From NCBI GenBank assembly GCA_001464425.1, contig LNEK01000020.1, positions 248,001-312,000 of the forward strand: a stretch of DNA of 64,000 bases. Direction: 5' to 3'. Source of the stretch: Alphaproteobacteria bacterium Ga0077535 (lineage in GTDB: Bacteria > Pseudomonadota > Alphaproteobacteria > Caulobacterales > Aquidulcibacteraceae). Shown here one piece after another: positions 1 through 64,000 of the stretch (positions are counted from its first letter, which is position 1; every line of letters starts with the position of its first letter). Both the position numbers and the translations under genes were made by a program. The notes under the pieces are model-generated. The model saw only the letters and a program-made list of their open reading frames with translations, had not been told where the DNA came from and did no database searches.

Positions 1-1071
1 CTGATCGATATCGACTTCCTCGCTTTGTGTTTCGTACCCCGCGATAACGCCAACGTTTTCGAACGCGCCCAGGCTGCTCGGTCGCCACTGCAGTGTCACA
101 TCGCCAAAGTCGCGCTGGCCGTCATAGCTTGAGGTGGTGAGCCCGCCGTCCTCTTCACGGCGATCTTGTCGCAACGCGCCAGTCGTGGCGCGCAACTCCA
201 GCACTTCGTTGAGCCGCCACGTCAGGCCAACGCGCGCAACGCTCAGATCGTTTTGCGCAATCTCAAGATCAGCATCGTCGGCGCGCTGTTCGTTGAAGGT
301 TGGCGGCGGATAAATAAAGGCGTCGAAATCGGCGCGCGCCTGACGATGGCGTACAAGCAGATCCAGCGTGAGAGCCTCGGTGACGTCTAGGTCGAAAACC
401 CCCGCAAAGGTGGAAGATTCGGCGCCATCGGCATGCCCCGTGCGCGTACTCATGCGTTCCGGAACGAGGTCGTAACCGTCAGTGACGTAGCCGTCGGCGG
501 TGAGCGCGTAGCGCAGCGCGCCAAATGAGCCGTCAATCCCGGCGCTGGCTTTGAGTGCGCCGAACGAACCGCCGCCAATGTCGAGGCGTGCTTGCATTGG
601 CCCGTCTTGACCGCGCTGGGGCAGAATATTGATCACCCCGCCGATCGCATCAGAGCCGAATACGGCGCTCATCGGCCCTTGCACGATCTCGATGCGATCA
701 AGCCCAGCTAGGGTGTCTTGTCCTCCATCGAATGAGGAGCCGGGCGTGGACGGATCGTTGAGCTGCAGCCCGTCAAACAGAACTAATGTGTGGTTCGAGT
801 TTGCGCCGCCCGAGAAGAGGCTGGTCTGCTGACCAAAGCCGCCCGAGCGCGCCACCTCAAGTCCAGGCACGTCTGCGAGCGCATCGGCGATATTCGTGAT
901 GCCGCGACTTTGCGCAGCCTCGGCATCGATAACGTCCACGTCGGCGGGCAAGCGTTCGATAGGGCTCGCCAAGCGGGTCGCGGTGACGACGAGTTCATCG
1001 TCCTGCGCAAACGCGGATGTGGCAATCGAAGCAGCGGCCGCCAGCAAGACGGCTTTGTGCGTAAAACGCAT
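1..1071 (-). CDS. btuB: TonB-dependent receptor, BtuB-like (vitamin B12 uptake), 3' end outside window
   Basis: First 357 codons of an outer-membrane TonB-dependent transporter; the gene runs off the left edge in frame. The start is ATG at 1071. A signal peptide (about residues 1-22, ending SAFA) is followed by a TonB box (ELVVTATR, residues 26-33). Next comes a plug domain with typical elements such as DVPGLEV, LFDGLQLNDP, RIEIVQGPMSAVFGSDAIGGVINI, and then the first barrel strands. The family imports scarce ligands across the outer membrane with TonB/ExbBD energy. The cobalamin riboswitch in its leader makes B12/corrinoid uptake by far the likeliest role. Specificity is inferred from that leader, not from ligand residues. 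It is transcribed divergently from tuf. Confidence 0.9.
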   Translation of the reverse strand, partial: MRFTHKAVLLAAAASIATSAFAQDDELVVTATRLASPIERLPADVDVIDAEAAQSRGITNIADALADVPGLEVARSGGFGQQTSLFSGGANSNHTLVLFDGLQLNDPSTPGSSFDGGQDTLAGLDRIEIVQGPMSAVFGSDAIGGVINILPQRGQDGPMQARLDIGGGSFGALKASAGIDGSFGALRYALTADGYVTDGYDLVPERMSTRTGHADGAESSTFAGVFDLDVTEALTLDLLVRHRQARADFDAFIYPPPTFNEQRADDADLEIAQNDLSVARVGLTWRLNEVLELRATTGALRQDRREEDGGLTTSSYDGQRDFGDVTLQWRPSSLGAFENVGVIAGYETQSEEVDIDQ

Positions 1072-1214
1072 AGGAGCGTCCCCAATTTGGGCGCACCCCG
1101 ACCCCGCGAGCGCGCCAAGCAGCGACGAGCGGGCGCGCAGAATGCACGAGGGCGCCCGCGTCGCTGCGGCGGAGACGTTCCGGTTCGACGGCTGGACCCG
1201 GCCGGGCGAACGAG

Positions 1215-1402
1215 CGACGTGCGACGGCAGGTCTCCTGGCTCACGGCTCGATCGCGGCTCCGCCGCCTTCCCATCCGATTTCTCAGACAGTGGCGTGATG
1301 GCGGAAGCGCTCGCCGCTTACAGTTGCGGGCACAGCCGCGGATTAGGGGTTGGAGGCCCCGCACCGCGTTCCCATTTAGCGTCCTTCACGGACAACCGTC
1401 GC
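1215..1402 (-). promoter_or_regulatory. Cobalamin (adenosylcobalamin) riboswitch in the btuB leader
   Basis: Read on the minus strand, the hallmarks of the cobalamin riboswitch occur in the right order: TAAATGGGAAC followed by GCGGTG (around 1379-1360), then CGCCACTG (around 1297), GGGAAGGC (around 1275), and the B12 box AGCCAGGAGACCTGCC at 1241-1226. It lies between the predicted btuB promoter and the btuB ATG (1071). Bound cobalamin would be expected to reduce btuB expression. About 150 nt separate the B12 box from the start codon, enough for an expression platform, but I did not identify a definite terminator. The exact ends are approximate. Confidence 0.93.
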
Positions 1403-1408
1403 AATGCT

Positions 1409-1437
1409 GCTATAGCCGCGGCTGAAACGTCCGCCAA
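1409..1437 (-). promoter_or_regulatory. Predicted btuB promoter
   Basis: On the minus strand TTGGCG (1437-1432) and TATAGC (1414-1409) are separated by 17 nt. This would start transcription near 1402, just ahead of the cobalamin riboswitch. The match to a housekeeping sigma-70 promoter is good and the position makes sense. It is a sequence prediction only. Confidence 0.5.
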
Positions 1438-1449
1438 GCCGCATAGGGC

Positions 1450-1477
1450 TTGACGTATCCATAGGCGCGGCTAAAGA
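1450..1477 (+). promoter_or_regulatory. Predicted tuf promoter
   Basis: TTGACG (1450-1455) and TAAAGA (1472-1477) are spaced by 16 nt and lie about 80 nt before the tuf start. The promoter is back to back with the btuB promoter. Since tuf here is not behind fusA, it needs its own promoter, which fits. Confidence 0.5.
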
Positions 1478-1554
1478 CGCGCACCTTACGCGCGCTCCGG
1501 CCGGGCCGAAGCGCCGACCATCATTTTTGGACGCCGGAGAGACAGGACCTTACA

Positions 1555-2745
<1,191 letters not shown>

Positions 2746-2770
2746 TCGCTAGCGATCTGCGCTAAAAGGA

Positions 2771-2805
2771 AAGCCCTCGGAGCCTGCGCTCCGGGGGCTT
2801 TTTCT
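2771..2805 (+). terminator. Rho-independent terminator after tuf
   Basis: A G+C-rich hairpin (AGCCCTCGGAGC / GCTCCGGGGGCT, loop CTGC) is followed by TTTTTCTT, 26 nt after the tuf stop codon. It is a classical intrinsic terminator. Confidence 0.85.
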
Positions 2806-2816
2806 TCGCTAAGCGA

Positions 2817-2850
2817 CAAAAAAATGCCCCGGCTTTTGGCCGGGGCATTC
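2817..2850 (-). terminator. Rho-independent terminator of the minus-strand barrel gene
   Basis: Reading the minus strand, ATGCCCCGGC / GCCGGGGCAT with a short AAAA-type loop is followed by a run of seven T. It lies just downstream of the barrel-protein stop codon at 2873. With the tuf terminator it forms a tail-to-tail terminator pair. Confidence 0.85.
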
Positions 2851-2872
2851 GCGTTTGCAGTTCGGACTGGTT

Positions 2873-3646
2873 TTACCAGATGCCGTACAGGCGGTTGGCG
2901 TAGCCCGTGTTGGTGTCGAACGGCGTGGCGTTGTTGCGCTCCTGGAGCGTGCCGCCGCCGAAGTTCCAGCGGGCGCCGATTGAGAAGGCGTCCGAGCTCA
3001 CGTCGGCGTCATCGATCTCGAAGTTGTTCCACGCGAGCGTGATCGAGACCGGCGCGGACCAAGGTTGGAACTCGCCATTGATGCCGAACGAAGTGGTGTC
3101 AACGTCGCCGCCGCCGCCATCAACGTTGCCGACGCCGAAGAAGCCGCCGAAGCGGATATTTGGGCTGGCGTAGAAGTTGCCGCCGAAGTCCCAGTTCGAC
3201 AGGTCTCCGTCAGCGCCGCCGAAGTCGACTTCGCCAATTGTGTAGCTGCTGAAGAGGTTGGCGCTCGGGCCCAAGTCCCAGGTGCCTTCAACGCCATACT
3301 GAATCTCGTCCAGCTCGCTGCCGCCGTCGTCTAGATTCGTCGTGGTCACGACGCCGCCAAGACGCCAACCGCTGCCTTGCCACCAAAGGTGACCGCCCAG
3401 CGTGTAGGCATCGACATCGTCCGTATCGGTCGAGAGGTTGCCGAAAGAAGCGTCGAGTTGAGCGCCCCAGCTGCCGGTGCCGCCAAAGCCAAACGCGCCT
3501 TCGCCTTGCCAGCCATCGGTTTCGAGGTCGGGGCCGCCGAAGTCGATGTTGCCGTTGCTATACTCAAGGCCGAGATAGCCCTGCGCCGCAGCAGGCGTGG
3601 CCATCATCATTGCGGCTGCTGCCGCAAGTAATGCAGTTTTCTTCAT
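2873..3646 (-). CDS. Outer-membrane beta-barrel protein (porin-like), exported
   Basis: A 257-aa protein with a clear signal peptide (about residues 1-21, ending TPAAA before QGYLGLEYSNG). The mature part is rich in Gly, Asp and aromatics with alternating hydrophobic/polar strands (for example GAQLDASFGNL, FSSYTIGEVDFGG, ISITLAWNNFEI). It ends in a terminal Trp (LYGIW), a typical BAM recognition feature. It resembles small porin-like or OmpA-barrel-type proteins of Caulobacterales, but no specific substrate can be read from it. It is monocistronic, convergent with tuf and has its own terminator. Confidence 0.75.
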   Translation of the reverse strand: MKKTALLAAAAAMMMATPAAAQGYLGLEYSNGNIDFGGPDLETDGWQGEGAFGFGGTGSWGAQLDASFGNLSTDTDDVDAYTLGGHLWWQGSGWRLGGVVTTTNLDDGGSELDEIQYGVEGTWDLGPSANLFSSYTIGEVDFGGADGDLSNWDFGGNFYASPNIRFGGFFGVGNVDGGGGDVDTTSFGINGEFQPWSAPVSITLAWNNFEIDDADVSSDAFSIGARWNFGGGTLQERNNATPFDTNTGYANRLYGIW

Positions 3647-3728
3647 TAGGATGCATCCCCGTGGATTACCGGCGGAGGGCCGGATGCAGATTTCCTGCGG
3701 CAGCTTTTCTATCGTGGTTAACCATATA

Positions 3729-3770
3729 CGCGAACCCTAATCCGGCGACATGCTCGGATTGGGGTTCGCG
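3729..3770. repeat. Long inverted repeat between divergent genes
   Basis: CGCGAACCCTAATCCG (3729-3744) and CGGATTGGGGTTCGCG (3755-3770) are complementary over 16 positions (one G-T pair) around a 10-nt loop. The repeat lies between the divergent barrel-protein and GIN-domain genes. No T tract follows, so it is not an obvious terminator. It could be an operator or an intergenic repeat element. Confidence 0.6.
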
Positions 3771-3906
3771 TGTGCGCGGGCGGCAACACAGTCAAAGGTT
3801 TTGGCGTAGCAATGATTACGCTCATTCGTCGGGTGACTTGCATCCAGTTTAGGTGTGTTCGGCATCCGTTGACTAAGTGCGCCTGGCCGGCGCGAGGGAG
3901 AGGTTG

Positions 3907-4893
3907 ATGGAGCGCTTTGTATTCGTGTCGGCGATCATATTGGCGGCGTGCTTTGGCATTGCAGCCTTAGTCGGCAACAGCTCGCATTTCAGCTTCAGCA
4001 TCGATGATGAGGGCGGTTCGGCGCCGATCGTCGATGTGGCCGCTGGCAGCACCCAGGCGCAGACCTATCAGGGCACCGAACTTCGGCTGAAGCACCTCGC
4101 CGCAATCGTGACCATCACGCCCGAGGATCGCACCGATTTCCTGATCGAAATCAATAGCCCCGGCGGCACGCCGATGCCGACGGTTTCGGCCGAGGAAGGC
4201 CGCGTCGTAGTCGATGGCCAGCTCCGCGGCCGCATTTCGGGCTGCGCCGACGATGGCGGGGCTTCACTGCGTGGCTACGAGAACGTCACCGTCGATCAAC
4301 TGCCCCGAATCACCATTCGCGCTCCCCGGACACTAACGATTGCTCGGAGCGGCGCGGGCACAACTGAAATCGGCTCAACTGAGACCCTGGCGCTCGAGAT
4401 TGCCGGCTGCGGCGACGCCACGATCGGCGATGTCGCTGGCGAATTCCGGCTTGAAGCAGCTGGCGCTGGCGATGTGGCGGCCGGCGCCGTGCGCCGTGTG
4501 GAGGCTGACATTGCCGGCGCTGGCGACATCTCCGTTGGCGCGGTGGCCGAAGCCGCGAATGTGGAGCTCGCAGGGGCCGGCACGTTCACGATGGCCTCGC
4601 TGACGGGTGAGCTTTCACTAAGCAGTGCAGGCGCAGGCGACGTGGTTATTTCCGGCGGTTCTCTGACTCGCGCCGACATCGAGCTGGCAGGTGCGGGCAA
4701 TGTTCGAATTGCAGCGCCCGTGCAGGTGCTCGACGTTCAGATCGTGGGTGTCAGCGACGTCGACGTTACTGGCGCAGTTGGCGATTTAGACGCAGAAATC
4801 GCGGGTCCGGGCAATGTCACGGTCGGTTCTGTCACCGGCACGCTGCGGCAGGACATCGCGGGCCCGGGATCGGTTAACGTAGGCAGCCGATAA
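3907..4893 (+). CDS. Exported GIN-domain (DUF2807-type) beta-helix protein
   Basis: A 328-aa protein. ATG 3907 is preferred over an upstream in-frame start (3877) because GAGGGAGAGG sits directly ahead of it. A single N-terminal hydrophobic segment (VFVSAIILAACFGIAALVG) acts as signal or anchor. The remainder is a repetitive beta-solenoid in which short units containing GAGDV/GAGNV/GPGNV recur roughly every 20-22 residues from about residue 150 to the C-terminus. This is the pattern of 'head GIN' putative adhesin/auto-transporter domains, whose function is not established. Early Cys residues (GCADDGG, AGCGDA) may form a disulphide. It sits between tuf and rpsJ and has no functional link to either that I can see. 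Confidence 0.75.
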   Translation: MERFVFVSAIILAACFGIAALVGNSSHFSFSIDDEGGSAPIVDVAAGSTQAQTYQGTELRLKHLAAIVTITPEDRTDFLIEINSPGGTPMPTVSAEEGRVVVDGQLRGRISGCADDGGASLRGYENVTVDQLPRITIRAPRTLTIARSGAGTTEIGSTETLALEIAGCGDATIGDVAGEFRLEAAGAGDVAAGAVRRVEADIAGAGDISVGAVAEAANVELAGAGTFTMASLTGELSLSSAGAGDVVISGGSLTRADIELAGAGNVRIAAPVQVLDVQIVGVSDVDVTGAVGDLDAEIAGPGNVTVGSVTGTLRQDIAGPGSVNVGSR

Positions 4894-5204
4894 GGCGCAA
4901 AACGCGCCTTGACGCCTAGTGTTCGCCTCTGTAGGACACGCCCCTTCGAGCCGGCCGTAAGCTAAAGCTTAGACGCGGTTCGCAAGCTTCGCGGGCATCC
5001 CCTGGATCAGTGGGATTGAGCGCGCGGGACCGATGGTCCCGTATCGCCCAGCGTTTTTTGCGGATCAATGTCTTGCGGCAAGCGACCGGGTCGAACCGGC
5101 GCAGAAATCGTCGGCGTGGGCCTCTCTAGGCTTGCGCCGCCGTGTTTTGCGTCTCAGGCGCGGGTTCTGCGCTTTAGGGAATTCGAGTTCGGGAAGATTT
5201 GGCG
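4892..5204 (+). promoter_or_regulatory. Leader and probable promoter region of the S10 operon
   Basis: A 310-bp non-coding gap before rpsJ. It holds a short hairpin at the end of the preceding gene (AAGGCGC-AAAAC-GCGCCTT, 4892-4910). A TTGACG box (4909-4914) is followed 17 nt later by a weak TAGGAC. A perfect 15-bp palindrome GGGACC-GAT-GGTCCC lies at 5026-5040. A long untranslated leader is usual ahead of rpsJ and may carry r-protein feedback control, but I do not recognise a known L4 leader fold. Promoter assignment is tentative. Confidence 0.4.
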
Positions 5205-5519
5205 ATGATGCAGCAAAATATCCGGATCAGGCTGAAAGCCTTCGATCACCGCACGCTCGATCTTTCGGCGAAAGAAATCGTGTCGACGGCAAAGCGCACC
5301 GGCGCGACCGTGATCGGCCCGGTGCCGCTGCCGACGCGTATCGAGAAGTTCACCGTCAACCGCTCGCCGCACGTCGACAAGAAGAGCCGCGAGCAGTTTG
5401 AAATCCGCACGTTCAAGCGCGTGCTGGATATCGTTCAACCGACTCCGCAAACGGTCGATGCGCTGATGAAGCTCGACCTGTCGGCCGGCGTCGATGTTCA
5501 AATCCAAGTGCTGGGTTGA
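5205..5519 (+). CDS. rpsJ: 30S ribosomal protein S10
   Basis: 104-aa S10 (uS10), first gene of the S10 cluster. It begins [15 protein letters not shown] and carries the conserved [14 protein letters not shown](V)PLPT and [17 protein letters not shown] segments. S10 is in the 30S head and also partners NusB in antitermination. ATG 5205 is chosen because GGGAAG lies 8 nt upstream; ATG 5208 is possible. Five nucleotides separate it from rplC. Confidence 0.98.
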
Positions 5520-5524
5520 TAGCG

Positions 5525-6346
5525 ATGGCTAAGGAAGCTCCCAAAGAAGCTGCGCGTCGCACCGGCGTCATCGCGCGCAAGGTCGGCATGATGCGTGTCT
5601 TCGGCGAAGACAACGCGCACATTCCGGTCACCGTGCTCGATCTCGCCGGCTGCCAAGTCGTCGGCCGCCGCACCGTCAATGCCGAAGAGTTCAAGAACTC
5701 CGCTGGCGAAGCGGTTGCGCTGAAGCCGAAGAAGTCGCGCAAGAACGAAAAGAACGCCGCTCCGGCGCGTGAAGCGAAAGGCGACGGCTACAATGCCGTT
5801 CAGCTCGCAGCTGGCGCGACGAAGGCGAAGAACAAGACGCAAGCCGAGCGCGGCCAGTTCGCGCGCGCCAACGTCGAAGCCAAAGCCGTGATCCGCGAAT
5901 TCCGCGTCAGCGAAGATAATCTGCTGCCGGTCGGCGCGGTGATCTCCGCCGAGCACTTCGTGCCGGGCCAAAAGGTCGACGTGGCAGGCATCTCGATCGG
6001 TAAAGGTTTCGCCGGCGCCATGAAGCGCTGGAACTTCGGCGGCCTGCGCGCCACGCACGGCGTCTCCGTTTCGCACCGCTCGCACGGCTCGACCGGTCAG
6101 CGCCAAGATCCGGGCAAGGTCTTCAAAGGTAAGAAGATGGCCGGCCACTTGGGCGATGAGCGCGTCACGACACAAAATCTGCAGATCGTCCGCGTCGATG
6201 CCGAGCGCGGACTTTTGTTTGTCCGTGGTTCTGTTCCTGGCGCCGATGGCGGCTGGGTTGAAGTCCGCGATGCGGCCAAGACGGCGCTTCCGAAGGAAGC
6301 CCCGAAGCCGGCCGGCATCGTGCAGACGCAAGCCGCGGCTGAGTGA
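5525..6346 (+). CDS. rplC: 50S ribosomal protein L3
   Basis: 273-aa L3 (uL3). The core starts [13 protein letters not shown] after a 14-residue Ala/Lys/Glu-rich N-terminal extension. It carries [29 protein letters not shown] and the [17 protein letters not shown] loop near the peptidyl-transferase centre, whose Gln is the usual PrmB methylation site. The C-terminus has an Ala/Pro/Lys tail beyond the usual end. It is longer than the E. coli protein (209 aa), as is common in alphaproteobacteria. Confidence 0.98.
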
Positions 6347-6354
6347 GGGCGAAC

Positions 6355-7059
6355 ATGAAACTCGACGTTCAAACTCTCGACGCCAAGACGGCAGGCTCCG
6401 TCGATCTCGACGACGCCATCTTCGGCATCCAGGACGTCCGCAAGGACATCCTGCATCGCATGGTGAAGTACCAACTCGCCAAGCGTCGCGCCGGCACGCA
6501 CAAGACCCAATCGCGCGGTGAAGTCTCGCGCTCGCACTCCAAGCTTTATAAGCAAAAGGGTACGGGCCAAGCGCGCCACGGCGCTGCCAACGCCCCGATC
6601 TTCCGCGGTGGTGGTCACGCCCACAACCGTTTGCCGCGTGATTATTCGCACGAGCTCACGAAGAAATTCCGCGCCCTGGCGCTGCGCCACGCGCTCTCCG
6701 CCAAAGCCAACGCCGGCGACATCATCATCATCGACGCGCTGACGGTGAAGGACGGCAAGACCTCCGCGCTGAAGACGTCGCTGAGCAATCTGAAGCTTGA
6801 GAAGGCGCTCTTCATCGCCGGTCCGGAAGTGAACGAAGATGTCGCCCGCGCCGCGCGCAACATCCCGTACATCGACGTGCTGCCGAATGCGGGCCTCAAC
6901 GTTTACGACATCCTGCGCGCCCAAAAGCTGGTGCTGACGCAAGACGCCGTGAACGCCATCCACGAGCGCTTCAAGGACAAAATCGGCAAGGCCGAAGCTG
7001 CGCCGAAGAAGCGCGCCCCGGCGAAGAAAAAAGCCGAAGCTGAAGGAGCCGCGGCATGA
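6355..7059 (+). CDS. rplD: 50S ribosomal protein L4
   Basis: 234-aa L4 (uL4). It shows [18 protein letters not shown], the exit-tunnel loop segment [11 protein letters not shown]...IFRGGGHAH, and a conserved C-terminal half ending near [11 protein letters not shown] 25-residue Lys/Ala-rich tail ([17 protein letters not shown]) follows the core. L4 is the autoregulator of the S10 operon in enterobacteria; whether it does so here is unknown. ATG 6355 follows GAGGGCGAAC. The 3' end overlaps rplW by 4 nt (ATGA). Confidence 0.98.
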
Positions 7060-7349
7060 CCGCGATCAAACATTACGACACCATCCTCGCCCCGGTGATC
7101 ACCGAAAAGGCGACCCTGCTCTCCGAGCAGAACAAGGTCGTCTTCCGCGTGCCGCTGACCGCGACGAAGAAGGACATCAAGGAAGCTGTTGAGGCTCTCT
7201 TCAAAGTCAAAGTGGGCGCGGTGAACACCATCGTCCGCAAAGGCAAGACGAAGAACTTCCGCGGCACGCCGGGCAAGCGCTCCGACCACAAGAACGCGGT
7301 CGTGACCCTGCTCGACGGTTATTCAATCGACGTGACCACGGGGCTCTGA
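7056..7349 (+). CDS. rplW: 50S ribosomal protein L23
   Basis: 97-aa L23 (uL23) at the peptide-exit site, the docking point for trigger factor and SRP. Features include [41 protein letters not shown] and the [18 protein letters not shown] tail. It is translationally coupled to rplD through an ATGA overlap and lies 1 nt from rplB. Confidence 0.98.
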
Positions 7350-7350
7350 G

Positions 7351-8187
7351 ATGGCGCTCAAGCAATTCCGCCCGACTTCGCCGGGCCGTCGCCAGCTGGT
7401 GATCGTCGATCGCAGCGAGCTGCACAAAGGCAAGCCGGTTAAGGCGCTCACCGAAGGACTGACCAAGTCCGGCGGCCGCAACAATATGGGTCGCCTCACG
7501 GCGTTCCGTCATGCCGGCGGCCACAAGCGCACCTATCGCGTGATCGACTTCAAGCGCCGCAAGTGGGGCATTGAAGCGAAGGTCGAGCGGCTCGAGTACG
7601 ACCCAAACCGCACCGCTTGGATCGCGCTTCTGAAGTACGCCGATGGCGAGCTTGCCTACATCATCGCGCCGCAGCGTCTGAAGGTTGGTGACACGGTCAT
7701 CGCCGACGAGCGCGTCGACGTGAAGCCGGGCAACGCGATGCCGCTGAAGTCGGTCCCGGTCGGCACCATCGTGCACAATATCGAGCTGAAGCCGCTGAAG
7801 GGCGCGCAGATGGCTCGTTCCGCCGGCACTTATGCTCAGGTCGTTGGCCGTGACGCCGGCTACGCGCAGCTGCGCATGGCCTCCGGCGAAGTGCGAATGG
7901 TCCAAGACGTTTGCATGGCCACGATCGGCGCCGTCTCGAACCCAGACAACATGAACGAAGTCTGGGGCAAGGCCGGCCGCACCAAGTGGCTGGGCCGCAA
8001 GCCCTCCGTTCGCGGCGTCGCCATGAACCCGGTCGATCACCCGCACGGCGGTGGTGAAGGCAAAACCTCAGGCGGCCGTCACCCGGTCACGCCTTGGGGC
8101 AAGAAAACCCGTGGTCCCAAGACCCGCAAAACCAAGCCGTCGGATCGCTTGATCATCCGTCGTCGCCACTCGAAGAAAGTGAGCTAA
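7351..8187 (+). CDS. rplB: 50S ribosomal protein L2
   Basis: 278-aa L2 (uL2), the peptidyl-transferase-centre protein. It begins [16 protein letters not shown] and carries [21 protein letters not shown], the [13 protein letters not shown] stretch and the conserved [26 protein letters not shown] loop with the essential His. Length is typical for the family. Confidence 0.99.
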
Positions 8188-8192
8188 TCCAG

Positions 8193-8474
8193 ATGCCGCG
8201 TTCTGTTTGGAAAGGCCCGTTCGTCGACGGTTATCTCCTCGCCAAAGCCGAGAAGGCTGCGGGCGGTGGCGGCCGTCGTGAGACCATCAAAACCTGGTCG
8301 CGCCGCTCCACCATCATGCCGCAATTCGTCGGCCTCACCTTCCAAGTCCACAACGGCAAGCAATTTACGCCGGTGCTGGTGAGCGAAGACATGGTCGGCC
8401 ACAAGCTCGGCGAATTCGCGCCGACGCGGAATTATTTCGGCCACGGCGCCGATAAGAAGGCCAAGAGGAAGTGA
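8193..8474 (+). CDS. rpsS: 30S ribosomal protein S19
   Basis: 93-aa S19 (uS19). It starts [16 protein letters not shown] and includes [28 protein letters not shown] and [13 protein letters not shown]. It forms a complex with S13 in the 30S head. The ATG at 8193 follows the rplB stop closely; the 5' extension of this frame into rplB is not coding. Confidence 0.98.
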
Positions 8475-8475
8475 G

Positions 8476-8874
8476 ATGAGCAAGCCTAAATCTCCTCCCA
8501 AGCAGGCATCGAACGAAGCGCGCGCAGTTCTGCGCACGCTCCGCACCAGCCCGCAAAAGCTGAACCTGGTCGCTCAGTCGATCCGCGGTTTGAGCGCTGA
8601 GAAAGCGGTGAACGAACTCCGTTTCTCGCAAAAGCGCATCGCCAAGGACGTGCTGAAGTGCCTGAAGTCGGCGATCGACAACGCTGAAAACAACCACGGC
8701 CTCGACGTCGACGGTCTGGTGGTTGCGCAGGCGCATGTCGGCAAGAACATCACCATGAAGCGCATGCACGCTCGTGCGCGCGGTCGTGGCGTTCGTATCG
8801 AGAAGCTGTTCTCGCAAATTACCATCGTGCTGCGCGATACGACCAAGCAGCCCGAAACCGCTGAGGCCGCGTAA
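8476..8874 (+). CDS. rplV: 50S ribosomal protein L22
   Basis: 132-aa L22 (uL22), which lines the exit tunnel. Conserved segments are [30 protein letters not shown]-like NELRFSQKR, and the tunnel-loop region [11 protein letters not shown] before the final ITIVL. The stop codon overlaps the rpsC start (TAATG). Confidence 0.98.
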
Positions 8875-9683
8875 TGGGTCAGAAAGTCAATCCGATCGGT
8901 CTGCGCCTCGGCGTCAACCGCACCTGGGACTCGCGTTGGTACGCCAACACGCGCGATTTCTCGCGGCTGCTGCACGAGGACATCAAGATCCGCAAATTCG
9001 TCCGTGAAAAGATGAAGGCGGCCGGCGTCTCGAAGATCATCATCGAGCGCCCGCTGAAGAAGTGCCGCGTCACGATCTTCACGGCCAAGCCAGGCGTCGT
9101 CATCGGCAAGAAGGGCACCGACATCGAGAAGCTCCGCAAGGACCTCGCGAAGATGGCGCCGGGCGCCGAAGTGCACCTGAACCTCGTCGAAGTGCGCAAG
9201 CCTGAAACCGATTCTACGCTCGTCGCTGAAGGTGTGGCTCAACAACTTGAGCGCCGCGTTGCATTCCGCCGCGCCATGAAGCGCGCGATGCAATCGGCCA
9301 TGCGCCTCGGCGCGCAGGGCATTCGGATCAACGTTTCGGGCCGCCTCGGCGGTGCTGAAATCGCGCGTATGGAATGGTATCGCGAAGGCCGCGTGCCGTT
9401 GCACACGCTCCGCGCTGACGTCGATTACGGCTTCGCCGAAGCCGACACCGCGTACGGCAAGATCGGTGTGAAGGTTTGGATCTTCAAAGGCGAGATCCTC
9501 GAGCACGACCCGATGGCGCAAGATAAGCGTTCGATGGAAACGGGCGAGAACCGTGAGCGTCGTGATCGTGACGATCGCGGCCCGCCGCGCTCGCGCGACG
9601 ATCGTCCGCCGTCGGGTGATCGTCCGCGCCGCGGCCGTCGTCCGCCGCGCGGCGAAGAATCCAGCTCAGACTCGGGGGCATAA
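8874..9683 (+). CDS. rpsC: 30S ribosomal protein S3 with Arg/Asp/Pro-rich C-terminal tail
   Basis: 269-aa S3 (uS3), part of the mRNA-entry helicase region. It starts [20 protein letters not shown] and carries a KH domain ([23 protein letters not shown]) and the C-terminal uS3 domain ([28 protein letters not shown]). After the normal end (..[16 protein letters not shown], about residue 220) there is a tail of roughly 50 residues dominated by Arg, Asp, Pro and Gly ([15 protein letters not shown]). This tail is disordered and longer than in E. coli S3 (233 aa). The frame is continuous with the core. Confidence 0.98.
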
Positions 9684-9689
9684 CTCACC

Positions 9690-10106
9690 ATGATGCAGCC
9701 GAAAAAAACCAAGTTCCGCCGCGCCCACAAGGGCCGGATCAAAGGGAACACCAAGGGCGGCGCAGCGCTCAACTTCGGCCAGTTTGGCCTGAAGGCGCTT
9801 GAGCCGAACCGCGTGAACGCGCGTGAGATCGAGGCGGCCCGCCGCGCGATCACCCGCGAGATGAAGCGCCAAGGCCGCGTTTGGATCCGCATCTTCCCGG
9901 ACGTGCCGGTGTCGCAAAAGCCGGTCGAAGTCCGCATGGGTAAAGGCAAGGGCGCGGTTGAGTATTGGGCAGCGCGCGTGGCGCCTGGCCGGATCATGTT
10001 CGAAATCGACGGCGTGCCGGAAGCGGTTGCGCGTGAGTCGCTGCGCCTCGGCGCCGCCAAGCTCTCGGTTCGCACCAAGATCGTCGCTCGGATGGAGGGC
10101 CTCTGA
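9690..10106 (+). CDS. rplP: 50S ribosomal protein L16
   Basis: 138-aa L16 (uL16), which binds near the A-site tRNA elbow. Conserved features are [19 protein letters not shown] at the N-terminus, [28 protein letters not shown] and the [13 protein letters not shown] segment. ATG 9690 gives the usual two residues before Q-P-K. The last base overlaps the rpmC start (TGATG). Confidence 0.98.
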
Positions 10107-10321
10107 TGAAAGCCGCTCAGAACGACGTCAAAAGCGTCCGCGAAAAGGACGTTGATCGTTTGAAAGAAGAATTGGTCTCGCTGAAGAAAGAGCAGTTCAA
10201 CCTGCGCTTCCAGCAAGCGACCGGCCAGCTCGAAAAGTCCTCGCGTATCCGCGAAGTCCGCCGCGCCATCGCGCGCGTGCAGACCGTGATGCGTGAAAAG
10301 TCACCGAAAGCGAAGGTTTAA
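10106..10321 (+). CDS. rpmC: 50S ribosomal protein L29
   Basis: 71-aa L29 (uL29), a helical hairpin at the exit site. The body [40 protein letters not shown] is canonical. It is coupled to rplP by a 1-nt overlap. Confidence 0.97.
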
Positions 10322-10325
10322 GTCG

Positions 10326-10565
10326 ATGCCGCGCCGTGTAATGACCGGAACCATCGTGAGCGATAAGGGCGACAAAACTGTCGTCGTGCAGGTCGAGCGC
10401 ACCTACCTGCACCCGCTGCTGAAAAAGACCGTTCGTCGGTCGGCGAAGTTCCACGCCCATGACGAAGCCAATGCCTACAAGGCTGGCGAGAAGGTCAACA
10501 TTCAAGAATGCCCGCCGAAGTCCAAGCTGAAACGCTGGGAAGTCGTCGGCCGCGTCGGAGCATGA
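10326..10565 (+). CDS. rpsQ: 30S ribosomal protein S17
   Basis: 79-aa S17 (uS17), an OB-fold primary binder of 16S rRNA. It carries [39 protein letters not shown] and [18 protein letters not shown]. The start at 10326 is the canonical one (MPRRVMTG); an in-frame extension into rpmC is disregarded. Confidence 0.97.
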
Positions 10566-10569
10566 TGCC

Positions 10570-10938
10570 ATGATCCAGATGCAAACCAATCTCGAGGTCG
10601 CCGACAATTCAGGCGCCAAGCGCGTGATGTGCATTAAGGTGCTCGGCGGCTCCAAGCGCCGCTACGCCACCGTGGGCGACATCATCGTCGTTTCCATCAA
10701 GGAAGCGATGCCGCGCGGCCGCGTGAAGAAGGGCGATGTCCGCAAGGCGATCGTCGTGCGCGTGTCGAAGGACATCAAGCGCAAGGATGGCTCCACCATC
10801 CGCTTCGATTCCAACGCTGCGGTGCTGATCAACAATCAAGGCGAGCCGATTGGCACGCGTATCTTCGGACCGGTGCCGCGCGAGCTGCGCGCCAAGAACC
10901 AGATGAAGATCATCTCGCTCGCGCCGGAGGTCCTCTAA
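10570..10938 (+). CDS. rplN: 50S ribosomal protein L14
   Basis: 122-aa L14 (uL14). It begins [28 protein letters not shown] and carries [19 protein letters not shown] and [29 protein letters not shown], all canonical. It contacts L19 and 16S h14 (bridge B8). The stop overlaps the rplX start (TAATG). Confidence 0.98.
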
Positions 10939-11258
10939 TGTCCGCCCGCATCCGTAAGGACGACACCGTCATCGTCATCGCCGGCAAGGACAAAGGCCGC
11001 TCGGGCCGTGTTCTGAAGGTGTTGGTGAAGGAAGAGCGCGTCGTCGTCGAAGGCGTGAACATGGCCAAGCGCCATACCAAGCCGGATGTCGCCAACCCGC
11101 AGGGCGGCGTCATCGCTAAGGAAGCGTCGCTGCACGTGTCGAACGTCGCGCTGCGCGATCCGCAAACCGGCAAGCCGACCCGCGTCGGATTCAAAGTCAA
11201 CGACAAGGGCCGTAAGGTCCGCGTCGCCAAGGGTTCTGGAGTTGAGATCGATGTCTAA
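10938..11258 (+). CDS. rplX: 50S ribosomal protein L24
   Basis: 106-aa L24 (uL24), an assembly initiator. It carries [24 protein letters not shown] with the KOW motif, then [13 protein letters not shown] and [17 protein letters not shown]. The last 8 nt overlap the rplE start region. Confidence 0.97.
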
Positions 11259-11916
11259 GGACCCGAAGGAGGCTCAAAAGGCCGCCGACATCGCGAAGAA
11301 GCAGGAGCGCAAAGCCGCTGCCGCTAAGCGCGCGTCGGAGCCTTCCAAGCCGCGTACGCCGAAGCCGGCCGATTACACGCCGCGCATGAAGCAACGCTAC
11401 ACCAGCGAAATCCGCGCGAAGCTGAAAGAAGAGTTCAGTTACACGAACGAGATGCAGATCCCGCGTCTCGAAAAGATCGTGATCAATATGGGCGTCGGTG
11501 AAGCAACCGCCGATTCTAAGAAGCTCACTTCGGCAATCGAAGCGCTGACCGCCATCGCCGGCCAAAAGCCGGTGATGACGAAAGCCCGCAAGTCGATCGC
11601 GGCGTTCAAGCTGCGCGAAGGCATGAACATCGGCGCGAAGGTCACGCTTCGTAAGGATCAGATGTACGAGTTCTTGGATCGCTTGGTCACGATCGCGCTG
11701 CCGCGCGTGAAGGACTTCCGCGGCCTCAACGGCAAGAGCTTCGATGGCCGCGGCAACTACGCCCTCGGCGTCAAGGAACACATCGTGTTCCCCGAGATCA
11801 ATTACGACCAGATCGATCAGATCTGGGGCATGGACATCGTCGTCTGCACCACCGCGCGCACCGACGCTGAAGCCAAGGCCTTGTTGAAAGAGTTCGATTT
11901 CCCGTTCCGGAACTGA
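11251..11916 (+). CDS. rplE: 50S ribosomal protein L5 with Lys/Ala-rich N-terminal extension
   Basis: 221-aa L5 (uL5), which binds 5S rRNA in the central protuberance. The family core begins at about residue 46 ([21 protein letters not shown]) and continues [45 protein letters not shown] and the [13 protein letters not shown]-like end. Ahead of it are about 45 extra residues rich in Lys, Ala and Pro. ATG 11251 overlaps the end of rplX and has GGAG upstream; the internal ATG at 11386 would give the usual length (about 176 aa). The upstream start is favoured by the otherwise unexplained 130-nt gap, but this needs protein evidence. Confidence 0.93.
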
Positions 11917-11964
11917 TCGCGACAGCGATCCACCCCAGAACGCACCGGGAGAGAGTGAAAGAGT

Positions 11965-12270
11965 ATGGCGAAGACAAGTTCTATCGAACGCAACAAGAAG
12001 CGCGAGCGCCTGACGAAGCAGTACGCTGCCCGTCGCGCGAAGCTGCGCGCGACTGCGTTGAACGAAGACCTTCCGCTGGAGGAGCGCTTTGCTGCGCGCC
12101 TGAAGCTCGCGCAATTGCCGCGCAATTCGGCCGCCACCCGCATTCGCAATCGTTGCGAGCTGACCGGTCGTCCGCGCGCGTTCTACCGTAAACTCAAGCT
12201 GTCACGGATCGCGCTGCGCGATCTGGCCTCCAAGGGTCAGATCCCCGGCATGGTCAAGTCGAGCTGGTAA
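11965..12270 (+). CDS. rpsN: 30S ribosomal protein S14
   Basis: 101-aa S14 (uS14), zinc-free long type. Features: [86 protein letters not shown] Shine-Dalgarno lies upstream. The Cys-X2-Cys zinc pairs of the short type are absent. Confidence 0.98.
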
Positions 12271-12284
12271 GGGAGCGTCGATAG

Positions 12285-12680
12285 ATGAACATCAACGATC
12301 CCGTCGGCGATCTGATCACCCGCATCCGCAACGCGCAGATGCGCGGCCGCTCGAAGACCCTCTCTCCGGCTTCGACGCTGCGCGCCCGCGTGCTCCAAGT
12401 CCTGAAGGACGAAGGCTACATCCGCGACTTCCGCGAGATCGAAGTCGAGAACCGCAAGGAACTCGAGATCGAGCTGAAGTACTTCGAAGGCACGCCGGCG
12501 ATCCACGAGATCCAGCGCGTCTCGAAGCCGGGCCGCCGCGTCTATTCGTCGATCAAGGACCTGCGCCTGGTGCGCAACGGCCTTGGCATTTCGATCATCT
12601 CGACCCCGAAGGGCGTGATGAGCGACGCTGCCGCTCGCGATGCGAACGTCGGCGGCGAAATCCTCTGCGAGGTCTACTAA
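12285..12680 (+). CDS. rpsH: 30S ribosomal protein S8
   Basis: 131-aa S8 (uS8), the central-domain binder and, in E. coli, repressor of the spc operon. Conserved: [35 protein letters not shown], and the C-terminal [31 protein letters not shown] segment. Overlaps rplF (TAATG). Confidence 0.98.
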
Positions 12681-13216
12681 TGTCGCGCCTCGGTAAACGA
12701 CCGATCCCCGCTCCCAATGGCGTCACCATTACGGTGAAGGGCCAAGACGTGAGCGTGAAGGGCCCGAAGGGCACGCTGAACTTCCGCGCGCATGACGATG
12801 TTGAAGTCACGTACGGCAGCAGCGGCGAGCTCCTGGTGAAGCCGCGTCACGAGACGGCGCGTGCGCGCGCGTTGTGGGGCACCACCCGCGCCGTGCTCGC
12901 CGCCAATGTTAAGGGCGTCACCGAAGGGTTCGAAAAGAACCTTGAGATGACCGGCGTTGGCTATCGCGCCGCGATGCAGGGCAAGAACCTGCAGATGCAG
13001 CTCGGCTACAGCCACGAAATCATCTACGAGGCGCCGGAAGGCATCACGCTGGCGACGCCGAAGCCGACCGAAATCAAGGTCAGCGGCATCGACTCGCAAG
13101 CAGTTGGCCAAGTGGCCGCTGAAATCCGCTCCTACCGTCCGCCGGAGCCCTACAAGGGCAAGGGCGTGCGCTATGCCGGCGAACGCATCCGCCGCAAAGA
13201 AGGCAAGAAGAAGTAA
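12680..13216 (+). CDS. rplF: 50S ribosomal protein L6
   Basis: 178-aa L6 (uL6). It begins [19 protein letters not shown], carries VKGPKGTL, the duplicated alpha/beta domains and the [18 protein letters not shown]-terminus that contacts the sarcin-ricin loop region. Length and motifs are standard. Confidence 0.98.
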
Positions 13217-13219
13217 GCC

Positions 13220-13576
13220 ATGGTTCGGAAACTCAATCCCACCGAGCGCCGCGCCCAACGCAACCGCTCCCGGCTGAAGAAGCTCGCTGGCGAAGGCCGG
13301 CTGCGCCTCTCTGTCTTCCGCTCGTCGAAGCACATCTCGGCGCAACTGATCGACGACACCAAGGGTGTCACGGTCGCTTCCGCTTCGACGCTCGAAGAGG
13401 CCGTGAAGGCCAAGAGCTCGAACAAGGAAGGCGCTGCCGCCGTCGGCAAGCTGATCGCCGAACGCGCCCTTGCCGCTGGCAAGAAGAGCGTCGTTTTCGA
13501 TCGCGGCCGTTATGTATTTCATGGCCGGGTGAAAGCCCTGGCCGATGCCGCCCGTGAGGGCGGTCTCGAATTCTGA
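13220..13576 (+). CDS. rplR: 50S ribosomal protein L18
   Basis: 118-aa L18 (uL18), a 5S rRNA binder. It carries [37 protein letters not shown], and [28 protein letters not shown] at the C-terminus. It lies 3 nt after rplF and 10 nt before rpsE. Confidence 0.98.
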
Positions 13577-13586
13577 GGACGTTGAG

Positions 13587-14318
13587 ATGACTGACGATAC
13601 CGCAGGCGGCCCGCCGGCCGACGCTCCAGGATCAGATCAACGCCCGGCGCGCGGCGCACGTGGACCGCGTCGGAGCGGCCCAGGCGGCGGCGGTGGTCCG
13701 GGTGGCGGCGGTGGCCGTGGCCCTGGCGGCAACAATCGTGGTGGCCCGCGCCGTGACGACCGCAATCGCGGTGGCCAAGAAGAACGCGCTGAAGGTGAAT
13801 TGGTCGACAAGCTCGTCGCCATCAACCGCGTCGCTAAGGTCGTGAAGGGTGGTAAGAACTTCGCGTTCGCCGCGCTCGTCGTCGTTGGCGATAAGAAGGG
13901 CCGCGTTGGCTTTGGCCACGGCAAAGCCCGTGAAGTGCCGGAAGCGATCCGCAAGGCGACGGAAGAAGCCAAGAAGTCGCTCATCCGCGTCCCCCTGCGC
14001 GAAGGCCGCACTCTGCACCATGACGGCAACGGCCGTTGGGGCGCAGGCAAGGTCATGCTGCGCGCAGCGCCGGCCGGTAAAGGTTTGATCGCGGGCGGCC
14101 CAATGCGCGCCGTTCTCGAAGTGCTGGGCGTTTCTGACGTCGTCGCCAAGTCGAAGGGTTCATCGAACCCTTACAACATGGTGCGCGCCACGTTCGACGC
14201 TCTGAAAGAACAAAGCTCGCCGCGCCAAGTCGCGAACCGTCGCGGTCTCAAGGTCGCCGACCTCGTGAACCGTCGCAAAGACGGTGCGAGCGTTGGCGAA
14301 GTGCCGGCGGAGGGTTGA
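13587..14318 (+). CDS. rpsE: 30S ribosomal protein S5 with Gly/Arg-rich N-terminal extension
   Basis: 243-aa S5 (uS5), involved in decoding fidelity and mRNA unwinding. The normal body starts near residue 70 ([22 protein letters not shown]) with [30 protein letters not shown], and [20 protein letters not shown]. Ahead of it is an extension of roughly 65 residues, mostly Gly, Arg and Pro ([18 protein letters not shown]), resembling an RGG-type RNA-binding tail. ATG 13587 is preceded by GAGGACGTTGAG and is only 10 nt from rplR, so the extension is likely translated. The extra segment makes the protein far longer than E. coli S5 (167 aa). Confidence 0.97.
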
Positions 14319-14321
14319 TAG

Positions 14322-14522
14322 ATGGCTGCGAAAAAGAAAGCCGCGGGCGGGACGATCAAGGTGCGCCGTATTGGCAGCCCGATCCGTCGTGACTCGAGCC
14401 AGCGCGCAACGCTTCTGGGCCTTGGCCTGAAGCGTGCGCATCAAGTGGTCGAACTTGAGGATACGCCTTCGGTGCAGGGCATGATCCGCAAGGTCAACCA
14501 TCTCATTGAAGTCGTGGAATAA
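14322..14522 (+). CDS. rpmD: 50S ribosomal protein L30
   Basis: 66-aa L30 (uL30). After a short Lys/Ala leader it reads [55 protein letters not shown], covering the whole family. It is located in the standard place between rpsE and rplO. Confidence 0.97.
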
Positions 14523-14549
14523 GGACGGCCTCGCCGTCGGAGCAGAACG

Positions 14550-15035
14550 ATGAAACTCAACGAATTGGCCGATAATCCGGGCTCAACCAAGAAGCTGATG
14601 CGCGTTGGACGCGGCGTCGGCTCCGGCAAGGGCAAGACCGGCGGGCGTGGCGTGAAGGGGCAAAAGTCCCGTCGCGGCGTCTCGATCAATGGCTTCGAAG
14701 GCGGCCAGATGCCGATCCACATGCGTATGCCGAAGCGCGGCTTCAACGCGCTGAACGCCAAGACGCATCAGTGGATCAATCTGTCGACGCTGCAAAACGC
14801 CATCGATAACAAGATGATCGACGCCAAGAACGACATTACCGAGGACACGCTGGTGGAAGCCGGCGTCCTGCGCCGCAAGAAAGACGGCGTGCGCCTCCTT
14901 GCGCGCGGCGAGCTGAAAGCCAAAGTGAACATCACCGTTTCCGGCGCCTCCGCCGCGGCCATCGCCGCTGTCGAGAAGGCCGGCGGTAAGGTGACGTTGC
15001 TGAACCCGCCTAAGAGCGAAGAAGCAGCCGCCTAA
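14550..15035 (+). CDS. rplO: 50S ribosomal protein L15
   Basis: 161-aa L15 (uL15). It begins [22 protein letters not shown] with the Gly/Arg-rich [20 protein letters not shown] loop and [17 protein letters not shown]. The C-terminal L27e/L15 domain ends [15 protein letters not shown]. The gap to secY (about 65 nt) includes a small hairpin around 15056-15080. Confidence 0.98.
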
Positions 15036-15100
15036 CGTTCGCTCTCCGGTCGGGGAGTTATCCGGCCTCGCCGGGATAAGATTCGGAGCAGCGCGCCCAC

Positions 15101-16453
15101 ATGGCTTCAGCCGCAGAACAACTTGCCGCCAACATTAACTTCGCGGCGTTCGCAAAGGCGACCGATCTGCAAAAGCGGATCTGGTACACGATCATCGCGT
15201 TGGTGGTTTATCGCATCGGGACGTTCATCCCGATCCCGGGCATCGATCCCGCAGCCTTCGCGCAGGCATTCCAACAACAAGCCGGGGGCATCCTCGGCAT
15301 GTTCAACACGTTCTCCGGCGGCGCCGTGGAACGTATGGCCGTCTTCGCGCTGAACGTGATGCCGTACATCTCGGCGTCGATCATCATGCAGCTGATGTCG
15401 ACCTCTGTGCCCTCGCTTGAGCGGCTTAAGAAAGAGGGCGAAGTCGGCCGCAAGCAGATCAATCAATATACGCGTTATCTGACGCTGCTTCTGGCAGTTG
15501 TGCAGTCGTACGGCATCGCGATCGGTCTGCAATCGAGCGCCGGTGTTGTCTCCAACCCGGGCCTGTTCTTCGTCGCCTCCACCGTCATTACGCTGACGGG
15601 CGGCACGATGTTCTTGATGTGGCTGGGCGAACAAGTCACCGCGCGCGGCGTCGGTAACGGCATTTCGCTCATCATCTTCGCCGGCATCGTCGCCGAACTG
15701 CCGCGCGTCATCATGTCGACGTTGGCGCTCGCACGCACGGGCGACATCAACCCGTTTGCGATTTTCGCCATCATCGCCGTGATGCTCGGCGTCATCGTTT
15801 TCGTGGTGTTCATCGAGCGCTCGCAGCGCCGCCTCGTCGTGCAGTACCCGAAGCGTCAGCAGGGCAACCGCATGTTCATGGGCGAGAGCTCATTTCTGCC
15901 GCTGAAGATCAACACCGCTGGCGTTATCCCGCCGATCTTCGCGTCGTCCTTGCTGATGTTGCCGCAAACCATCGTCGGCTTTGCCGGGATGGGCGCGGAC
16001 ACGCCGGAATGGGTCAACCAGCTCCAGGGCTTTATCGGCTACGGCCAGCCCGGGCACATGATCCTCTACGCGCTCGGCATCATCTTCTTCTGCTTCTTTT
16101 ACACCTCGATCGTGTTCAACCCGGAAGAGACGGCCGACAATCTGCGCAAGTACGGCGGCTTCTTGCCCGGCATCCGCCCCGGCAAAAAGACGGCCGAATA
16201 TCTCGATTTCGTGCTCACGCGCCTCACCGTGATCGGCGCCGCCTACATCACTGCGGTCTGCTTGCTGCCTGAAATCCTGATCTCCTATTACGGCGTGCCG
16301 TTCTATCTCGGGGGCACCTCCATCCTGATTGTCATTTCAGTGACGCTCGACACTGTGGCGCAGATCCAGTCGCACCTTGTCGCGCACCAGTACGAAGGCT
16401 TGATCAAGCGTTCGAAACTGCGCGGCTCTGGCGGCGGGATCGTCAAGAAATGA
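15101..16453 (+). CDS. secY: Protein translocase subunit SecY
   Basis: 450-aa SecY with ten predicted membrane helices, the channel of the Sec translocon with SecE and SecG. Characteristic parts: RIGTFIPIPGID after the first helix, the plug region (GGILGMFNTFSGGAVERMAVFALNVMPYISASIIMQL), EVGRKQINQYTRY, and the C-terminal GTSILIVISVTLDTVAQIQSHLVAHQYEGL. The final 4 nt overlap the adk start (ATGA), so the two are translationally coupled. Confidence 0.99.
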   Translation: MASAAEQLAANINFAAFAKATDLQKRIWYTIIALVVYRIGTFIPIPGIDPAAFAQAFQQQAGGILGMFNTFSGGAVERMAVFALNVMPYISASIIMQLMSTSVPSLERLKKEGEVGRKQINQYTRYLTLLLAVVQSYGIAIGLQSSAGVVSNPGLFFVASTVITLTGGTMFLMWLGEQVTARGVGNGISLIIFAGIVAELPRVIMSTLALARTGDINPFAIFAIIAVMLGVIVFVVFIERSQRRLVVQYPKRQQGNRMFMGESSFLPLKINTAGVIPPIFASSLLMLPQTIVGFAGMGADTPEWVNQLQGFIGYGQPGHMILYALGIIFFCFFYTSIVFNPEETADNLRKYGGFLPGIRPGKKTAEYLDFVLTRLTVIGAAYITAVCLLPEILISYYGVPFYLGGTSILIVISVTLDTVAQIQSHLVAHQYEGLIKRSKLRGSGGGIVKK

Positions 16454-17016
16454 ACCTGATCCTGTTCGGCCCGCCGGCCGCCGGCAAGGGCACCCAAGCC
16501 AAGCGCCTCACCGCCGAACGGGGTTACGTGCAGCTCTCAACGGGCGACATGCTTCGTGCGGCCCGCAAATCAGGCTCAGACCTCGGCGTGAAGGTCGCCG
16601 CGATCATGGATTCCGGTTCGCTCGTATCCGATGAGATCGTGATTGCGCTGATTGAAGAAGCGTTGGCGAGCAATGCAAGCGCCGCCGGTTTCATCTTTGA
16701 CGGCTTCCCGCGCACGGTGGCGCAGGCTGAAGCACTCGACGCCATGCTTGCCAAGCACGGCAAGCAGATCGATTGCGTCGTGAAGCTGGAAGTCGACTCG
16801 CAAAAGCTCATGGACCGTATCGCCAAGCGTTTCGCCGAAGAGGGCAGGGCTGACGATAATCCCGAGGCCTACAAAGTGCGCCTCGACGCCTACATCGCTC
16901 AAACCGCGCCGCTCGTGCCGTACTACGAAAAGCAAAATAAGATGCATCGCGTCGACGGCATGAGTGACGTCGAAAGCGTTGCGCGCGCCATCGCTTCTGC
17001 GATCGACGCGCGCTGA
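16450..17016 (+). CDS. adk: Adenylate kinase
   Basis: 188-aa adenylate kinase (ATP + AMP to 2 ADP). P-loop GPPAAGKGTQAKRL (residues 7-20), STGDMLRAA for AMP binding, FDGFPRTVAQAEALD, and a short lid (KRFAEEGRADDNPEAYKVRLDAY) as in the short alphaproteobacterial type rather than the long-lid enterobacterial enzyme. It follows secY by a 4-nt overlap. In many alphaproteobacteria rpsM comes next; here two genes intervene. Confidence 0.98.
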   Translation: MNLILFGPPAAGKGTQAKRLTAERGYVQLSTGDMLRAARKSGSDLGVKVAAIMDSGSLVSDEIVIALIEEALASNASAAGFIFDGFPRTVAQAEALDAMLAKHGKQIDCVVKLEVDSQKLMDRIAKRFAEEGRADDNPEAYKVRLDAYIAQTAPLVPYYEKQNKMHRVDGMSDVESVARAIASAIDAR

Positions 17017-17025
17017 GGCTTTGAC

Positions 17026-17589
17026 TTAGAAGCTGAGGGCCGGCTGCTTTAGCCGCTGAGCCCAGTCCGCAAACTTCGCAACCCAATCGGTCAGCAAAGT
17101 GCGCAAGCCTTCATCAGCGATCTCACCATTGACGATCTGGCCTTCGCGGAAGTTCAGATAAATCTCCGGCTGCGCCAGGACGCCAACTCCAAGCACGCTG
17201 GCGACGCTGCGCAGATGCGATTGCGCCACCGCCGTGCCGATCACGCCAAGCGTAGCGCCTACGATCGCGCCAGACTTACCGGCCCATGAGTTCTTGCCCC
17301 ACGGACGCGAACCCCATTCAACGGCGTTCTTGATTGCGGCCGAGAAGGTGCGGTTGAACTCCGGCGTCACGAACAGCACCGCATCGGCGCCTTCGATCTG
17401 GCTTTTGAAGCGCACGACACTCGCCGGCAGCTCGCTTTCGAGGTCCTGGTTGTAGAGCGGGAGATCGCCGATCTCGACGATCTGGAACTCAAGTTTCGGC
17501 CGCGCCAGCTTGCCCAGCGCCTCGGCGAACTGACGGTTCACGGAGTCTTTGCGTAGGCTGCCAACGATAACGGCGACTCTGGTAGTCAT
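17026..17589 (-). CDS. NADPH-dependent FMN reductase (ChrR/YieF-type)
   Basis: 187-aa flavodoxin-fold protein. The FMN-phosphate loop is VGSLRKDSVNRQFAEAL (from about residue 8), with LPLYNQD, the TPEFNRTFSAAIKNAVEWGSRP motif and a C-terminal helical end. The family reduces quinones, chromate, azo compounds or free FMN. It is divergent from the HxlR regulator, a common pairing in which the regulator controls an oxidoreductase for reactive electrophiles. It interrupts the usual adk-rpsM order and ends 9 nt from adk, tail to tail. Confidence 0.88.
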   Translation of the reverse strand: MTTRVAVIVGSLRKDSVNRQFAEALGKLARPKLEFQIVEIGDLPLYNQDLESELPASVVRFKSQIEGADAVLFVTPEFNRTFSAAIKNAVEWGSRPWGKNSWAGKSGAIVGATLGVIGTAVAQSHLRSVASVLGVGVLAQPEIYLNFREGQIVNGEIADEGLRTLLTDWVAKFADWAQRLKQPALSF

Positions 17590-17597
17590 TTTCGATC

Positions 17598-17622
17598 CCC
17601 TAGTAACGATAAGTAACTAGGG
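17598..17622. promoter_or_regulatory. Probable operator for the HxlR regulator
   Basis: CCCTAGT (17598-17604) and ACTAGGG (17616-17622) form a perfect 7-bp inverted repeat with an 11-nt centre (AACGATAAGTA). It fills most of the 41-47 nt between the divergent reductase and hxlR starts. AGTAAC also occurs twice within it. HxlR proteins bind such dyads as dimers, so this is the natural site for joint control of both genes. Confidence 0.6.
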
Positions 17623-17636
17623 CTATATGAGTGCCT

Positions 17637-18080
17637 ATGAAGACGGCTCAAGAACGCACACCAACCTCACCAGGGCACACGCGTGTGTCCGACATTGAAT
17701 CCCACGACTGCCGGGCCGTGAGCGGGATCCTTGGCCGGATCGGCGATAAATGGAGCGTGCTGATCATTCAGCGTCTGGGCGAGGGGCCCCGAAGGTTCAA
17801 CGAAATCAAACGCATCATAGGCGGTATCTCGCAGCGCATGCTGACTCTCACGCTGCGCAATTTGGAGCGGGACGGCCTCGTCAGCAGGACGGTGACGCCC
17901 ACGGTCCCGCCGCGTGTCGATTACGCCCTGACCGAGCTCGGCAGAGACCTCCTGGTCCCGGTTTCGGCCCTCGGGCAGTGGGCGATCGAGCATACCCCTT
18001 GTATTGAGGCGGCCCGCGCCCGATTTGACGCGGCTGAGACGGCGCAAACGCCGCATCAGGAGCGCATTTCGGCTGGTTGA
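17637..18080 (+). CDS. HxlR-family winged-helix transcriptional regulator
   Basis: 147-aa regulator. The family signature is clear: CRAVSGILGRIGDKWSVLIIQRLGEGPRRFNEIKRIIGGISQRMLTLTLRNLERDGLVSRTV, followed by PRVDYALTELGRDLLVPVSALGQWA. A Cys just ahead of the HTH (HDCRAV) is in the position used for redox or electrophile sensing in several HxlR members. Start: GTG 17631 and ATG 17637 are both in frame. A TATATG-like -10 element at 17624-17629 would place the transcript start at or near ATG 17637, suggesting a leaderless mRNA. It probably controls itself and the divergent FMN reductase. Confidence 0.88.
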   Translation: MKTAQERTPTSPGHTRVSDIESHDCRAVSGILGRIGDKWSVLIIQRLGEGPRRFNEIKRIIGGISQRMLTLTLRNLERDGLVSRTVTPTVPPRVDYALTELGRDLLVPVSALGQWAIEHTPCIEAARARFDAAETAQTPHQERISAG

Positions 18081-18104
18081 CGCGGCATTTCGCCCCGCTA
18101 TAAC
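18077..18104 (+). promoter_or_regulatory. Strong predicted promoter of the rpsM-rpsK-rpoA-rplQ operon
   Basis: TTGACG (18077-18082) and TATAAC (18099-18104), 16 nt apart, are the best sigma-70-type match I noticed in the window. The -35 box overlaps the hxlR stop codon. It drives the 'alpha' operon independently of the upstream spc genes, as expected now that two foreign genes separate it from adk. Confidence 0.7.
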
Positions 18105-18193
18105 CGCCAACTTCGCGAACACCCAACGCGCGATGTCCACCGGCCAAAGGCCGGGAGGCATCCGCGTCTATTGCGTTTTGGAGCATTGGCCTC

Positions 18194-18574
18194 ATGGCTC
18201 GTATCGCCGGCGTAAACATCCCGACCCAAAAGCGCGTCGTTATCGCGCTGCAGTACATCCACGGGATCGGCCAACACTACGCCAAGGAAATCTGTGAAAA
18301 GGTCGGCATCGGCGCCGAGCGCCGCGTCAGTGAATTGACCGACGCCGAAATTCTCCAAATTCGCGAAGCGATCGACCGCGACTACACGGTCGAAGGCGAT
18401 CTTCGCCGCGAGACCGCAACCAACATCAAGCGCTTGATGGATCTCGGTTGCTATCGCGGTCTGCGTCACCGCCGTGGCCTCCCGGTCCGCGGTCAACGCA
18501 CGCACACGAACGCGCGCACGCGCAAAGGCCCGGCGAAAGCGATCGCCGGCAAGAAACAAGCGACCAAGAAGTAA
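18194..18574 (+). CDS. rpsM: 30S ribosomal protein S13
   Basis: 126-aa S13 (uS13), the head protein contacting P-site tRNA and bridge B1. It begins [26 protein letters not shown], carries [42 protein letters not shown] and a Lys-rich tail. First gene of the alpha operon; about 90 nt of leader separate it from the promoter. Confidence 0.98.
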
Positions 18575-18586
18575 GGACACGCCGCA

Positions 18587-18976
18587 ATGGCTAAGGAATC
18601 CACGCGCGTTAAAAAGCGTGAACGTAAGAACATCGTCACTGGCGTCGCGCACGTCGCGGCGTCGTTCAACAACACGATGATCACGATCACCGACGCGCAA
18701 GGCAACACGATCTCGTGGTCGAGCGCCGGCACGATGGGCTTCAAAGGCTCGCGTAAGTCGACGCCGTACGCTGCGCAGGTCGCCGCTGAAGATGCGGGCC
18801 GCAAGGCGATGGAGCACGGCATGCGCACCGTCGAGGTGAACGTGTCTGGTCCGGGCTCGGGCCGCGAGAGCGCATTGCGTGCGCTGCAAGCCGTGGGCTT
18901 CACCGTGACGTCGATCCGCGACGTGACGCCGATCCCGCACAATGGCTGCCGTCCGCCGAAGCGCCGCCGCGTCTAA
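18587..18976 (+). CDS. rpsK: 30S ribosomal protein S11
   Basis: 129-aa S11 (uS11), a platform protein. Conserved: [88 protein letters not shown]. Located 12 nt after rpsM. Confidence 0.98.
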
Positions 18977-19042
18977 GCGAACGTCGCTGGTGAAATTTTC
19001 GGGCGCGCGAGTAGCAACGCAGCGCCTCTGATTGGATAGAGC

Positions 19043-20065
19043 ATGATGTCGATCGAAAAGAATTGGCTTGAACTCATCCGGCCGAAGAAGCCCGTGATTG
19101 AGCACGCGTACGACGCGGCCAAGCGCGCGACTTTGATCGCCGAACCGCTTGAGCGTGGCTTCGGCCTCACGCTCGGCAACGCGCTGCGCCGCGTTCTTCT
19201 GTCGTCGCTGCAAGGCGCCGCGATTCAGTCCGTGCAAATCGACGGCGTCGTGCACGAGTTCAGCTCGATCCAGGGCGTCCGCGAAGACGTCACGGATATC
19301 GTCCTGAACCTGAAGCAGGTCGCCATCCGCATGCGCGGTGAGGGCCCCAAGCGCGTCATGCTGACCAAGACCGGTCCGGGCGAAGTGAAGGCCAGCGACA
19401 TTCAAACGGTCTCCGACATGGAGATCCTCAATCCCGAACTCGTGATCTGCACGCTCGACGAAGGCGCGAACCTGCGCATGGAGCTGACGATCAACAACGG
19501 CAAGGGCTACGTCCCGGCCGAGCAGAACCGTCCGGACGACGCGCCGATCGGCCTCATCGCCATCGACTCGATCTATTCGCCGGTTCGCCGCGTTGCTTAT
19601 CGCGTCGAGAACACACGCGAAGGCCAGGTGCTCGATTACGATAAACTGATCATCGAAGTCGAAACCAACGGCGCGATCCGTCCCGAAGACGCGATCGCCT
19701 ACGCCGCGCGCATCCTGCAAGACCAGCTGCAGGTGTTCATCACGTTCGAAGAGCCGAAGCAGAAAAAGGAAGGCGGCGAGAAGCCGGACCTCCCATTCAA
19801 CCCGGCTCTGCTCAAGAAGGTCGACGAGCTCGAGCTTTCAGTCCGCTCGGCAAATTGCTTGAAGAACGACAACATCGTTTACATCGGCGACCTCATCCAG
19901 AAGTCGGAAGGCGAAATGCTTCGCACCCCGAACTTCGGCCGGAAGTCGCTGAACGAGATCAAGGAAGTGCTGGCTTCTATGGGCCTGCACCTCGGCATGG
20001 CGGTCGAGAACTGGCCGCCGGACAACATTGAAGATCTCGCCAAGAAGTACGAAGATCAGATCTAA
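19043..20065 (+). CDS. rpoA: DNA-directed RNA polymerase subunit alpha
   Basis: 340-aa RNA polymerase alpha. The N-terminal dimerisation domain includes [25 protein letters not shown] and [23 protein letters not shown]. The linker is followed by the C-terminal domain ([55 protein letters not shown]), which contacts UP elements and activators. Start: ATG 19043, with a second ATG one codon later. Confidence 0.99.
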
Positions 20066-20099
20066 CGGAGAGCCGGCTTAAGCCCGGCGGGAAAAGACA

Positions 20100-20519
20100 A
20101 TGCGTCACGGCTCAGGACATAAGAAACTCAACCGCACGGCCAGCCACCGTCAGGCGATGTTCGCCAACATGGCTGCCGCCCTGGTGAAGCACGAGCAAAT
20201 CGTGACGACGCTGCCGAAGGCGAAGGCCTTGCGCCCAGTCGTCGAGCGCTTGATCACGCTCGCGAAGAAGGGCGATCTCGGCGCACGCCGGCTCGTACTT
20301 TCCCGCATGCGCGACGAGACGCAGACGAAGAAGCTCTTTGAGACGCTCGCGCCGCGCTACAGCGCCCGCGCTGGCGGCTACACCCGCGTCCTGAAGGCTG
20401 GCTATCGCTACGGCGACAACGCCCCGCTCGCGGTGATCGAACTCGTTGATCGCGATGAAGCGGCCCGCGGCCAGGACAGCGGCCCGCGCCCGGAAGCGAT
20501 CTACACCGACGAAGGCTAA
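20100..20519 (+). CDS. rplQ: 50S ribosomal protein L17
   Basis: 139-aa L17 (bL17). It begins [58 protein letters not shown] and ends with an acidic/Gly extension past [11 protein letters not shown]. Last gene of the alpha operon, followed by a terminator. Confidence 0.98.
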
Positions 20520-20541
20520 GGTTCGCGTCAGCTCAAGTTTC

Positions 20542-20574
20542 AACGGGTCGTCCTCACGGGCGGCCCGTTTTCGT
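20542..20574 (+). terminator. Terminator of the rpsM-rplQ operon
   Basis: AACGGGTCGTCC and GGGCGGCCCGTT pair (with G-T pairs) around a TCAC loop, followed by TTTTCGTTT, 22 nt after the rplQ stop. Intrinsic terminator. Confidence 0.8.
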
Positions 20575-20603
20575 TTGACCATATAGTTGCTTTAAATTAG
20601 AAA
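20575..20603 (+). promoter_or_regulatory. Predicted promoter of the VOC-ArsR-SRPBCC operon
   Basis: TTGACC (20575-20580) and TAGAAA (20598-20603) are 17 nt apart, in a strikingly A+T-rich patch directly after the rplQ terminator. AGTTGCT inside the spacer could be a half-site for the ArsR regulator encoded in the same operon; that part is speculative. Confidence 0.5.
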
Positions 20604-20631
20604 TATTCCGAAATACAGAAAGGAATGCGCG

Positions 20632-21105
20632 ATGTCGGATTTGTATCGCCCAAAAGGGCTCTCCAGCGCCGTCTGCTACGTGGACCCGAAGGCTGCGTTC
20701 CGCTGGTTGGAGGAAGCGTTCGGCTTTGAGCCGTTGATGGTAATCCTCGATGAGAACGAGAACCTCGTTCATTCCGAGATGAAGTACGGCGATAGCGTTG
20801 TGATGGTCGGCAATGAGTGGAGCGCCGATCACAAGAGCCCGAAATCGCTAGGCGGCAAGAATACGCAAACCGTGCACGTGCAGCTCACACGCGGCGAAGA
20901 TGTCGATGCGCACTGCGAACACGCGCGCAAAGCCGGCGCCGAAATCCTGGCGGAGCCAGACACGCAATTCTACGGCGACCGCACCTATCGGGCCCGCGAT
21001 CCGGAAGGCCACATCTGGACCTTCGGCGTTACGCTTGAAGAGATGACGCCGGCCGAGTGGGACAAGGCCGCTGGCGGCGCCATGAAAACGCAGACCCGCC
21101 TGTGA
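20632..21105 (+). CDS. VOC-superfamily (glyoxalase/PhnB-like) protein
   Basis: 157-aa protein of the vicinal-oxygen-chelate fold: LSSAVCYVDPKAAFRWLEEAFGFEP..., DENENLVHSEMKYGDSVVMVG, HVQLTRGEDVDAHCEHARKAGAEIL, YGDRTYRARDPEGHIWTFG. The His and Glu of the last strand are the usual metal ligands. Such proteins are often glyoxalases or bind toxic compounds; the substrate is unknown. It overlaps the ArsR gene by 4 nt (GTGA) in a three-gene operon, a common alphaproteobacterial arrangement. Confidence 0.85.
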   Translation: MSDLYRPKGLSSAVCYVDPKAAFRWLEEAFGFEPLMVILDENENLVHSEMKYGDSVVMVGNEWSADHKSPKSLGGKNTQTVHVQLTRGEDVDAHCEHARKAGAEILAEPDTQFYGDRTYRARDPEGHIWTFGVTLEEMTPAEWDKAAGGAMKTQTRL

Positions 21106-21437
21106 GCGCACCCCGCACCATCGATCGCACGCTCGCCGCGCTCGCCGATCCCGATCGCCGTCGTGCGGTGGAATTGCTCGGCCAACGCCCGCGCCGTGCG
21201 GGGGAGCTAGCCGAGGCGCTCGGCCTCCCAGCCCCCGCGATGAGCCGGCACTTGCGCACGTTGAAAGAAAGCGGGCTGGTTGAAGAAACGCACCCCCCGT
21301 TCGACGCGCGCGTGCGCATCTACACGCTGAAGGATGGCGCCATGGCAGATCTGAAAAAGTGGCTCGCCGACACTGAGCGTCTCTGGAGCGATCAGCTCGC
21401 TTCGTTCAAGGCGCACGTGGAGAAGAAGCGCACGTGA
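21102..21437 (+). CDS. ArsR-family transcriptional regulator
   Basis: 111-aa winged-helix protein: LAALADPDRRRAVELLGQRPRRAGELAEALGLPAPAMSRHLRTLKESGLVEETHPPFDARVRIYTLKDGAMADLKKWL. No Cys metal-sensor motif is present. It therefore belongs to the metal-independent ArsR group often encoded with SRPBCC proteins. The GTG start overlaps the VOC stop and the end overlaps the SRPBCC start. Probable autoregulator of this operon. Confidence 0.88.
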   Translation: MSAPRTIDRTLAALADPDRRRAVELLGQRPRRAGELAEALGLPAPAMSRHLRTLKESGLVEETHPPFDARVRIYTLKDGAMADLKKWLADTERLWSDQLASFKAHVEKKRT

Positions 21438-21901
21438 GCGCCGTCATCGTCTCGTTGCGCGTGAAGGCGACGCCGCAAGAGGCGTTCGATGTGTTCACCC
21501 AAGAGATCGGCGCCTGGTGGCGCCCGAGCGAACTCTTTCAAATAACCCCGCGCGGCGACGGCGTCCTTAGCTTCGAAGGTGAGCAGCGGCTGATCACAAC
21601 GCTGCCCAATGGCAAAGTGTTCGAGATCGGCCACGTCATCGCCTGGGCGCCGGGCGAGCGGCTGGCCTTCTCCTGGCGCCAAGCCAGCTTCGCGGCTGAG
21701 CAGGTCACGCACGTGGAGGTGCGCTTCGAGCCGGTGGGTGAGGAGACCCGTGTCACAGTCGAACACCGAGGTTGGGACGCGATCCCGCAGGATCACGTCG
21801 CCCGCCACGGTTTCCCGCTAGCCGCCACGCAAATGCGCCTGGCCGAACATTGGCGCGCGCTGCTCGCCGCTCTCTCGGCCACTTTCAACGCCGCCACCTG
21901 A
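21434..21901 (+). CDS. SRPBCC (AHSA1-like) domain protein
   Basis: 155-aa START/Bet v1-like protein: VSLRVKATPQEAFDVFTQEIGAWWRPSELFQI, GDGVLSFEGEQRLITTLPNGKVFEIGHVIAWAPGERLAFSWR, and EVRFEPVGEETRVTVEHRGWD. The fold binds hydrophobic ligands; Hsp90-activator-like C-terminal domains share it. GTG start with a 4-nt overlap to ArsR. Ligand unknown; the operon suggests a detoxification or stress role. Confidence 0.85.
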   Translation: MSAVIVSLRVKATPQEAFDVFTQEIGAWWRPSELFQITPRGDGVLSFEGEQRLITTLPNGKVFEIGHVIAWAPGERLAFSWRQASFAAEQVTHVEVRFEPVGEETRVTVEHRGWDAIPQDHVARHGFPLAATQMRLAEHWRALLAALSATFNAAT

Positions 21902-21968
21902 CACGCCGCCGCCATGTTTCTGCCCAGTCGACGGGCAAAATCGCGCCCGCAATAGGGGATCGGTCCAA

Positions 21969-23354
21969 GTGGATTCAGCGTCGCTTTATAAGCCTCTCTT
22001 CCGTGGCGTGGCGGTGGCCGCCGTTTGCGTGAGTTTATTGTCGCCTTCGGTGGTGTCCGCACAAAATCGTAGCGCGCCCACGAGCCGCGCCGAAGTGCAG
22101 CTCTCATTTGCCCCGGTTGCCGCACGCGCTGGCCCCGCCGTCGTCAACGTCTACGCCCAGCGCGTCGTCCGCAGCATGTCGCGCGATCCGTTCTTCGGCC
22201 GCTTCAGCGGCCCACGCATGGAGCAATCGCTCGGTTCGGGTGTCATTGTCGGCGCCGACGGCATCATCGTCACCAACAACCACGTCATCGAAGGCGCCCA
22301 ATCTCTGAAAGTCGTGCTTGCCGATCGCCGCGAGTTCGACGCCGAACTCGTGCTTGCCGATCCGCGCGTCGATCTTGCCGTGCTGCGCATCAATACTGGC
22401 GGCGAGCGTTTGCCGACGCTGCAATACGCCAACACCGCCGACGCCCAAGTCGGCGATCTCGTTCTCGCCATCGGCAACCCGTTCGGCCTGCAACAAACAG
22501 TGACCAGCGGCATCATCTCGGCGCTCGCGCGCACCGAAGTCGGCATCAGCGACTACGCGTTTTTCATCCAGACCGACGCCGCCATCAATCGCGGCAATTC
22601 CGGCGGCGCGCTCGTCGACATGAACGGCGCGCTCGTCGGCATCAACAGCGCCATCGCCTCAGAGAGCGGCGGCTCCAACGGCGTCGGCTTCGCCATTCCA
22701 TCCGAGATGGTGCGCCGCGTGGTGGAATCCGCCGTCTCCGGCGGCAGCACCGTCATCCGTCCGTGGCTCGGCGCGCGGCTCCAAACGGTCACGTCCGATC
22801 TCGCGCGCTCGCTCAATCTGCCGCGTCCAGAGGGCGTCTTGGTGAGCCAGCTCTATCCGCGCTCTTCCGGCGAGCGCGCCGGTCTGCGCTTGAACGACAT
22901 CATTCTCTCGGTCGGCGGCGTTGATGTTCGTGACGACGCGGCCGTGCGCTATCAGTTTGCTACACAGCGTCCAGGATCGCAGGTGCCGCTCGTGGTGCTG
23001 CGTGGCGGCAGGCAGATATCGCTGACCGCGGTGGCCGAAGCTCCGCCCGGCGGCGCGCCCGATCCCGTCTTGCTCGCCGGCCGCCATCCGCTGTCAGGTG
23101 CGCGTGTCGTCACGCTGACGCCGGCGACTGCGGAAGCCTCCCGTGTCGATCCGTTCGCCGACGGCGTCTTTATCCAAGCGCTCGATCGGCGCGGCATCGC
23201 CGCCCGCATCGGCTTCCGCGTGGGCGACATCATCGACGAGGTGAACGGCCAGCCGGTGCGCGACGCCGCTCAGCTCGATCGCCTGATGGCGCAAGCGCGC
23301 ACCTGGGTGATCGGCGTCGAGCGCAACGGCCAGCGTGCGGAGTTGCGCTTCTAG
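21969..23354 (+). CDS. DegQ/DegP-type periplasmic serine protease with two PDZ domains
   Basis: 461-aa exported HtrA-family protease. GTG 21969 is chosen because AGGGGA lies about 10 nt upstream and it yields a good signal peptide (residues 1-31, ending VVSA). The catalytic triad is visible: His105 (TNNHVIEG), Asp135 (DPRVDLAVL), Ser211 (NRGNSGGAL). PDZ1 spans about residues 265-355 (ARSLNLPRPEGVLVSQLYPRSSGERAGLR) and PDZ2 is near the C-terminus (IAARIGFRVGDIIDEVNGQPV). Its role is periplasmic protein quality control. It stands alone, with a short gap to rarA. Confidence 0.93.
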   Translation: MDSASLYKPLFRGVAVAAVCVSLLSPSVVSAQNRSAPTSRAEVQLSFAPVAARAGPAVVNVYAQRVVRSMSRDPFFGRFSGPRMEQSLGSGVIVGADGIIVTNNHVIEGAQSLKVVLADRREFDAELVLADPRVDLAVLRINTGGERLPTLQYANTADAQVGDLVLAIGNPFGLQQTVTSGIISALARTEVGISDYAFFIQTDAAINRGNSGGALVDMNGALVGINSAIASESGGSNGVGFAIPSEMVRRVVESAVSGGSTVIRPWLGARLQTVTSDLARSLNLPRPEGVLVSQLYPRSSGERAGLRLNDIILSVGGVDVRDDAAVRYQFATQRPGSQVPLVVLRGGRQISLTAVAEAPPGGAPDPVLLAGRHPLSGARVVTLTPATAEASRVDPFADGVFIQALDRRGIAARIGFRVGDIIDEVNGQPVRDAAQLDRLMAQARTWVIGVERNGQRAELRF

Positions 23355-23419
23355 GCGGTATTGCTGGGACGACCGGGAAAGCCATCGTTTCTCTCCCGCG
23401 AAGAGCCTATCTTGGCGCC

Positions 23420-24724
23420 ATGAGCGATTTGTTCGAAGCCTCGGGCCTTGGTCAGGCCGCGCCCACGCCTCTGGCGGAGCGCCTGCGCCCGCGCAAGCTC
23501 GATGAGGTGGTCGGCCAAGATCACTTGCTGAAACCAGAAGGCCCAATCGGCCGCATGGTGGCGCAAAAGCGGCTCGCGTCGATGGTGCTCTGGGGGCCGC
23601 CCGGCGTCGGCAAGACCACGATCGCGCGCTTGTTGGCGGAAGAAACCGGCCACGAGTTCCAACAAATTAGCGCCGTCTTCTCCGGCGTCGCCGATCTCAA
23701 GAAAGCCTTCGAGACCGCACGTGGCCGCCGCGCCTCTGGCAAGTCGACATTGCTGTTCGTCGACGAAATCCATCGCTTCAACCGCGCCCAGCAGGATGGA
23801 TTTTTGCCGTACGTGGAGCAGGGCGTCGTCACCCTCGTCGGCGCGACCACCGAGAACCCAAGTTTCGAGATTAACGCGGCCTTGCTCTCGCGCGCGCAAG
23901 TGTTCGTGCTGAAGCGCCTCGATGAACCGGCGCTCGATCTCTTGTTACAGCGCGCGGAAACGCTGCTGGAGCGCAAGTTGCCGCTCACGGACGACGCGCG
24001 CATCGCGCTCACCAATCTGGCCGATGGCGACGGGCGCTATCTGCTAACACTCAGCGAAGAGCTCTTCGCGCTCGAAACCCAAACGCCGCTCGACGCCAAA
24101 GCGCTCGGGGAACTCCTGCAAAAGCGCGCGCCCGCCTACGACAGGGATCGCGAGGAGCACTACAACCTCATCTCCGCGCTGCACAAAAGCATCCGCGGCT
24201 CCGATCCCGATGCTGCGCTCTATTGGCTCGCCCGTATGATTGATGGCGGTGAGGACTTGCTCTTCATCGCGCGCCGCCTGGTGCGCGCCGCCGCCGAAGA
24301 TGTCGGCCTCGCCGATCCCACCGCGCTCCTGGTGTGCAACGCCGCTAAGGACGCCGTCCACTTCATCGGCCCGCCGGAAGCGGAGCTGCACCTCGCCCAA
24401 GCCGTGATCCACCTCGCCACCGCGCCAAAATCCAACGCCGCCTATGTCGCCTGGAAGCAAGCCAAAACCGCGGCGCGCGAAACCGGCGCACTCGGCCCGC
24501 CCATGCACATCCGCAACGCGCCAACCAAGCTGATGAAGGATTTGGGTTACGGCTCAGGCTATGCGTACGACCATGACGCGGAGGGCGGCTTCTCGGGTCA
24601 GAACTATTTTCCCGATGAAATGGAGCGCCGTCAGTTCTACGCGCCGGAAGGCCGTGGCCGCGAAGGCGTGATCAAGGAGCGCTTGGAGCACTGGGCCAAG
24701 TTGCGCGCCGAACGCAAAGACTAG
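23420..24724 (+). CDS. rarA: Replication-associated recombination protein A (RarA/MgsA)
   Basis: 434-aa AAA+ ATPase related to clamp-loader subunits, acting at stalled forks and ssDNA gaps. N-terminus PLAERLRPRKLDEVVGQDHLL; Walker A GPPGVGKTT at residues 59-67; Walker B LLFVDEIHRFN near 111-121; sensor 1 VGATTENPSF; then the RarA-specific C-terminal tetramerisation region (HYNLISALHKSIRGSDPDAALYWLARMI, RNAPTKLMKDLGYG). Length is typical. Confidence 0.97.
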   Translation: MSDLFEASGLGQAAPTPLAERLRPRKLDEVVGQDHLLKPEGPIGRMVAQKRLASMVLWGPPGVGKTTIARLLAEETGHEFQQISAVFSGVADLKKAFETARGRRASGKSTLLFVDEIHRFNRAQQDGFLPYVEQGVVTLVGATTENPSFEINAALLSRAQVFVLKRLDEPALDLLLQRAETLLERKLPLTDDARIALTNLADGDGRYLLTLSEELFALETQTPLDAKALGELLQKRAPAYDRDREEHYNLISALHKSIRGSDPDAALYWLARMIDGGEDLLFIARRLVRAAAEDVGLADPTALLVCNAAKDAVHFIGPPEAELHLAQAVIHLATAPKSNAAYVAWKQAKTAARETGALGPPMHIRNAPTKLMKDLGYGSGYAYDHDAEGGFSGQNYFPDEMERRQFYAPEGRGREGVIKERLEHWAKLRAERKD

Positions 24725-24805
24725 GACGTAATTTTCCGCTTGAGCTGGCCCCAGGGGTTGGCTTCAAACGCTGAGCGGCGCCACGGAGGCGTGGAGGGAA
24801 TGAAG

Positions 24806-26212
24806 ATGCTGATCCGCCGCGCGGTGCTCGCCGCACTCTTTTTGGTATCGGCGTGCGTATCGGCGCCGCAACGCGTGATTGACGCGGGCGATCCGGTGAC
24901 CGCGTTTCGCAATGTCACCGTGGTGACCGAGTACGGCGGCGAACGCCTTGCGCGCCACACCGTCGTCGTGCGTGGCGATCGCATCATTGCGATTGCGCCT
25001 GATGACAGGGTTTCGCTCCCCGAGAACGCTACGGTTATCGACGGCGCAGGGCGCTTGCTCGCGCCCGGTGTCGCCGACATGCACGTCCACTATCAGGAAC
25101 CTTCGGTCGGCGTGCTGATGCTGGCTAATTCGATCACCACAATCCGCAACCCGTCCGGCTTCGGCGGCGGCAACGGCCCTGGCACCACGCTCGATCTTGC
25201 CGCCCGCACTGTGAGCGGCGAGGTGGTTGGCCCCTACGTTTACTCAAGCGGACAACTCATTGACGGTCCCGGCTCGTTCTGGGGACCCGGCGTTGTTGTC
25301 GAAACCGTGGAAGGCGTACGAGAGCGTGTCCGCCAGGACGCCGAGGCCGGCTACCTCGCGATCAAACTCTACGCCCAGCTGACGCCCGAACAGTTTCGAG
25401 CCGGTGTCGAAGAGGCCCGGGCGCACAATCTCCAGATTTACGCGCACGTTCCGGCGTCAATGACGCTGGACGAGGTGCTCGATCTCCATGTCGACAGCAT
25501 TGAGCATCTTGATGGCTACGAGCGTGCTCTCGGTGGCGAAGGGCAAGGTGTGCAGGCGCGCTGGCAAGGCGCGCAGGCGGATCTGGTCGCACCATTGGCG
25601 CAGCGCGTGTCCGCGAGCGGCGTTTGGCAAGTGCCGACGCTGATCGTCCATCTTGCGCCCTCGCGCGCGTTCGTGGACATCAACGCCGCCGATGCGGCTC
25701 CCGAGCTACGCTATGCGCAACAGGGTTTGCTGGACTTTTGGCATAGCTACACCACGCGCATTCCACCGGGTACCGATCTCGCGGCGCGCTATCGCGTCAC
25801 CCAGCAGGCGCACACGCGGCGTATCGAAATGCTGCGGGCGTTGCGTCAAGCGCGCGCCGCGCTGCTGATCGGCACGGACGCACCAAATCCCTATGTGATG
25901 TACGGCTTCGCAATTCATGAAGAGCTGGGGTTCTTCAGCGAAGCAGGCTTCAGCAACACGGAAATTTTGCGCATCGCCACTTTGGACGCCGCGCGCTTCC
26001 TTGATAAAGCGGGTGAGTTTGGCGTCATTCGTGAAGGCGCGCGCGCGGATTTCGTTTTACTCGCGGGCGATCCGGAGCGCGACTTGGGCGTTTTGAGAAC
26101 GCCACAGGGCGTCATGGCTGCCGGTCATTGGTATGATCGTGCGCGACTGGATGCGTTGCTCAGCGAAACCGAACAATCCGCCGCGCAATCCAGAGTGCGG
26201 CCCGCGCAGTGA
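24806..26212 (+). CDS. Amidohydrolase-family lipoprotein
   Basis: 468-aa protein. ATG 24806 is preferred over in-frame ATGs at 24740 and 24800 because GGAGGG ends 7 nt upstream. The N-terminus is a lipoprotein signal (VLAALFLVSAC), so it is probably membrane-anchored in the periplasm. Metal-site motifs of the amidohydrolase fold are present: GVADMHVHYQEP, the Lys in YLAIKLYAQL, HVP, DSIEHLDG and IGTDAPNP, with the final FLDKAGEFGVIREGARADFVLLAGDP. The substrate is unknown; related enzymes are imidazolonepropionase-, dipeptidase- or prolidase-like. It overlaps the next gene by 4 nt (GTGA). Confidence 0.87.
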   Translation: MLIRRAVLAALFLVSACVSAPQRVIDAGDPVTAFRNVTVVTEYGGERLARHTVVVRGDRIIAIAPDDRVSLPENATVIDGAGRLLAPGVADMHVHYQEPSVGVLMLANSITTIRNPSGFGGGNGPGTTLDLAARTVSGEVVGPYVYSSGQLIDGPGSFWGPGVVVETVEGVRERVRQDAEAGYLAIKLYAQLTPEQFRAGVEEARAHNLQIYAHVPASMTLDEVLDLHVDSIEHLDGYERALGGEGQGVQARWQGAQADLVAPLAQRVSASGVWQVPTLIVHLAPSRAFVDINAADAAPELRYAQQGLLDFWHSYTTRIPPGTDLAARYRVTQQAHTRRIEMLRALRQARAALLIGTDAPNPYVMYGFAIHEELGFFSEAGFSNTEILRIATLDAARFLDKAGEFGVIREGARADFVLLAGDPERDLGVLRTPQGVMAAGHWYDRARLDALLSETEQSAAQSRVRPAQ

Positions 26213-26934
26213 GTCTGGCGCCGCACGAGATCGAGTTCGCGCGTGGTTTGGTGATCGCGGAGGACGCGCACCTTCTAGCGTTTAACAAACCCGCCGGCCT
26301 CGCCGTGCAGGGCGGCTCCGGCGTTCAACGCAGCTTCGAAGATTTGCTCGAAGCGTTCGCAAAGTCTAACGGCAAGCGCCCGCGTCTCGTGCATCGTCTG
26401 GACCGCGACACCTCCGGCGTCCTCATCGCCGCGCGCACCAAACCGGCGGCGGCGTTCTTCTCCGAAGCGTTCGCTGGCCGCGACGTGCGCAAGACCTATC
26501 TCGCAATCGTCTGCGGCGGCGCGCCAGAACCTGCCGAGGGCGCCATCGACCTGCCGCTGAAGAAGTCCTCGCGCAAAGGCTTGGACATCATGGAAATCGC
26601 CCGCCCTGGCGAGACCGGCGCGCAATCCGCGCTGACGGCCTATCGCACGCTTGCCGCCAGCGCCGCTGCCGCCTTGGTCGAACTCCAACCCGAAACCGGC
26701 CGCATGCACCAACTCCGTGCGCACTTGGCCGCGATCGGCCGGCCCATTGCGGGCGACGCCAAATACGGCGGGCTCTTTCATCTGGCCGGTACCGAAATAA
26801 GCGGTCTGATGCTCCACGCCGCCGTCCTCGATCTGCCCCATCCCGAGGGCGGTAGGCGCGCATTCAGCGCCCCGCCGCCTGCCGCTTTTCAGCAAACGCT
26901 CGCATCACTCGGACTTGAGGCGCCCAAGGGCTGA
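26209..26934 (+). CDS. RluA-family pseudouridine synthase (no S4 domain)
   Basis: 241-aa RNA pseudouridine synthase. Motif I LLAFNKPAGLAVQGG, motif II with the catalytic Asp (VHRLDRDTSGVLIAA), KTYLAIVCGG, and motif III ETGRMHQLRAHLAAIGRPIAGDAKYG. There is no N-terminal S4 domain, unlike the paralogue at 27850. Target uridine unknown (RluA-like or RluC/D-like rRNA or tRNA sites). GTG start coupled to the amidohydrolase gene. Confidence 0.92.
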   Translation: MSLAPHEIEFARGLVIAEDAHLLAFNKPAGLAVQGGSGVQRSFEDLLEAFAKSNGKRPRLVHRLDRDTSGVLIAARTKPAAAFFSEAFAGRDVRKTYLAIVCGGAPEPAEGAIDLPLKKSSRKGLDIMEIARPGETGAQSALTAYRTLAASAAAALVELQPETGRMHQLRAHLAAIGRPIAGDAKYGGLFHLAGTEISGLMLHAAVLDLPHPEGGRRAFSAPPPAAFQQTLASLGLEAPKG

Positions 26935-26981
26935 CTTAGCTGTTAGAACACCCATTGAGGGAATCCGCCGAGGACCAAGCC

Positions 26982-27497
26982 ATGCTGAGACAACTCGCAT
27001 TCATCGCCGCCGCCACCGTCCTGTCCGCCTGCGCCTCGTCCGGCCCGCCGCCGTATGCGGCCGCTACCGGTCAAACCAGCGCCGGCTATTCCGAGACCCA
27101 GATCGAATCCAACCGCTACTTCGTCACCTATCGTGCGCCGGGCAGCGCCGAGGCGTCCGTGCTCGAGGATTATGCCTTGCTGCGCGCCGCCGACCTGACG
27201 CTGCAGAATGGCCGCAGCTGGTTTTGGGTCGATCGCCGCACGCTCGACGAACAGAATTCGCGCTCCTCCGGCCCAAGCATCGGCATCGGCGTCGGCGGCG
27301 GCAGTTATGGCGGGCGGAGCGGCGTCAGCGGCGGCGTCGGCTTTAACATTCCGCTCGGCGGCCAACGCGCGCAGCGCGCGCGTTCGGCCACGCTCGAAGT
27401 CCGCTTCGGCGAAGGCCCAAAGCCCGATGAGGCGAACGCCTACGACGCACGCTCGACTTCGACCAATCTCCGCGCCCGGATCGCGCCCGCCGGATGA
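26982..27497 (+). CDS. CC0125/CC1285-type lipoprotein
   Basis: 171-aa lipoprotein with signal MLRQLAFIAAATVLSAC (lipobox LSAC) and a mature part YSETQIESNRYFVTYRAPGSAEASVLEDYALLRAADLTLQNGRSWFWV. The pattern 'NRY.V.Y.........L.RAA.LTL..G..WF' matches a lipoprotein family known from Caulobacter (CC0125/CC1285), of unknown function. A Gly/Ser-rich central segment (SIGIGVGGGSYGG) precedes a final beta region. Start ATG 26982 follows GAGGACC; the frame extends upstream without a better start. It overlaps crcB by 4 nt. Confidence 0.8.
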   Translation: MLRQLAFIAAATVLSACASSGPPPYAAATGQTSAGYSETQIESNRYFVTYRAPGSAEASVLEDYALLRAADLTLQNGRSWFWVDRRTLDEQNSRSSGPSIGIGVGGGSYGGRSGVSGGVGFNIPLGGQRAQRARSATLEVRFGEGPKPDEANAYDARSTSTNLRARIAPAG

Positions 27498-27853
27498 TGC
27501 CGGTGCTGTGGGTGGCTCTGGGTGGGGCCGTCGGCGCCGTTGCGCGCTATGGCGTCGGCCTTGGCGCGGCGCGGTGGCTGGGGCTGGCGTTTCCGTGGGG
27601 CACTTTGATCGTCAACGTCCTCGGCGGTTTTGCCATGGGCTACCTCGCCGCGCGCGTCGGGCCTGAGCAAACCGCGCTGCGGCTCGGCCTCGGCGTCGGG
27701 GTGCTGGGTGGTTTCACCACGTTTTCGGCGTTTTCGCTGGAGACGGTGAAGCTTATGGAGCATCAACCCGGCCTTGCAGCACTCTATGCGTTGGCGTCGG
27801 TCGCGTTGTGCGTCGGCGCTTGCTGGGCCGGTTTGGCATTGGGGCGAGTATGA
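27494..27853 (+). CDS. crcB: Fluoride ion channel CrcB (Fluc)
   Basis: 119-aa, four-helix membrane protein of the dual-topology fluoride exporter family. Signatures: GGAVGAVARYGV near the N-terminus, PWGTLIVNVLGGFAMGY, and GVLGGFTTFSAFSLETVKLME with the conserved GGxTTFSTF-like motif. Exports fluoride down its gradient. It is embedded in an operon between two genes it overlaps, and no fluoride riboswitch is visible. Confidence 0.95.
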   Translation: MMPVLWVALGGAVGAVARYGVGLGAARWLGLAFPWGTLIVNVLGGFAMGYLAARVGPEQTALRLGLGVGVLGGFTTFSAFSLETVKLMEHQPGLAALYALASVALCVGACWAGLALGRV

Positions 27854-28845
27854 GGTCGGTCGAGACCGTCGAAGTCGGTGAGGACGATGGCGTGGCGCGG
27901 ATCGACCGCTGGCTGCGCCGCCGCTATCCGCAACTGACGCAAGGCCAGGTCGAAAAGATGCTGCGCACCGGCCAAGTGCGCGTCGATGGCGCGCGCGTGA
28001 AAGCGTCCGACCGCGTCTGCCCTGGCCAAAGCGTGCGCATCCCGCCGCTGCCCGATCCGCCGCCCGCGCAGCCCCCCGAGGGCATGACGCGCAAAGACGA
28101 GGACTTCATCCGCTCGCTCGTCATCCATCGCGATGACGACGTGATTGTTCTGAACAAGCCGCCGGGCATCGCCGTTCAAGGCGGCCCAAAAACCGTGCGC
28201 CACATCGATGGCTTGCTCGCTGGTCTAAAGTTCGACGCTGAGAAGAAGCCGAAGCTCGTCCATCGCCTGGATCGCGACACCTCCGGTTGTCTCGTGCTCG
28301 CGCGCCATCCTCGCGCCGCCGCGTTCCTCGGCGAAGCCTTCCGCGACCGCGACACCGATAAAATTTACTGGGCCATCGTCGTCGGCTCGCCGCGTCCGAA
28401 GATCGGTGAACTCCGCAGTTGGATTCGCAAAGCCCCGGGCGTCCACGATGCTGACCGTGAGATGATGCAGCGCGCGCTACAAACCGACGAAGGCGCTGTC
28501 CACGCCATCACCCAATACGCGCTCATGTCCGAAGCTGGCGGCCGCGCCGCCTGGCTTGCGCTCCGTCCAGTGACGGGCCGCACGCACCAATTGCGTTTTC
28601 ACATGGCCGAGATGGGCCACGCCATCGCCGGCGATCCAAAATACAAGTGCGATCGCCCGACGCCGAACGATCTGAACGGTGCGCTGCAACTCCACGCGCG
28701 CGCCATCCGCATGCCGCACCCATCCGGCGGCGAACTCAAAGTCATCGCCAAACTGCCCGCGCACATGGTGCACACCTTCAATCTCCTCGGCTTCGACGAA
28801 CGCGAAGCCCGCGATCCGTTCGCGCCGTTCGAGGGGACGCGATGA
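27850..28845 (+). CDS. rluC: RluC-type 23S rRNA pseudouridine synthase (S4 domain)
   Basis: 331-aa enzyme with an N-terminal S4 RNA-binding domain (RIDRWLRRRYPQLTQGQVEKMLRTGQVRVDGARVKASDRVCPGQSVRI). The RluA catalytic domain has VIVLNKPPGIAVQGG, VHRLDRDTSGCLVLAR and TGRTHQLRFHMAEMGHAIAGDPKY. RluC modifies helix 74/90-region uridines (955, 2504, 2580) in E. coli; site specificity here is inferred from domain layout. ATG 27850 overlaps the crcB stop (ATGA), and its own stop overlaps the next start likewise. Confidence 0.9.
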   Translation: MRSVETVEVGEDDGVARIDRWLRRRYPQLTQGQVEKMLRTGQVRVDGARVKASDRVCPGQSVRIPPLPDPPPAQPPEGMTRKDEDFIRSLVIHRDDDVIVLNKPPGIAVQGGPKTVRHIDGLLAGLKFDAEKKPKLVHRLDRDTSGCLVLARHPRAAAFLGEAFRDRDTDKIYWAIVVGSPRPKIGELRSWIRKAPGVHDADREMMQRALQTDEGAVHAITQYALMSEAGGRAAWLALRPVTGRTHQLRFHMAEMGHAIAGDPKYKCDRPTPNDLNGALQLHARAIRMPHPSGGELKVIAKLPAHMVHTFNLLGFDEREARDPFAPFEGTR

Positions 28846-30647
28846 AGCCAGCAGAGGCGGCCGCCATCGCTAACGCCAGCCGCGAGCTGCTTGGCCAAGG
28901 CGACGCGGAAGGCGCCGAACGTGTGCTTGCGCCAATACTCGGCGCTTTGCGTACCGATGCGCCGACGCTTCATTTGATGGCGCTGATCAAGAAAGCGCAA
29001 AACCAGCTCGACGAAGCTGAGCGCTTGATGCGCAGCGCCATCGCTCACGCCCTCAGCGAAGGCGCCTACTACAACGATCTCGGTGTCGTGCTGCAAGCGC
29101 GCGGCGAATACGGCGAAGCGATGCGCGTCTACCGCGCCGCCATGGCGCTCGCGCCCGAAACCGCCGCCGTCCGCGCCAACATCGTCCGCTGCCTCATCGG
29201 CGCCGACGATTTACAGCAAGCCGAACGCGAAGCGTCCGCCTTCGTCGCGGCACAGCCAAGCCCAGAATCGTGGACGCTTCTCGGCCAAGTTCAGCGCGCC
29301 ATGGAGCGTCACGATCAAGCGCTCGGATCCGCGGAAGCAGCTCTGAGATGCGCGCCCAAACTGCGCGGCCTCCAATACAATTACGCCATGGCGCTCGAGC
29401 GCGTTGGACGAAGCGGCGAGGCGCTCGAAATTTATGAGCGGCTCGCGAAAGTCGATCTCGATACTGCGGAGCTTGCGCTGAACTACATCCGCGCACTGTT
29501 CGCAGCCGGCCGCAAGAAGGACGCCGAAACCGTCGCCGAGCAGTCTATCCAGATGTGGCCCGGGGTGACGACGCTCCACACCGTTCTTGCCCGCATCCGG
29601 TGGCTCCGCGGCGAAGGCGAGAACTGTACAGAACTCACGGAGGCCGAATTGCTTTGGCGTCGCCCCAGCGATCTGGCGCTTCGCCTCGCATGCGCTGATG
29701 CACTGCATCGCGGCGGTCACTTCACCAAGGCGTTGACCGCGCTTGATGAAGCGCTGCGCTATGCGCCGCAATCGGGACAACTGCTCAGCGCTAAAGCTGT
29801 GATCCTGGATGAGCTTGATCGCCCAGACGACGCATTGGAGCTGTTGCGCGCCGTAGCGGAGGCAGCGCCGCAAGCGCGCTCGTCGCGGCGCAACATGCTC
29901 TCGGTTCTGCTGCGGTGCGGGCGCGCAGTTGAGGCGCTCACCCTTGTGCGTGAACTGCGCGCGCAGGAGCCCGACGAGCAATATCTTCTCGCTTGCGAGT
30001 GCACGGCGCTGCGTATGCTCGGAGATCCGCTCTATCGCCAATGGTGCGACCATCAGCGATTAGTGCGGACCTATACAATCGAGGCGCCCGAAGGCCATTT
30101 CACCGCTGAGAGCTTCAACGCGAGCTTCGCCAACCTGCTGCGCGGCCAGCATCGGAGCAGCGCCAATCCGTTGGATCAGCCGCGGCCGAACTTCAGCCAA
30201 ACCCCGCGCAACTTGCTGACGCACACCGATCCGCTGTTCAAAACTTTCCTCTCCGCCGTCGAGCCGCATGTGCGCGACTACATCTCCCGCTTGCCTGAGT
30301 CAGCAGGCTCCATCACGGCGCGGCGTGGCAAGCAGTATCGCTATACCAACCTCTGGTCCGCGCGGCTGATCAAGGAAGGTTTCCAGCCGAGCCATGTTCA
30401 TGACCGTGGTTGGATCAGCGGCATCTATATTGCGGCTGAGATGCCGGACGAGGGTGGCCAAAATCCCCATTCGGGTTGGTTGAAATTTGGCGAGCCGAAC
30501 AAGCCGCCGCCCGAATGCGGCGTTGAACGCATGATCGAGCCAAAAGCCGGCCAGCTTGTGCTGTTTCCATCCTATATCTGGCATGGGATAGCGCCCTTAG
30601 GCGGTGATGAATTGCTGACCGCCGCCTTTACTGTGGCGCCAGCCTAG
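28842..30647 (+). CDS. TPR protein with C-terminal 2OG-Fe(II) oxygenase-like domain (copy 1)
   Basis: 601-aa cytosolic protein. ATG 28842 overlaps the rluC stop. About 400 residues of TPR-like repeats (GAYYNDLGVVLQARGEYGEAMRVYRAAMALAPE; RPDDALELLRAVAEAAP) precede a domain of about 200 residues. That domain ends with HVHDRGWISGIYIAAEMP and LVLFPSYIWHGIAPLGGDELLTAAF, the pattern of the putative 2OG-FeII_Oxy_5 family. Metal-type His/Asp residues are present (HVHD, IWH). Where copy 2 (33.1 kb) has ERLTA, this copy has ELLTA, so the Arg expected to bind the 2-oxoglutarate carboxylate is replaced by Leu. Substrate unknown; TPRs usually bring a protein target. Confidence 0.82.
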   Translation: MKPAEAAAIANASRELLGQGDAEGAERVLAPILGALRTDAPTLHLMALIKKAQNQLDEAERLMRSAIAHALSEGAYYNDLGVVLQARGEYGEAMRVYRAAMALAPETAAVRANIVRCLIGADDLQQAEREASAFVAAQPSPESWTLLGQVQRAMERHDQALGSAEAALRCAPKLRGLQYNYAMALERVGRSGEALEIYERLAKVDLDTAELALNYIRALFAAGRKKDAETVAEQSIQMWPGVTTLHTVLARIRWLRGEGENCTELTEAELLWRRPSDLALRLACADALHRGGHFTKALTALDEALRYAPQSGQLLSAKAVILDELDRPDDALELLRAVAEAAPQARSSRRNMLSVLLRCGRAVEALTLVRELRAQEPDEQYLLACECTALRMLGDPLYRQWCDHQRLVRTYTIEAPEGHFTAESFNASFANLLRGQHRSSANPLDQPRPNFSQTPRNLLTHTDPLFKTFLSAVEPHVRDYISRLPESAGSITARRGKQYRYTNLWSARLIKEGFQPSHVHDRGWISGIYIAAEMPDEGGQNPHSGWLKFGEPNKPPPECGVERMIEPKAGQLVLFPSYIWHGIAPLGGDELLTAAFTVAPA

Positions 30648-30699
30648 GGCGGGCAATTCGTCCGCGTGCGGGCCGGCAGAGGTTCAGCTAAACAAGGCT

Positions 30700-31419
30700 A
30701 TGACGACGAGCGGCATGAATACGAATGCGCGGCGGTTCTACGAGACGGTAAGCGTCGTCGAGGCGGATGGCGGCTTTTCTATCGCGCTGGATACAAGACG
30801 CGTGCGCACGCCCGGCGGTGCACACTTCGTTGCGCCGACCAGGGCGCTCGCCGAAGCGTGCGCACAGGAATGGGCGGCGCAAGAAGTCAACATTGTCCCT
30901 GCCGCCATGCCTGTCACTCAGTTGGCCTTCGCCGCGATCGATTGGACCCGTCCGGCGCGTGAGGAGCGCGCCGACTTCGTCGCGTCCTATGTGCAGACCG
31001 ATATGTGCTGCTATCGCGCCAGCGCGCCACGCGAATTGGTCGAGCGTCAGGAGCGGGCCTGGCAGCCGGCCGTTGATTGGGCGCAGGAAGCTCTGGGACT
31101 CAAGTTGCCTGTGGTCGTTGGGGTCAGTCCTGCGGAAGCGCCGCCTGGCGCGCGCGCGTCAGTGCGCGATCAAGCGCTCGCCTTCGATGATTTTCGCCTC
31201 ACTGCGCTCACGCAAGCGACCGCTATCTCAGGCTCGCTGATCGTCGGCTTTGCGCTGACGCAAGGTCGCCTGAACGCCGAAGAGGTCTATCTCGCGTCGG
31301 TGTTGGACGAGCTTTGGGCGCTTGAGCGCTGGGGTGATGACGAGGAGGCCCGCGTGAGGCTCGAGCGCATACGTGCAGAGCTTGATGGGCTGGCGCGATT
31401 CCTAGAGGCTCTCGCATGA
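30700..31419 (+). CDS. ATP12-family F1-ATPase assembly chaperone
   Basis: 239-aa homologue of mitochondrial ATP12, which binds the F1 alpha subunit before hexamer assembly. Matching features: RRFYETVSVVEADGGFSIALDTRRVRTPGG, LAEACAQEWAAQ, MPVTQLAFAAIDW, FVASYVQTDMCCYRA, RQERAWQPAVDWAQEALGL, and the C-terminal LDELWALERWGDDEEA. Start ATG 30700; a second ATG lies five codons on. It sits inside the TPR/oxygenase cluster and its stop overlaps the next start (ATGA). No F1 genes are nearby. Confidence 0.92.
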   Translation: MTTSGMNTNARRFYETVSVVEADGGFSIALDTRRVRTPGGAHFVAPTRALAEACAQEWAAQEVNIVPAAMPVTQLAFAAIDWTRPAREERADFVASYVQTDMCCYRASAPRELVERQERAWQPAVDWAQEALGLKLPVVVGVSPAEAPPGARASVRDQALAFDDFRLTALTQATAISGSLIVGFALTQGRLNAEEVYLASVLDELWALERWGDDEEARVRLERIRAELDGLARFLEALA

Positions 31420-31505
31420 GCGCCGATCAGGTCCTTGAGGAAGCGGAAGCGATCCTGCGCCGCGGCGATGCGCTTGGCGCCGAACGCAAGCTCTCCATTT
31501 GCTAG
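31416..31505 (+). pseudogene. N-terminal fragment of TPR/2OG-oxygenase copy 2, cut off by a frameshift
   Basis: From ATG 31416 (overlapping the ATP12 stop) the frame reads MSADQVLEEAEAILRRGDAL..AERKLSIC and stops at 31503. This matches the N-termini of the sibling TPR genes (SEAVLSKAEEHLAAGDSAAAERAL at 33.24 kb; ANASRELLGQGDAEGAERVL at 28.84 kb). Reading continues convincingly in the -1 frame (LLGAIRRLQRRVPDAERYFRRAI). One base appears to be missing at about 31495-31498, where an extra C would restore S-H-L-L-G. It is either a true mutation or a sequencing error. Confidence 0.75.
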
Positions 31506-33175
31506 GCGCGATCAGGCGCCTCCAGCGCCGTGTCCCGGATGCGGAGCGCTACTTCCGCCGCGCTATCGCCGCCGAGCCCAACGTGGCGCGCCACCGTTTC
31601 GCGCTGGGCGAGTTGCTCGCCAGCGTTCAACTTCACGGCGACGCCGCCGATGCGTTTGCGCAGGCGTTTCGCCTTGATCCCGAGTCGCTGCCGATTGCCC
31701 GCGCATTTACGCGCAGCGCGTTGGCCGCTGGCCGTGGCGCCGACGCCGAACGTGTCGCGCGCGCGCTCACCATCGCCGCGCCTAGCGCAGAATCCTGGAA
31801 TTTCCTCGCCAGCGCACTGCGCGCGCAAGATAAGCTGGAAGAGGCGCTCGAAGCAGCGGAGCAGGCCGTCGCCAGCGATCCCAATGACGCTGCAGCAGCG
31901 CACACGCGCGCGACCATCCTTACCCGCATAGGCCGCAACGAAGATGCACTCGCGGCGCTGAACGCCTTGAGCGCGCGCGGTGTCACCGCACCGGCGATCG
32001 TGTTCACGCGCGGCACGGCGCTCTTCAACATGACGCGCGCTGCCGAAGCAGAAGCCGCGTTCGCCCAGGGCGTAGCGCGCTGGCCAGCTGACGCGAACCT
32101 GCACACGGCGCTCGCCAACGCTCGCTGGATGCGCGGCGACGAAGCTCGCTTCACGCGTGACTTTGAGGCCGCCGTCGAGCGCCAGCCGGATAATGTTCAA
32201 CTTCGCCTGATGTGCGCCGATCTGCTGCGCCGCGCTGAGTTCAAGGATCGCTCCGAAGCCATGCTCCGCGCCGGCCTGGAGCGCGCGCCCAGCGATATTG
32301 CGCTGACTCAGTCGCTCGGCGTTTTGCTCGATGAGATGGGGCGCGCGCCGGAAGCCTTGCCGCTGTTGCAGCGCGCTGCCGCCGCCGTGCCCGGCATGAT
32401 GCAGGTGCGGGGCAATCTGACGAACGTGCTGCTGCGGCTTGGGCGCGGCGACGAGGCGCTGCGCGAGATCGAAGTCGCCCGTCGCGCTGCGCCGCTCAAT
32501 CAAGAGTGGATTTGCTACGAGACCATGGCGCTGCGCCAACTCGGCGATCCGCGCTACCACGCGCTCTGTGATTACGAGCGCATGGTGCGCCCCTACGATC
32601 TTTCGCCGCCGGCCGGATACGCAAACATGGCCGCCTTCAACGAAGCGCTGGCCGCCAGCCTTGCGCGCTTGCACGTTCTGGAGACGCATCCGCTCGATCA
32701 ATCGCTGCGCGGCGGCTCGCAAACCTCGCGCAGCTTGATCTATGTCGATGATCCTGTGATCCAGTCCTATCTGCGCGCTTTGAGCGATCCGATCCTCGAA
32801 TACATCGCGTCCATGGGCGCCCCCGATCCCGCCCATCCCTGGAGCGGGCGCAAGACCGGCCAATTTCGCCTCAGCGGCGCATGGTCGGTGAAGCTCAAAG
32901 CCAATGGCTTTCACGTCAATCACCTGCATCCGGCCGGATGGATCAGTTCCGCCTATTACGTGTCCTTGCCCAAGGTGATGGAGTCTGGCGCCGATCAGCA
33001 GGGCTGGATCAAATTCGGCGAGCCGCGTTTGCCGACGCCCGGATGCGCCGTAGAAAAGGTGGTCCAGCCCAGGAGCGGGCGCCTCGTGCTTTTCCCCTCA
33101 TACATGTGGCACGGCACCATTCCGTTCAGCGAAGGCGAGCGCCTGACCGCGCCGTTCGACGCTGTCCCAGCCTGA
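31499..33175 (+). CDS. TPR protein with C-terminal 2OG-Fe(II) oxygenase-like domain (copy 2, 5'-frameshifted)
   Basis: 558 codons remain open after the frameshift described at 31416-31505. Given only as the open frame, it has no good start (TTG 31499). TPR-like repeats fill the first two thirds (AERYFRRAIAAEPNVARHRFALGELLA; EDALAALNALSARG). The C-terminal domain carries LKANGFHVNHLHPAGWISSAYYVSLP and LVLFPSYMWHGTIPFSEGERLTAPFDAVPA, with the candidate metal His residues and the Arg (ERLTA) that copy 1 lacks. The two copies share layout and the last 200 residues. If the frameshift is real, the product would be missing or N-terminally shortened. Confidence 0.75.
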   Translation: MLGAIRRLQRRVPDAERYFRRAIAAEPNVARHRFALGELLASVQLHGDAADAFAQAFRLDPESLPIARAFTRSALAAGRGADAERVARALTIAAPSAESWNFLASALRAQDKLEEALEAAEQAVASDPNDAAAAHTRATILTRIGRNEDALAALNALSARGVTAPAIVFTRGTALFNMTRAAEAEAAFAQGVARWPADANLHTALANARWMRGDEARFTRDFEAAVERQPDNVQLRLMCADLLRRAEFKDRSEAMLRAGLERAPSDIALTQSLGVLLDEMGRAPEALPLLQRAAAAVPGMMQVRGNLTNVLLRLGRGDEALREIEVARRAAPLNQEWICYETMALRQLGDPRYHALCDYERMVRPYDLSPPAGYANMAAFNEALAASLARLHVLETHPLDQSLRGGSQTSRSLIYVDDPVIQSYLRALSDPILEYIASMGAPDPAHPWSGRKTGQFRLSGAWSVKLKANGFHVNHLHPAGWISSAYYVSLPKVMESGADQQGWIKFGEPRLPTPGCAVEKVVQPRSGRLVLFPSYMWHGTIPFSEGERLTAPFDAVPA

Positions 33176-33240
33176 TGCAAAAGCTTGTCTGCCTGCGCGC
33201 CAGCCGATAACCCCGGTGACAAGAGTGACGGAGAGATGAG

Positions 33241-33972
33241 ATGAGCGAAGCTGTGCTCAGCAAAGCTGAAGAACACCTTGCAGCCGGCGATTCCGCAGCG
33301 GCGGAACGAGCGCTGAGCGCAGAATGGCGCGACATCAAAACCGCTCCTGCTGAAGCAAAGCATGCAATGGCGATGGTGCGCGCGCATCAGAAGCGCTTTG
33401 CCGACGCCGAGCAATTGCTCCGCAGCGCACTGACGGACGAGCCGCAATCGCTCCGTCACAACATTGCGCTCGGCCACATCCTGACGCTGAGCGAAAATCC
33501 CACGAAAGCCTCGGAAGCCTACGCCGCAGCGTATCGCATCGATCCCGAATGGCCGGGTCTCCTCAACAATTACGTCACCGCCTGTTACGGCGCCGGCCGC
33601 TATGACGAAGCGGAAAAAGGCGCGCGGCTCATGATCACGAAAGCGCCGACAGCAGGCGCATGGGATTTGCTTTCGTGTTCGTTGCGCGGGCAGGGGCGTG
33701 CGCAAGAAGCGCTCGACGCCGCCAACGAAGCGCTGCTCACCAATCCCAATCATGTGGGTGCGCTCCACAGCCAAGGGGCGGCGCTGCTGAAACTCGGGCG
33801 CGCCGCCGATGCGCTTACGGCCTTCGATCAGGTCGAGGCCAGTGGCGGCTCTGGGGCCGCGCTCTCGTTCAACCGCGCAGCGGCGCTCGAAAAGCTGGGC
33901 AAGCCGAAGGAGGCCAAGGCTGTGCTGGAGGACGCCGCGCGCCGCTGGCCCAACGCCAAGCGCCCGAACTAG
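33241..33972 (+). CDS. TPR-repeat protein, sibling lacking the oxygenase domain
   Basis: 243-aa protein of helical TPR-like repeats (FADAEQLLRSALTDEPQSLRHNIALGHIL; YDEAEKGARLMITKAPTAGAWDLLSCSLRGQGRAQEALDAANEALLTNPNHVGALHSQGAALLKLG). No signal peptide. Its N-terminus resembles those of the two TPR/oxygenase genes upstream, so it is likely a shortened duplicate or a scaffold partner. GGAGAG immediately precedes ATG 33241. Confidence 0.75.
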   Translation: MSEAVLSKAEEHLAAGDSAAAERALSAEWRDIKTAPAEAKHAMAMVRAHQKRFADAEQLLRSALTDEPQSLRHNIALGHILTLSENPTKASEAYAAAYRIDPEWPGLLNNYVTACYGAGRYDEAEKGARLMITKAPTAGAWDLLSCSLRGQGRAQEALDAANEALLTNPNHVGALHSQGAALLKLGRAADALTAFDQVEASGGSGAALSFNRAAALEKLGKPKEAKAVLEDAARRWPNAKRPN

Positions 33973-34043
33973 GCCCGCTCTTGCCTCGCTCCAGCGCCCC
34001 GTCTAACCCGATGGCGGTGTTGGGTCGCCGCGGGGAGCGTCCG

Positions 34044-34616
34044 GTGAAGGCTTTTCTGACGTGTGTCGCGTTCTGTGCCGCGCTGACGGCGGCGCCGGCT
34101 TGGGCTGAGCAATCTCCGGCCAGCGCAGCATGGACCGATCCCACCGGCGCGTTTTCCATCGACTACGAGGCGCAAGGCTGGACGCCGATCGATCCCGCCG
34201 ATCTCGCGCCGCAAGATGGCGACGTCCTCCTCATCGAGCACAACGGCTTTCAAGCCAGCGGCCAGATGCGCATGTGCGGCGTGCGCAGCGTTGTCGTGCC
34301 GAATGCGCCGCCCAACATGCCGCAAGCCCGCGCCAACCTCGCCGTGGCCAATCGCACGCAAGCGGATTTCGAAGCCATCACCAGTGCGCCGCTCTCAAGC
34401 TTTGAGCGCACCGAGTTGAACGGCGTCGCGGTGGCGAGCTTTTCCTTCGAGCAGGGGCGCTATCTGAATTTCTGGCGGCTCTTCTATCTCAGTCACGGCA
34501 CGCAGACGCTGCAGGTCAATGTCACCTGCGGCATGACCAGGCCCGCAAACGATGCAGAGATCGCCAACGTCAACGCCGTACTCGGCACGCTGCGCATCCA
34601 CGGCGCGGCGCAATGA
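34044..34616 (+). CDS. Exported protein of unknown function (paralogue of next gene)
   Basis: 190-aa protein with signal peptide MKAFLTCVAFCAALTAAPAWA. GTG 34044 is preferred (GGGGAG 6 nt upstream); ATG 34011 in frame is an alternative that would spoil the signal. The mature part (WTDPTGAFSIDYEAQGWTPI, DGDVLLIEHNGF, MCGVRSVVVPN) aligns in outline with the next gene product: a 'W..P.GAF.......W' opening, a hydrophobic DVL/LVL strand and a Cys. Function unknown, periplasmic by prediction. Confidence 0.65.
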   Translation: MKAFLTCVAFCAALTAAPAWAEQSPASAAWTDPTGAFSIDYEAQGWTPIDPADLAPQDGDVLLIEHNGFQASGQMRMCGVRSVVVPNAPPNMPQARANLAVANRTQADFEAITSAPLSSFERTELNGVAVASFSFEQGRYLNFWRLFYLSHGTQTLQVNVTCGMTRPANDAEIANVNAVLGTLRIHGAAQ

Positions 34617-35161
34617 GGACGTGGGCGGCTGCATTTGCGGTGTTCGCTCTGTCGGCCGGGCCAGCCTTGGCCCAATGGGAGCGGCCGTGGGCGAGCGCGG
34701 ACGGCGCCTTCCACATGACGCTCCCAGAAATGTGGAACATCGTCGCCAACGACGATCCGGACCTCGTGCTTTTCGTGCGCTCGCTCGGCCGCGGCCCAGC
34801 CGGGCCCGCCGAAATCGTCTGCGCCGTTGAAAAGCAGGTCGTCCCCCAAGACATCGTCTTCAACCGCGACCAGCTCAACGCCATCACCGCCGAAATCTTT
34901 CCCAGCGATCTCGCCCGCGAAACCGATCCTGTCTCTTCGATGGAAACCATCGACGGCGTCAGCGTCGGCGCCTACGAAGTCGCCGGCAGGAGCGATGATC
35001 TCTACGAACAGCGCTTTGCGCGCATCTTCCTCATCGGCCAGGGCGACAGCATTGCCCGCTACACCGCCGTCCGCACCGTCCGCCCCGGCGGCGACATCGA
35101 CTTCGCCTCGACGCGCGCGTTCCTTTCCTCACTCCACTTCAACACTGAGACCACCGAATGA
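34613..35161 (+). CDS. Exported protein of unknown function (paralogue of preceding gene)
   Basis: 182-aa protein with signal peptide [20 protein letters not shown]. The mature region [37 protein letters not shown] parallels the preceding product. ATG overlaps the upstream stop (ATGA), and its own stop overlaps the pccB start, so the three genes are probably cotranscribed. Function unknown. Confidence 0.65.
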
Positions 35162-36690
35162 AAGACATCATCGCCGCCCTCGAAGCTAAGCGCGCTGCGG
35201 CGCGCGCGGGTGGGGGCGAAAAGCGCCACGCGGCCCAGCACGCCAAGGGCAAGCTCACCGCGCGCGAACGCATCGATCTTCTGCTCGACGAAGGCAGCTT
35301 CGAAGAGTTCGACATGTTCGTCGAACATCGCAGCCACGAATTCGGCATGGAGAAAACCAAAATCCCCGGCGACGGCGTCGTCACCGGCTGGGGCACCATC
35401 AATGGGCGCCTGGTTTACGTCTTCTCCAAGGACTTCACCGTCTTCGGCGGCTCGCTCTCCGGCGCGCACGCAGCCAAGATCGTCAAAGTCCAGGACATGG
35501 CGATCAAGAACGGCGCGCCGATCGTCGGCCTGTTCGACGCGGGCGGCGCGCGCATCCAGGAGGGCGTTGAATCGCTCGCCGGCTACGCCGACATTTTCAT
35601 GCGCAACATTCTGGGCTCGGGCGTCGTCCCGCAAATCAGCGTCATCATGGGGCCGTGCGCGGGCGGCGATGTCTATTCGCCAGCGATGACCGACTTCATC
35701 TTCATGGTGAAGGATACGTCGTACATGTACGTCACCGGCCCCGAAGTCGTGAAAACCGTGACGAACGAAATCGTCACCCACGAAGAACTCGGCGGCGCGC
35801 GCGTGCATGCGTCGAAATCCGGCGTCGTCGACGGCGCCTACGAAAACGATTTCGAGACGCTGACGCAGATGCGCCGGCTCATCGATTTTCTGCCGCTCTC
35901 CAACCGCGAAAAGCCGCCGACGCGCCCGCACTTCGATGACGTCACGCGCGAAGAGCCTTCGCTCGATCGCCTGATCCCCGATAATCCGAACAAGCCCTAC
36001 GACATGAAAGAGCTGGTCGAGAAGGTCGCCGACGAAGGCGATTTCTTCGAGATCGGTTCCGAGTTCGGCAAGAATATCCTGACCGGCTTCGTCCGCCTCG
36101 ACGGCTCAACCGTCGGCATCGTCGCCAACCAGCCGATGGTGCTCGCCGGCGTGCTCGATATCGACGCCTCCCGCAAAGCCGCGCGCTTCGTGCGCTTTTG
36201 CGACGCCTTCAACATTCCGATCGTCACTTTCGTGGACGTGCCGGGCTTCCTGCCGGGCACCAAGCAAGAACTCGGCGGCCTCATCAAACATGGCGCGAAG
36301 CTTCTGTTCGCTTACGGCGAAGCCACGGTGCCGAAAGTCACGGTGATCACGCGCAAAGCCTATGGCGGCGCCTATGATGTCATGAGTTCAAAGCATCTGC
36401 GCGGCGACGTGAATTACGCTTGGCCGAGCGCCGAGATCGCGGTGATGGGCGCCAAGGGCGCCGTCGAAATCATTTTCCGCGCCGACATCGGCGACCCCGA
36501 AAAAATCGCCGCCCGCACCAAGGAATATTCCGACCGCTTCGCAAACCCCTTCGTCGCCGCCAGCATGGGCTATGTCGACGACGTCATCATGCCCCGCGAA
36601 ACCCGCAAACGCATCATCCGCGCCCTCGGCACGCTGAAGAACAAAAAACTAGAGAACCCCTGGAAGAAGCACGACAATATTCCGTTGTGA
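35158..36690 (+). CDS. pccB: Propionyl-CoA carboxylase beta subunit (acyl-CoA carboxyltransferase)
   Basis: 510-aa carboxyltransferase subunit that transfers CO2 from biotin to propionyl-CoA, giving methylmalonyl-CoA. Typical segments: [98 protein letters not shown] (oxyanion-hole region), [29 protein letters not shown]. Full length. The biotin-carrying alpha subunit is not adjacent, as in many alphaproteobacteria. Confidence 0.96.
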
Positions 36691-36696
36691 GGGTGT

Positions 36697-37584
36697 GTGT
36701 CGACGCTTTACGCCTTCTTTTGCTCCGATCCGCTGAATCCGCGCGCGCCCGAGCCGGATTTCGAGGCGGAGGTGCAGGCTGCGCGGGATCAAGGTTTTGA
36801 AATCAAGCTGATTGACCACGACGAGTTAGATCACCGGCGTGATCCGGCGGCGGCGCTCGGGAGGTTCAAGTCGGGAGAGGGCCGTGGCGTCTACCGCGGT
36901 TGGATGCTTAGGAGCGATGCCTTCGCGGCGCTTTATGGCCTTCTCGCCGAACGAGGCGTGAAGCTTCTGACCGATCCCTCCGCCTATGAGCGGTGTCATC
37001 ACGCGATCGGTTCGTATGAAGCGCTCAGCGCGTATTCACCGGCTGCCAAGTGGGTCGACAAGGAATCGCTCGATGATAAGGCGGCCGTGTCGGCTGCGCT
37101 CAGCCAGTTCGGATCAGCACCCGTTATCATCAAGGACTGGGTGAAATCGCAGGCCTCCGGCTACTGGTCGGAAGCGTGCTTCATTCCCGACGCATCCAAC
37201 TTTGATCAGGCCGCGCAAGTTATTCAGCGGTTCCGCGAGTTGCAGGGTGACTCTCTCGTGGGTGGGTTGGTGATCAAGTCCTACGTTTCGCTGAAACCTT
37301 TAGGCCAGCCTGCGTTTGAGTACCGCGCGTTCATTGTTGATGGCGCCGTTGTGGGATGTTGGCCGCGCTCTGAATCTGCGCGCACTCTTCCCGGGCCTCC
37401 TGGCGCCCTGTTGCATGAAGTGGCGATACGTCTTCCAAGCCCGTTCGCATCGGCGGACTTCGCGCTGGATGAAGATGGCGAGTGGTGGCTTCTTGAGGTT
37501 GGGGATGGGCAGGTGTCGGGAATGCCTGATCAGTCGGCACCACAACTGGTCTTCACCGCGCTACACCAGGCGTTGTCAAAGTGA
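36697..37584 (+). CDS. ATP-grasp fold protein (R2K-clade-like)
   Basis: 295-aa protein starting at GTG 36697, 6 nt after pccB. The first half has GRGVYRGWMLRSDAFAALYGLLAERGVKLLTDPSAYERCHHAIGSYEAL. The second half has ATP-grasp elements: APVIIKDWVKSQASGYW (nucleotide-binding Lys), GGLVIKSYVSLKPLG, EYRAFIVDGAVVGCWPRSE and the metal-site WWLLEVGDGQVSGMP. This order resembles ATP-grasp proteins of the R2K clade, thought to ligate or modify peptides or amino acids; the substrate is unknown. No obvious peptide precursor is adjacent. Function is inferred from fold only. Confidence 0.7.
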   Translation: MSTLYAFFCSDPLNPRAPEPDFEAEVQAARDQGFEIKLIDHDELDHRRDPAAALGRFKSGEGRGVYRGWMLRSDAFAALYGLLAERGVKLLTDPSAYERCHHAIGSYEALSAYSPAAKWVDKESLDDKAAVSAALSQFGSAPVIIKDWVKSQASGYWSEACFIPDASNFDQAAQVIQRFRELQGDSLVGGLVIKSYVSLKPLGQPAFEYRAFIVDGAVVGCWPRSESARTLPGPPGALLHEVAIRLPSPFASADFALDEDGEWWLLEVGDGQVSGMPDQSAPQLVFTALHQALSK

Positions 37585-37737
37585 CCGGTGTTGAAGATCA
37601 GCGGTCATTTTCAATCTCCCCCCTCGCGGGGGACAGGGGACGAGCCGCGCTCTATCCAACACTTTCCGCTCCTAAACGCTTGCCCCACAAGCAAATCCAA
37701 AAAACGTATCCCACACCCCAAAACCGCGCGCATAATG
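37585..37737. other. Non-coding stretch upstream of the structured RNA candidate
   Basis: No credible gene. It contains a short G/C hairpin (CCCCC-TCGC-GGGGG region, 37618-37632) and an A/C-rich patch (37690-37725). A CATAAT element at 37731-37736 could be a -10 box for the RNA that follows, though I see no convincing -35 box. Confidence 0.4.
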
Positions 37738-38150
37738 CACCCATCCCCCGCACGAGAGGTTCATCGTGCTAGCCGAGCCGAGCGAAGCGGGGGACGTGAT
37801 CGAGCGTGAAGTGCTGTCCGTAACTCGCCGGCTACCCGGCAGAGGCGGCGTGCAGATGAGGCGGGCGCGCCGAAGTTGAGCGCTGCAATTCCTCCGCAAA
37901 ACGGAGGCGACAGATCAACACTGAAGCCCGCGGGTAAGCAGCGTAAGGCGCCAACCGCGGGAGCGTACCGGGACCTCGAACGGCTCGAGGCCTGCACGCC
38001 GCCGGGGACCTATCCAGGAGAGTGAAAAACCTCCCCGTGACGGCCCGGCGAGCACAGATCATGACGGGGCGCGTGCGATGCGCGGCGTTGGTCAGCGATG
38101 ATCAGCGCAACTCGGAACTAACCCGGCGCATCCCACGCGCCCCGGCCTCT
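37738..38150 (+). ncRNA. Candidate large structured RNA, family not recognised
   Basis: A non-coding region of about 400 nt with a nested set of stems. The 5' hairpin has 37744-37749/37789-37794 capped by 37750-37755/37764-37769. A closing helix is 37795-37801/38057-38063. Inside it lies 37811-37815 plus 37826-37831 with 38045-38055, then a perfect 12-bp helix 37844-37855/37992-38003. That helix encloses three arms (37891-37896/37902-37907 within 37875-37879/37915-37919; 37927-37933/37955-37961; 37974-37979/37985-37990). A further arm is 38004-38008/38032-38036. A 3' helix 38065-38082/38127-38144 pairs at 17 of 18 positions and is followed by a pyrimidine tract. No RNase P, tmRNA, SRP or 6S signature was found. 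The strand is inferred from the downstream gene and is not proven. Confidence 0.55.
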
Positions 38151-38224
38151 CTTTCTCCCGCATGCGCACGCGCGCGTGACGGACGCGCAGCGCATGTTTA
38201 AGCTGCGCGCGAAGGAGAAATCTC

Positions 38225-38740
38225 ATGCGCGCTTTGGTTTCGCTCTTGGCTCTCGCGCTTGTCGCGTGCGGCCAACCCCCTGAACCGGCGCCAGAGGCGC
38301 CTGAAGTCGCGTTGGAGGAGGCCGCGCCGTCGCCCTTCATCGGCGCCTACACCGCGATGTCGACCACCGCGATGAGCATCACCGGCGATCTCGACGCAAG
38401 TGCGGACGTGCTCTCCTTCGGAAAAGGTTTCCGCATCGAAGGCGGCCGCGTCGATGCGAATCTCGCGGGCGACACCGATCTCTCCGCGGGCGGCGGCACG
38501 ATCAACAGCGGCAGCGGCATCCAGGTTTCGGACGTGGAACTGCGCCGCATCGAAAACGTCCGCATCGCCGCCAATGCGCCGTCGCCCAATCTCTGCGGCG
38601 GCGCGAGCGCAAGCTACGTCATCCTCGGCCGCAACGCCGATACCCTGACGCTTCAGATCTTTTCCGGCGCCGACGCCCCAGGCCCCAACGCGCACGACAC
38701 GCAACTCTGCGGCATCTACAATTACATGCCCGCCGCCTGA
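38225..38740 (+). CDS. Lipoprotein of unknown function (paralogue of 39624 gene)
   Basis: 171-aa lipoprotein: MRALVSLLALALVAC signal with lipobox, a Pro/Glu/Ala-rich linker, then a conserved domain ending LCGGASASYVILGR, LTLQIFSGADAPGP and QLCGIYNYMPAA. The two Cys residues in LCG motifs may form a disulphide. The same ending (LCGSARVEYI, LTLLAFTGAEPPGP, RICARLGYS) occurs in the lipoprotein at 39624, so they are paralogues either side of an esterase gene. Strong GAAGGAG Shine-Dalgarno. The structured RNA candidate lies directly upstream. Confidence 0.72.
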   Translation: MRALVSLLALALVACGQPPEPAPEAPEVALEEAAPSPFIGAYTAMSTTAMSITGDLDASADVLSFGKGFRIEGGRVDANLAGDTDLSAGGGTINSGSGIQVSDVELRRIENVRIAANAPSPNLCGGASASYVILGRNADTLTLQIFSGADAPGPNAHDTQLCGIYNYMPAA

Positions 38741-38742
38741 CC

Positions 38743-39552
38743 ATGCGCACGTTCTTCGCCGCGATCTTCTTGCTGCTTGCAACGCCAGCGCTCGCGCAAA
38801 CCGAGCTCGCACCGCGCGTTGAACGCATCGTCAGCGAAGACAGCGTCTCGTTCGAAGCGCACGTCTTCGATACTGGCGCGCGTCAACGTCCGCGCGGCGC
38901 GATCGTGTTGCTGCACGGCGGCGGCTGGGTCGCCGGCGACGCCACCTGGGTCTATACGCGCGCGCGCCAATTCGCCGAAGCCGGCCTCGTCGCCGTCGCC
39001 CTGGACTATCGCCTCGGCGATCCGCGCCGCGCCAGCGCCGATACGCGCGCCGCGATCCGCTGGCTCCGCGCCAACGCTGTAGGACTGAACATCGATCCAA
39101 ACCGCATCGCCGCCTACGGCGTCTCCGCCGGCGGCCAGCTCTCCGTCACCGCTGCACAAAGCGAAGACGAATCCGCGCGTCCCAATGCGCTTGTCTTGCT
39201 TTCTCCCGCGCTCGATGTCGGCCGCGATGGTTGGTTCGCGCGCCTGGTTGGGGGCAGGGAAACGGCGCAGCAGCTTTCGCCGCTCGAACACGTCCGCGCC
39301 GGCCTGCCGCCCACCTTGATCCTGCAAGGCGATGTCGACAGCGAAACGCCGCTCCCCGGCGCCCGCCGCTATTGTGAAGCGATGCGCGCGGCCGGCGGCG
39401 AATGCGTCCTCAAAGTTTATATCGGCTACGGCCATCTCTTCACGCCCGCCGGCATCAATGATCGCGATACGCCCCAGCCCGACCCCACCATCTCCGCGCA
39501 AGCCGGCGATTTCGCGTTGGCCTTCCTCCGCCACCGCGGCTTCATGGACTGA
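38743..39552 (+). CDS. Exported alpha/beta-hydrolase (HSL-type esterase)
   Basis: 269-aa protein with signal peptide MRTFFAAIFLLLATPALA. The alpha/beta-hydrolase core has the oxyanion motif LLHGGGWVAGD, the nucleophile elbow GVSAGGQLS with the catalytic Ser, an acid in LILQGDVDSETP and a terminal His in YGHLF. This is the hormone-sensitive-lipase/acetyl-esterase pattern. Periplasmic esterase, substrate unknown. It is 2 nt from the upstream lipoprotein gene. Confidence 0.85.
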   Translation: MRTFFAAIFLLLATPALAQTELAPRVERIVSEDSVSFEAHVFDTGARQRPRGAIVLLHGGGWVAGDATWVYTRARQFAEAGLVAVALDYRLGDPRRASADTRAAIRWLRANAVGLNIDPNRIAAYGVSAGGQLSVTAAQSEDESARPNALVLLSPALDVGRDGWFARLVGGRETAQQLSPLEHVRAGLPPTLILQGDVDSETPLPGARRYCEAMRAAGGECVLKVYIGYGHLFTPAGINDRDTPQPDPTISAQAGDFALAFLRHRGFMD

Positions 39553-39623
39553 AGCGCGACGAGGCGCGCCGCTTCTGCGATGGGCCGTGTCGCGGTCATG
39601 GCGGGCCGGGCTTATGGTCCGGC

Positions 39624-40151
39624 ATGCGTATTGTGCTCGCAGCCGCCTTGCTCGCCGCGCTCGCCGGCTGCAGCGAGGCACCGTCACAAACGGCGGAGCC
39701 TGCGTCGTCCGTGATGCCGCGCGGCCCCTACAACGCCGCCTCCGCCAGTGCGCAGCAGCTGACCGGCAACATGCGCATCGAGCGCGCCGGCATGCTCTTT
39801 GACAGCGGAATAACGCTGTTTACACGCACACTGGATCCGCTGCGCGGCACAGATCGCATCGCACGCGATGGCGATAGTTATGCCGCCGCCGCCTTCGGCC
39901 CGAGCGATCTCCTGGTGGAGCTCCGCCGCGTCACCGAAGAAGCGCCCCGCAGCGATGGCGCGAAGCTCTGCGGCAGCGCGCGCGTCGAATACATCGCCAC
40001 CGTCTACGACGCGCGCGCCACGTCGCTGACTTTGCTGGCCTTCACCGGTGCTGAACCGCCCGGCCCACAGGCGACGCAAAGCCGGATCTGCGCGCGCCTC
40101 GGCTACTCGGCGCCGCACGGCGCGCGCACGCGCGAAGGTGTGGTGCTCTGA
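39624..40151 (+). CDS. Lipoprotein of unknown function (paralogue of 38225 gene)
   Basis: 175-aa lipoprotein: signal MRIVLAAALLAALAGC, then a domain ending in LCGSARVEYIATVYDA, LTLLAFTGAEPPGP and ICARLGYS, matching the lipoprotein at 38225 over its last third. The two share the spacing of the Cys residues. Function unknown. A stretch of roughly 70 nt separates it from the esterase stop. Confidence 0.7.
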   Translation: MRIVLAAALLAALAGCSEAPSQTAEPASSVMPRGPYNAASASAQQLTGNMRIERAGMLFDSGITLFTRTLDPLRGTDRIARDGDSYAAAAFGPSDLLVELRRVTEEAPRSDGAKLCGSARVEYIATVYDARATSLTLLAFTGAEPPGPQATQSRICARLGYSAPHGARTREGVVL

Positions 40152-40640
40152 CTAATCAGCTTTGCCGTACGGCTTAATCGGCTCGCCGAGTTCGTAATAC
40201 TCGGCGCCTTTCTCGGTCTGCATGATGAGATAGCGCTTGTCATGCTCAGGGTAGGAGACAACATCGATCGGCTTATCTTCGCCGCCCATCAGATAGACGC
40301 ACTCTTCCTCGAACGTATTGCGCAGAATGTGCGGCACAGCCGGGGTCGCAAACCCCATGAAATCGCCTGGGCCGACCTCGGTCGTTTTGTCGTCGATCTC
40401 AGCGACCGCGCGCCCTGAGAGAATGTAGATCCATTCCTCCTCCAGCATGTGGGCATGATAAGCGAAGCTGTCCTTGCCCGGGGGTAGCCGCACGAGGCTG
40501 ACATGGGCGCGGCTCATACCCGCAAGGCGCGACAGCCCCGCAGCGCGGAAGAACGAGTTGGCGTTGAGCCGTTGTGTGAAGGGCCGCATGGCTGGCGCGA
40601 TTTCGCCGGCGCGCCATAGGGACTTTTTCGACTCAGCCAT
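40152..40640 (-). CDS. Cupin-domain protein
   Basis: 162-aa single-domain cupin. Motif 1 has HAHMLEEEWIYILSGRAVAEID (two His and Glu for a metal) and motif 2 has PGDFMGFATPAVPHIL (Gly-Pro plus the distal His). There is no HTH. Such small cupins may be dioxygenases, epimerases or sugar-binding proteins; the substrate cannot be assigned. Convergent with the upstream lipoprotein gene, ending next to its stop. Confidence 0.82.
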   Translation of the reverse strand: MAESKKSLWRAGEIAPAMRPFTQRLNANSFFRAAGLSRLAGMSRAHVSLVRLPPGKDSFAYHAHMLEEEWIYILSGRAVAEIDDKTTEVGPGDFMGFATPAVPHILRNTFEEECVYLMGGEDKPIDVVSYPEHDKRYLIMQTEKGAEYYELGEPIKPYGKAD

Positions 40641-40704
40641 TTGTCACCTCTGCCGCGAGCTTATCCTACAGCGCCCAGGCCGTGGGATGATGCGGCTGAG
40701 GATT

Positions 40705-41448
40705 TCAGAACGCGACCGGTTCGAACGCCCGCCACTCCCCCCCGAGCAGCACTTCAAGCGGCCGGAAGCTCGCCTTGTAGTCCATCTTGTCGGAGCCCGG
40801 GATCCAGTAGCCAAGATAGACATGGGCAAAGCCCGCCGCGCGCGCTTGCTGGATGTGATCGAGGATAGTGTAGATGCCGAGGCTGCGCCGCGCTTCGTCG
40901 GGGTCGAAATAGGAATAGACGAGCGAGAGTCCGTCGCCGAGCACGTCCACCAGCGCAGCCCCCGCCAGCGTCCCACGCGCGGGCCCGCTGCTATGCCGAT
41001 ACTCGACAATGTGCGTGTGCACCGCCGTCTCTTCGACCATCGCGGCGTAATCGCTGAACGTCATGTCGGCCATGCCGCCGGTGGCGTGGCGGGATCCGAG
41101 ATAGCGGCGCAGGAGCATGAATTGTTCTTGGGTCGCCTGCGCTGGGCGCAACGTGCGCGTCAGGTCGGCGTTGCGCGCCATGATCTTGCGCCAGCGACGA
41201 CTAAAGGTGAAACGCTCGACCGGCACACGCGCCGAAATGCATGCGTCACACCCTTCGCAAGACGGGCGGTAAGCAATGTTCTGGGAGCGCCGAAAACCGA
41301 CATTGGTCAACGCGTCGTGAAGCGTTTCGGCGTCGAAGCCATCAAGGGCAGTAAATATCTTGCGCTCGCGCTTACCCGGCAGATACGGGCAGGGCGATGG
41401 CGCCGTGAGGAAGAACCTGAGGTTCTTGGTCGGAAAGGGCTTGGTCAC
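40705..41448 (-). CDS. bpt: Bpt-type aminoacyl-tRNA--protein transferase (N-degron pathway)
   Basis: 247-aa leucyl/aspartyl-type transferase of the ATE/Bpt family, which conjugates Leu from Leu-tRNA to N-terminal Asp/Glu (and oxidised Cys) to create ClpS/ClpAP substrates. Signatures: RFFLTAPSPCPYLPGKRERKIF, RRSQNIAYRPSCEGCDACISARVPV with the conserved Cys cluster, KIMARNADL, and the GNAT-like half with DEARRSLGIYTILDHIQQARAAGFAHVYLGYWIPGSDKMDYKA. Length is typical. Confidence 0.94.
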   Translation of the reverse strand: MTKPFPTKNLRFFLTAPSPCPYLPGKRERKIFTALDGFDAETLHDALTNVGFRRSQNIAYRPSCEGCDACISARVPVERFTFSRRWRKIMARNADLTRTLRPAQATQEQFMLLRRYLGSRHATGGMADMTFSDYAAMVEETAVHTHIVEYRHSSGPARGTLAGAALVDVLGDGLSLVYSYFDPDEARRSLGIYTILDHIQQARAAGFAHVYLGYWIPGSDKMDYKASFRPLEVLLGGEWRAFEPVAF

Positions 41449-41665
41449 GCGCTGTCCATGGTCGTTGAACCTGTCATTCCGTCAAGCCAGCGCGCGCATT
41501 GCGCGCTGTTAGACTTAACAAACGCTTTCAAGTTCCGATGCCGATCTAAAATACGGCCAGAGTTTGCGATTATACCTCCAGCTTGGGGAAAAAGCTGGTA
41601 CGGTGCTTTTGGATACGCCGTTCGGACAGGGGGAGCTGTTCGGCCTGAAACGAGGGAGAGCGCTC
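41449..41665 (+). other. Non-coding leader with two hairpins before a small gene
   Basis: Contains CAGCGCGC-GCATT-GCGCGCTG (41488-41508) and CCAGCTT-N7-AAGCTGG (41578-41598), and a TAAAAT at about 41546 that could be a -10 element. It separates divergent bpt from the 74-aa gene. No further coding sequence is evident; the ORF upstream of ATG 41666 in the same frame lacks a ribosome-binding site. Confidence 0.4.
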
Positions 41666-41890
41666 ATGGCGCAACCTGTGACGGCCATCCTTTCGCGCCA
41701 GGGCGAACTCGCCGCGGCAGCATGGCAATTCACGCGCGACACCAATGAGGCCAATCTTTTGGTCGGCAAGGTCGTGTCACGCGCACTGATCCACTTTACC
41801 GAAGCGGCTGCGGACGAGACTGTCGTCAGTGAAATGCGGCGCGAGCTGGATCGTCTGATCGAGCAACTGCGCCGCACCCGTCATCACTGA
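41666..41890 (+). CDS. 74-aa protein resembling a degenerate sigma-factor region 2
   Basis: Start ATG 41666 is supported by GAGGGAGAG 8 nt upstream; an open frame from 41564 has no comparable site. The product reads GELAAAAWQFTRDTNEANLLVGKVVSRALIHF and then ETVVSEMRRELDRLIEQLRR. The first part follows the ECF sigma region-2 pattern (helix, FTRDxxEAxxLVxxxxxRAL) but lacks the acidic DD normally before LV, and there is no region 4. It may be a sigma remnant or a stand-alone helical regulator. It ends 7 nt past the msrB stop, tail to tail. Real coding is likely; the role is uncertain. Confidence 0.55.
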   Translation: MAQPVTAILSRQGELAAAAWQFTRDTNEANLLVGKVVSRALIHFTEAAADETVVSEMRRELDRLIEQLRRTRHH

Positions 41891-42354
41891 TCTGTCGGCT
41901 CGCCGCGACCAAGCGGATCAGGCAACGGCTCGCCATCCGGCGCAAACTGCAGCGACGCGGAATTGATGCAATAGCGCAGCCCGGTTGGGCGCGGGCCGTC
42001 CGGAAACACATGGCCCTGATGGCTGTCGCACCGTGCGCAACGCGTTTCGACCCGGCGCATACCGTACGAATTGTCCTCGATTCCGATGACGTGTTGCGGG
42101 TCGATCGGCGCTGTGAAGCTCGGCCAGCCGGTGCCACTCTCGAACTTGGTGTCCTGTCGAAACAGCGGCAGCCCGCACAAGCGGCAACAATAGACGCCCG
42201 GCTTCTTCTGATTGAGCAGGCCGCCGCAGAAGGGCGCTTCGGTGCCGTGATGCAGCAGCACCCGGCGCTCCTCATCATTGAGGCCAGCTTCAAGCGCCAC
42301 GCGCTCTTCGGCGCTGGGCGGGGTGAGATCGAAACCTGATTTGGAGAATGTCAT
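41884..42354 (-). CDS. msrB: Peptide-methionine (R)-S-oxide reductase
   Basis: 156-aa MsrB that reduces methionine-R-sulfoxide. Both zinc-binding Cys pairs (CRLCGLPLF and CARCDSHQGHVF), GTGWPSF, and the catalytic RYCINSASLQF are visible. ATG 42354 (MTFSKSGFDLTPPS) gives the usual N-terminus; an in-frame extension to 42429 is not homologous. Last gene on this strand after the TIR-ParA pair, with a gap of about 50 nt. Confidence 0.96.
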   Translation of the reverse strand: MTFSKSGFDLTPPSAEERVALEAGLNDEERRVLLHHGTEAPFCGGLLNQKKPGVYCCRLCGLPLFRQDTKFESGTGWPSFTAPIDPQHVIGIEDNSYGMRRVETRCARCDSHQGHVFPDGPRPTGLRYCINSASLQFAPDGEPLPDPLGRGEPTDQ

Positions 42355-42403
42355 GAACAAATCCTGGGGAGGCGGCCCAGGTTCGTCCAGGGGTGCGCTG
42401 CGG

Positions 42404-42817
42404 TTACACCACGGTTTCGCTGTCGCCATAGAGCTTGGCGAGTTGCGTCACGAGGCTCTTGGCGCCGGCGCTTATCTGTTGATCCGAGAACTTGGTCCGC
42501 AATTGCCGCGTAGCGTCAGCTAGGCCCTTGGGCTGGAAGCCCAGCTTGCGGCGGTGCTTCTTGGCGATGTGCTCAATGAGCAAGTCGGCCTTCTCCTGGG
42601 CTGGGCCCATGATCGGCTTCAGCGTCTGCTCCAACTCCCGCACCAGCGGGTCGCCCTTGCGCTTGGCGGCGCGTTTCTTGGGCGGCAGGACTGCCGCCAG
42701 GAGTGTGCGGTCCTCGTGCGCGCGGATCAGCGCAAACGCCTTTTTCAGCTCTGGGCGCGTGCGACTCTTGAGAGCAGCCTTGAGCGCCTTTGCGCCGTCG
42801 GCATCGAGCTTCTTCAT
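42404..42817 (-). CDS. Small basic helical protein coupled to the TIR-ParA gene
   Basis: 137-aa protein, highly charged and predicted mostly alpha-helical: KALKAALKSRTRPELKKAFALIRAHEDRT, PPKKRAAKRKGDPLVRELEQTLKPIMGPAQEKADLLIEHIAKKHRRKLG, and DQQISAGAKSLVTQLAKLYG. Basic patches (KKRAAKRK, KKHRRK) suggest nucleic-acid contact. I do not recognise a family. ATG 42817 overlaps the TIR-ParA stop (ATGA), so it is translated with it. It may be a ParB-like or accessory partner, by analogy with two-gene ParA systems only. Confidence 0.65.
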   Translation of the reverse strand: MKKLDADGAKALKAALKSRTRPELKKAFALIRAHEDRTLLAAVLPPKKRAAKRKGDPLVRELEQTLKPIMGPAQEKADLLIEHIAKKHRRKLGFQPKGLADATRQLRTKFSDQQISAGAKSLVTQLAKLYGDSETVV

Positions 42818-44091
42818 GACACAGCTCGCCGCAGCACAGCGGCCGCCGCGTGCGTGAGCGCCTCTTTGGCTGGCCGCCCGCCGACCCGCATCATGGCGCT
42901 GACGTTGATCGGGTTGGCCGCAAACCGATCGGTCGGCGCCGATTTGAGTACGGCAGAATACGGGATTTCATCTGGCAGGAGTGCTGAGCCGAAGAACGGC
43001 GCGTTGCTGATTTCGTTGCGTGTGAACGCATCCGCATCATTGGTTTCGCCGGATCGAGTGCGGTCATTCACGCCGTTAAGCAGCACCGAGAACTCGTTGG
43101 ACCGCAAGGCTCTTCCCCTCACTTCACGCACGACGTGTTCCAGCATGTTCAAACCAGTGAGTGAATACTTCTCCGGGCGAACCGGAGCGATGATGTGGTC
43201 AGCGGTCGTGATCGCTAGGCGGGTGAGGAACGTGGCGCACGGGTTGGAGTCGATGACCACCGCATCCGAGCGCGCCCGCAGCGCAGATATCAGCGCCCGA
43301 AATCGCGTGAAGGCTTCGGCTTTGTCCCGATCGGAGCGCGTATCGAGGGTAAACTCGAATAGCCGTTCGTCGCCTGCGATCAACTCGAAGTTCGGCTGCT
43401 TGCCGCCGCCGCGACGCACACGGTTCAGTGGAATAGCGATGGCGGCGAGATCATTGCGCGGAACGCTCGCGTCGCCGCGTGGGTTCAGTACGTTGTAGAT
43501 CGTGTGATTACGGTCCCGAATGCGATTTCGTTCGCCGGGCGAGAGAAAATACTGCGTGAGATTGTGCTGCGGATCGAGGTCGATAAAACTGACAGAACGC
43601 TTGTCGGCCAAGTGCGCCGCGGCGAATAGATTCGCGGCCAACACGGTTTTGCCCACGCCGCCCTTGATGTTGAGCATTGCGAAAACGCGACCACGTCCAT
43701 TCGCCGCCCGGGCGCGGTCGACGATCTGGGTGAGGGTTTCTGAACGGGGCCCGCGGCGCAGATCAACGGCGGTGGCGGTATCGAGTGTGGCGTGGATCCA
43801 TGAATCTGCCGGCAGGTCGCCTGTCATCACCACAATGATCGGGCGTCCATTGTTTAGAGCGGCCGCCATTTCGCGCTGCAGCCAAGTGCTCTCCTGCGCC
43901 GCGAGAGACGCCAGCACCACGACAATGCCAGCTTCACCAATAGTTTGGACAAGCGCCGACAGCTTTTCCTGGGCGCGCAATTCTGGCCCCGAAAGCGTTA
44001 TGCTCCAGCCATGGCGCTCAAGTTCCGCCGCAATGGCGCGAGCAGCGTCCTCGTCTGCTGATTCAAAGGCGAGGTACGCCGCAATCGCCAT
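42814..44091 (-). CDS. TIR-like domain fused to a ParA/MinD-type ATPase
   Basis: 425-aa protein. Residues 1 to about 125 look like a TIR fold: AAYLAFESADEDAARAIAAELERHGW (strand A/helix A), EAGIVVVLASLAAQESTWLQREMAAALNNGRPIIVVM, with S68-x-W70 and Glu74 in the place of the catalytic Glu of NAD-cleaving TIRs. From about 135 the ParA part begins: deviant Walker A LNIKGGVGKT (KGGVGKT at 143-149), FIDLDPQHNLTQYF, VIDSNPCATFLTRLAITTADHIIAPVRPEKYSLTGL, and a C-terminal helical end. It is coupled to the 137-aa gene downstream. It is not an ordinary chromosome-partitioning ParA (no parB neighbour). The fusion suggests an NTP-controlled NADase or signalling device, perhaps anti-phage. Confidence 0.8.
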   Translation of the reverse strand: MAIAAYLAFESADEDAARAIAAELERHGWSITLSGPELRAQEKLSALVQTIGEAGIVVVLASLAAQESTWLQREMAAALNNGRPIIVVMTGDLPADSWIHATLDTATAVDLRRGPRSETLTQIVDRARAANGRGRVFAMLNIKGGVGKTVLAANLFAAAHLADKRSVSFIDLDPQHNLTQYFLSPGERNRIRDRNHTIYNVLNPRGDASVPRNDLAAIAIPLNRVRRGGGKQPNFELIAGDERLFEFTLDTRSDRDKAEAFTRFRALISALRARSDAVVIDSNPCATFLTRLAITTADHIIAPVRPEKYSLTGLNMLEHVVREVRGRALRSNEFSVLLNGVNDRTRSGETNDADAFTRNEISNAPFFGSALLPDEIPYSAVLKSAPTDRFAANPINVSAMMRVGGRPAKEALTHAAAAVLRRAVS

Positions 44092-44205
44092 AAAGTTTCC
44101 CCACGCTCTGAAGGGAAACCCTAGTCGGGCGTATTACGCCTTGGCAATGCTATCGCCTCGCCTCAAAGGGGCGGCGCGTGGCCGCGCAGCCCGCCGCTTT
44201 GCACC

Positions 44206-45549
44206 ATGCCTACGACCATGCCCGATCCGCTCTTAATCGATATGTTTCAGCGCCTGGCGATGGCGCTCGGGATCGGCTTTTTGGTCGGCGTCGAGCGCGG
44301 TTGGCAGCATCGCGGCGCGCCGGACGGCACGCGCGCTGCGGGGCTTCGCACCCACGCGGTGATCGGCCTCATGGGCGGGGTCGCAGGCGCTATGCTGCCG
44401 ATGATTGGCCAGATTGGTTTTGCGGCTTTGACGCTCGTGTTTGCGGGAGCGTTCGTGGCGTTCAAGCTGCGCGAGAGCTTCAAGGACCACGACGTCTCCG
44501 TCACGGGTACGATCGCTGGCCTTCTGGTTTATGCGCTCGGCGCCTACGCGATGTGGGGTGATCTCCGCATCGCTGCGGCCGTGGGCGTCGCTCTCGTCGG
44601 GTTGCTGGCCTTTAAGGAAGCGCTGCACGGGTGGCTCGATAAGATCACCTGGAAGGAGCTGCGCTCTGCGCTGCTAATCCTCGCAGCTACGGCGATCGCT
44701 CTGCCACTATTGCCCGATCGCACAATCGATCCATGGGAGGCAATCAATCCGCGCGAGCTTTGGCTGCTGACCATCCTCGTCGCCGGCGCATCTTTCGCGG
44801 GTTACATCGCCGTGCGCGTTCTGGGTGACGATGTCGGCGTACTCGCCGGTGCGGCAGCGGGTGCGTTCGTTTCATCCACCGTCGTCACTGCTGAATTGGG
44901 TCGGCGCGTGAAGCGCGGTGAAAGCCACGCACTGGTTGGCGGCGCTGCGGCCGCGATCGCGGCCGCGATCAGCGTAGCCCGCGTTGTCGCTTTGCTAGCG
45001 GTCACAGGCGCGGCGGTATTGCCGGAAGCCGGACCGGCCCTCGTGACGGCCTCGGTGGTCTTTGGCATCTCCGCGTTTGCGATGCGCTATTTCGACCGCG
45101 CCGACGCCGGCGACGGTGACGATGGCCGCGGCGAACTCCGCAGCCCGCTAGATCTGTGGTCCGTGGCGCAGTTTGCGCTCTTCCTCGGGGCGGTGATTGT
45201 CGTTGGACGCATCGTCGCGGACGCCTACGGGCAGGCGGGTCTCTTGCCATTCGCGGCTACCGCCGGGCTCGCGGACGTGGACGCGGTGACATTGGCCGCC
45301 ACTAGTCTCGTGCGCGGAGGCTTGGACCCCAGCGTCGGGGCGCACGCGGTCATGATCGCCGTTCTGATGAACTCCCTGTCCAAGGGCTTCATCGCGGCTT
45401 TCACGGGCGGCTGGCGCTATGCGGGGCTCTATTTCGCAGCGGCGGCGACGGCCACGATCGCGGCAGGGTTGGTCTGGCTCTTCGCCACCCCATTTTTAGC
45501 GCCAATCTTCAGCCAAGGGGCCTCGCTTGCGCCCCTTTCCATGAGCTAA
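44206..45549 (+). CDS. MgtC/SapB-type membrane protein with DUF4010 domain
   Basis: 447-aa integral membrane protein. The first part is MgtC/SapB-like: [38 protein letters not shown], and several more membrane helices. The second part matches the DUF4010 domain ([55 protein letters not shown]). About 12 hydrophobic segments. Function unclear; MgtC proteins affect Mg2+/membrane-potential homeostasis. Start ATG 44206 or 44218. Its final codons include an AAGGGGC...GCCCCTT hairpin (45515-45537), which may reduce read-through into aroF. Confidence 0.86.
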
Positions 45550-45560
45550 GCTGTTCGCAG

Positions 45561-46940
45561 ATGCGAGATAAATGGACCCCCGCCGGCTGGCGCGCTCTGC
45601 CCGCCAAGCACATCCCGACGGATTACCCAGATCCGGAAGCGCTGACGCGCGTCGAGCAGCAGTTGCGCTCGTACCCGCCGCTCGTGTTCGCCGGCGAGGC
45701 GCGCAATTTAAAGTCGCGGCTCGCTGACGTTGCCGCGGGCAAGGCGTTCTTGCTTCAAGGCGGCGATTGCGCTGAGAGCTTCAAGGAATTCCATCCCGAC
45801 AATATCCGCGACACCTTCCGCACTTTGATGGCGATGAGCGTCGTTCTGACGTTCGCGGCGTCGCGGCCGGTGGTGAAGATCGGACGCTTGGCAGGCCAGT
45901 TCGGCAAGCCGCGTTCGGAGCTGACTGAAACGCAAGGCGGCGTTACGCTCCCCTCTTATCGGGGCGACAACATCAACGGTATGGACTTCACGTTGGAGTC
46001 GCGCACGCCCGATCCGGAGCGTCTGCTGAAGGCATACTCGCAATCGGCTGCGACGCTGAATTTGATCCGCGCCTTTGCAAACGGCGGCTACGCCGACTTG
46101 CACAACGTGCACCGCTGGATGGTCGGCTTCGTCGCCGACAGTCAGCAGGGCAAACGCTACCAGGAGATCGCCGACCGCATCTCCGAGGCCATCGACTTTA
46201 TGGGCGCTTGCGGTATCACGCCGGAAAGCGTGCCGCAGATGAAGCAGGTCGATGTTTACACAAGTCACGAAGCGTTGCTGCTTGGCTTTGAAGAGGCGAT
46301 GACGCGGATCGATTCGACGACTGGCGATTGGTACGACACCAGCGCGCACTTCGTTTGGATCGGCGATCGCACACGCCAATTGGACGGCGCCCACGTTGAA
46401 TTCGCGCGGGGGATCAAAAATCCCATCGGCCTCAAATGTGGGCCGAGCCTCGATGCAGATGAGTTGCTGCGGTTGATCGATGTCCTCAACCCGAACGATG
46501 AGCCTGGCCGCCTCACGCTGATTGCGCGCTTCGGCGCCGACAAAGTCGAGGCGGGGCTGCCGAAGCTTGCGCGCGCGGTGACGAAGGCGGGCCGCTCGGT
46601 GGTTTGGTCGTGCGATCCAATGCACGGCAATACCCTGAAAACCGATAGCGGCTTCAAGACGCGTCCGTTCGATCGCATTCTCGCGGAGGTGCGGGCGTTC
46701 ACGGACATCTTGCCAGCGGAAGGCGCCTACCCAGGCGGCGTCCACGTTGAGATGACCGGCCAGCAAGTCACCGAATGCATTGGCGGCGCGGCGGCTTTGA
46801 AGGAAGAAGACCTTTCCAGCCGCTATCACACGCACTGCGATCCGCGCCTAAACGGCCAACAGGCTCTGGACTTGGCGTTCCTGATCGCCGAACAGCTCCG
46901 CGGCGCACGAGACGCCGGCCGCAAGGCGCGCGCCGTCTAG
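45561..46940 (+). CDS. aroF: 3-deoxy-7-phosphoheptulonate synthase, class II
   Basis: 459-aa class II (plant-type) DAHP synthase, first step of the shikimate pathway (PEP + erythrose-4-P). Motifs: [117 protein letters not shown] and ECIGG. Length and motifs are complete. The family is distinct from E. coli AroF/G/H; the symbol aroF is used loosely. Confidence 0.95.
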
Positions 46941-46965
46941 CGCGCCGCGCCCGCTAGGAGAGCAC

Positions 46966-47907
46966 ATGAAATCGCTTCGCGTCGCCGTGCAGATGGACCC
47001 CATCCAAACCATGGTGGTCGAGCGCGATACGTCGCTTGCGCTGATGATTGAAGCGCAAGCGCGCGGCCACGAGGTATCGTGGTTCACGCCTAACGAGGTG
47101 TTTTACGATTCCGGTGTGGTGAAGGCGCGGTCGCGCACCGCAAAAGTCAGCCTAGACGGCAAGAAGCATTACGAGAACGGCGCTGATGCAATCCGGCCGC
47201 TGGACGATTTCGATGTCATTTTGGTGCGCCAGGATCCGCCCTTTGACATGGGCTACGTTTCCAACACCTATTTGCTCGAACTCACCAAGGCGCTGGTGAT
47301 CAATCCGCCGCTGGGTGTGCGCAACATCTCCGAGAAAATGTCGATCATGCATTTTCCGGAGCTGACGCCGACGACTTGGGTCGGACGCGATCTCGATGCG
47401 CTTCAAGCGTTTGCCGAACGCTTCGACCAGGTTGTTCTGAAAGTGCTCTACCTGATGGGCGGCGACGGCGTCATCAAACTGAAAGCGGCGGACACTGATT
47501 TCCGCGCCCGCGCCGGCAAGTTTATTGAAGCCGCAGGCCGCGAGCCGATCTTGGCGCAAGAATTTCTGCCTGCTGTCAGCGGCGGCGATAAGCGCGTCTT
47601 CGTACTGGGCGGTGAAGCGTTTGGCGCCGTCCGGCGCATGCCGCAGGGCGGAGACTTCCGCGCCAACCTTCACGCCGGTGGCATAGCTGAAGGGGCCAAG
47701 CTTGAGGCTAGCGACCGCGCGATTGTTGATGCGGTCGCGCCATTGTTGAAGCGCGAAGGGATCTTATTTGCAGGGCTCGACGTGATCGCCGGCAAACTTA
47801 TCGAAATCAACGTTACGTCGCCAACGTTGGTGCAGGAATTGAAGCGCTTCAGCGGCCTCGATTTGCCGAAGGCGTTCTGGGATCGCGTGGAGGCAATGCG
47901 CGCGTGA
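46966..47907 (+). CDS. gshB: Glutathione synthetase
   Basis: 313-aa ATP-grasp ligase that joins gamma-glutamylcysteine and glycine. Signatures: VAVQMDPIQTMVVERDTSLALMIEAQARGHE, VILVRQDPPFDMGYVSNTYLLE, PTTWVGRD, VLKVLYLMGGDGVIKL, AQEFLPAVSGGDKRVFVLGGEAFGAVRRMPQGGDFRANLHAGG and FAGLDVIAGKLIEINVTSPT. Complete. It converges on the broken transporter gene with 3 nt between stops. Confidence 0.97.
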   Translation: MKSLRVAVQMDPIQTMVVERDTSLALMIEAQARGHEVSWFTPNEVFYDSGVVKARSRTAKVSLDGKKHYENGADAIRPLDDFDVILVRQDPPFDMGYVSNTYLLELTKALVINPPLGVRNISEKMSIMHFPELTPTTWVGRDLDALQAFAERFDQVVLKVLYLMGGDGVIKLKAADTDFRARAGKFIEAAGREPILAQEFLPAVSGGDKRVFVLGGEAFGAVRRMPQGGDFRANLHAGGIAEGAKLEASDRAIVDAVAPLLKREGILFAGLDVIAGKLIEINVTSPTLVQELKRFSGLDLPKAFWDRVEAMRA

Positions 47908-47910
47908 CGC

Positions 47911-49325
47911 TCAGCCTGCAGCGAAAGCAATGATGAGAACGATCGCAGCGATGTTGAGTCCCAGCCCTACGCTGAGCATCCGCTTCAAGGTCAGCATACC
48001 GGAAGAATAGGCGATGGCGTTAGGCGCCGTGGCCACTGGCAGCATGAAGGCAAAGCTTGCGGCGATCGCGACGGGGAAAGCCAATTGCTGCAGCGGTGTA
48101 TCCGTCGCGGTGGCGACGGCGGCGACGACCGGCAGCATCGATGTCAGTGTCGCGACATTGCTCGCGAGTTCGGAAGGCCGAGCGCCGAAACGCCGTCTAA
48201 ACCTGCAACCCACTCGCCGATCCAGGCTGCGAGTCCGGTGGCCTCCATGCCTGCGGCGAGCGAGAGTCCGCCTCCGAACAAAATCGCGATGCCCCATGGG
48301 ATGCGTTCTGCGGTCTTCCAGTCGATCAGCTTCTCGCCGCCGCCGCGCCCTGATGGAATGAAGAAGAGCGAAAGCGCGCCCATAATGGCAATTCCGGTGT
48401 CAGTGAGCGCACCAAGCCCTGGGAGCTTGTTGAGTTCTGTGCGCGTCATCCAAGCCAACGCCACTAGTGCGAAGACAATCCCGATGCGTGTCTCCGGGCG
48501 TGTAAGAGGCCCGAGCGCTTTCAGCGCCGTTTTCACGACCTCACCAATGGCTTCGTAGCGCGTGTGTGTGCTGCGCCGAAATAGCGGCAGACAGAGCAGC
48601 AACCAGGCAAGTGGCAGCATGATCAGCATCATCGGCAACGCGCGCGCCATCCAATCAATGAAGGCGATCGGCTCGCCCGCACGCTCAAAGAACGCCATGG
48701 CGATAAGATTGGTGGGCGATCCGACGGGCGTGCCGACGCCACCAATGGTAGCTGCATGCGCGACTCCGAGCGTCAACGCGCCGCCGAGCGCCAAGTCTGC
48801 GCTGCCGCCGCCAGACATCGCGCGCGCCGCGCCGATAGCGATGGGGACAAGCATTAGCGTTGTCGCGGTATTTGAAATCCACATCGAGATGAGCGCCGAG
48901 GCGATCATGAAGCCGCCGACCAACGCGACCGGTCGGCCTCCAGCCACTGACGCAATCGAAAGCGCGATACGCTCGTGCAGTCGCCAGCGTTCGACGCAGG
49001 CTGCCAGAATGAAGCCGCCGATGAACAAAAAGACGATGGGGTCGGCGTAAGGGGCCGCCGCTTGCCCCATGGTGGTTGCGCCAAGCAGGGGCAACGCAGC
49101 CAGCGGCAGAAGCGCCGTAGCGGAAATCGGGATCGCCTCGGTGACCCAGAACACGACCATCAACGCCGCCAGCGAAACGACCCGCCACGCTTCAACTGAA
49201 AGCCCCTCCGGCGGCGGCAGGAATTGGAGCCCGATCGCGAGCGCCGGGCCGAGCACCAGACCGATCCAGCGGCCTACGCGGCCAAAGCCCGTCTCCTCGG
49301 CGGCGATCGCCGGTGCGTCGGTCAT
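47911..49325 (-). pseudogene. DASS/SLC13-family anion:Na+ symporter, disrupted by frameshift and internal loss
   Basis: ATG 49325 (with GGGGGAAG ahead) begins a symporter: LSVEAWRVVSLAALMVVFWVTEAIPISATALLP, SNTATTLMLVPIAIGAA, GTPVGSPTNLIAM, then LIDWKTAERIPWGIAILFGGGLSLAAGMEATGLAAWIGEW. It then runs into VSALGLP-NSRAMSRH and a stop at about 48144. The missing C-terminus resumes in another frame at SELASNVATLTSMLPVVAAVA and continues to 47911. In intact relatives a hydrophobic segment of about 20 residues lies between 'GEW(V)' and 'ELASN'. It is absent, so sequence near 48170-48185 has been lost together with the frame. The protein would normally import di- or tricarboxylates. Confidence 0.75.
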
Positions 49326-49407
49326 GCGCTTCCCCCGCTGCCGGATTTGACACCGGCTTTCTGGCCTCATACCTCAGCGCCTCGCCTTTGGAAGCCCCAG
49401 TCGAGCG

Positions 49408-49437
49408 TTGAAGAGACGCAAGTTGATGCGCTAAAGG
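49408..49437 (+). promoter_or_regulatory. Possible tRNA-Leu promoter
   Basis: TTGAAG (49408-49413) and TAAAGG (49432-49437) with an 18-nt spacer lie 10 nt ahead of the tRNA gene. Plausible but not a strong match. Confidence 0.35.
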
Positions 49438-49447
49438 TGCGTGCGTT

Positions 49448-49532
49448 GCCCCTGTGGTGGAATTGGTAGACGCGCCGGACTCAAAATCCGGTACCGCAAG
49501 GTGTGTCGGTTCGACTCCGACCGGGGGCACCA
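49448..49532 (+). tRNA. tRNA-Leu (anticodon CAA)
   Basis: 85-nt cloverleaf with encoded CCA: acceptor GCCCCTG / CGGGGGC, D-arm GGTGGAATTGGTAGAC, anticodon stem CCGGA/TCCGG around CTCAAAA giving anticodon CAA, a long class-II variable arm (TACCGCAAGGTGTG) and T-arm GGTTCGACTCC. The long variable arm and CAA anticodon identify tRNA-Leu reading UUG. It lies between the broken transporter gene and exoD. Confidence 0.97.
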
Positions 49533-49641
49533 TCGTTCGCTCGCGATAGCCAGTCGACGATGTCATCTTGTCAACGCGGCTCCTGACGTGGTTGTCGAAC
49601 CGTGCTAGCCGCACGGTAGAACGTTGCGCGAAAAGGCATCC

Positions 49642-50301
49642 ATGTCCGCCACTGACACGATCCGCGACGACACCGGCCGCAGCTTCATCACCGTACTGCA
49701 AAAGATCGACGCCGCTGCGGGCGAGGAGGGCCTCACCGTTGGCGAGATCGTGGACCGGCTTGATGAGCGTGCGTTCGGGCTGCTGATTTTGTTATTCGCC
49801 TTGCCGTGCTTGGTGCCGGGGTTGCCGGGCGCGCAGATCATCGCTGTCCCGATCTTTTTGCTCGCAGTGCAAGTGTTGATTGGCCGCTCGGAGCCTTGGT
49901 TGCCGGGCTGGTTCATGCGCGCGCGTGTAAAGAAGGGTTGGATCAGTTCGATCGCCGGCTTCGCGGACAAGCGCCTGCGCTGGACTGAAACACTGTCGCG
50001 CCCGCGTTGGCGCTTCTTTGCTGCTGGCTTTGGTGAGAAACTTGCGGCGCTGCTTATGGCGCTCGCGGCGATCACCGTGATGCTGCCGATCACCAATACG
50101 GTTCCATCTGTGGCGCTGACCTTGATGTCGGTTGGGCTTATCCAACGCGATGGCGTTTTCACCGTCTTTGGCATGCTCGTCGCGTTGGGCTGGCTGACGC
50201 TTCTGGCGATCCTAGTTGGCGGGCTCGTCGTCGGCGCTGGCTTTGCCGTAAATCTCTTGTCGGAGCACGCGCCCTGGCTGCGAGACATGTTCGGCGGCTA
50301 A
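49642..50301 (+). CDS. exoD: ExoD-family membrane protein
   Basis: 219-aa membrane protein of the exopolysaccharide-synthesis ExoD family: SFITVLQKIDAAAGEEGLTVGEIVDRLDERAFGLLILLFALPCLVPGLPGAQIIAVPIFLLAVQVLIGRSEPWLPGW, then four to five membrane helices. In Rhizobium meliloti exoD affects exopolysaccharide and alkaline tolerance; the biochemical role is unknown. ATG 49642 is preferred to an upstream in-frame start. Confidence 0.85.
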   Translation: MSATDTIRDDTGRSFITVLQKIDAAAGEEGLTVGEIVDRLDERAFGLLILLFALPCLVPGLPGAQIIAVPIFLLAVQVLIGRSEPWLPGWFMRARVKKGWISSIAGFADKRLRWTETLSRPRWRFFAAGFGEKLAALLMALAAITVMLPITNTVPSVALTLMSVGLIQRDGVFTVFGMLVALGWLTLLAILVGGLVVGAGFAVNLLSEHAPWLRDMFGG

Positions 50302-50366
50302 GCATGCGGCGGGGCGCCGCGCCATTGCTTGTGTAAGCTGGCGGGGCCTTGCTCTAGGATGGGCCA

Positions 50367-50858
50367 ATGAACCTGGTTTCGCGCCTGCGCCCCCTCTGGC
50401 CATTGCTGATGATGCTGGCCTCGGGCGCTATGCTAGCGGCGGCGCACGCGTTTCAACGCTTCGGGGGCCTGCTGCCGTGCCCCATGTGTCTCGACCAGCG
50501 CAATTGGCATTGGGCCGTGGTTGGCGTTGCGCTGATCGCCTTGATCGCGACACGCGTCAGCGCCCGCGTGCAACGCGGGGCGGCGATCGTGCTGGGTCTC
50601 GTCTTGCTCGGCAGCGCAGCGCAAGCGTTTTACCATGTGGCTGTCGAGCAGCACTGGGTCGTCGGTTATTGCGACGCGCGGATCGATATGGACGACATCC
50701 GGCCCATGGATTTTGACGGCGCCGTAAGCGCGCCGAAGTGCGATGAAATCGCCTGGCAGATGTTCGGCATTTCGATGGCTGGATACAACGCCATCATCTC
50801 GACGCTGCTTGCCCTCGCCAGCTTTGCCGTAGGGCTTTTGCCGGAGCGCAAATCATGA
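50367..50858 (+). CDS. dsbB: Disulfide bond formation protein B
   Basis: 163-aa four-helix membrane protein that passes electrons from DsbA to quinone. The redox pairs are Cys38-Pro-Met-Cys41 (LPCPMCLDQRNWHW) and Cys102/Cys125 (GYCDARI...PKCDEI) in the periplasmic loops. The stop overlaps the next start (ATGA). Confidence 0.92.
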   Translation: MNLVSRLRPLWPLLMMLASGAMLAAAHAFQRFGGLLPCPMCLDQRNWHWAVVGVALIALIATRVSARVQRGAAIVLGLVLLGSAAQAFYHVAVEQHWVVGYCDARIDMDDIRPMDFDGAVSAPKCDEIAWQMFGISMAGYNAIISTLLALASFAVGLLPERKS

Positions 50859-51415
50859 GCCGTATTTCGCCGCCAATGCCAGGAGAAGGCGCGCGAGAGC
50901 GACGCTTGGCGGAAATGGTGCGCGTCGATCACGCAGGTGAGTTTGGCGCTGTGCAGATCTATCGCGGCCAGCGCGCCATCTTCGGCCGCAGCGAGGGCAA
51001 GGCGCACGCTGCGCGTCTCATTGGTGAGATGGAAGCGGGCGAAGCCGAACATCTGCGCACGTTTGACCGGTTGATCGCCGAGCGCGGGGTCCGGCCGACA
51101 ATCATGGCGCCTGTTTGGCGTGTCGCGGGGTTCGGTCTTGGCGCGGTCACTGCGCTCATGGGCGAGAAGGCAGCGCACGCCTGCACGGAAGCGGTCGAGA
51201 ACGTCATTGAAGAGCACTACGCGCGCCAGAGCGAAGCGCTCGCGGGTGTTGATGAGGAACTCAAGGACGTCGTGGATCGCTTCCGCGAAGAGGAACTCGC
51301 GCACCGCGATACGGCGATTGAGCAGGGCGCCAAGGATGCGCCGGGCTATGCCGTGCTTTCTGCCGTGATCAAGTTCGGCTGCCGCGCGGCGATCCGCATC
51401 TCCGAAAAAATATGA
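50855..51415 (+). CDS. coq7: COQ7-type demethoxyubiquinone hydroxylase
   Basis: 186-aa di-iron hydroxylase of ubiquinone synthesis (5-demethoxyubiquinone to hydroxy form). Metal ligands are in the usual E/ExxH pattern: VRVDHAGEFGAVQIYRGQ, EMEAGEAEHLRTF, AVENVIEEHYARQ, FREEELAHRDTA. It is coupled to dsbB by an overlap, sensible because DsbB uses ubiquinone, though the link may be accidental. Confidence 0.94.
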   Translation: MSRISPPMPGEGARERRLAEMVRVDHAGEFGAVQIYRGQRAIFGRSEGKAHAARLIGEMEAGEAEHLRTFDRLIAERGVRPTIMAPVWRVAGFGLGAVTALMGEKAAHACTEAVENVIEEHYARQSEALAGVDEELKDVVDRFREEELAHRDTAIEQGAKDAPGYAVLSAVIKFGCRAAIRISEKI

Positions 51416-52029
51416 ACGTCCCACCCACAGTGCGCATTGCTGGACCAGCGGAAAAGGACGCTGTCGCGGCTGTGCTGCACGATGCGTTCGTGGACGAAGA
51501 TGGGTTGAATTATTGGCTGCGGCAGGGAGCAGCAAAAGAGCGCGCTCGCCGCCGGTTTTTCCACGCTGCTGTGCGCGACACGCTGCATCCAAATCGTGAG
51601 CTCTGGCTGGCTGAGGCGGATGGGCTGCACCTGGGCGGCGCGATTTGGCTGCGCCCAGGTGACAAGGCATTTGACCACTCGCCGCTGCAAGAAGTGATGC
51701 TTTTGCCGTTGCTGTACTCGATCGCGGGATTTGAGGGGCTTCAGCGTGCGCGTGCATTGGGCGGGCGCTTGGCGGCGCATCATCCGCGCGAGCCGCATGC
51801 GCATTTGTCGTTCCTCGGCGTGGCGACCGCGGCGCAGGGGCGTGGCGTAGGCTCGACCTTGTTGAAAGCTGCGTTGGCGCCGCTCGATGCGGCAGGGGTG
51901 ACGGCGTACTTAGAAGCATCGAAACCGCGGAACGTGGCGCTCTATCAGCGACACGGTTTTGAGGTGACGGGCGAGTTTGAGCTGCCAGGCGTCCATTTCT
52001 GGTGCATGACACGCAGACCCAGAACCTAA
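51412..52029 (+). CDS. GNAT-family N-acetyltransferase
   Basis: 205-aa GCN5-like acetyltransferase. The acetyl-CoA loop is LSFLGVATAAQGRGVGSTLLKAAL, preceded by ELWLAEADGLHLGGAIWLRPGD and followed by ALYQRHGFEVTGEFELPG. Substrate unknown. It overlaps coq7 by 4 nt and ends 4 nt into the convergent methyltransferase gene. Confidence 0.85.
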   Translation: MNVPPTVRIAGPAEKDAVAAVLHDAFVDEDGLNYWLRQGAAKERARRRFFHAAVRDTLHPNRELWLAEADGLHLGGAIWLRPGDKAFDHSPLQEVMLLPLLYSIAGFEGLQRARALGGRLAAHHPREPHAHLSFLGVATAAQGRGVGSTLLKAALAPLDAAGVTAYLEASKPRNVALYQRHGFEVTGEFELPGVHFWCMTRRPRT

Positions 52030-52928
52030 CTGCCGTCTGGTTTTTCGCCGGCCGATTGTTCGGGAACGCCTAAAGCATCTGCGAGCCGCGTTTTCGCGCT
52101 ACCTGGCCTTAGTGGCTTTTGTTGACTCTCATGCGGCGCCCAACCGGTTGCAGTGAGGATTTCGAAAGTTGCCTTTGCGCGACCCTCGTCGTCGCTGAAG
52201 CGCTGGCGATAGATCTCAAACGTTCGTGCGAGAACGCGGCGGCTGAGGCCCCGCGCGCTGCGTTGCGCCAAGGCGGAGGTTTCACCCATGCCTCTGAGGT
52301 CGCCCAGTAGGCGCAGCGGATCGCCGTAGCGCACGGTTACCAAATCGCGGTCGGCTGCGGGCAGCGCGTAGCCAGCGCGTTGCAGAAGGCCCGCCAAATC
52401 TTGGAGCGTCGCGAAAGGCGCAACGCGTGGCCCGGCGCCGCCGGTGATCTCCGATTCCGCTTCGATCAGGCTTAAGCGCAACTCAGAGAGGGTGTCGCCG
52501 CCAAACAGAGATGCGAGCAGCAAGCCATCGGGCTTCAACATGCGGCGCAGCTGGATCAGCACCCCGGGGAGGTCATTCACCCAGTGAAGCGCCAACGGAG
52601 AAACGATTAGGTCAAAGGCGCTATCGGCGAAGGGCAGCCGCTCCAAATCGATTTCCACCGCACTGCCAGCGACGTCGGCCTCAACGATTTGGCCAATCCG
52701 CGCCATCAGGTCAGGCCGGGCCTCCACTTCCGCGGAAAACAGGCCGCCCCCGCCAAGCGCCAGCGCGCGCGCGAATGGGCGCGGGATCGCCTCTAGCCTG
52801 TCGGCCAAATCGGCCGCCACGCGCGCGTGCAAAAAAGCGGCGCCGGCGAACCCCGCGCGCGCGCGGCGCTTGCGTAGCCGATGCAAGCGTGGCTCGAATG
52901 GAGCGGATGGAGGGGGCGGGGCCGTCAT
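52026..52928 (-). CDS. SAM-dependent methyltransferase, BioC/NDUFAF5-like
   Basis: 300-aa class I methyltransferase fold protein: RLRKRRARAGFAGAAFLHARVAADLADRLEAIPRPFARALALGGG, LERLPFADSAFDLIVSPLALHWVNDLPGVLIQLRRMLKPDGLLLASLFGGDTLSELR. This layout (the conserved HWVNDLPG and G-G-DTL) matches the NDUFAF5/C20orf7 group. In mitochondria that group acts on the complex I subunit NDUFS7. In alphaproteobacteria the role is likely similar but unproven. Its start overlaps the comF start head to head. Confidence 0.85.
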   Translation of the reverse strand: MTAPPPPSAPFEPRLHRLRKRRARAGFAGAAFLHARVAADLADRLEAIPRPFARALALGGGGLFSAEVEARPDLMARIGQIVEADVAGSAVEIDLERLPFADSAFDLIVSPLALHWVNDLPGVLIQLRRMLKPDGLLLASLFGGDTLSELRLSLIEAESEITGGAGPRVAPFATLQDLAGLLQRAGYALPAADRDLVTVRYGDPLRLLGDLRGMGETSALAQRSARGLSRRVLARTFEIYRQRFSDDEGRAKATFEILTATGWAPHESQQKPLRPGSAKTRLADALGVPEQSAGEKPDGS

Positions 52929-53688
52929 GACGCAATCCTATCGCGCCGGGCCGGGTTTTCGAAAACGCGGTGTGATCTCGCGGCTGTCGGACCTCATATG
53001 GCCGCCGCGTTCGCTTTTGTCGGACGAAATCGTTGATCGTCCCGGCGTGATTGAGCCTACACTCTGGGGCGAGCTCAAATTCATGTCCGAACCGCTCTGC
53101 GCCTGCTGCGGCTTTCCGCTACCCGACCACGCCGGCCCAGGAGATCAGTGCGGCCCCTGCCTCAGCGGCAAACCGGCATTCGACACCGCCCGGGCGGCGC
53201 TCGCCTATAATGACCATGCACGGCGTCTGGTGCTGGATTTGAAGCGGGGTGGTCGTCGCGACGGCTTGCAGGTGTTTGCGCGGTGGATGGCGACGGCGGC
53301 CGGTGAAAACTTGGCGCGCGCCGATTTCTTGGCCCCGGCGCCCATGCACTGGACGCGGCTCGCCGTCAGGAGCTTCAACCAGGCGGCGTGGCTAGCCGAG
53401 GCTCTGGCGAAGGCGAGCGGTAAGCCTTGGAAACCGGGCGCACTTACACGTGTGAAGCGTCGGAAGAGCCAAGCGGGACTTTCCGCCTCGGAACGGCGCC
53501 GGAACGTTGGCGGCGCAATCAAGGCTTCCGCTGGGGTCAAGGGCAAAACGATCCTTGTCGTGGACGACGTTTTCACCACCGGCGCGACTCTGGAGGCGTG
53601 CGCCCGTGCATTGCGTAAAGCTGGGGCTGCAGAAGTGCATGCAGTAACCCTGGCCCGCGTGGTGCGTTCGACTGATATCCTGATCTGA
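52927..53688 (+). CDS. ComF-family phosphoribosyltransferase-like protein
   Basis: 253-aa ComF-like protein. The N-terminal Cys cluster CACCGFPLPDHAGPGDQC precedes a PRTase domain with LAPAPMHWTRLAVRSFNQAAWLAEALAKA, KRRKSQAGLSASERRRNVGGAI and the PRPP loop ILVVDDVFTTGATLEACARAL. Family members support DNA uptake (ComF) or nucleotide salvage; function here unknown. ATG 52927 overlaps the divergent methyltransferase start. Confidence 0.88.
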   Translation: MTQSYRAGPGFRKRGVISRLSDLIWPPRSLLSDEIVDRPGVIEPTLWGELKFMSEPLCACCGFPLPDHAGPGDQCGPCLSGKPAFDTARAALAYNDHARRLVLDLKRGGRRDGLQVFARWMATAAGENLARADFLAPAPMHWTRLAVRSFNQAAWLAEALAKASGKPWKPGALTRVKRRKSQAGLSASERRRNVGGAIKASAGVKGKTILVVDDVFTTGATLEACARALRKAGAAEVHAVTLARVVRSTDILI

Positions 53689-53704
53689 GGAGAAGTTGAG
53701 TCGG

Positions 53705-53959
53705 ATGAAGCCGGTCACAATCTACACACGCGCTTTTTGCCCGTATTGCACGCGGGCCATGGCGCTGTTGGAGCGGAAGGGCGCGCGGGTTACCGAGATC
53801 GACGCCAGCGACCCCGATAAACGTCAAGAGATGATTCAACGCTCTGGTCGCTGGACGTTCCCGCAGATTTTTGTCGGTGAAACCCATGTCGGCGGCTGCG
53901 ATGATTTGCACGCGCTCGAACAGCGCGGCGCGCTCGACCCGTTGTTGACCAGTCCATGA
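53705..53959 (+). CDS. grxC: Glutaredoxin 3
   Basis: 84-aa dithiol glutaredoxin: VTIYTRAFCPYCTRAMALL (active site CPYC), then TFPQIFVGETHVGGCDDLHAL with the cis-Pro and GSH-binding GG-DD motif. Glutathione-dependent disulfide reductase. ATG 53705 is followed by MKPVTIY. The 3' end overlaps the nitrilase start by 4 nt. Confidence 0.95.
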   Translation: MKPVTIYTRAFCPYCTRAMALLERKGARVTEIDASDPDKRQEMIQRSGRWTFPQIFVGETHVGGCDDLHALEQRGALDPLLTSP

Positions 53960-54786
53960 CGCGAAAGCTTAGGGTAGCAGCGATCCAACTGCGCTCCGGC
54001 ATCGATCCGGCGGCAAATCGCGCAAGCGCAATGCCATTGTTGCGCGAAGCGGCGATCGCAGGAGCGCGCTTTATTGCGACGCCCGAAAATACGATGCGGC
54101 TCGATCGGGATCGCGCACGCATGTTGGCGGCGGTGGGGCCGGAGGAAGGTGACGCGGAGTTGAAGGCCTGGGGACGCGCCGCGCAGGAGTTGGGCGTGTG
54201 GTTGCTGCTCGGCTCGGGCGCCATCGCAACTGGAAGCGGCAAGGTCTTCAACCGCTCTTTTGTGTTCAATCCCGACGGCAAGATCGCGGCGCGCTACGAC
54301 AAGATCAATCTGTTCGACGTCACGCTCGGCGGTGGCGAGACGTATCGCGAGAGTGAAACGGTTGAGGGCGGCGCTAAGGCGGCGGTAGTCGAAGGGCCGA
54401 TGAGCGCCAAGATCGGCCTCACGATCTGCTACGATCTTCGCTTTGCGTCGCTCTACAGCGCGCTCGCAAAGGCCGGCGCCGAGATCATCACTGTTCCGGC
54501 GGCGTTTACGGTGCCAACCGGCCAAGCGCATTGGGAAACGCTGCTGCGCGCCCGGGCCATCGAGACGGCGGCGTTCGTGATCGCGCCAGCGCAGGGCGGC
54601 CGCCACGAGGATGGACGCGCGACTTACGGGCATTCGCTGATCGTCGATCCTTGGGGCAAAGTTATCGCCAAGCTGGATCACGATGAGCCGGGCGTGCTGG
54701 TAGCTGATCTCGATCTCGACATGGTTGCAGCCGCGCGTGACAAGATACCTGCTTGGCAGGGCGGTCAGGATTTCACCGGGCCATGA
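53956..54786 (+). CDS. Carbon-nitrogen hydrolase (NIT/omega-amidase type)
   Basis: 276-aa nitrilase-superfamily amidase with the Glu-Lys-Cys triad: ATPENTMRLD (Glu), YDKINLFDVTLGGGETYRES (Lys), and IGLTICYDLRFASLY (Cys). The final part is GHSLIVDPWGKVIAKLDHDEPGVLVADLDLDMV. It resembles NIT1/NIT2 enzymes, which deaminate oxidised glutathione or alpha-ketoglutaramate. That fits its neighbours gshB-related redox genes and grxC, but the substrate is inferred. Confidence 0.9.
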   Translation: MTRKLRVAAIQLRSGIDPAANRASAMPLLREAAIAGARFIATPENTMRLDRDRARMLAAVGPEEGDAELKAWGRAAQELGVWLLLGSGAIATGSGKVFNRSFVFNPDGKIAARYDKINLFDVTLGGGETYRESETVEGGAKAAVVEGPMSAKIGLTICYDLRFASLYSALAKAGAEIITVPAAFTVPTGQAHWETLLRARAIETAAFVIAPAQGGRHEDGRATYGHSLIVDPWGKVIAKLDHDEPGVLVADLDLDMVAAARDKIPAWQGGQDFTGP

Positions 54787-55208
54787 TCCGCTACGATCTG
54801 CGTTGCGCCAACGGCGATGAGTTTGAGGCTTGGTTCGGCTCAATCGCCGATTACGACAAGCAGGCCGAAGCGGGTCAGGTCGAATGCCCGCATTGCGGCT
54901 CCTCGCACGTCACCAAGGCGCCTATGGCGCCAGCGGTGCGCACCGGCCGTGCCAAGGATGCGCAAAAGGAGCGTGCTGTCGCCATGGCAATGGCGGCCAA
55001 GGTGCGCGACCACATCAAGGACAATTTCGACTATGTCGGCGACAAGTTCGCCGACGAGGCGCGCAAAATGTACGCCGGCGAGAGCGAGGAGCGCGCGATC
55101 TGGGGGGAGGCGACGCCCGAAGAGGCGCAATCGCTCGCGGAGGATGGTATTCCCGCCGCGCCGCTGCCCCCCGATTTGGCCCCCGTCACGCCAAAAAAGC
55201 TGAACTGA
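54783..55208 (+). CDS. DUF1178-family protein
   Basis: 141-aa protein: [52 protein letters not shown] with a CPHCGS zinc-ribbon-like pair and a second CAN cysteine near the N-terminus. A helical segment ([42 protein letters not shown]) follows. It belongs to an alphaproteobacterial family (DUF1178) of unknown function. Coupled to the nitrilase gene by an ATGA overlap. Confidence 0.88.
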
Positions 55209-55226
55209 CCTGCATTCGGGGTTCCC

Positions 55227-55255
55227 TTGCGTTGCCAAGGGCCTGCCTCTATATC
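55227..55255 (+). promoter_or_regulatory. Predicted rpsB promoter and structured leader
   Basis: TTGCGT (55227-55232) and TATATC (55250-55255) are 17 nt apart. The following leader of about 110 nt holds a GGCC...GGCC hairpin near 55293-55312 and a CCTGGG-GTA-CCCAGG palindrome around 55319-55334. rpsB leaders are autoregulated by S2 in other proteobacteria; I can only say this one can fold. Confidence 0.5.
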
Positions 55256-55372
55256 CGCCCCTCACTTCGCACGTGGGAGCGGCGGGGCGGCCTGAAAGCG
55301 GCCGTTTCCTCCATCCGGTCCTGGGGTACCCAGGTCTTTCCCGCGGCGGCAAACCGGAAAAGGAACGATACG

Positions 55373-56188
55373 ATGGCGCTGCCTGAATTCTCTATGCGTC
55401 AGCTCTTGGAAGCTGGCGCCCACTTCGGCCACCAGACCCACCGCTGGAACCCGAAGATGGATCGCTACATCTTCGGCGAAAAGTCGAACATCCACATTCT
55501 CGACCTGTCGCAGACGGTGCCGTTGCTGCACCAAGCGCTGCTGAAGGTCCGCGAAGTCGCTGCAGCTGGCGGCCGCGTGCTCTTCGTCGGCACCAAGCGC
55601 CAGGCGTCGGAACACATTAAGTCCGCGGCCCAACGCTCGGCCCAGTACTTCATCAACCAACGTTGGCTCGGCGGCACGCTGACGAACTGGCAAACGGTCT
55701 CGAAATCGATCGCGCGCCTGCGTGAGCTCGAGGCGATCCTCGCCGGCGGCGCAGTTGGCCTGACCAAGCGCGAAGCGCTGAACCTGCAACGTGAGCGCGA
55801 TAAGCTCGACCGTTCGCTCGGCGGCATCGCGGCGATGGGCGGCGTGCCGGACCTGATGTTCGTGATCGACACTAACAAGGAAGCGATCGCGATCCAGGAA
55901 GCCAAGAAGCTTGGCATTCCGGTTGTCGCCATTGTTGATTCGAACTGCGATCCGGATGCGGTCACGTTCCCGATCCCGGGCAACGATGACGCAGCTCGCG
56001 CGATCCAGCTCTATTGCGATCTCATCGCTGACGCAGTGCTGGACGGCCTCACCGAGAGCCAGGTGCGTGGCGGTAAGGACATCGGCGCTTCGGAGCGTCC
56101 GCCGGTCGAAGCGGCGGTGCGTGAACGCCCACGCGATCCCACGCCGGTGGAAAGCCCGCTCGATGGGCCGACCGGCGCGAACTACTGA
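55373..56188 (+). CDS. rpsB: 30S ribosomal protein S2
   Basis: 271-aa S2 (uS2). [121 protein letters not shown] and the [22 protein letters not shown] end are canonical. A Pro/Glu/Arg tail follows. ATG 55373 is the true start; the frame extends upstream by chance. Confidence 0.98.
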
Positions 56189-56212
56189 CGCAAATTACCT
56201 AGGAGTACGAAC

Positions 56213-57151
56213 ATGGCGGAAATCACCGCTGCGCTGGTCAAGGACCTGCGCGAGAAGACCGGCGTCGGCATGATGGACTGCAAGAAGGCGCTCGCCGAGA
56301 ACAACGGCGACCTTGAGGCATCCATCGATTGGTTGCGCGCCAAAGGCCTTTCAAAGGCCGCCAAGAAAGCCGATCGCGCTGCTGCTGAAGGTATCGTGTC
56401 GATCGCGCTGGACGGTAAGCAAGCAGCTGTCGTCGAGCTCAATTCTGAGACTGACTTCGTCGCCCGCAACGCCGACTTCCAAAAAGCGGCGAGCGCGTTT
56501 GCCAAACTGGCGTTGACCGCCAACGACCACCAGGCGCTGCTTGATGCGCCGCACGCCGGCGCGAAAGTGTCGGATGCGGTCACGCAGTTGATCGCCACGA
56601 TCGGCGAAAACATCACGCTGCGCCGTTCGGCCAAGCTTGGCGTCGAGAACGGTGTGGTCGCCGCTTACGTACACACCAAGGTGGACGGTTCGGATAATCT
56701 CGGCCGTATCGCTGTCTTGGTTGCTCTGGAGTCGACTGGCGACAAAGCGGCGCTCGAGAGTCTGGGCAAGAAGATCGCCATGCACATCGCCTCGGCCAAT
56801 CCGCTGGCGTTGACGGAAGGCGAAATTCCCGCCGATCGCGTCGAGCGTGAGAAGGCCGTGATTGGTGAGCAGATCAAGGAAGACCCCAAGGCGGTCGGCA
56901 AGCCGCAGCAGGTGCTCGACAAAATGCTCGAGGGCCGGATGCGGAAGTTCTTCGAAGAATCCGTGCTGCTGAAGCAGGCCTTCGTGATGAACCCCGACCA
57001 AACCGTGGAAGCCGCTGTGGCGGAAGCCGCGAAGGCTACCGGCGCTCCGATTTCGGTGAAGGGCTTCGTGCGCTTTGCCGTTGGCGAGGGTGTGGAGAAG
57101 CGGGTGGACGATTTCGCAGCCGAAGTGGCCGCGATGCAGAAGCCCGGCTAA
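56213..57151 (+). CDS. tsf: Translation elongation factor Ts
   Basis: 312-aa EF-Ts, the nucleotide-exchange factor for EF-Tu. [60 protein letters not shown] and [15 protein letters not shown] are signature segments. The dimerisation domain includes [31 protein letters not shown] lies upstream; standard rpsB-tsf pair. Confidence 0.98.
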
Positions 57152-57175
57152 GCCCGCGCTTAAGCTGGAACACGA

Positions 57176-57212
57176 GGGCGCGGGCTTCTGGCCTGCGCCC
57201 TTTTGCTTTTTA
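57176..57212 (+). terminator. Terminator after tsf
   Basis: GGGCGCGGG (57176-57184) pairs with CCTGCGCCC (57192-57200, one G-T) and is followed by TTTTGCTTTTT. Intrinsic terminator between the rpsB-tsf unit and pyrH. Confidence 0.8.
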
Positions 57213-57262
57213 AGGCGCAGATTAGCTGACTTGGCGGGCGGCGCTGGTCTATAGAGTCGCCC

Positions 57263-58003
57263 ATGAGCCTTGCCGAGCGATCAGAGTCCGCCCCGCGCGC
57301 CTACAAGCGCGTCTTGCTGAAGATTTCAGGCGAGGCGCTGATGGGCGAGGGCCAATACGGCATCGACACGCATGTCTGCGCCCGGATCGCTCAGGAGGTC
57401 CTGGATGCGGTCAACAACGGCGCCGAGATGTGCCTGGTCATTGGTGGCGGGAATATTTTCCGCGGCATTCAGGGCGCCGCCAAAGGCATGGAGCGCGCCA
57501 GCGCCGACTACATGGGCATGTTGGCTACCGTGATGAACGCCCTGGCCATGCAAAACGCTATCGAAGCACTCGGCGGTCAGGCGCGCGTTCTTTCTGCCAT
57601 TCCGATGACGACCGTGGCCGAGCCCTACATTCGCCGGCGCGCTCTGCGCCACATGGAGAAGGGCCGGATCGTGATTTTTGCCGCCGGCACTGGCAACCCG
57701 TTTTTCACCACTGACACCGCCGCCGCCCTGCGTGCTGCGGAGATGGGCTGCGACGCGCTCCTCAAGGGCACGCAAGTGGACGGTGTTTACACCGCTGACC
57801 CGAAAAAAGACGCCAGCGCTACGCGATACGATACGCTGAGCTATCACGAAGTGCTGGCGCGTGACCTCAAGGTCATGGACGCCTCGGCGATCTCACTGAT
57901 GCGCGACAACAGCATTCCGATTGTCGTTTTCTCGATTCACGCGCGCGGGGGTTTGGCCGATGTGCTCGCCGGCCGCGGCGTGTGCACTACCATCACCGAC
58001 TAG
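57263..58003 (+). CDS. pyrH: UMP kinase
   Basis: 246-aa hexameric uridylate kinase of the amino-acid-kinase fold: [103 protein letters not shown], and [13 protein letters not shown]. Complete. A TATAGA at 57251 may be its -10 element. Confidence 0.98.
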
Positions 58004-58015
58004 GGACGAACGCTC

Positions 58016-58582
58016 ATGGCCGCACCCGCGCCTTTCAAACTCGAAGACTACAAGAAGCGCATGGATGGCGCGCTTACTGCGCTGAGCCATGAGTTCGGCG
58101 GCCTGCGCACTGGCCGCGCCTCGCCGTCTCTGCTCGATCCGATCACGGTTGAGGCGTACGGCGCTGTATCGCCGTTAAGTTCGGTCGCGAGCGTCAGCGT
58201 GCCTGAGCCGCGCATGATTACGGTGAACGTGTGGGACAAATCCGTGGTCTCGGCTGTCGATAAGGCTATTCGTTCCGCCAATCTTGGCCTCAATCCCATT
58301 GTTGATGGCCAATCGCTGCGCATTCCGATCCCGCCGCTGACGGGTGAGCGTCGCACCGAACTTGCGAAGATTGCTGGCAAGTATGCCGAGCAGCAGCGCA
58401 TCGCCGTTCGCAACATTCGCCGCGATGCGATGGATCATCTGAAAAAGCTCGAGAAGGATCACGCCATCAGCGAAGACGAGCACAAGCGCTTCGGCGCTGA
58501 GGTGCAAAAAGCCACCGACGACCACATCAAGAAGGTCGATGATCTGCTGCGGCACAAGGAAGAGGAGATCATGCAGGTCTAG
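58016..58582 (+). CDS. frr: Ribosome recycling factor
   Basis: 188-aa RRF, which splits post-termination ribosomes with EF-G. Features: [125 protein letters not shown]. It is 12 nt after pyrH. Confidence 0.98.
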
Positions 58583-58597
58583 GACCCGCGATCTCCC

Positions 58598-59341
58598 ATG
58601 GCGCAAACCGCCTCCACCGCAGCGGTGGCGCAAGCGCCGCGCCACATCGCCATTATTATGGACGGAAACGGCCGCTGGGCGCGTATGCGTTCACGCCCGC
58701 GCACGTTCGGCCACAGTGAGGGTGTCGAGGCTCTGCGCCGCACCGTCGAAGCCGCTGGCGAGTTGGGTGTTCGCTATCTAACGGTTTTTGGCTTCTCGAC
58801 GGAAAATTGGCGGCGGCCGGTCGAAGAAGTAAACGCGCTTTTCGATCTCTTGCGGCTTTACGTTGCCCGCGATCTTGATCGGCTGGTGAAGGAAGGCGTG
58901 CGCGTTCATGTGATCGGCGCGCGCGAGGGCCTGCAGCCCGATTTGCTGCGAATCATTGACGACGCAGAGACGCGCACGGGCCACAACGACAAGCAGCATC
59001 TCATCATCGCTTTCAACTACGGCGGCCAGGACGAGATCGCACGTGCGGCGCGCCGGATCGCCGAAGATGCCGCTGCGGGAAAGCTCGCGCCGTCAGAGGT
59101 AACCGTCGAACGGTTCGGCTCCTATCTTGACACGGCAGACGTCCCGCCACCGGATTTGCTGATCCGAACCTCCGGGGAGTTACGGCTCTCCAATTTCATG
59201 CTCTGGCAGGCGGCCTATACGGAACTGGTTTTCGTCGACGTGTTGTGGCCCGACTTCGACAAAGCGGCGCTCCAGTCCGCCATCGACACCTACCGCCGCC
59301 GCGAGCGCCGCTTTGGTGGGGCTGACACTGAGCAGCCCTGA
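58598..59341 (+). CDS. uppS: Isoprenyl transferase (undecaprenyl diphosphate synthase)
   Basis: 247-aa cis-prenyltransferase producing undecaprenyl diphosphate, the cell-wall carrier lipid. HIAIIMDGNGRWARMR (active-site Asp), GHSEGVEALRRTVEAAGELGVRYLTVFGFSTENW RRP, LLIRTSGELRLSNFMLWQAAYTELVFVDVLWPDF. Complete; overlaps cdsA by about 26-29 nt. Confidence 0.97.
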   Translation: MAQTASTAAVAQAPRHIAIIMDGNGRWARMRSRPRTFGHSEGVEALRRTVEAAGELGVRYLTVFGFSTENWRRPVEEVNALFDLLRLYVARDLDRLVKEGVRVHVIGAREGLQPDLLRIIDDAETRTGHNDKQHLIIAFNYGGQDEIARAARRIAEDAAAGKLAPSEVTVERFGSYLDTADVPPPDLLIRTSGELRLSNFMLWQAAYTELVFVDVLWPDFDKAALQSAIDTYRRRERRFGGADTEQP

Positions 59342-60185
59342 ACTCGCGCCCGCGCCCGCGCGCGGTGATTGGTCCGACCTAGGCGCAAGGGTGCTCTCGA
59401 GTCTCGTTCTCGCGTCCCTCGGTGTGACCGCGGCGTGGTTTGGCGGTCCCTGGCTTGCCGCTGCTTGCGGCGCTGCTGTTGTCGCCATGAGCTACGAATG
59501 GGCTCGGATGAGCGAGCCGAACGCGATCATGCCTGCGTTTGCATTCGCGCTGGCTGGATCGCTTGGGGCGGTGATGTTCTCGAGCTGGCAGCATCTGGCT
59601 TACGCCTTTGGCTGGCTGGTGCTGTGTTCGTGCCTCTCGGCTTTGCGCAGGCGCACTCTTGCTGGTGTGATCGAAACCGCCGGCGGCGCTGTTTATATCG
59701 GCCTGCCTGCCGCGTTGTTTGTCTGGTTGCGTGATCGTGGGCCAGAGGGGCTAGAGACCATCCTCGCCTTATTCGCAATCATCTGGGCGTCGGACATTTT
59801 CGCGTACTTTGGCGGCAAGATGATTGGCGGCCCGAAAATCGCGCACGGCTTGTCGCCCAACAAGACCTGGTCTGGCATCATTTCTGGAGTGCTCGCAGGT
59901 GCGGTGACGGGCTTCGGCTGCGGCTATCTGTTCCACGCTGGCGAGGAATTCCGCATGGCATGGTTGCTGATCGGCGCATTGATCGCGTTCACGGGGCTCA
60001 TGGGCGATTTGTTCGAATCCTTCTTGAAGCGCCGGTTCGGCGTGAAAGACGCAAGCCGCCTGATACCGGGGCATGGCGGCGTATTGGATCGGATCGACAG
60101 CCTGATGGCGGCGACGTTGCTCGTGGGCGCTGCGCTCGCCTTTGGGCCGCGGGCGACGTCTTTGCTCTTTGGCGCAGGCTTGTGA
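59316..60185 (+). CDS. cdsA: Phosphatidate cytidylyltransferase
   Basis: 289-aa integral membrane enzyme that makes CDP-diacylglycerol. The N-terminal ARVLSSLVLASLGVTAAWFGG and further helices lead to the signature KRRFGVKDASRLIPGHGGVLDRIDSLMAATLLV and APNKTWSG-type SPNKTWSGIISGVLAG. Start uncertain: TTG 59313, GTG 59316 (used here) and later codons are possible; all overlap uppS. Confidence 0.93.
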   Translation: MGLTLSSPELAPAPARGDWSDLGARVLSSLVLASLGVTAAWFGGPWLAAACGAAVVAMSYEWARMSEPNAIMPAFAFALAGSLGAVMFSSWQHLAYAFGWLVLCSCLSALRRRTLAGVIETAGGAVYIGLPAALFVWLRDRGPEGLETILALFAIIWASDIFAYFGGKMIGGPKIAHGLSPNKTWSGIISGVLAGAVTGFGCGYLFHAGEEFRMAWLLIGALIAFTGLMGDLFESFLKRRFGVKDASRLIPGHGGVLDRIDSLMAATLLVGAALAFGPRATSLLFGAGL

Positions 60186-60187
60186 CG

Positions 60188-61372
60188 ATGCGCACCGTAT
60201 CCATTCTCGGCGTTACCGGCTCGGTTGGTCAGTCCACGGTCCAGGTCATCGAGGAACTGCGCGGGCAGGGGGCCGAGATTGCTGTTGAAGCTGTCACAGC
60301 GGGCGGAAACCTCAGCGTGCTCGCTGATGCTTGCCGTCGGTTGCAACCAAAGTTCGCCGTTGTGGCTGATGCCGCCCAGTTGGGCGCGGCTCGCGAGGCG
60401 CTGGCGGGACTCAATGTTGAAGTCGGGGCAGGGCCAAGTGCGCTTGAGGAGGCGGGCGCTCGCCCCTCGGACTGGGTCATGTCAGCTATTGTGGGCGCGG
60501 CCGGTCTGCATCCCACGATGGCGGCGGTACGGCGCGGAGCGACTGTCGCGCTCGCCAATAAGGAGTGTTTGGTCTGCGCCGGCCCGCTCTTCATCGAGGC
60601 CGCGGCCAAACATGGCGCTCAGCTGCTTCCGGTCGATTCCGAGCACAACGCGATTTTCCAGGTGCTCACCCACCCGGCGCGTGTCGAGAAACTGACCCTG
60701 ACCGCCTCCGGCGGACCTTTCCGGACCTCGAGCCACGAAACCATCGCCGCCGCCACACCCGATGAGGCATGCGCCCACCCGCGCTGGCGCATGGGGCGGA
60801 AGATTTCCGTCGATAGCGCGACCCTCATGAACAAGGGTTTGGAGCTGATCGAAGCGTCCTACCTCTTTGGTTTCCCTTCAGAAATGATCGACGTGATCGT
60901 CCATCCCGAGAGCGTAGTGCACAGTTTTGTGCATTACGTGGATGGCTCCGTCCTCGCCCAACTTGGGTCTCCGGACATGCGCATTCCGATTGCTTTTGCC
61001 CTGACGTGGCCGGATCGCGCCCAGGTTTCGACGCCGAGGCTCGATCTCGCAACGCTCGGCTCGCTCACCTTCGAAGCCCCCGATACCGCAAAGTTCCCCG
61101 CCCTCAAGGTGTGCCGGGAGGCCCTAAAACGCGGCGCTTTGGCTACGACGGCGCTGTCTGCGGCCAATGAAGTGGCGGTCGAAGCGTTTCTGGATGGGCG
61201 AATCCGCTTTCTCGACATCTGCCGTATAGTCGAAGACTCACTATCAGCGCTGGAGGGGAATGGGGCAGCTTCAATCGCAAAATCGCCTACTTCCTTCGAT
61301 GAGGTGGCGGCGGTGGATCAGGCCGCGCGCGATGCGGCGCGACGGATTGCGGGAAGTCTGGCGGCAGCCTAA
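60188..61372 (+). CDS. dxr: 1-deoxy-D-xylulose 5-phosphate reductoisomerase
   Basis: 394-aa enzyme of the MEP isoprenoid pathway. NADPH-binding start SILGVTGSVGQSTVQVI, VALANKECLVCAGPLF, LLPVDSEHNAIFQVL, LTASGGPFRTSSHE, HPRWRMGRKISVDSATLMNKGLELIEASYLFGFPSEMIDVIVHPESVVHSFVHYVDGSVLAQLGSPDMRIPI. The usual N-terminal GSTGSIG is GVTGSVG. ATG 60188 is 3 nt after the cdsA stop; the frame continues upstream but is not coding. Confidence 0.97.
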   Translation: MRTVSILGVTGSVGQSTVQVIEELRGQGAEIAVEAVTAGGNLSVLADACRRLQPKFAVVADAAQLGAAREALAGLNVEVGAGPSALEEAGARPSDWVMSAIVGAAGLHPTMAAVRRGATVALANKECLVCAGPLFIEAAAKHGAQLLPVDSEHNAIFQVLTHPARVEKLTLTASGGPFRTSSHETIAAATPDEACAHPRWRMGRKISVDSATLMNKGLELIEASYLFGFPSEMIDVIVHPESVVHSFVHYVDGSVLAQLGSPDMRIPIAFALTWPDRAQVSTPRLDLATLGSLTFEAPDTAKFPALKVCREALKRGALATTALSAANEVAVEAFLDGRIRFLDICRIVEDSLSALEGNGAASIAKSPTSFDEVAAVDQAARDAARRIAGSLAAA

Positions 61373-61420
61373 AGGCTGACGGGCGCTCCATTACAAAAAA
61401 GCGCGGGAGGAAGCGGTCGA

Positions 61421-62638
61421 ATGCCGGATGTGCTGCAGGGCATACAGGATTTGGTGATCTACCTCGGCGCGTTCGTCGTGGTCCTTAGCGTTGTCGTGTT
61501 CGTGCACGAGTTCGGCCACTTCCAAGTCGCCCGCTGGCGCGGCGTCGCGATCGACACCTTTTCAATCGGTTTCGGCAAAACCCTCTTCGGTTGGCGCGAC
61601 AAGCAAGGCGTGCAGTGGAAGATCGGGGCGCTGCCGCTCGGTGGCTACGTCAAGTTCGCTGACGACGCCGATGCGATGTCGACTGCGCCACGCGAAAAGA
61701 TCGAGGATCCCGCAGCGTTGGCGGAAGCGCGCAAGCGCGGACTCTTTCACGCACAGCCGCTTTCGACACGCTCGCTCGTGGTCGCCGCTGGGCCGCTGAC
61801 TAATTTTGTATTTTCGATTCTTGGCTTCGCAACGTTGGCGTTGGTCTGGGGCAAGGATGTCACTGATTATAGCAGCATTCCGGCGCGCATTGGTACGGTG
61901 GCCGAGAACGGCGCGGCGGCGGATGCCGGGCTGCGGCCGAACGATATCATCAGAACGATAAACGGCGCTGGCATCGCGAATTTCACCGATTTGCAGCGCA
62001 TCGTATCGGCGTCTGCTGAGCAAGAATTGACCGTTGGTGTCGAGCGAAACGGAGGCGCGTTGACGTTGACCGTCACGCCCCGCCGCGCCCCCGCCGCCAC
62101 GGCCGACGGCCCGCGCGCAGGTCAAGGCATTCTCGGTGTCCAAGGTCCGCTCGTATTGCCGACTGAGCGGCAGTTTGAGCGTTACGGTGTTGTCGATGCG
62201 ATTGGTGTCGGCGCACGCAATACATGGGGCATTGTTGACCAGACGGCGGCGTATATTGGCGCGATCTTTGCCGGGCGGGAGTCCGGCGATCAGATCGCCG
62301 GACCGCTGGGCATCGTCAACGTATCCGGTCAGGTCGCTTCTTCGGCGCTGAGTGGCCCAGACGAATCTTTCTTCGGGAAGCTCGGCACGCTTGCTCTGGC
62401 GCTGCTTGGTCTTGCCGCGGTGCTTTCCGTGGCGGTTGGCATCGTCAATTTGCTGCCAATTCCGATCTTGGATGGAGGCCATCTGCTGTTTTACGGGATC
62501 GAAGCGGTGCGCGGCGGGCGGCCGCTGCCGGCTTCGGCACAGGAGTGGGCCTATCGTGCTGGATTCGCCGTCATGGCGAGTCTGTTTCTATTCGCGACCT
62601 GGAACGACATCACGAGGCTCTTTCCGGGTGCTCAGTAA
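61421..62638 (+). CDS. rseP: Site-2 metalloprotease RseP
   Basis: 405-aa inner-membrane zinc protease that cuts anti-sigma factors and signal-peptide remnants. Zinc motif HEFGH at residues 29-33; FGKTLFGWRDKQGVQWKIGALPLGGYVKFADD; PDZ domain about residues 155-240 (AENGAAADAGLRPNDIIRTINGAGIANF); LDG motif NLLPIPILDGGHLLF near the C-terminus. Located in the standard dxr-rseP-bamA order. Confidence 0.97.
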   Translation: MPDVLQGIQDLVIYLGAFVVVLSVVVFVHEFGHFQVARWRGVAIDTFSIGFGKTLFGWRDKQGVQWKIGALPLGGYVKFADDADAMSTAPREKIEDPAALAEARKRGLFHAQPLSTRSLVVAAGPLTNFVFSILGFATLALVWGKDVTDYSSIPARIGTVAENGAAADAGLRPNDIIRTINGAGIANFTDLQRIVSASAEQELTVGVERNGGALTLTVTPRRAPAATADGPRAGQGILGVQGPLVLPTERQFERYGVVDAIGVGARNTWGIVDQTAAYIGAIFAGRESGDQIAGPLGIVNVSGQVASSALSGPDESFFGKLGTLALALLGLAAVLSVAVGIVNLLPIPILDGGHLLFYGIEAVRGGRPLPASAQEWAYRAGFAVMASLFLFATWNDITRLFPGAQ

Positions 62639-62719
62639 CAGCGCCTCGTCCTTGTCTTTCCAGACGGGATGGGGTCTTACAAACACGGCGCTGGGGAGCG
62701 CCGGGACGTCGAGGGCTTG

Positions 62720-64000
62720 ATGAAGCTGGATCTGCGGGATGTCGTGCTCGGCGCGGCTTATGGCGTCGCTACAGTGGGGGCCAGCGTTGGCGCACTGGTG
62801 GCGACGGCGTCTGACGCGTACGCACAAGAGGGGCAACGTGCGCCGGCCGCTGCGGCCCAGGCGCCGGCGGTGCAGCAATCCGGCGTCGCTATTCGGCGGG
62901 TTGTGGTCGAAGGCAACCAACGGATCGAAGCGGCGACGATCACGTCGTACCTTCTGGTCCGCCCAGGCGATACGTTCGATCCAGAGCGGATCGACTTGTC
63001 CCTGAAGACGCTGTTCGCAACCGGCTTGTTCGCTGACGTTCAGATCGAGCAGCGCGGCGGCGATTTGATCGTCGCCGTGATCGAAAACCCTGTGATCAAC
63101 CGCGTCATCTTCGAAGGCCTCGACACGCTCGACGAGGAAGATCTCGAAGATGAAGTGCAGGCGCGTCCGCGCTCGGTCTTCACGCCAGCGCGTGCGCAGG
63201 CTGATGTTCAGCGCATCATCGAAGTCTATCGCCGCTCAGGCCGCTTTGCGGCCCAGGTTACGCCGCAGGTGCGTGAGCTTGATCAGAACCGCGTCGATCT
63301 GATTTTCGAAGTTGATGAGGGCCCGGTGACGGGCGTCCGCGATATCAACTTTATCGGCAACGAAGTGTACTCGGATCGCCGCTTGCGCGATTCGATCGTG
63401 ACCACCCGGTCCAGCTGGTGGAATCTCTTCCAGTCGAACGACAACTACGATCCGGATCGTCTCGAGTACGATCGTGAGCAACTCCGCCAGTATTACAACA
63501 ACCGTGGCTATGCTGACTTCCGGGTTGTTTCCGCGGTGGCTGAACTGACGCCGGATCAGCGCAACTTCTTCATCACGTTCACCGTCGATGAAGGCATCCG
63601 TTATGAATTCGGCGAGATACGCGTCCAAACGCAGCTGAACAGGCTGCCAGAGAGCCTGCTGCGGTCGGCCATCCCGATCCGCACCGGCGAAGTTTTCCGC
63701 GGCGAACTCATTGAAGACGCCATCGACTCCATGACGTACGTCGCGGGCACGGTGGGATACGCCAACGTAGACATTACGCCGGTGGTCGAGCGCGATCGTG
63801 AAAACCGCGTCGTCAATATCACTTTTGAAGTCAACGAAGGCCCGCGTGTATTCATCGAACGCGTCGATATCGTCGGTAACACCCGCACGATTGACCGCGT
63901 GATCCGTCGCGAGATGCGCGTGAACGAAGGCGACGCCTTTAACCGCATTTTGCTGGATCGTTCGCGTCAGCGAATTCAATCGCTCGGCCTGTTCAGCGAC
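62720..64000 (+). CDS. bamA: Outer-membrane assembly factor BamA (5' part, C-terminus outside window)
   Basis: First 427 codons of BamA. Start ATG 62720. Signal peptide about residues 1-32 (ending SDAYA). Then tandem POTRA domains: SGVAIRRVVVEGNQRIEAATITSYLLVRPGDTFD (POTRA1), NRVIFEGLDTLDEEDLEDEVQARPRSVFT, TGVRDINFIGNEVYSDRRLRDSIVT, YEFGEIRV and IERVDIVGNTRTIDRVIRREMRVNEGDAFN. It folds and inserts outer-membrane proteins such as the barrel protein and BtuB in this window. A CGGCGCT-GGGG-AGCGCCG hairpin (62686-62703) lies in its leader. The right edge cuts the gene in frame. Confidence 0.96.
   Translation, partial: MKLDLRDVVLGAAYGVATVGASVGALVATASDAYAQEGQRAPAAAAQAPAVQQSGVAIRRVVVEGNQRIEAATITSYLLVRPGDTFDPERIDLSLKTLFATGLFADVQIEQRGGDLIVAVIENPVINRVIFEGLDTLDEEDLEDEVQARPRSVFTPARAQADVQRIIEVYRRSGRFAAQVTPQVRELDQNRVDLIFEVDEGPVTGVRDINFIGNEVYSDRRLRDSIVTTRSSWWNLFQSNDNYDPDRLEYDREQLRQYYNNRGYADFRVVSAVAELTPDQRNFFITFTVDEGIRYEFGEIRVQTQLNRLPESLLRSAIPIRTGEVFRGELIEDAIDSMTYVAGTVGYANVDITPVVERDRENRVVNITFEVNEGPRVFIERVDIVGNTRTIDRVIRREMRVNEGDAFNRILLDRSRQRIQSLGLFSD

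Follow-up and report, generated by a model that had tools for sequence, protein, structure and literature searches.

A TIR–ParA fusion gene and its coupled partner

The window (the whole 64,000-nucleotide stretch of DNA that was analysed) carries on its minus strand a gene coding for a protein that combines an N-terminal TIR domain with a C-terminal ParA-type ATPase, joined at its 3′ end by a gene for a small basic protein. The features of this locus are:

42814..44091, minus strand: TIR–ParA fusion protein, 425 aa (open frame; Pfam TIR_2 and AAA_31/CbiA)
43702..44091, minus strand: TIR domain, residues 1–130
43870..43872, minus strand: codon of Glu74, at the position of the catalytic Glu of TIR NADases (SARM1 alignment)
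42817..43689, minus strand: ParA-type ATPase domain, residues 135–425 (AAA_31, 82.8 bits)
43645..43665, minus strand: deviant Walker A motif KGGVGKT with the signature Lys143 (residues invariant in 13 diverse rows)
43240..43266, minus strand: Walker B motif with Asp281 (DAVVIDSNP; D281 and P284 invariant in 13 diverse rows)
42404..42817, minus strand: partner gene, 137 aa, basic, with two small helical domains (adjoins the fusion; predicted model)
42814..42817, minus strand: ATGA overlap of the fusion stop and the partner start (probable translational coupling)
45561..46940, plus strand: class II DAHP synthase, a divergent neighbour used as a landmark and lying outside the system (TIGR01358, 721 bits)

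The first-pass annotation had read from the DNA a TIR-like N-terminus fused to a ParA ATPase and coupled to a small basic partner, and this observation is confirmed. The N-terminus shows a significant match to the TIR_2 profile and a TIR fold; the C-terminal half matches AAA_31/CbiA and carries the Walker motifs, and a profile of 13 fusions recovers Soj (1wcv, E 1.4e-23). The ATGA geometry is kept in all 17 loci of the genus in which both genes are uninterrupted, one of them using GTG, and the partner is co-inherited with the fusion (see below). The TIR–ParA gene and its partner are a real two-gene module.

Phyletic distribution of the fusion and the partner

A scan of genome contigs retrieved 18 loci, all from MAGs, which we took as members of the genus (75–84% identity over the best segment); 13 of these 18 entered our alignment A1. 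Fusion orthologues are present in 23 of 30 genomes of the genus and in 30 of 60 genomes of the family (E ≤ 9e-59), the latter count including a broken copy and a copy truncated where its contig ends. The partner accompanies the fusion in 28 of these 30 genomes and is found in 0 of the 30 without it, the zero counting only partners of the window's type, since the profile misses those of the divergent paralogues discussed below. The two exceptions are G044, whose contig ends inside the fusion, and G014, in which the profile found no partner. Both genes are absent from the locus in five genomes of the genus with at least 91% completeness (G047, G049, G051, G057 and G059), which makes the system dispensable; in one of them, G049, MsrB and the DAHP synthase are close together. 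In a further genome, G053, the fusion is split among several frames next to an intact partner frame (L023 7956–9283, the same copy as L048), reflecting either assembly errors or a recent break; this copy was left out of the fusion alignments and trees.

Outside the family, the fusion was matched in 46 of 81 genomes of a second family of the same order, from which 35 loci were sampled. No partner-like ORF was found downstream of the syntenic fusions of this second family, indicating that the partner is not always needed. Among the matches listed from the order (299 genomes), class (385 genomes, twice) and phylum (299 and 388 genomes), those spanning both domains belong only to these two families; these samples overlap and at most the best 4 to 7 candidates were scored per genome, such that divergent fusions could escape. 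In the window's own genome there are also at least five other TIR-like matches, which stop short of a ParA half (G000:C6, C4, C38, C12).

With regard to the relationship of the two families, a single clade uniting the copies from their DAHP synthase loci to the exclusion of L041, a copy away from that locus, was rejected (AU p 0.024). L041 itself clusters strongly with the window's family (99/98), and when it is added, as was done after its grouping had been seen, the DAHP-locus copies and L041 together form one side of a weakly supported branch (50/83.6). Orthology between the families thus rests mainly on synteny.

A fixed site beside DAHP synthase

In the window, the pair is flanked by MsrB on one side and a DUF4010/MgtC gene on the other, with the divergently transcribed class II DAHP synthase lying beyond the latter. 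The DAHP synthase stands in the same relation to the pair in all 17 genus scan loci compared and, for the family's other genera, in 6 of 7 fusion loci (L035–L040); it was not found in the 11.5 kb around L041. In the second family it is divergent at 33 of 35 loci, with mid-points about 1.46 kb apart; in the two exceptions the contig ends (L194) or the copy is distant (L193). None of the 10 neighbours in the window matches PADLOC at 0.001. As judged from gene order, then, the setting of the window copy is core genome, an old fixed site, and not the defence island that the first-pass annotation had proposed looking for. The MsrB ORF as listed (41884–42429) overlaps the 3′ end of the partner by 26 bases; a later MsrB start is likely as its SelR match begins at residue 50.

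Conservation of the ATPase and divergence of the TIR domain

The ATPase half displays all the hallmarks by which ParA/MinD proteins are recognized, namely a deviant Walker A with the signature Lys, a Walker A′ and a Walker B. K143, the GG pair, G147, K148 and T149, together with D171 and D173 of Walker A′ and D281 of Walker B, are invariant in 13 diverse rows. Within the genus the median dN/dS is 0.094 for the ATPase, 0.227 for the TIR domain and 0.218 for the partner, these being rough values as silent sites are near saturation (median pS 0.57–0.64). None of our residue-level statements draws on the full-length model of the fusion, which has a mean pLDDT of 60.8 and is poor in the ATPase half (block pLDDT 33–82).

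The TIR domain of the window copy combines the TIR fold with a Glu at the catalytic position: Glu74 aligns with the Glu of the SARM1 WVHKEI motif. Pfam ThsB_TIR passes its cut-off over residues 47–90 (25.2 against 21.2 bits), and the PADLOC ThsB model gives the fusion an E of 0.0064. The first-pass annotation had pointed to an S-x-W motif followed by this Glu; the Glu stood up to comparison, being E in all 18 genus rows (17 scan loci and the window copy), and the preceding Trp varies among them. A block R-E-x-A-A-x-N-N-G-R is also largely kept within the genus. With Glu74 and much of this block conserved, catalysis may persist in the window's own genus.

Outside the genus, position 74 varies in the very set of 13 diverse rows in which the ATPase motif residues stay invariant. 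At the DAHP locus in the family's other genera the residue is E in L035, A in L036, D in L037–L039 and H in L040, a replacement of Glu in 5 of 6; L041, away from this locus, has E. The 35 loci of the second family show 16 D, 17 Q and 2 E (L192 at the locus and L193 away from it), and beside the DAHP synthase 32 of 33 have D or Q (15 D, 17 Q) and one has E. At least three changes between Glu and other residues, in either direction, are needed on the tree of the ATPase half. The match to TIR_2 follows a comparable gradient, from 61–73 bits in the canonical paralogues L043 and L045–L047, through 52 in L041 and 45 in the window copy, to 22–31 in the locus copies L035, L037, L110 and L174. By the alignments, the ATPase is the constant part of the locus; TIR catalysis is unlikely, on the same grounds, to be the function shared across it. 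This concurrent decay of the catalytic Glu and of the TIR-profile match, against intact ATPase motifs, suggests that the TIR domain acts mainly as a scaffold at the locus. Two possibilities that the first-pass annotation had coupled when naming what would undo its reading have therefore come apart: the Glu is missing from some homologues, yet the partner has been conserved in the family.

A small basic partner protein

The partner has a net charge of +16, with +6 falling in residues 1–26, and its predicted model is helical (pLDDT 80.9), the first helices being residues 6–15 and 21–33. It is 57–78% identical across the 16 genus loci aligned (alignment A2, drawn from 17 loci with an intact partner; L013 was left out). 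All 28 partners counted carry a net positive charge over their first 26 residues (+2 to +7); this count, like alignment A5, leaves out the partner of L036, and for it the starts of the L041 and L046 partners were set downstream of the longest ORF start. This agrees with the pattern reported for ParA/MinD partners in PMC10241942 and PMC12204374. The module thus shows the adjacent partner with a basic N-terminus expected of such systems (28/30 against 0/30 genomes; 28/28 partners); charge alone is nevertheless weak evidence, given that 7 of 15 other window genes (the fusion itself, at −4, is one of the 15) are also net positive over their first 26 residues, though none exceeds +4.

No family in the libraries scanned matches the partner above cut-off, including any significant DNA-binding family or fold; there is one sub-threshold Myb/SANT-like DNA-binding match (E 0.077), and the fold of the partner has no PDB match at E ≤ 0.001. 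Profile comparisons link the partners of the window's genus to those of the other genera (E 1.4e-26) and the latter to the small proteins adjoining the divergent fusions L043–L047 (E 1.5e-8, probability 95.5); the direct comparison of the window genus with L043–L047 is weaker (E 2e-5, probability 77). The window's own genome has a weak second partner-like match (E 9e-4, G000:C12:175170–175412).

Divergent relatives with a canonical TIR domain

Five divergent fusions in genomes of the genus (L043–L047), with 25–29% identity over the aligned part, keep the Glu, as does L193 from the second family; indeed, the Glu is present in all eight paralogous or basal fusions aligned. L043–L047 and L193 are each accompanied by a small gene of 129–147 aa that overlaps or adjoins the 3′ end of the fusion, and the small genes adjoining the divergent fusions are basic. 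L047 looks island-borne from the genes around it, which include an AbiTii match (E 9.4e-34), a phage-type integrase and a further protein matching TIR_2; the region L047:1795–7702 comprises, in an island-like arrangement, a TIR protein with a Topoisomerase C-terminal-repeat match, the AbiTii match, the TIR–ParA pair and the phage-type integrase. Not all paralogues are borne by islands, because L045 and L046 are both near dxs. Downstream of the canonical pair of L043 (L043:6948–11287) are uncharacterised genes, of which two are without a Pfam match (1e-5) and four without a PADLOC match (0.01). The defence reading survives better for these rarer paralogues with a canonical TIR domain than for the window copy.

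Plasmid, phage and literature searches

A plasmid or phage origin of the window fusion was considered and rejected: tblastn returned 835 plasmid and 14 phage records, none covering 80% of the query, and the 30 plasmid matches listed of the 835 start at query residue 109 or later and all 14 phage matches at 108 or later. With the L046 paralogue as query, 596 plasmid records were returned, one of which covers 81% (query 81–424, 24% identity) and starts inside the TIR region, and one, outside the 12 of 596 listed, falls in the 60–80% identity band; none of the 14 phage records covers 80%. Among viral contigs, the 80 retained of 151 relatives have matches that begin no earlier than query residue 105, and none of the viral-contig matches checked carries a TIR domain. 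A home-made TIR profile run against 110 P-loop ORFs from the viral and the class and phylum matches gave a TIR match (E < 0.1) in L095 alone, which is one of the second-family fusions already in our set. The first-pass annotation knew of no well-characterised system with exactly this arrangement. Among the papers listed from the open-access literature, none describes a TIR–ParA system or a single bacterial protein in which the two domains are combined, subscription papers falling mostly outside its scope.

Comparison with known systems

With the ParA/MinD positioning systems (McdA–McdB, ParA–ParB and others), the module shares the deviant Walker A ATPase and an adjacent small partner with a basic N-terminus; it differs from them in the added N-terminal TIR domain and in a partner that none of the scanned family models captures. 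TIR domains are usually immune enzymes or adaptors. The window copy shares the TIR fold and the Glu with the TIR NADases (SARM1, Thoeris ThsB, TIR-STING, TIR-APAZ), and resembles Thoeris ThsB in its short ThsB_TIR stretch. Unlike these enzymes, its TIR domain is fused to ParA and the Glu is not kept by most locus copies outside the genus; Thoeris ThsA was not found beside the fusion, nor was any PADLOC family among the 10 neighbours. Proteins of the TadZ/CpaE type likewise place an alpha/beta domain ahead of a ParA-like ATPase, but the N-terminal domain of the window fusion matches TIR_2 by profile. The top Foldseek match of the fusion is 3fkq, which we take to be TadZ, in a poor alignment (rmsd 11.6, TM 0.27–0.31). 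The new element is a ParA-type two-component module that carries a TIR domain.

Possible functions of the module

The reading that we put forward, with roughly even confidence for and against, is a chromosomally fixed positioning or assembly module of the ParA/MinD type with an activating partner, in which the TIR domain is mainly a scaffold. The ATP-bound dimers of ParA/MinD proteins bind the nucleoid or the membrane, and diverse partners, attached by a positively charged N-terminus, link the cargo and stimulate release (PMC10241942); McdB needs its first 20 residues (PMC12204374). By analogy, the ParA half would bind ATP, dimerize and bind the nucleoid, as is established for the family, and the 137-residue protein, probably made by coupled translation, would be its cognate partner. 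As with ParB and McdB, hydrolysis would be set off by docking of the partner's basic N-terminal helices on the ATP dimer, and cargo or DNA would be held by the second helical domain of the partner. The TIR domain would be an ancestral immune-type domain, serving at the DAHP locus mainly as a scaffold for self-association or docking. The neighbourhood points to no cargo, with no known cargo genes recognised nearby.

The main rival is an active ATP-gated NADase in the genus: ATP-driven assembly of ParA on DNA would gather the TIR domains and so activate NAD+ cleavage, which the partner would trigger or inhibit, in an anti-phage or cell-death system. This was in essence the first-pass proposal, and it draws on the TIR fold, the Glu aligned with that of SARM1, the ThsB_TIR match, the Glu in 18/18 genus rows and 8/8 paralogous or basal fusions and the company of AbiTii, an integrase and a second TIR protein at L047. 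We nonetheless consider it rather unlikely for the window copy, which sits at a fixed site with 0/10 neighbours matching PADLOC and where most locus copies outside the genus have lost the Glu (5/6 and 32/33); these same facts speak against anti-phage or death catalysis as its conserved function. Nor does any plasmid or phage record cover 80% of the window fusion or any viral-contig match checked bear a TIR domain. A composite of the two readings, which we rate as unlikely, would be a TIR immune system of a kind not yet described, whose NAD+ cleavage is gated by ParA bound to the nucleoid as a dimer or filament and tuned by a partner resembling ParB or McdB; intact forms would survive in the window's genus and among rare paralogues, one of which sits in a defence island, with the DAHP-locus copies of two families domesticated into a non-catalytic positioning ATPase.

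It is also conceivable, if quite unlikely, that the pair acts on DNA, with the partner being a ParB- or ParG-like DNA-binding protein and the fusion segregating or regulating a chromosomal site, perhaps affecting transcription near the DAHP synthase. The small, helical and very basic partner, its Myb/SANT-like match and the divergent arrangement with the DAHP synthase conserved in two families would fit; however, that match is below threshold, a DUF4010 gene intervenes between the fusion and the DAHP synthase in the window, and the second family keeps the divergent arrangement without a partner. That the locus is merely the decaying, presently functionless relic of a former defence system appears very improbable: the losses of Glu and partner, the absence from several genomes and the broken fusion of G053 would accord with decay, but the median dN/dS of 0.09–0.23 for all three parts and the retention of one locus across two families indicate purifying selection.

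To return to the positioning or assembly module, the window copy resembles a device for organising the cell more than an anti-phage weapon. If this is true, a TIR domain would be an addition to the ParA/MinD machinery for positioning cargo in bacterial cells. Moreover, the catalytic position is occupied among the relatives by Glu, Asp, Gln, Ala or His, and some of them have a partner while others lack one; this matched set allows a direct test of whether a TIR domain can be repurposed as a non-catalytic scaffold and whether a ParA switch can control a TIR domain.
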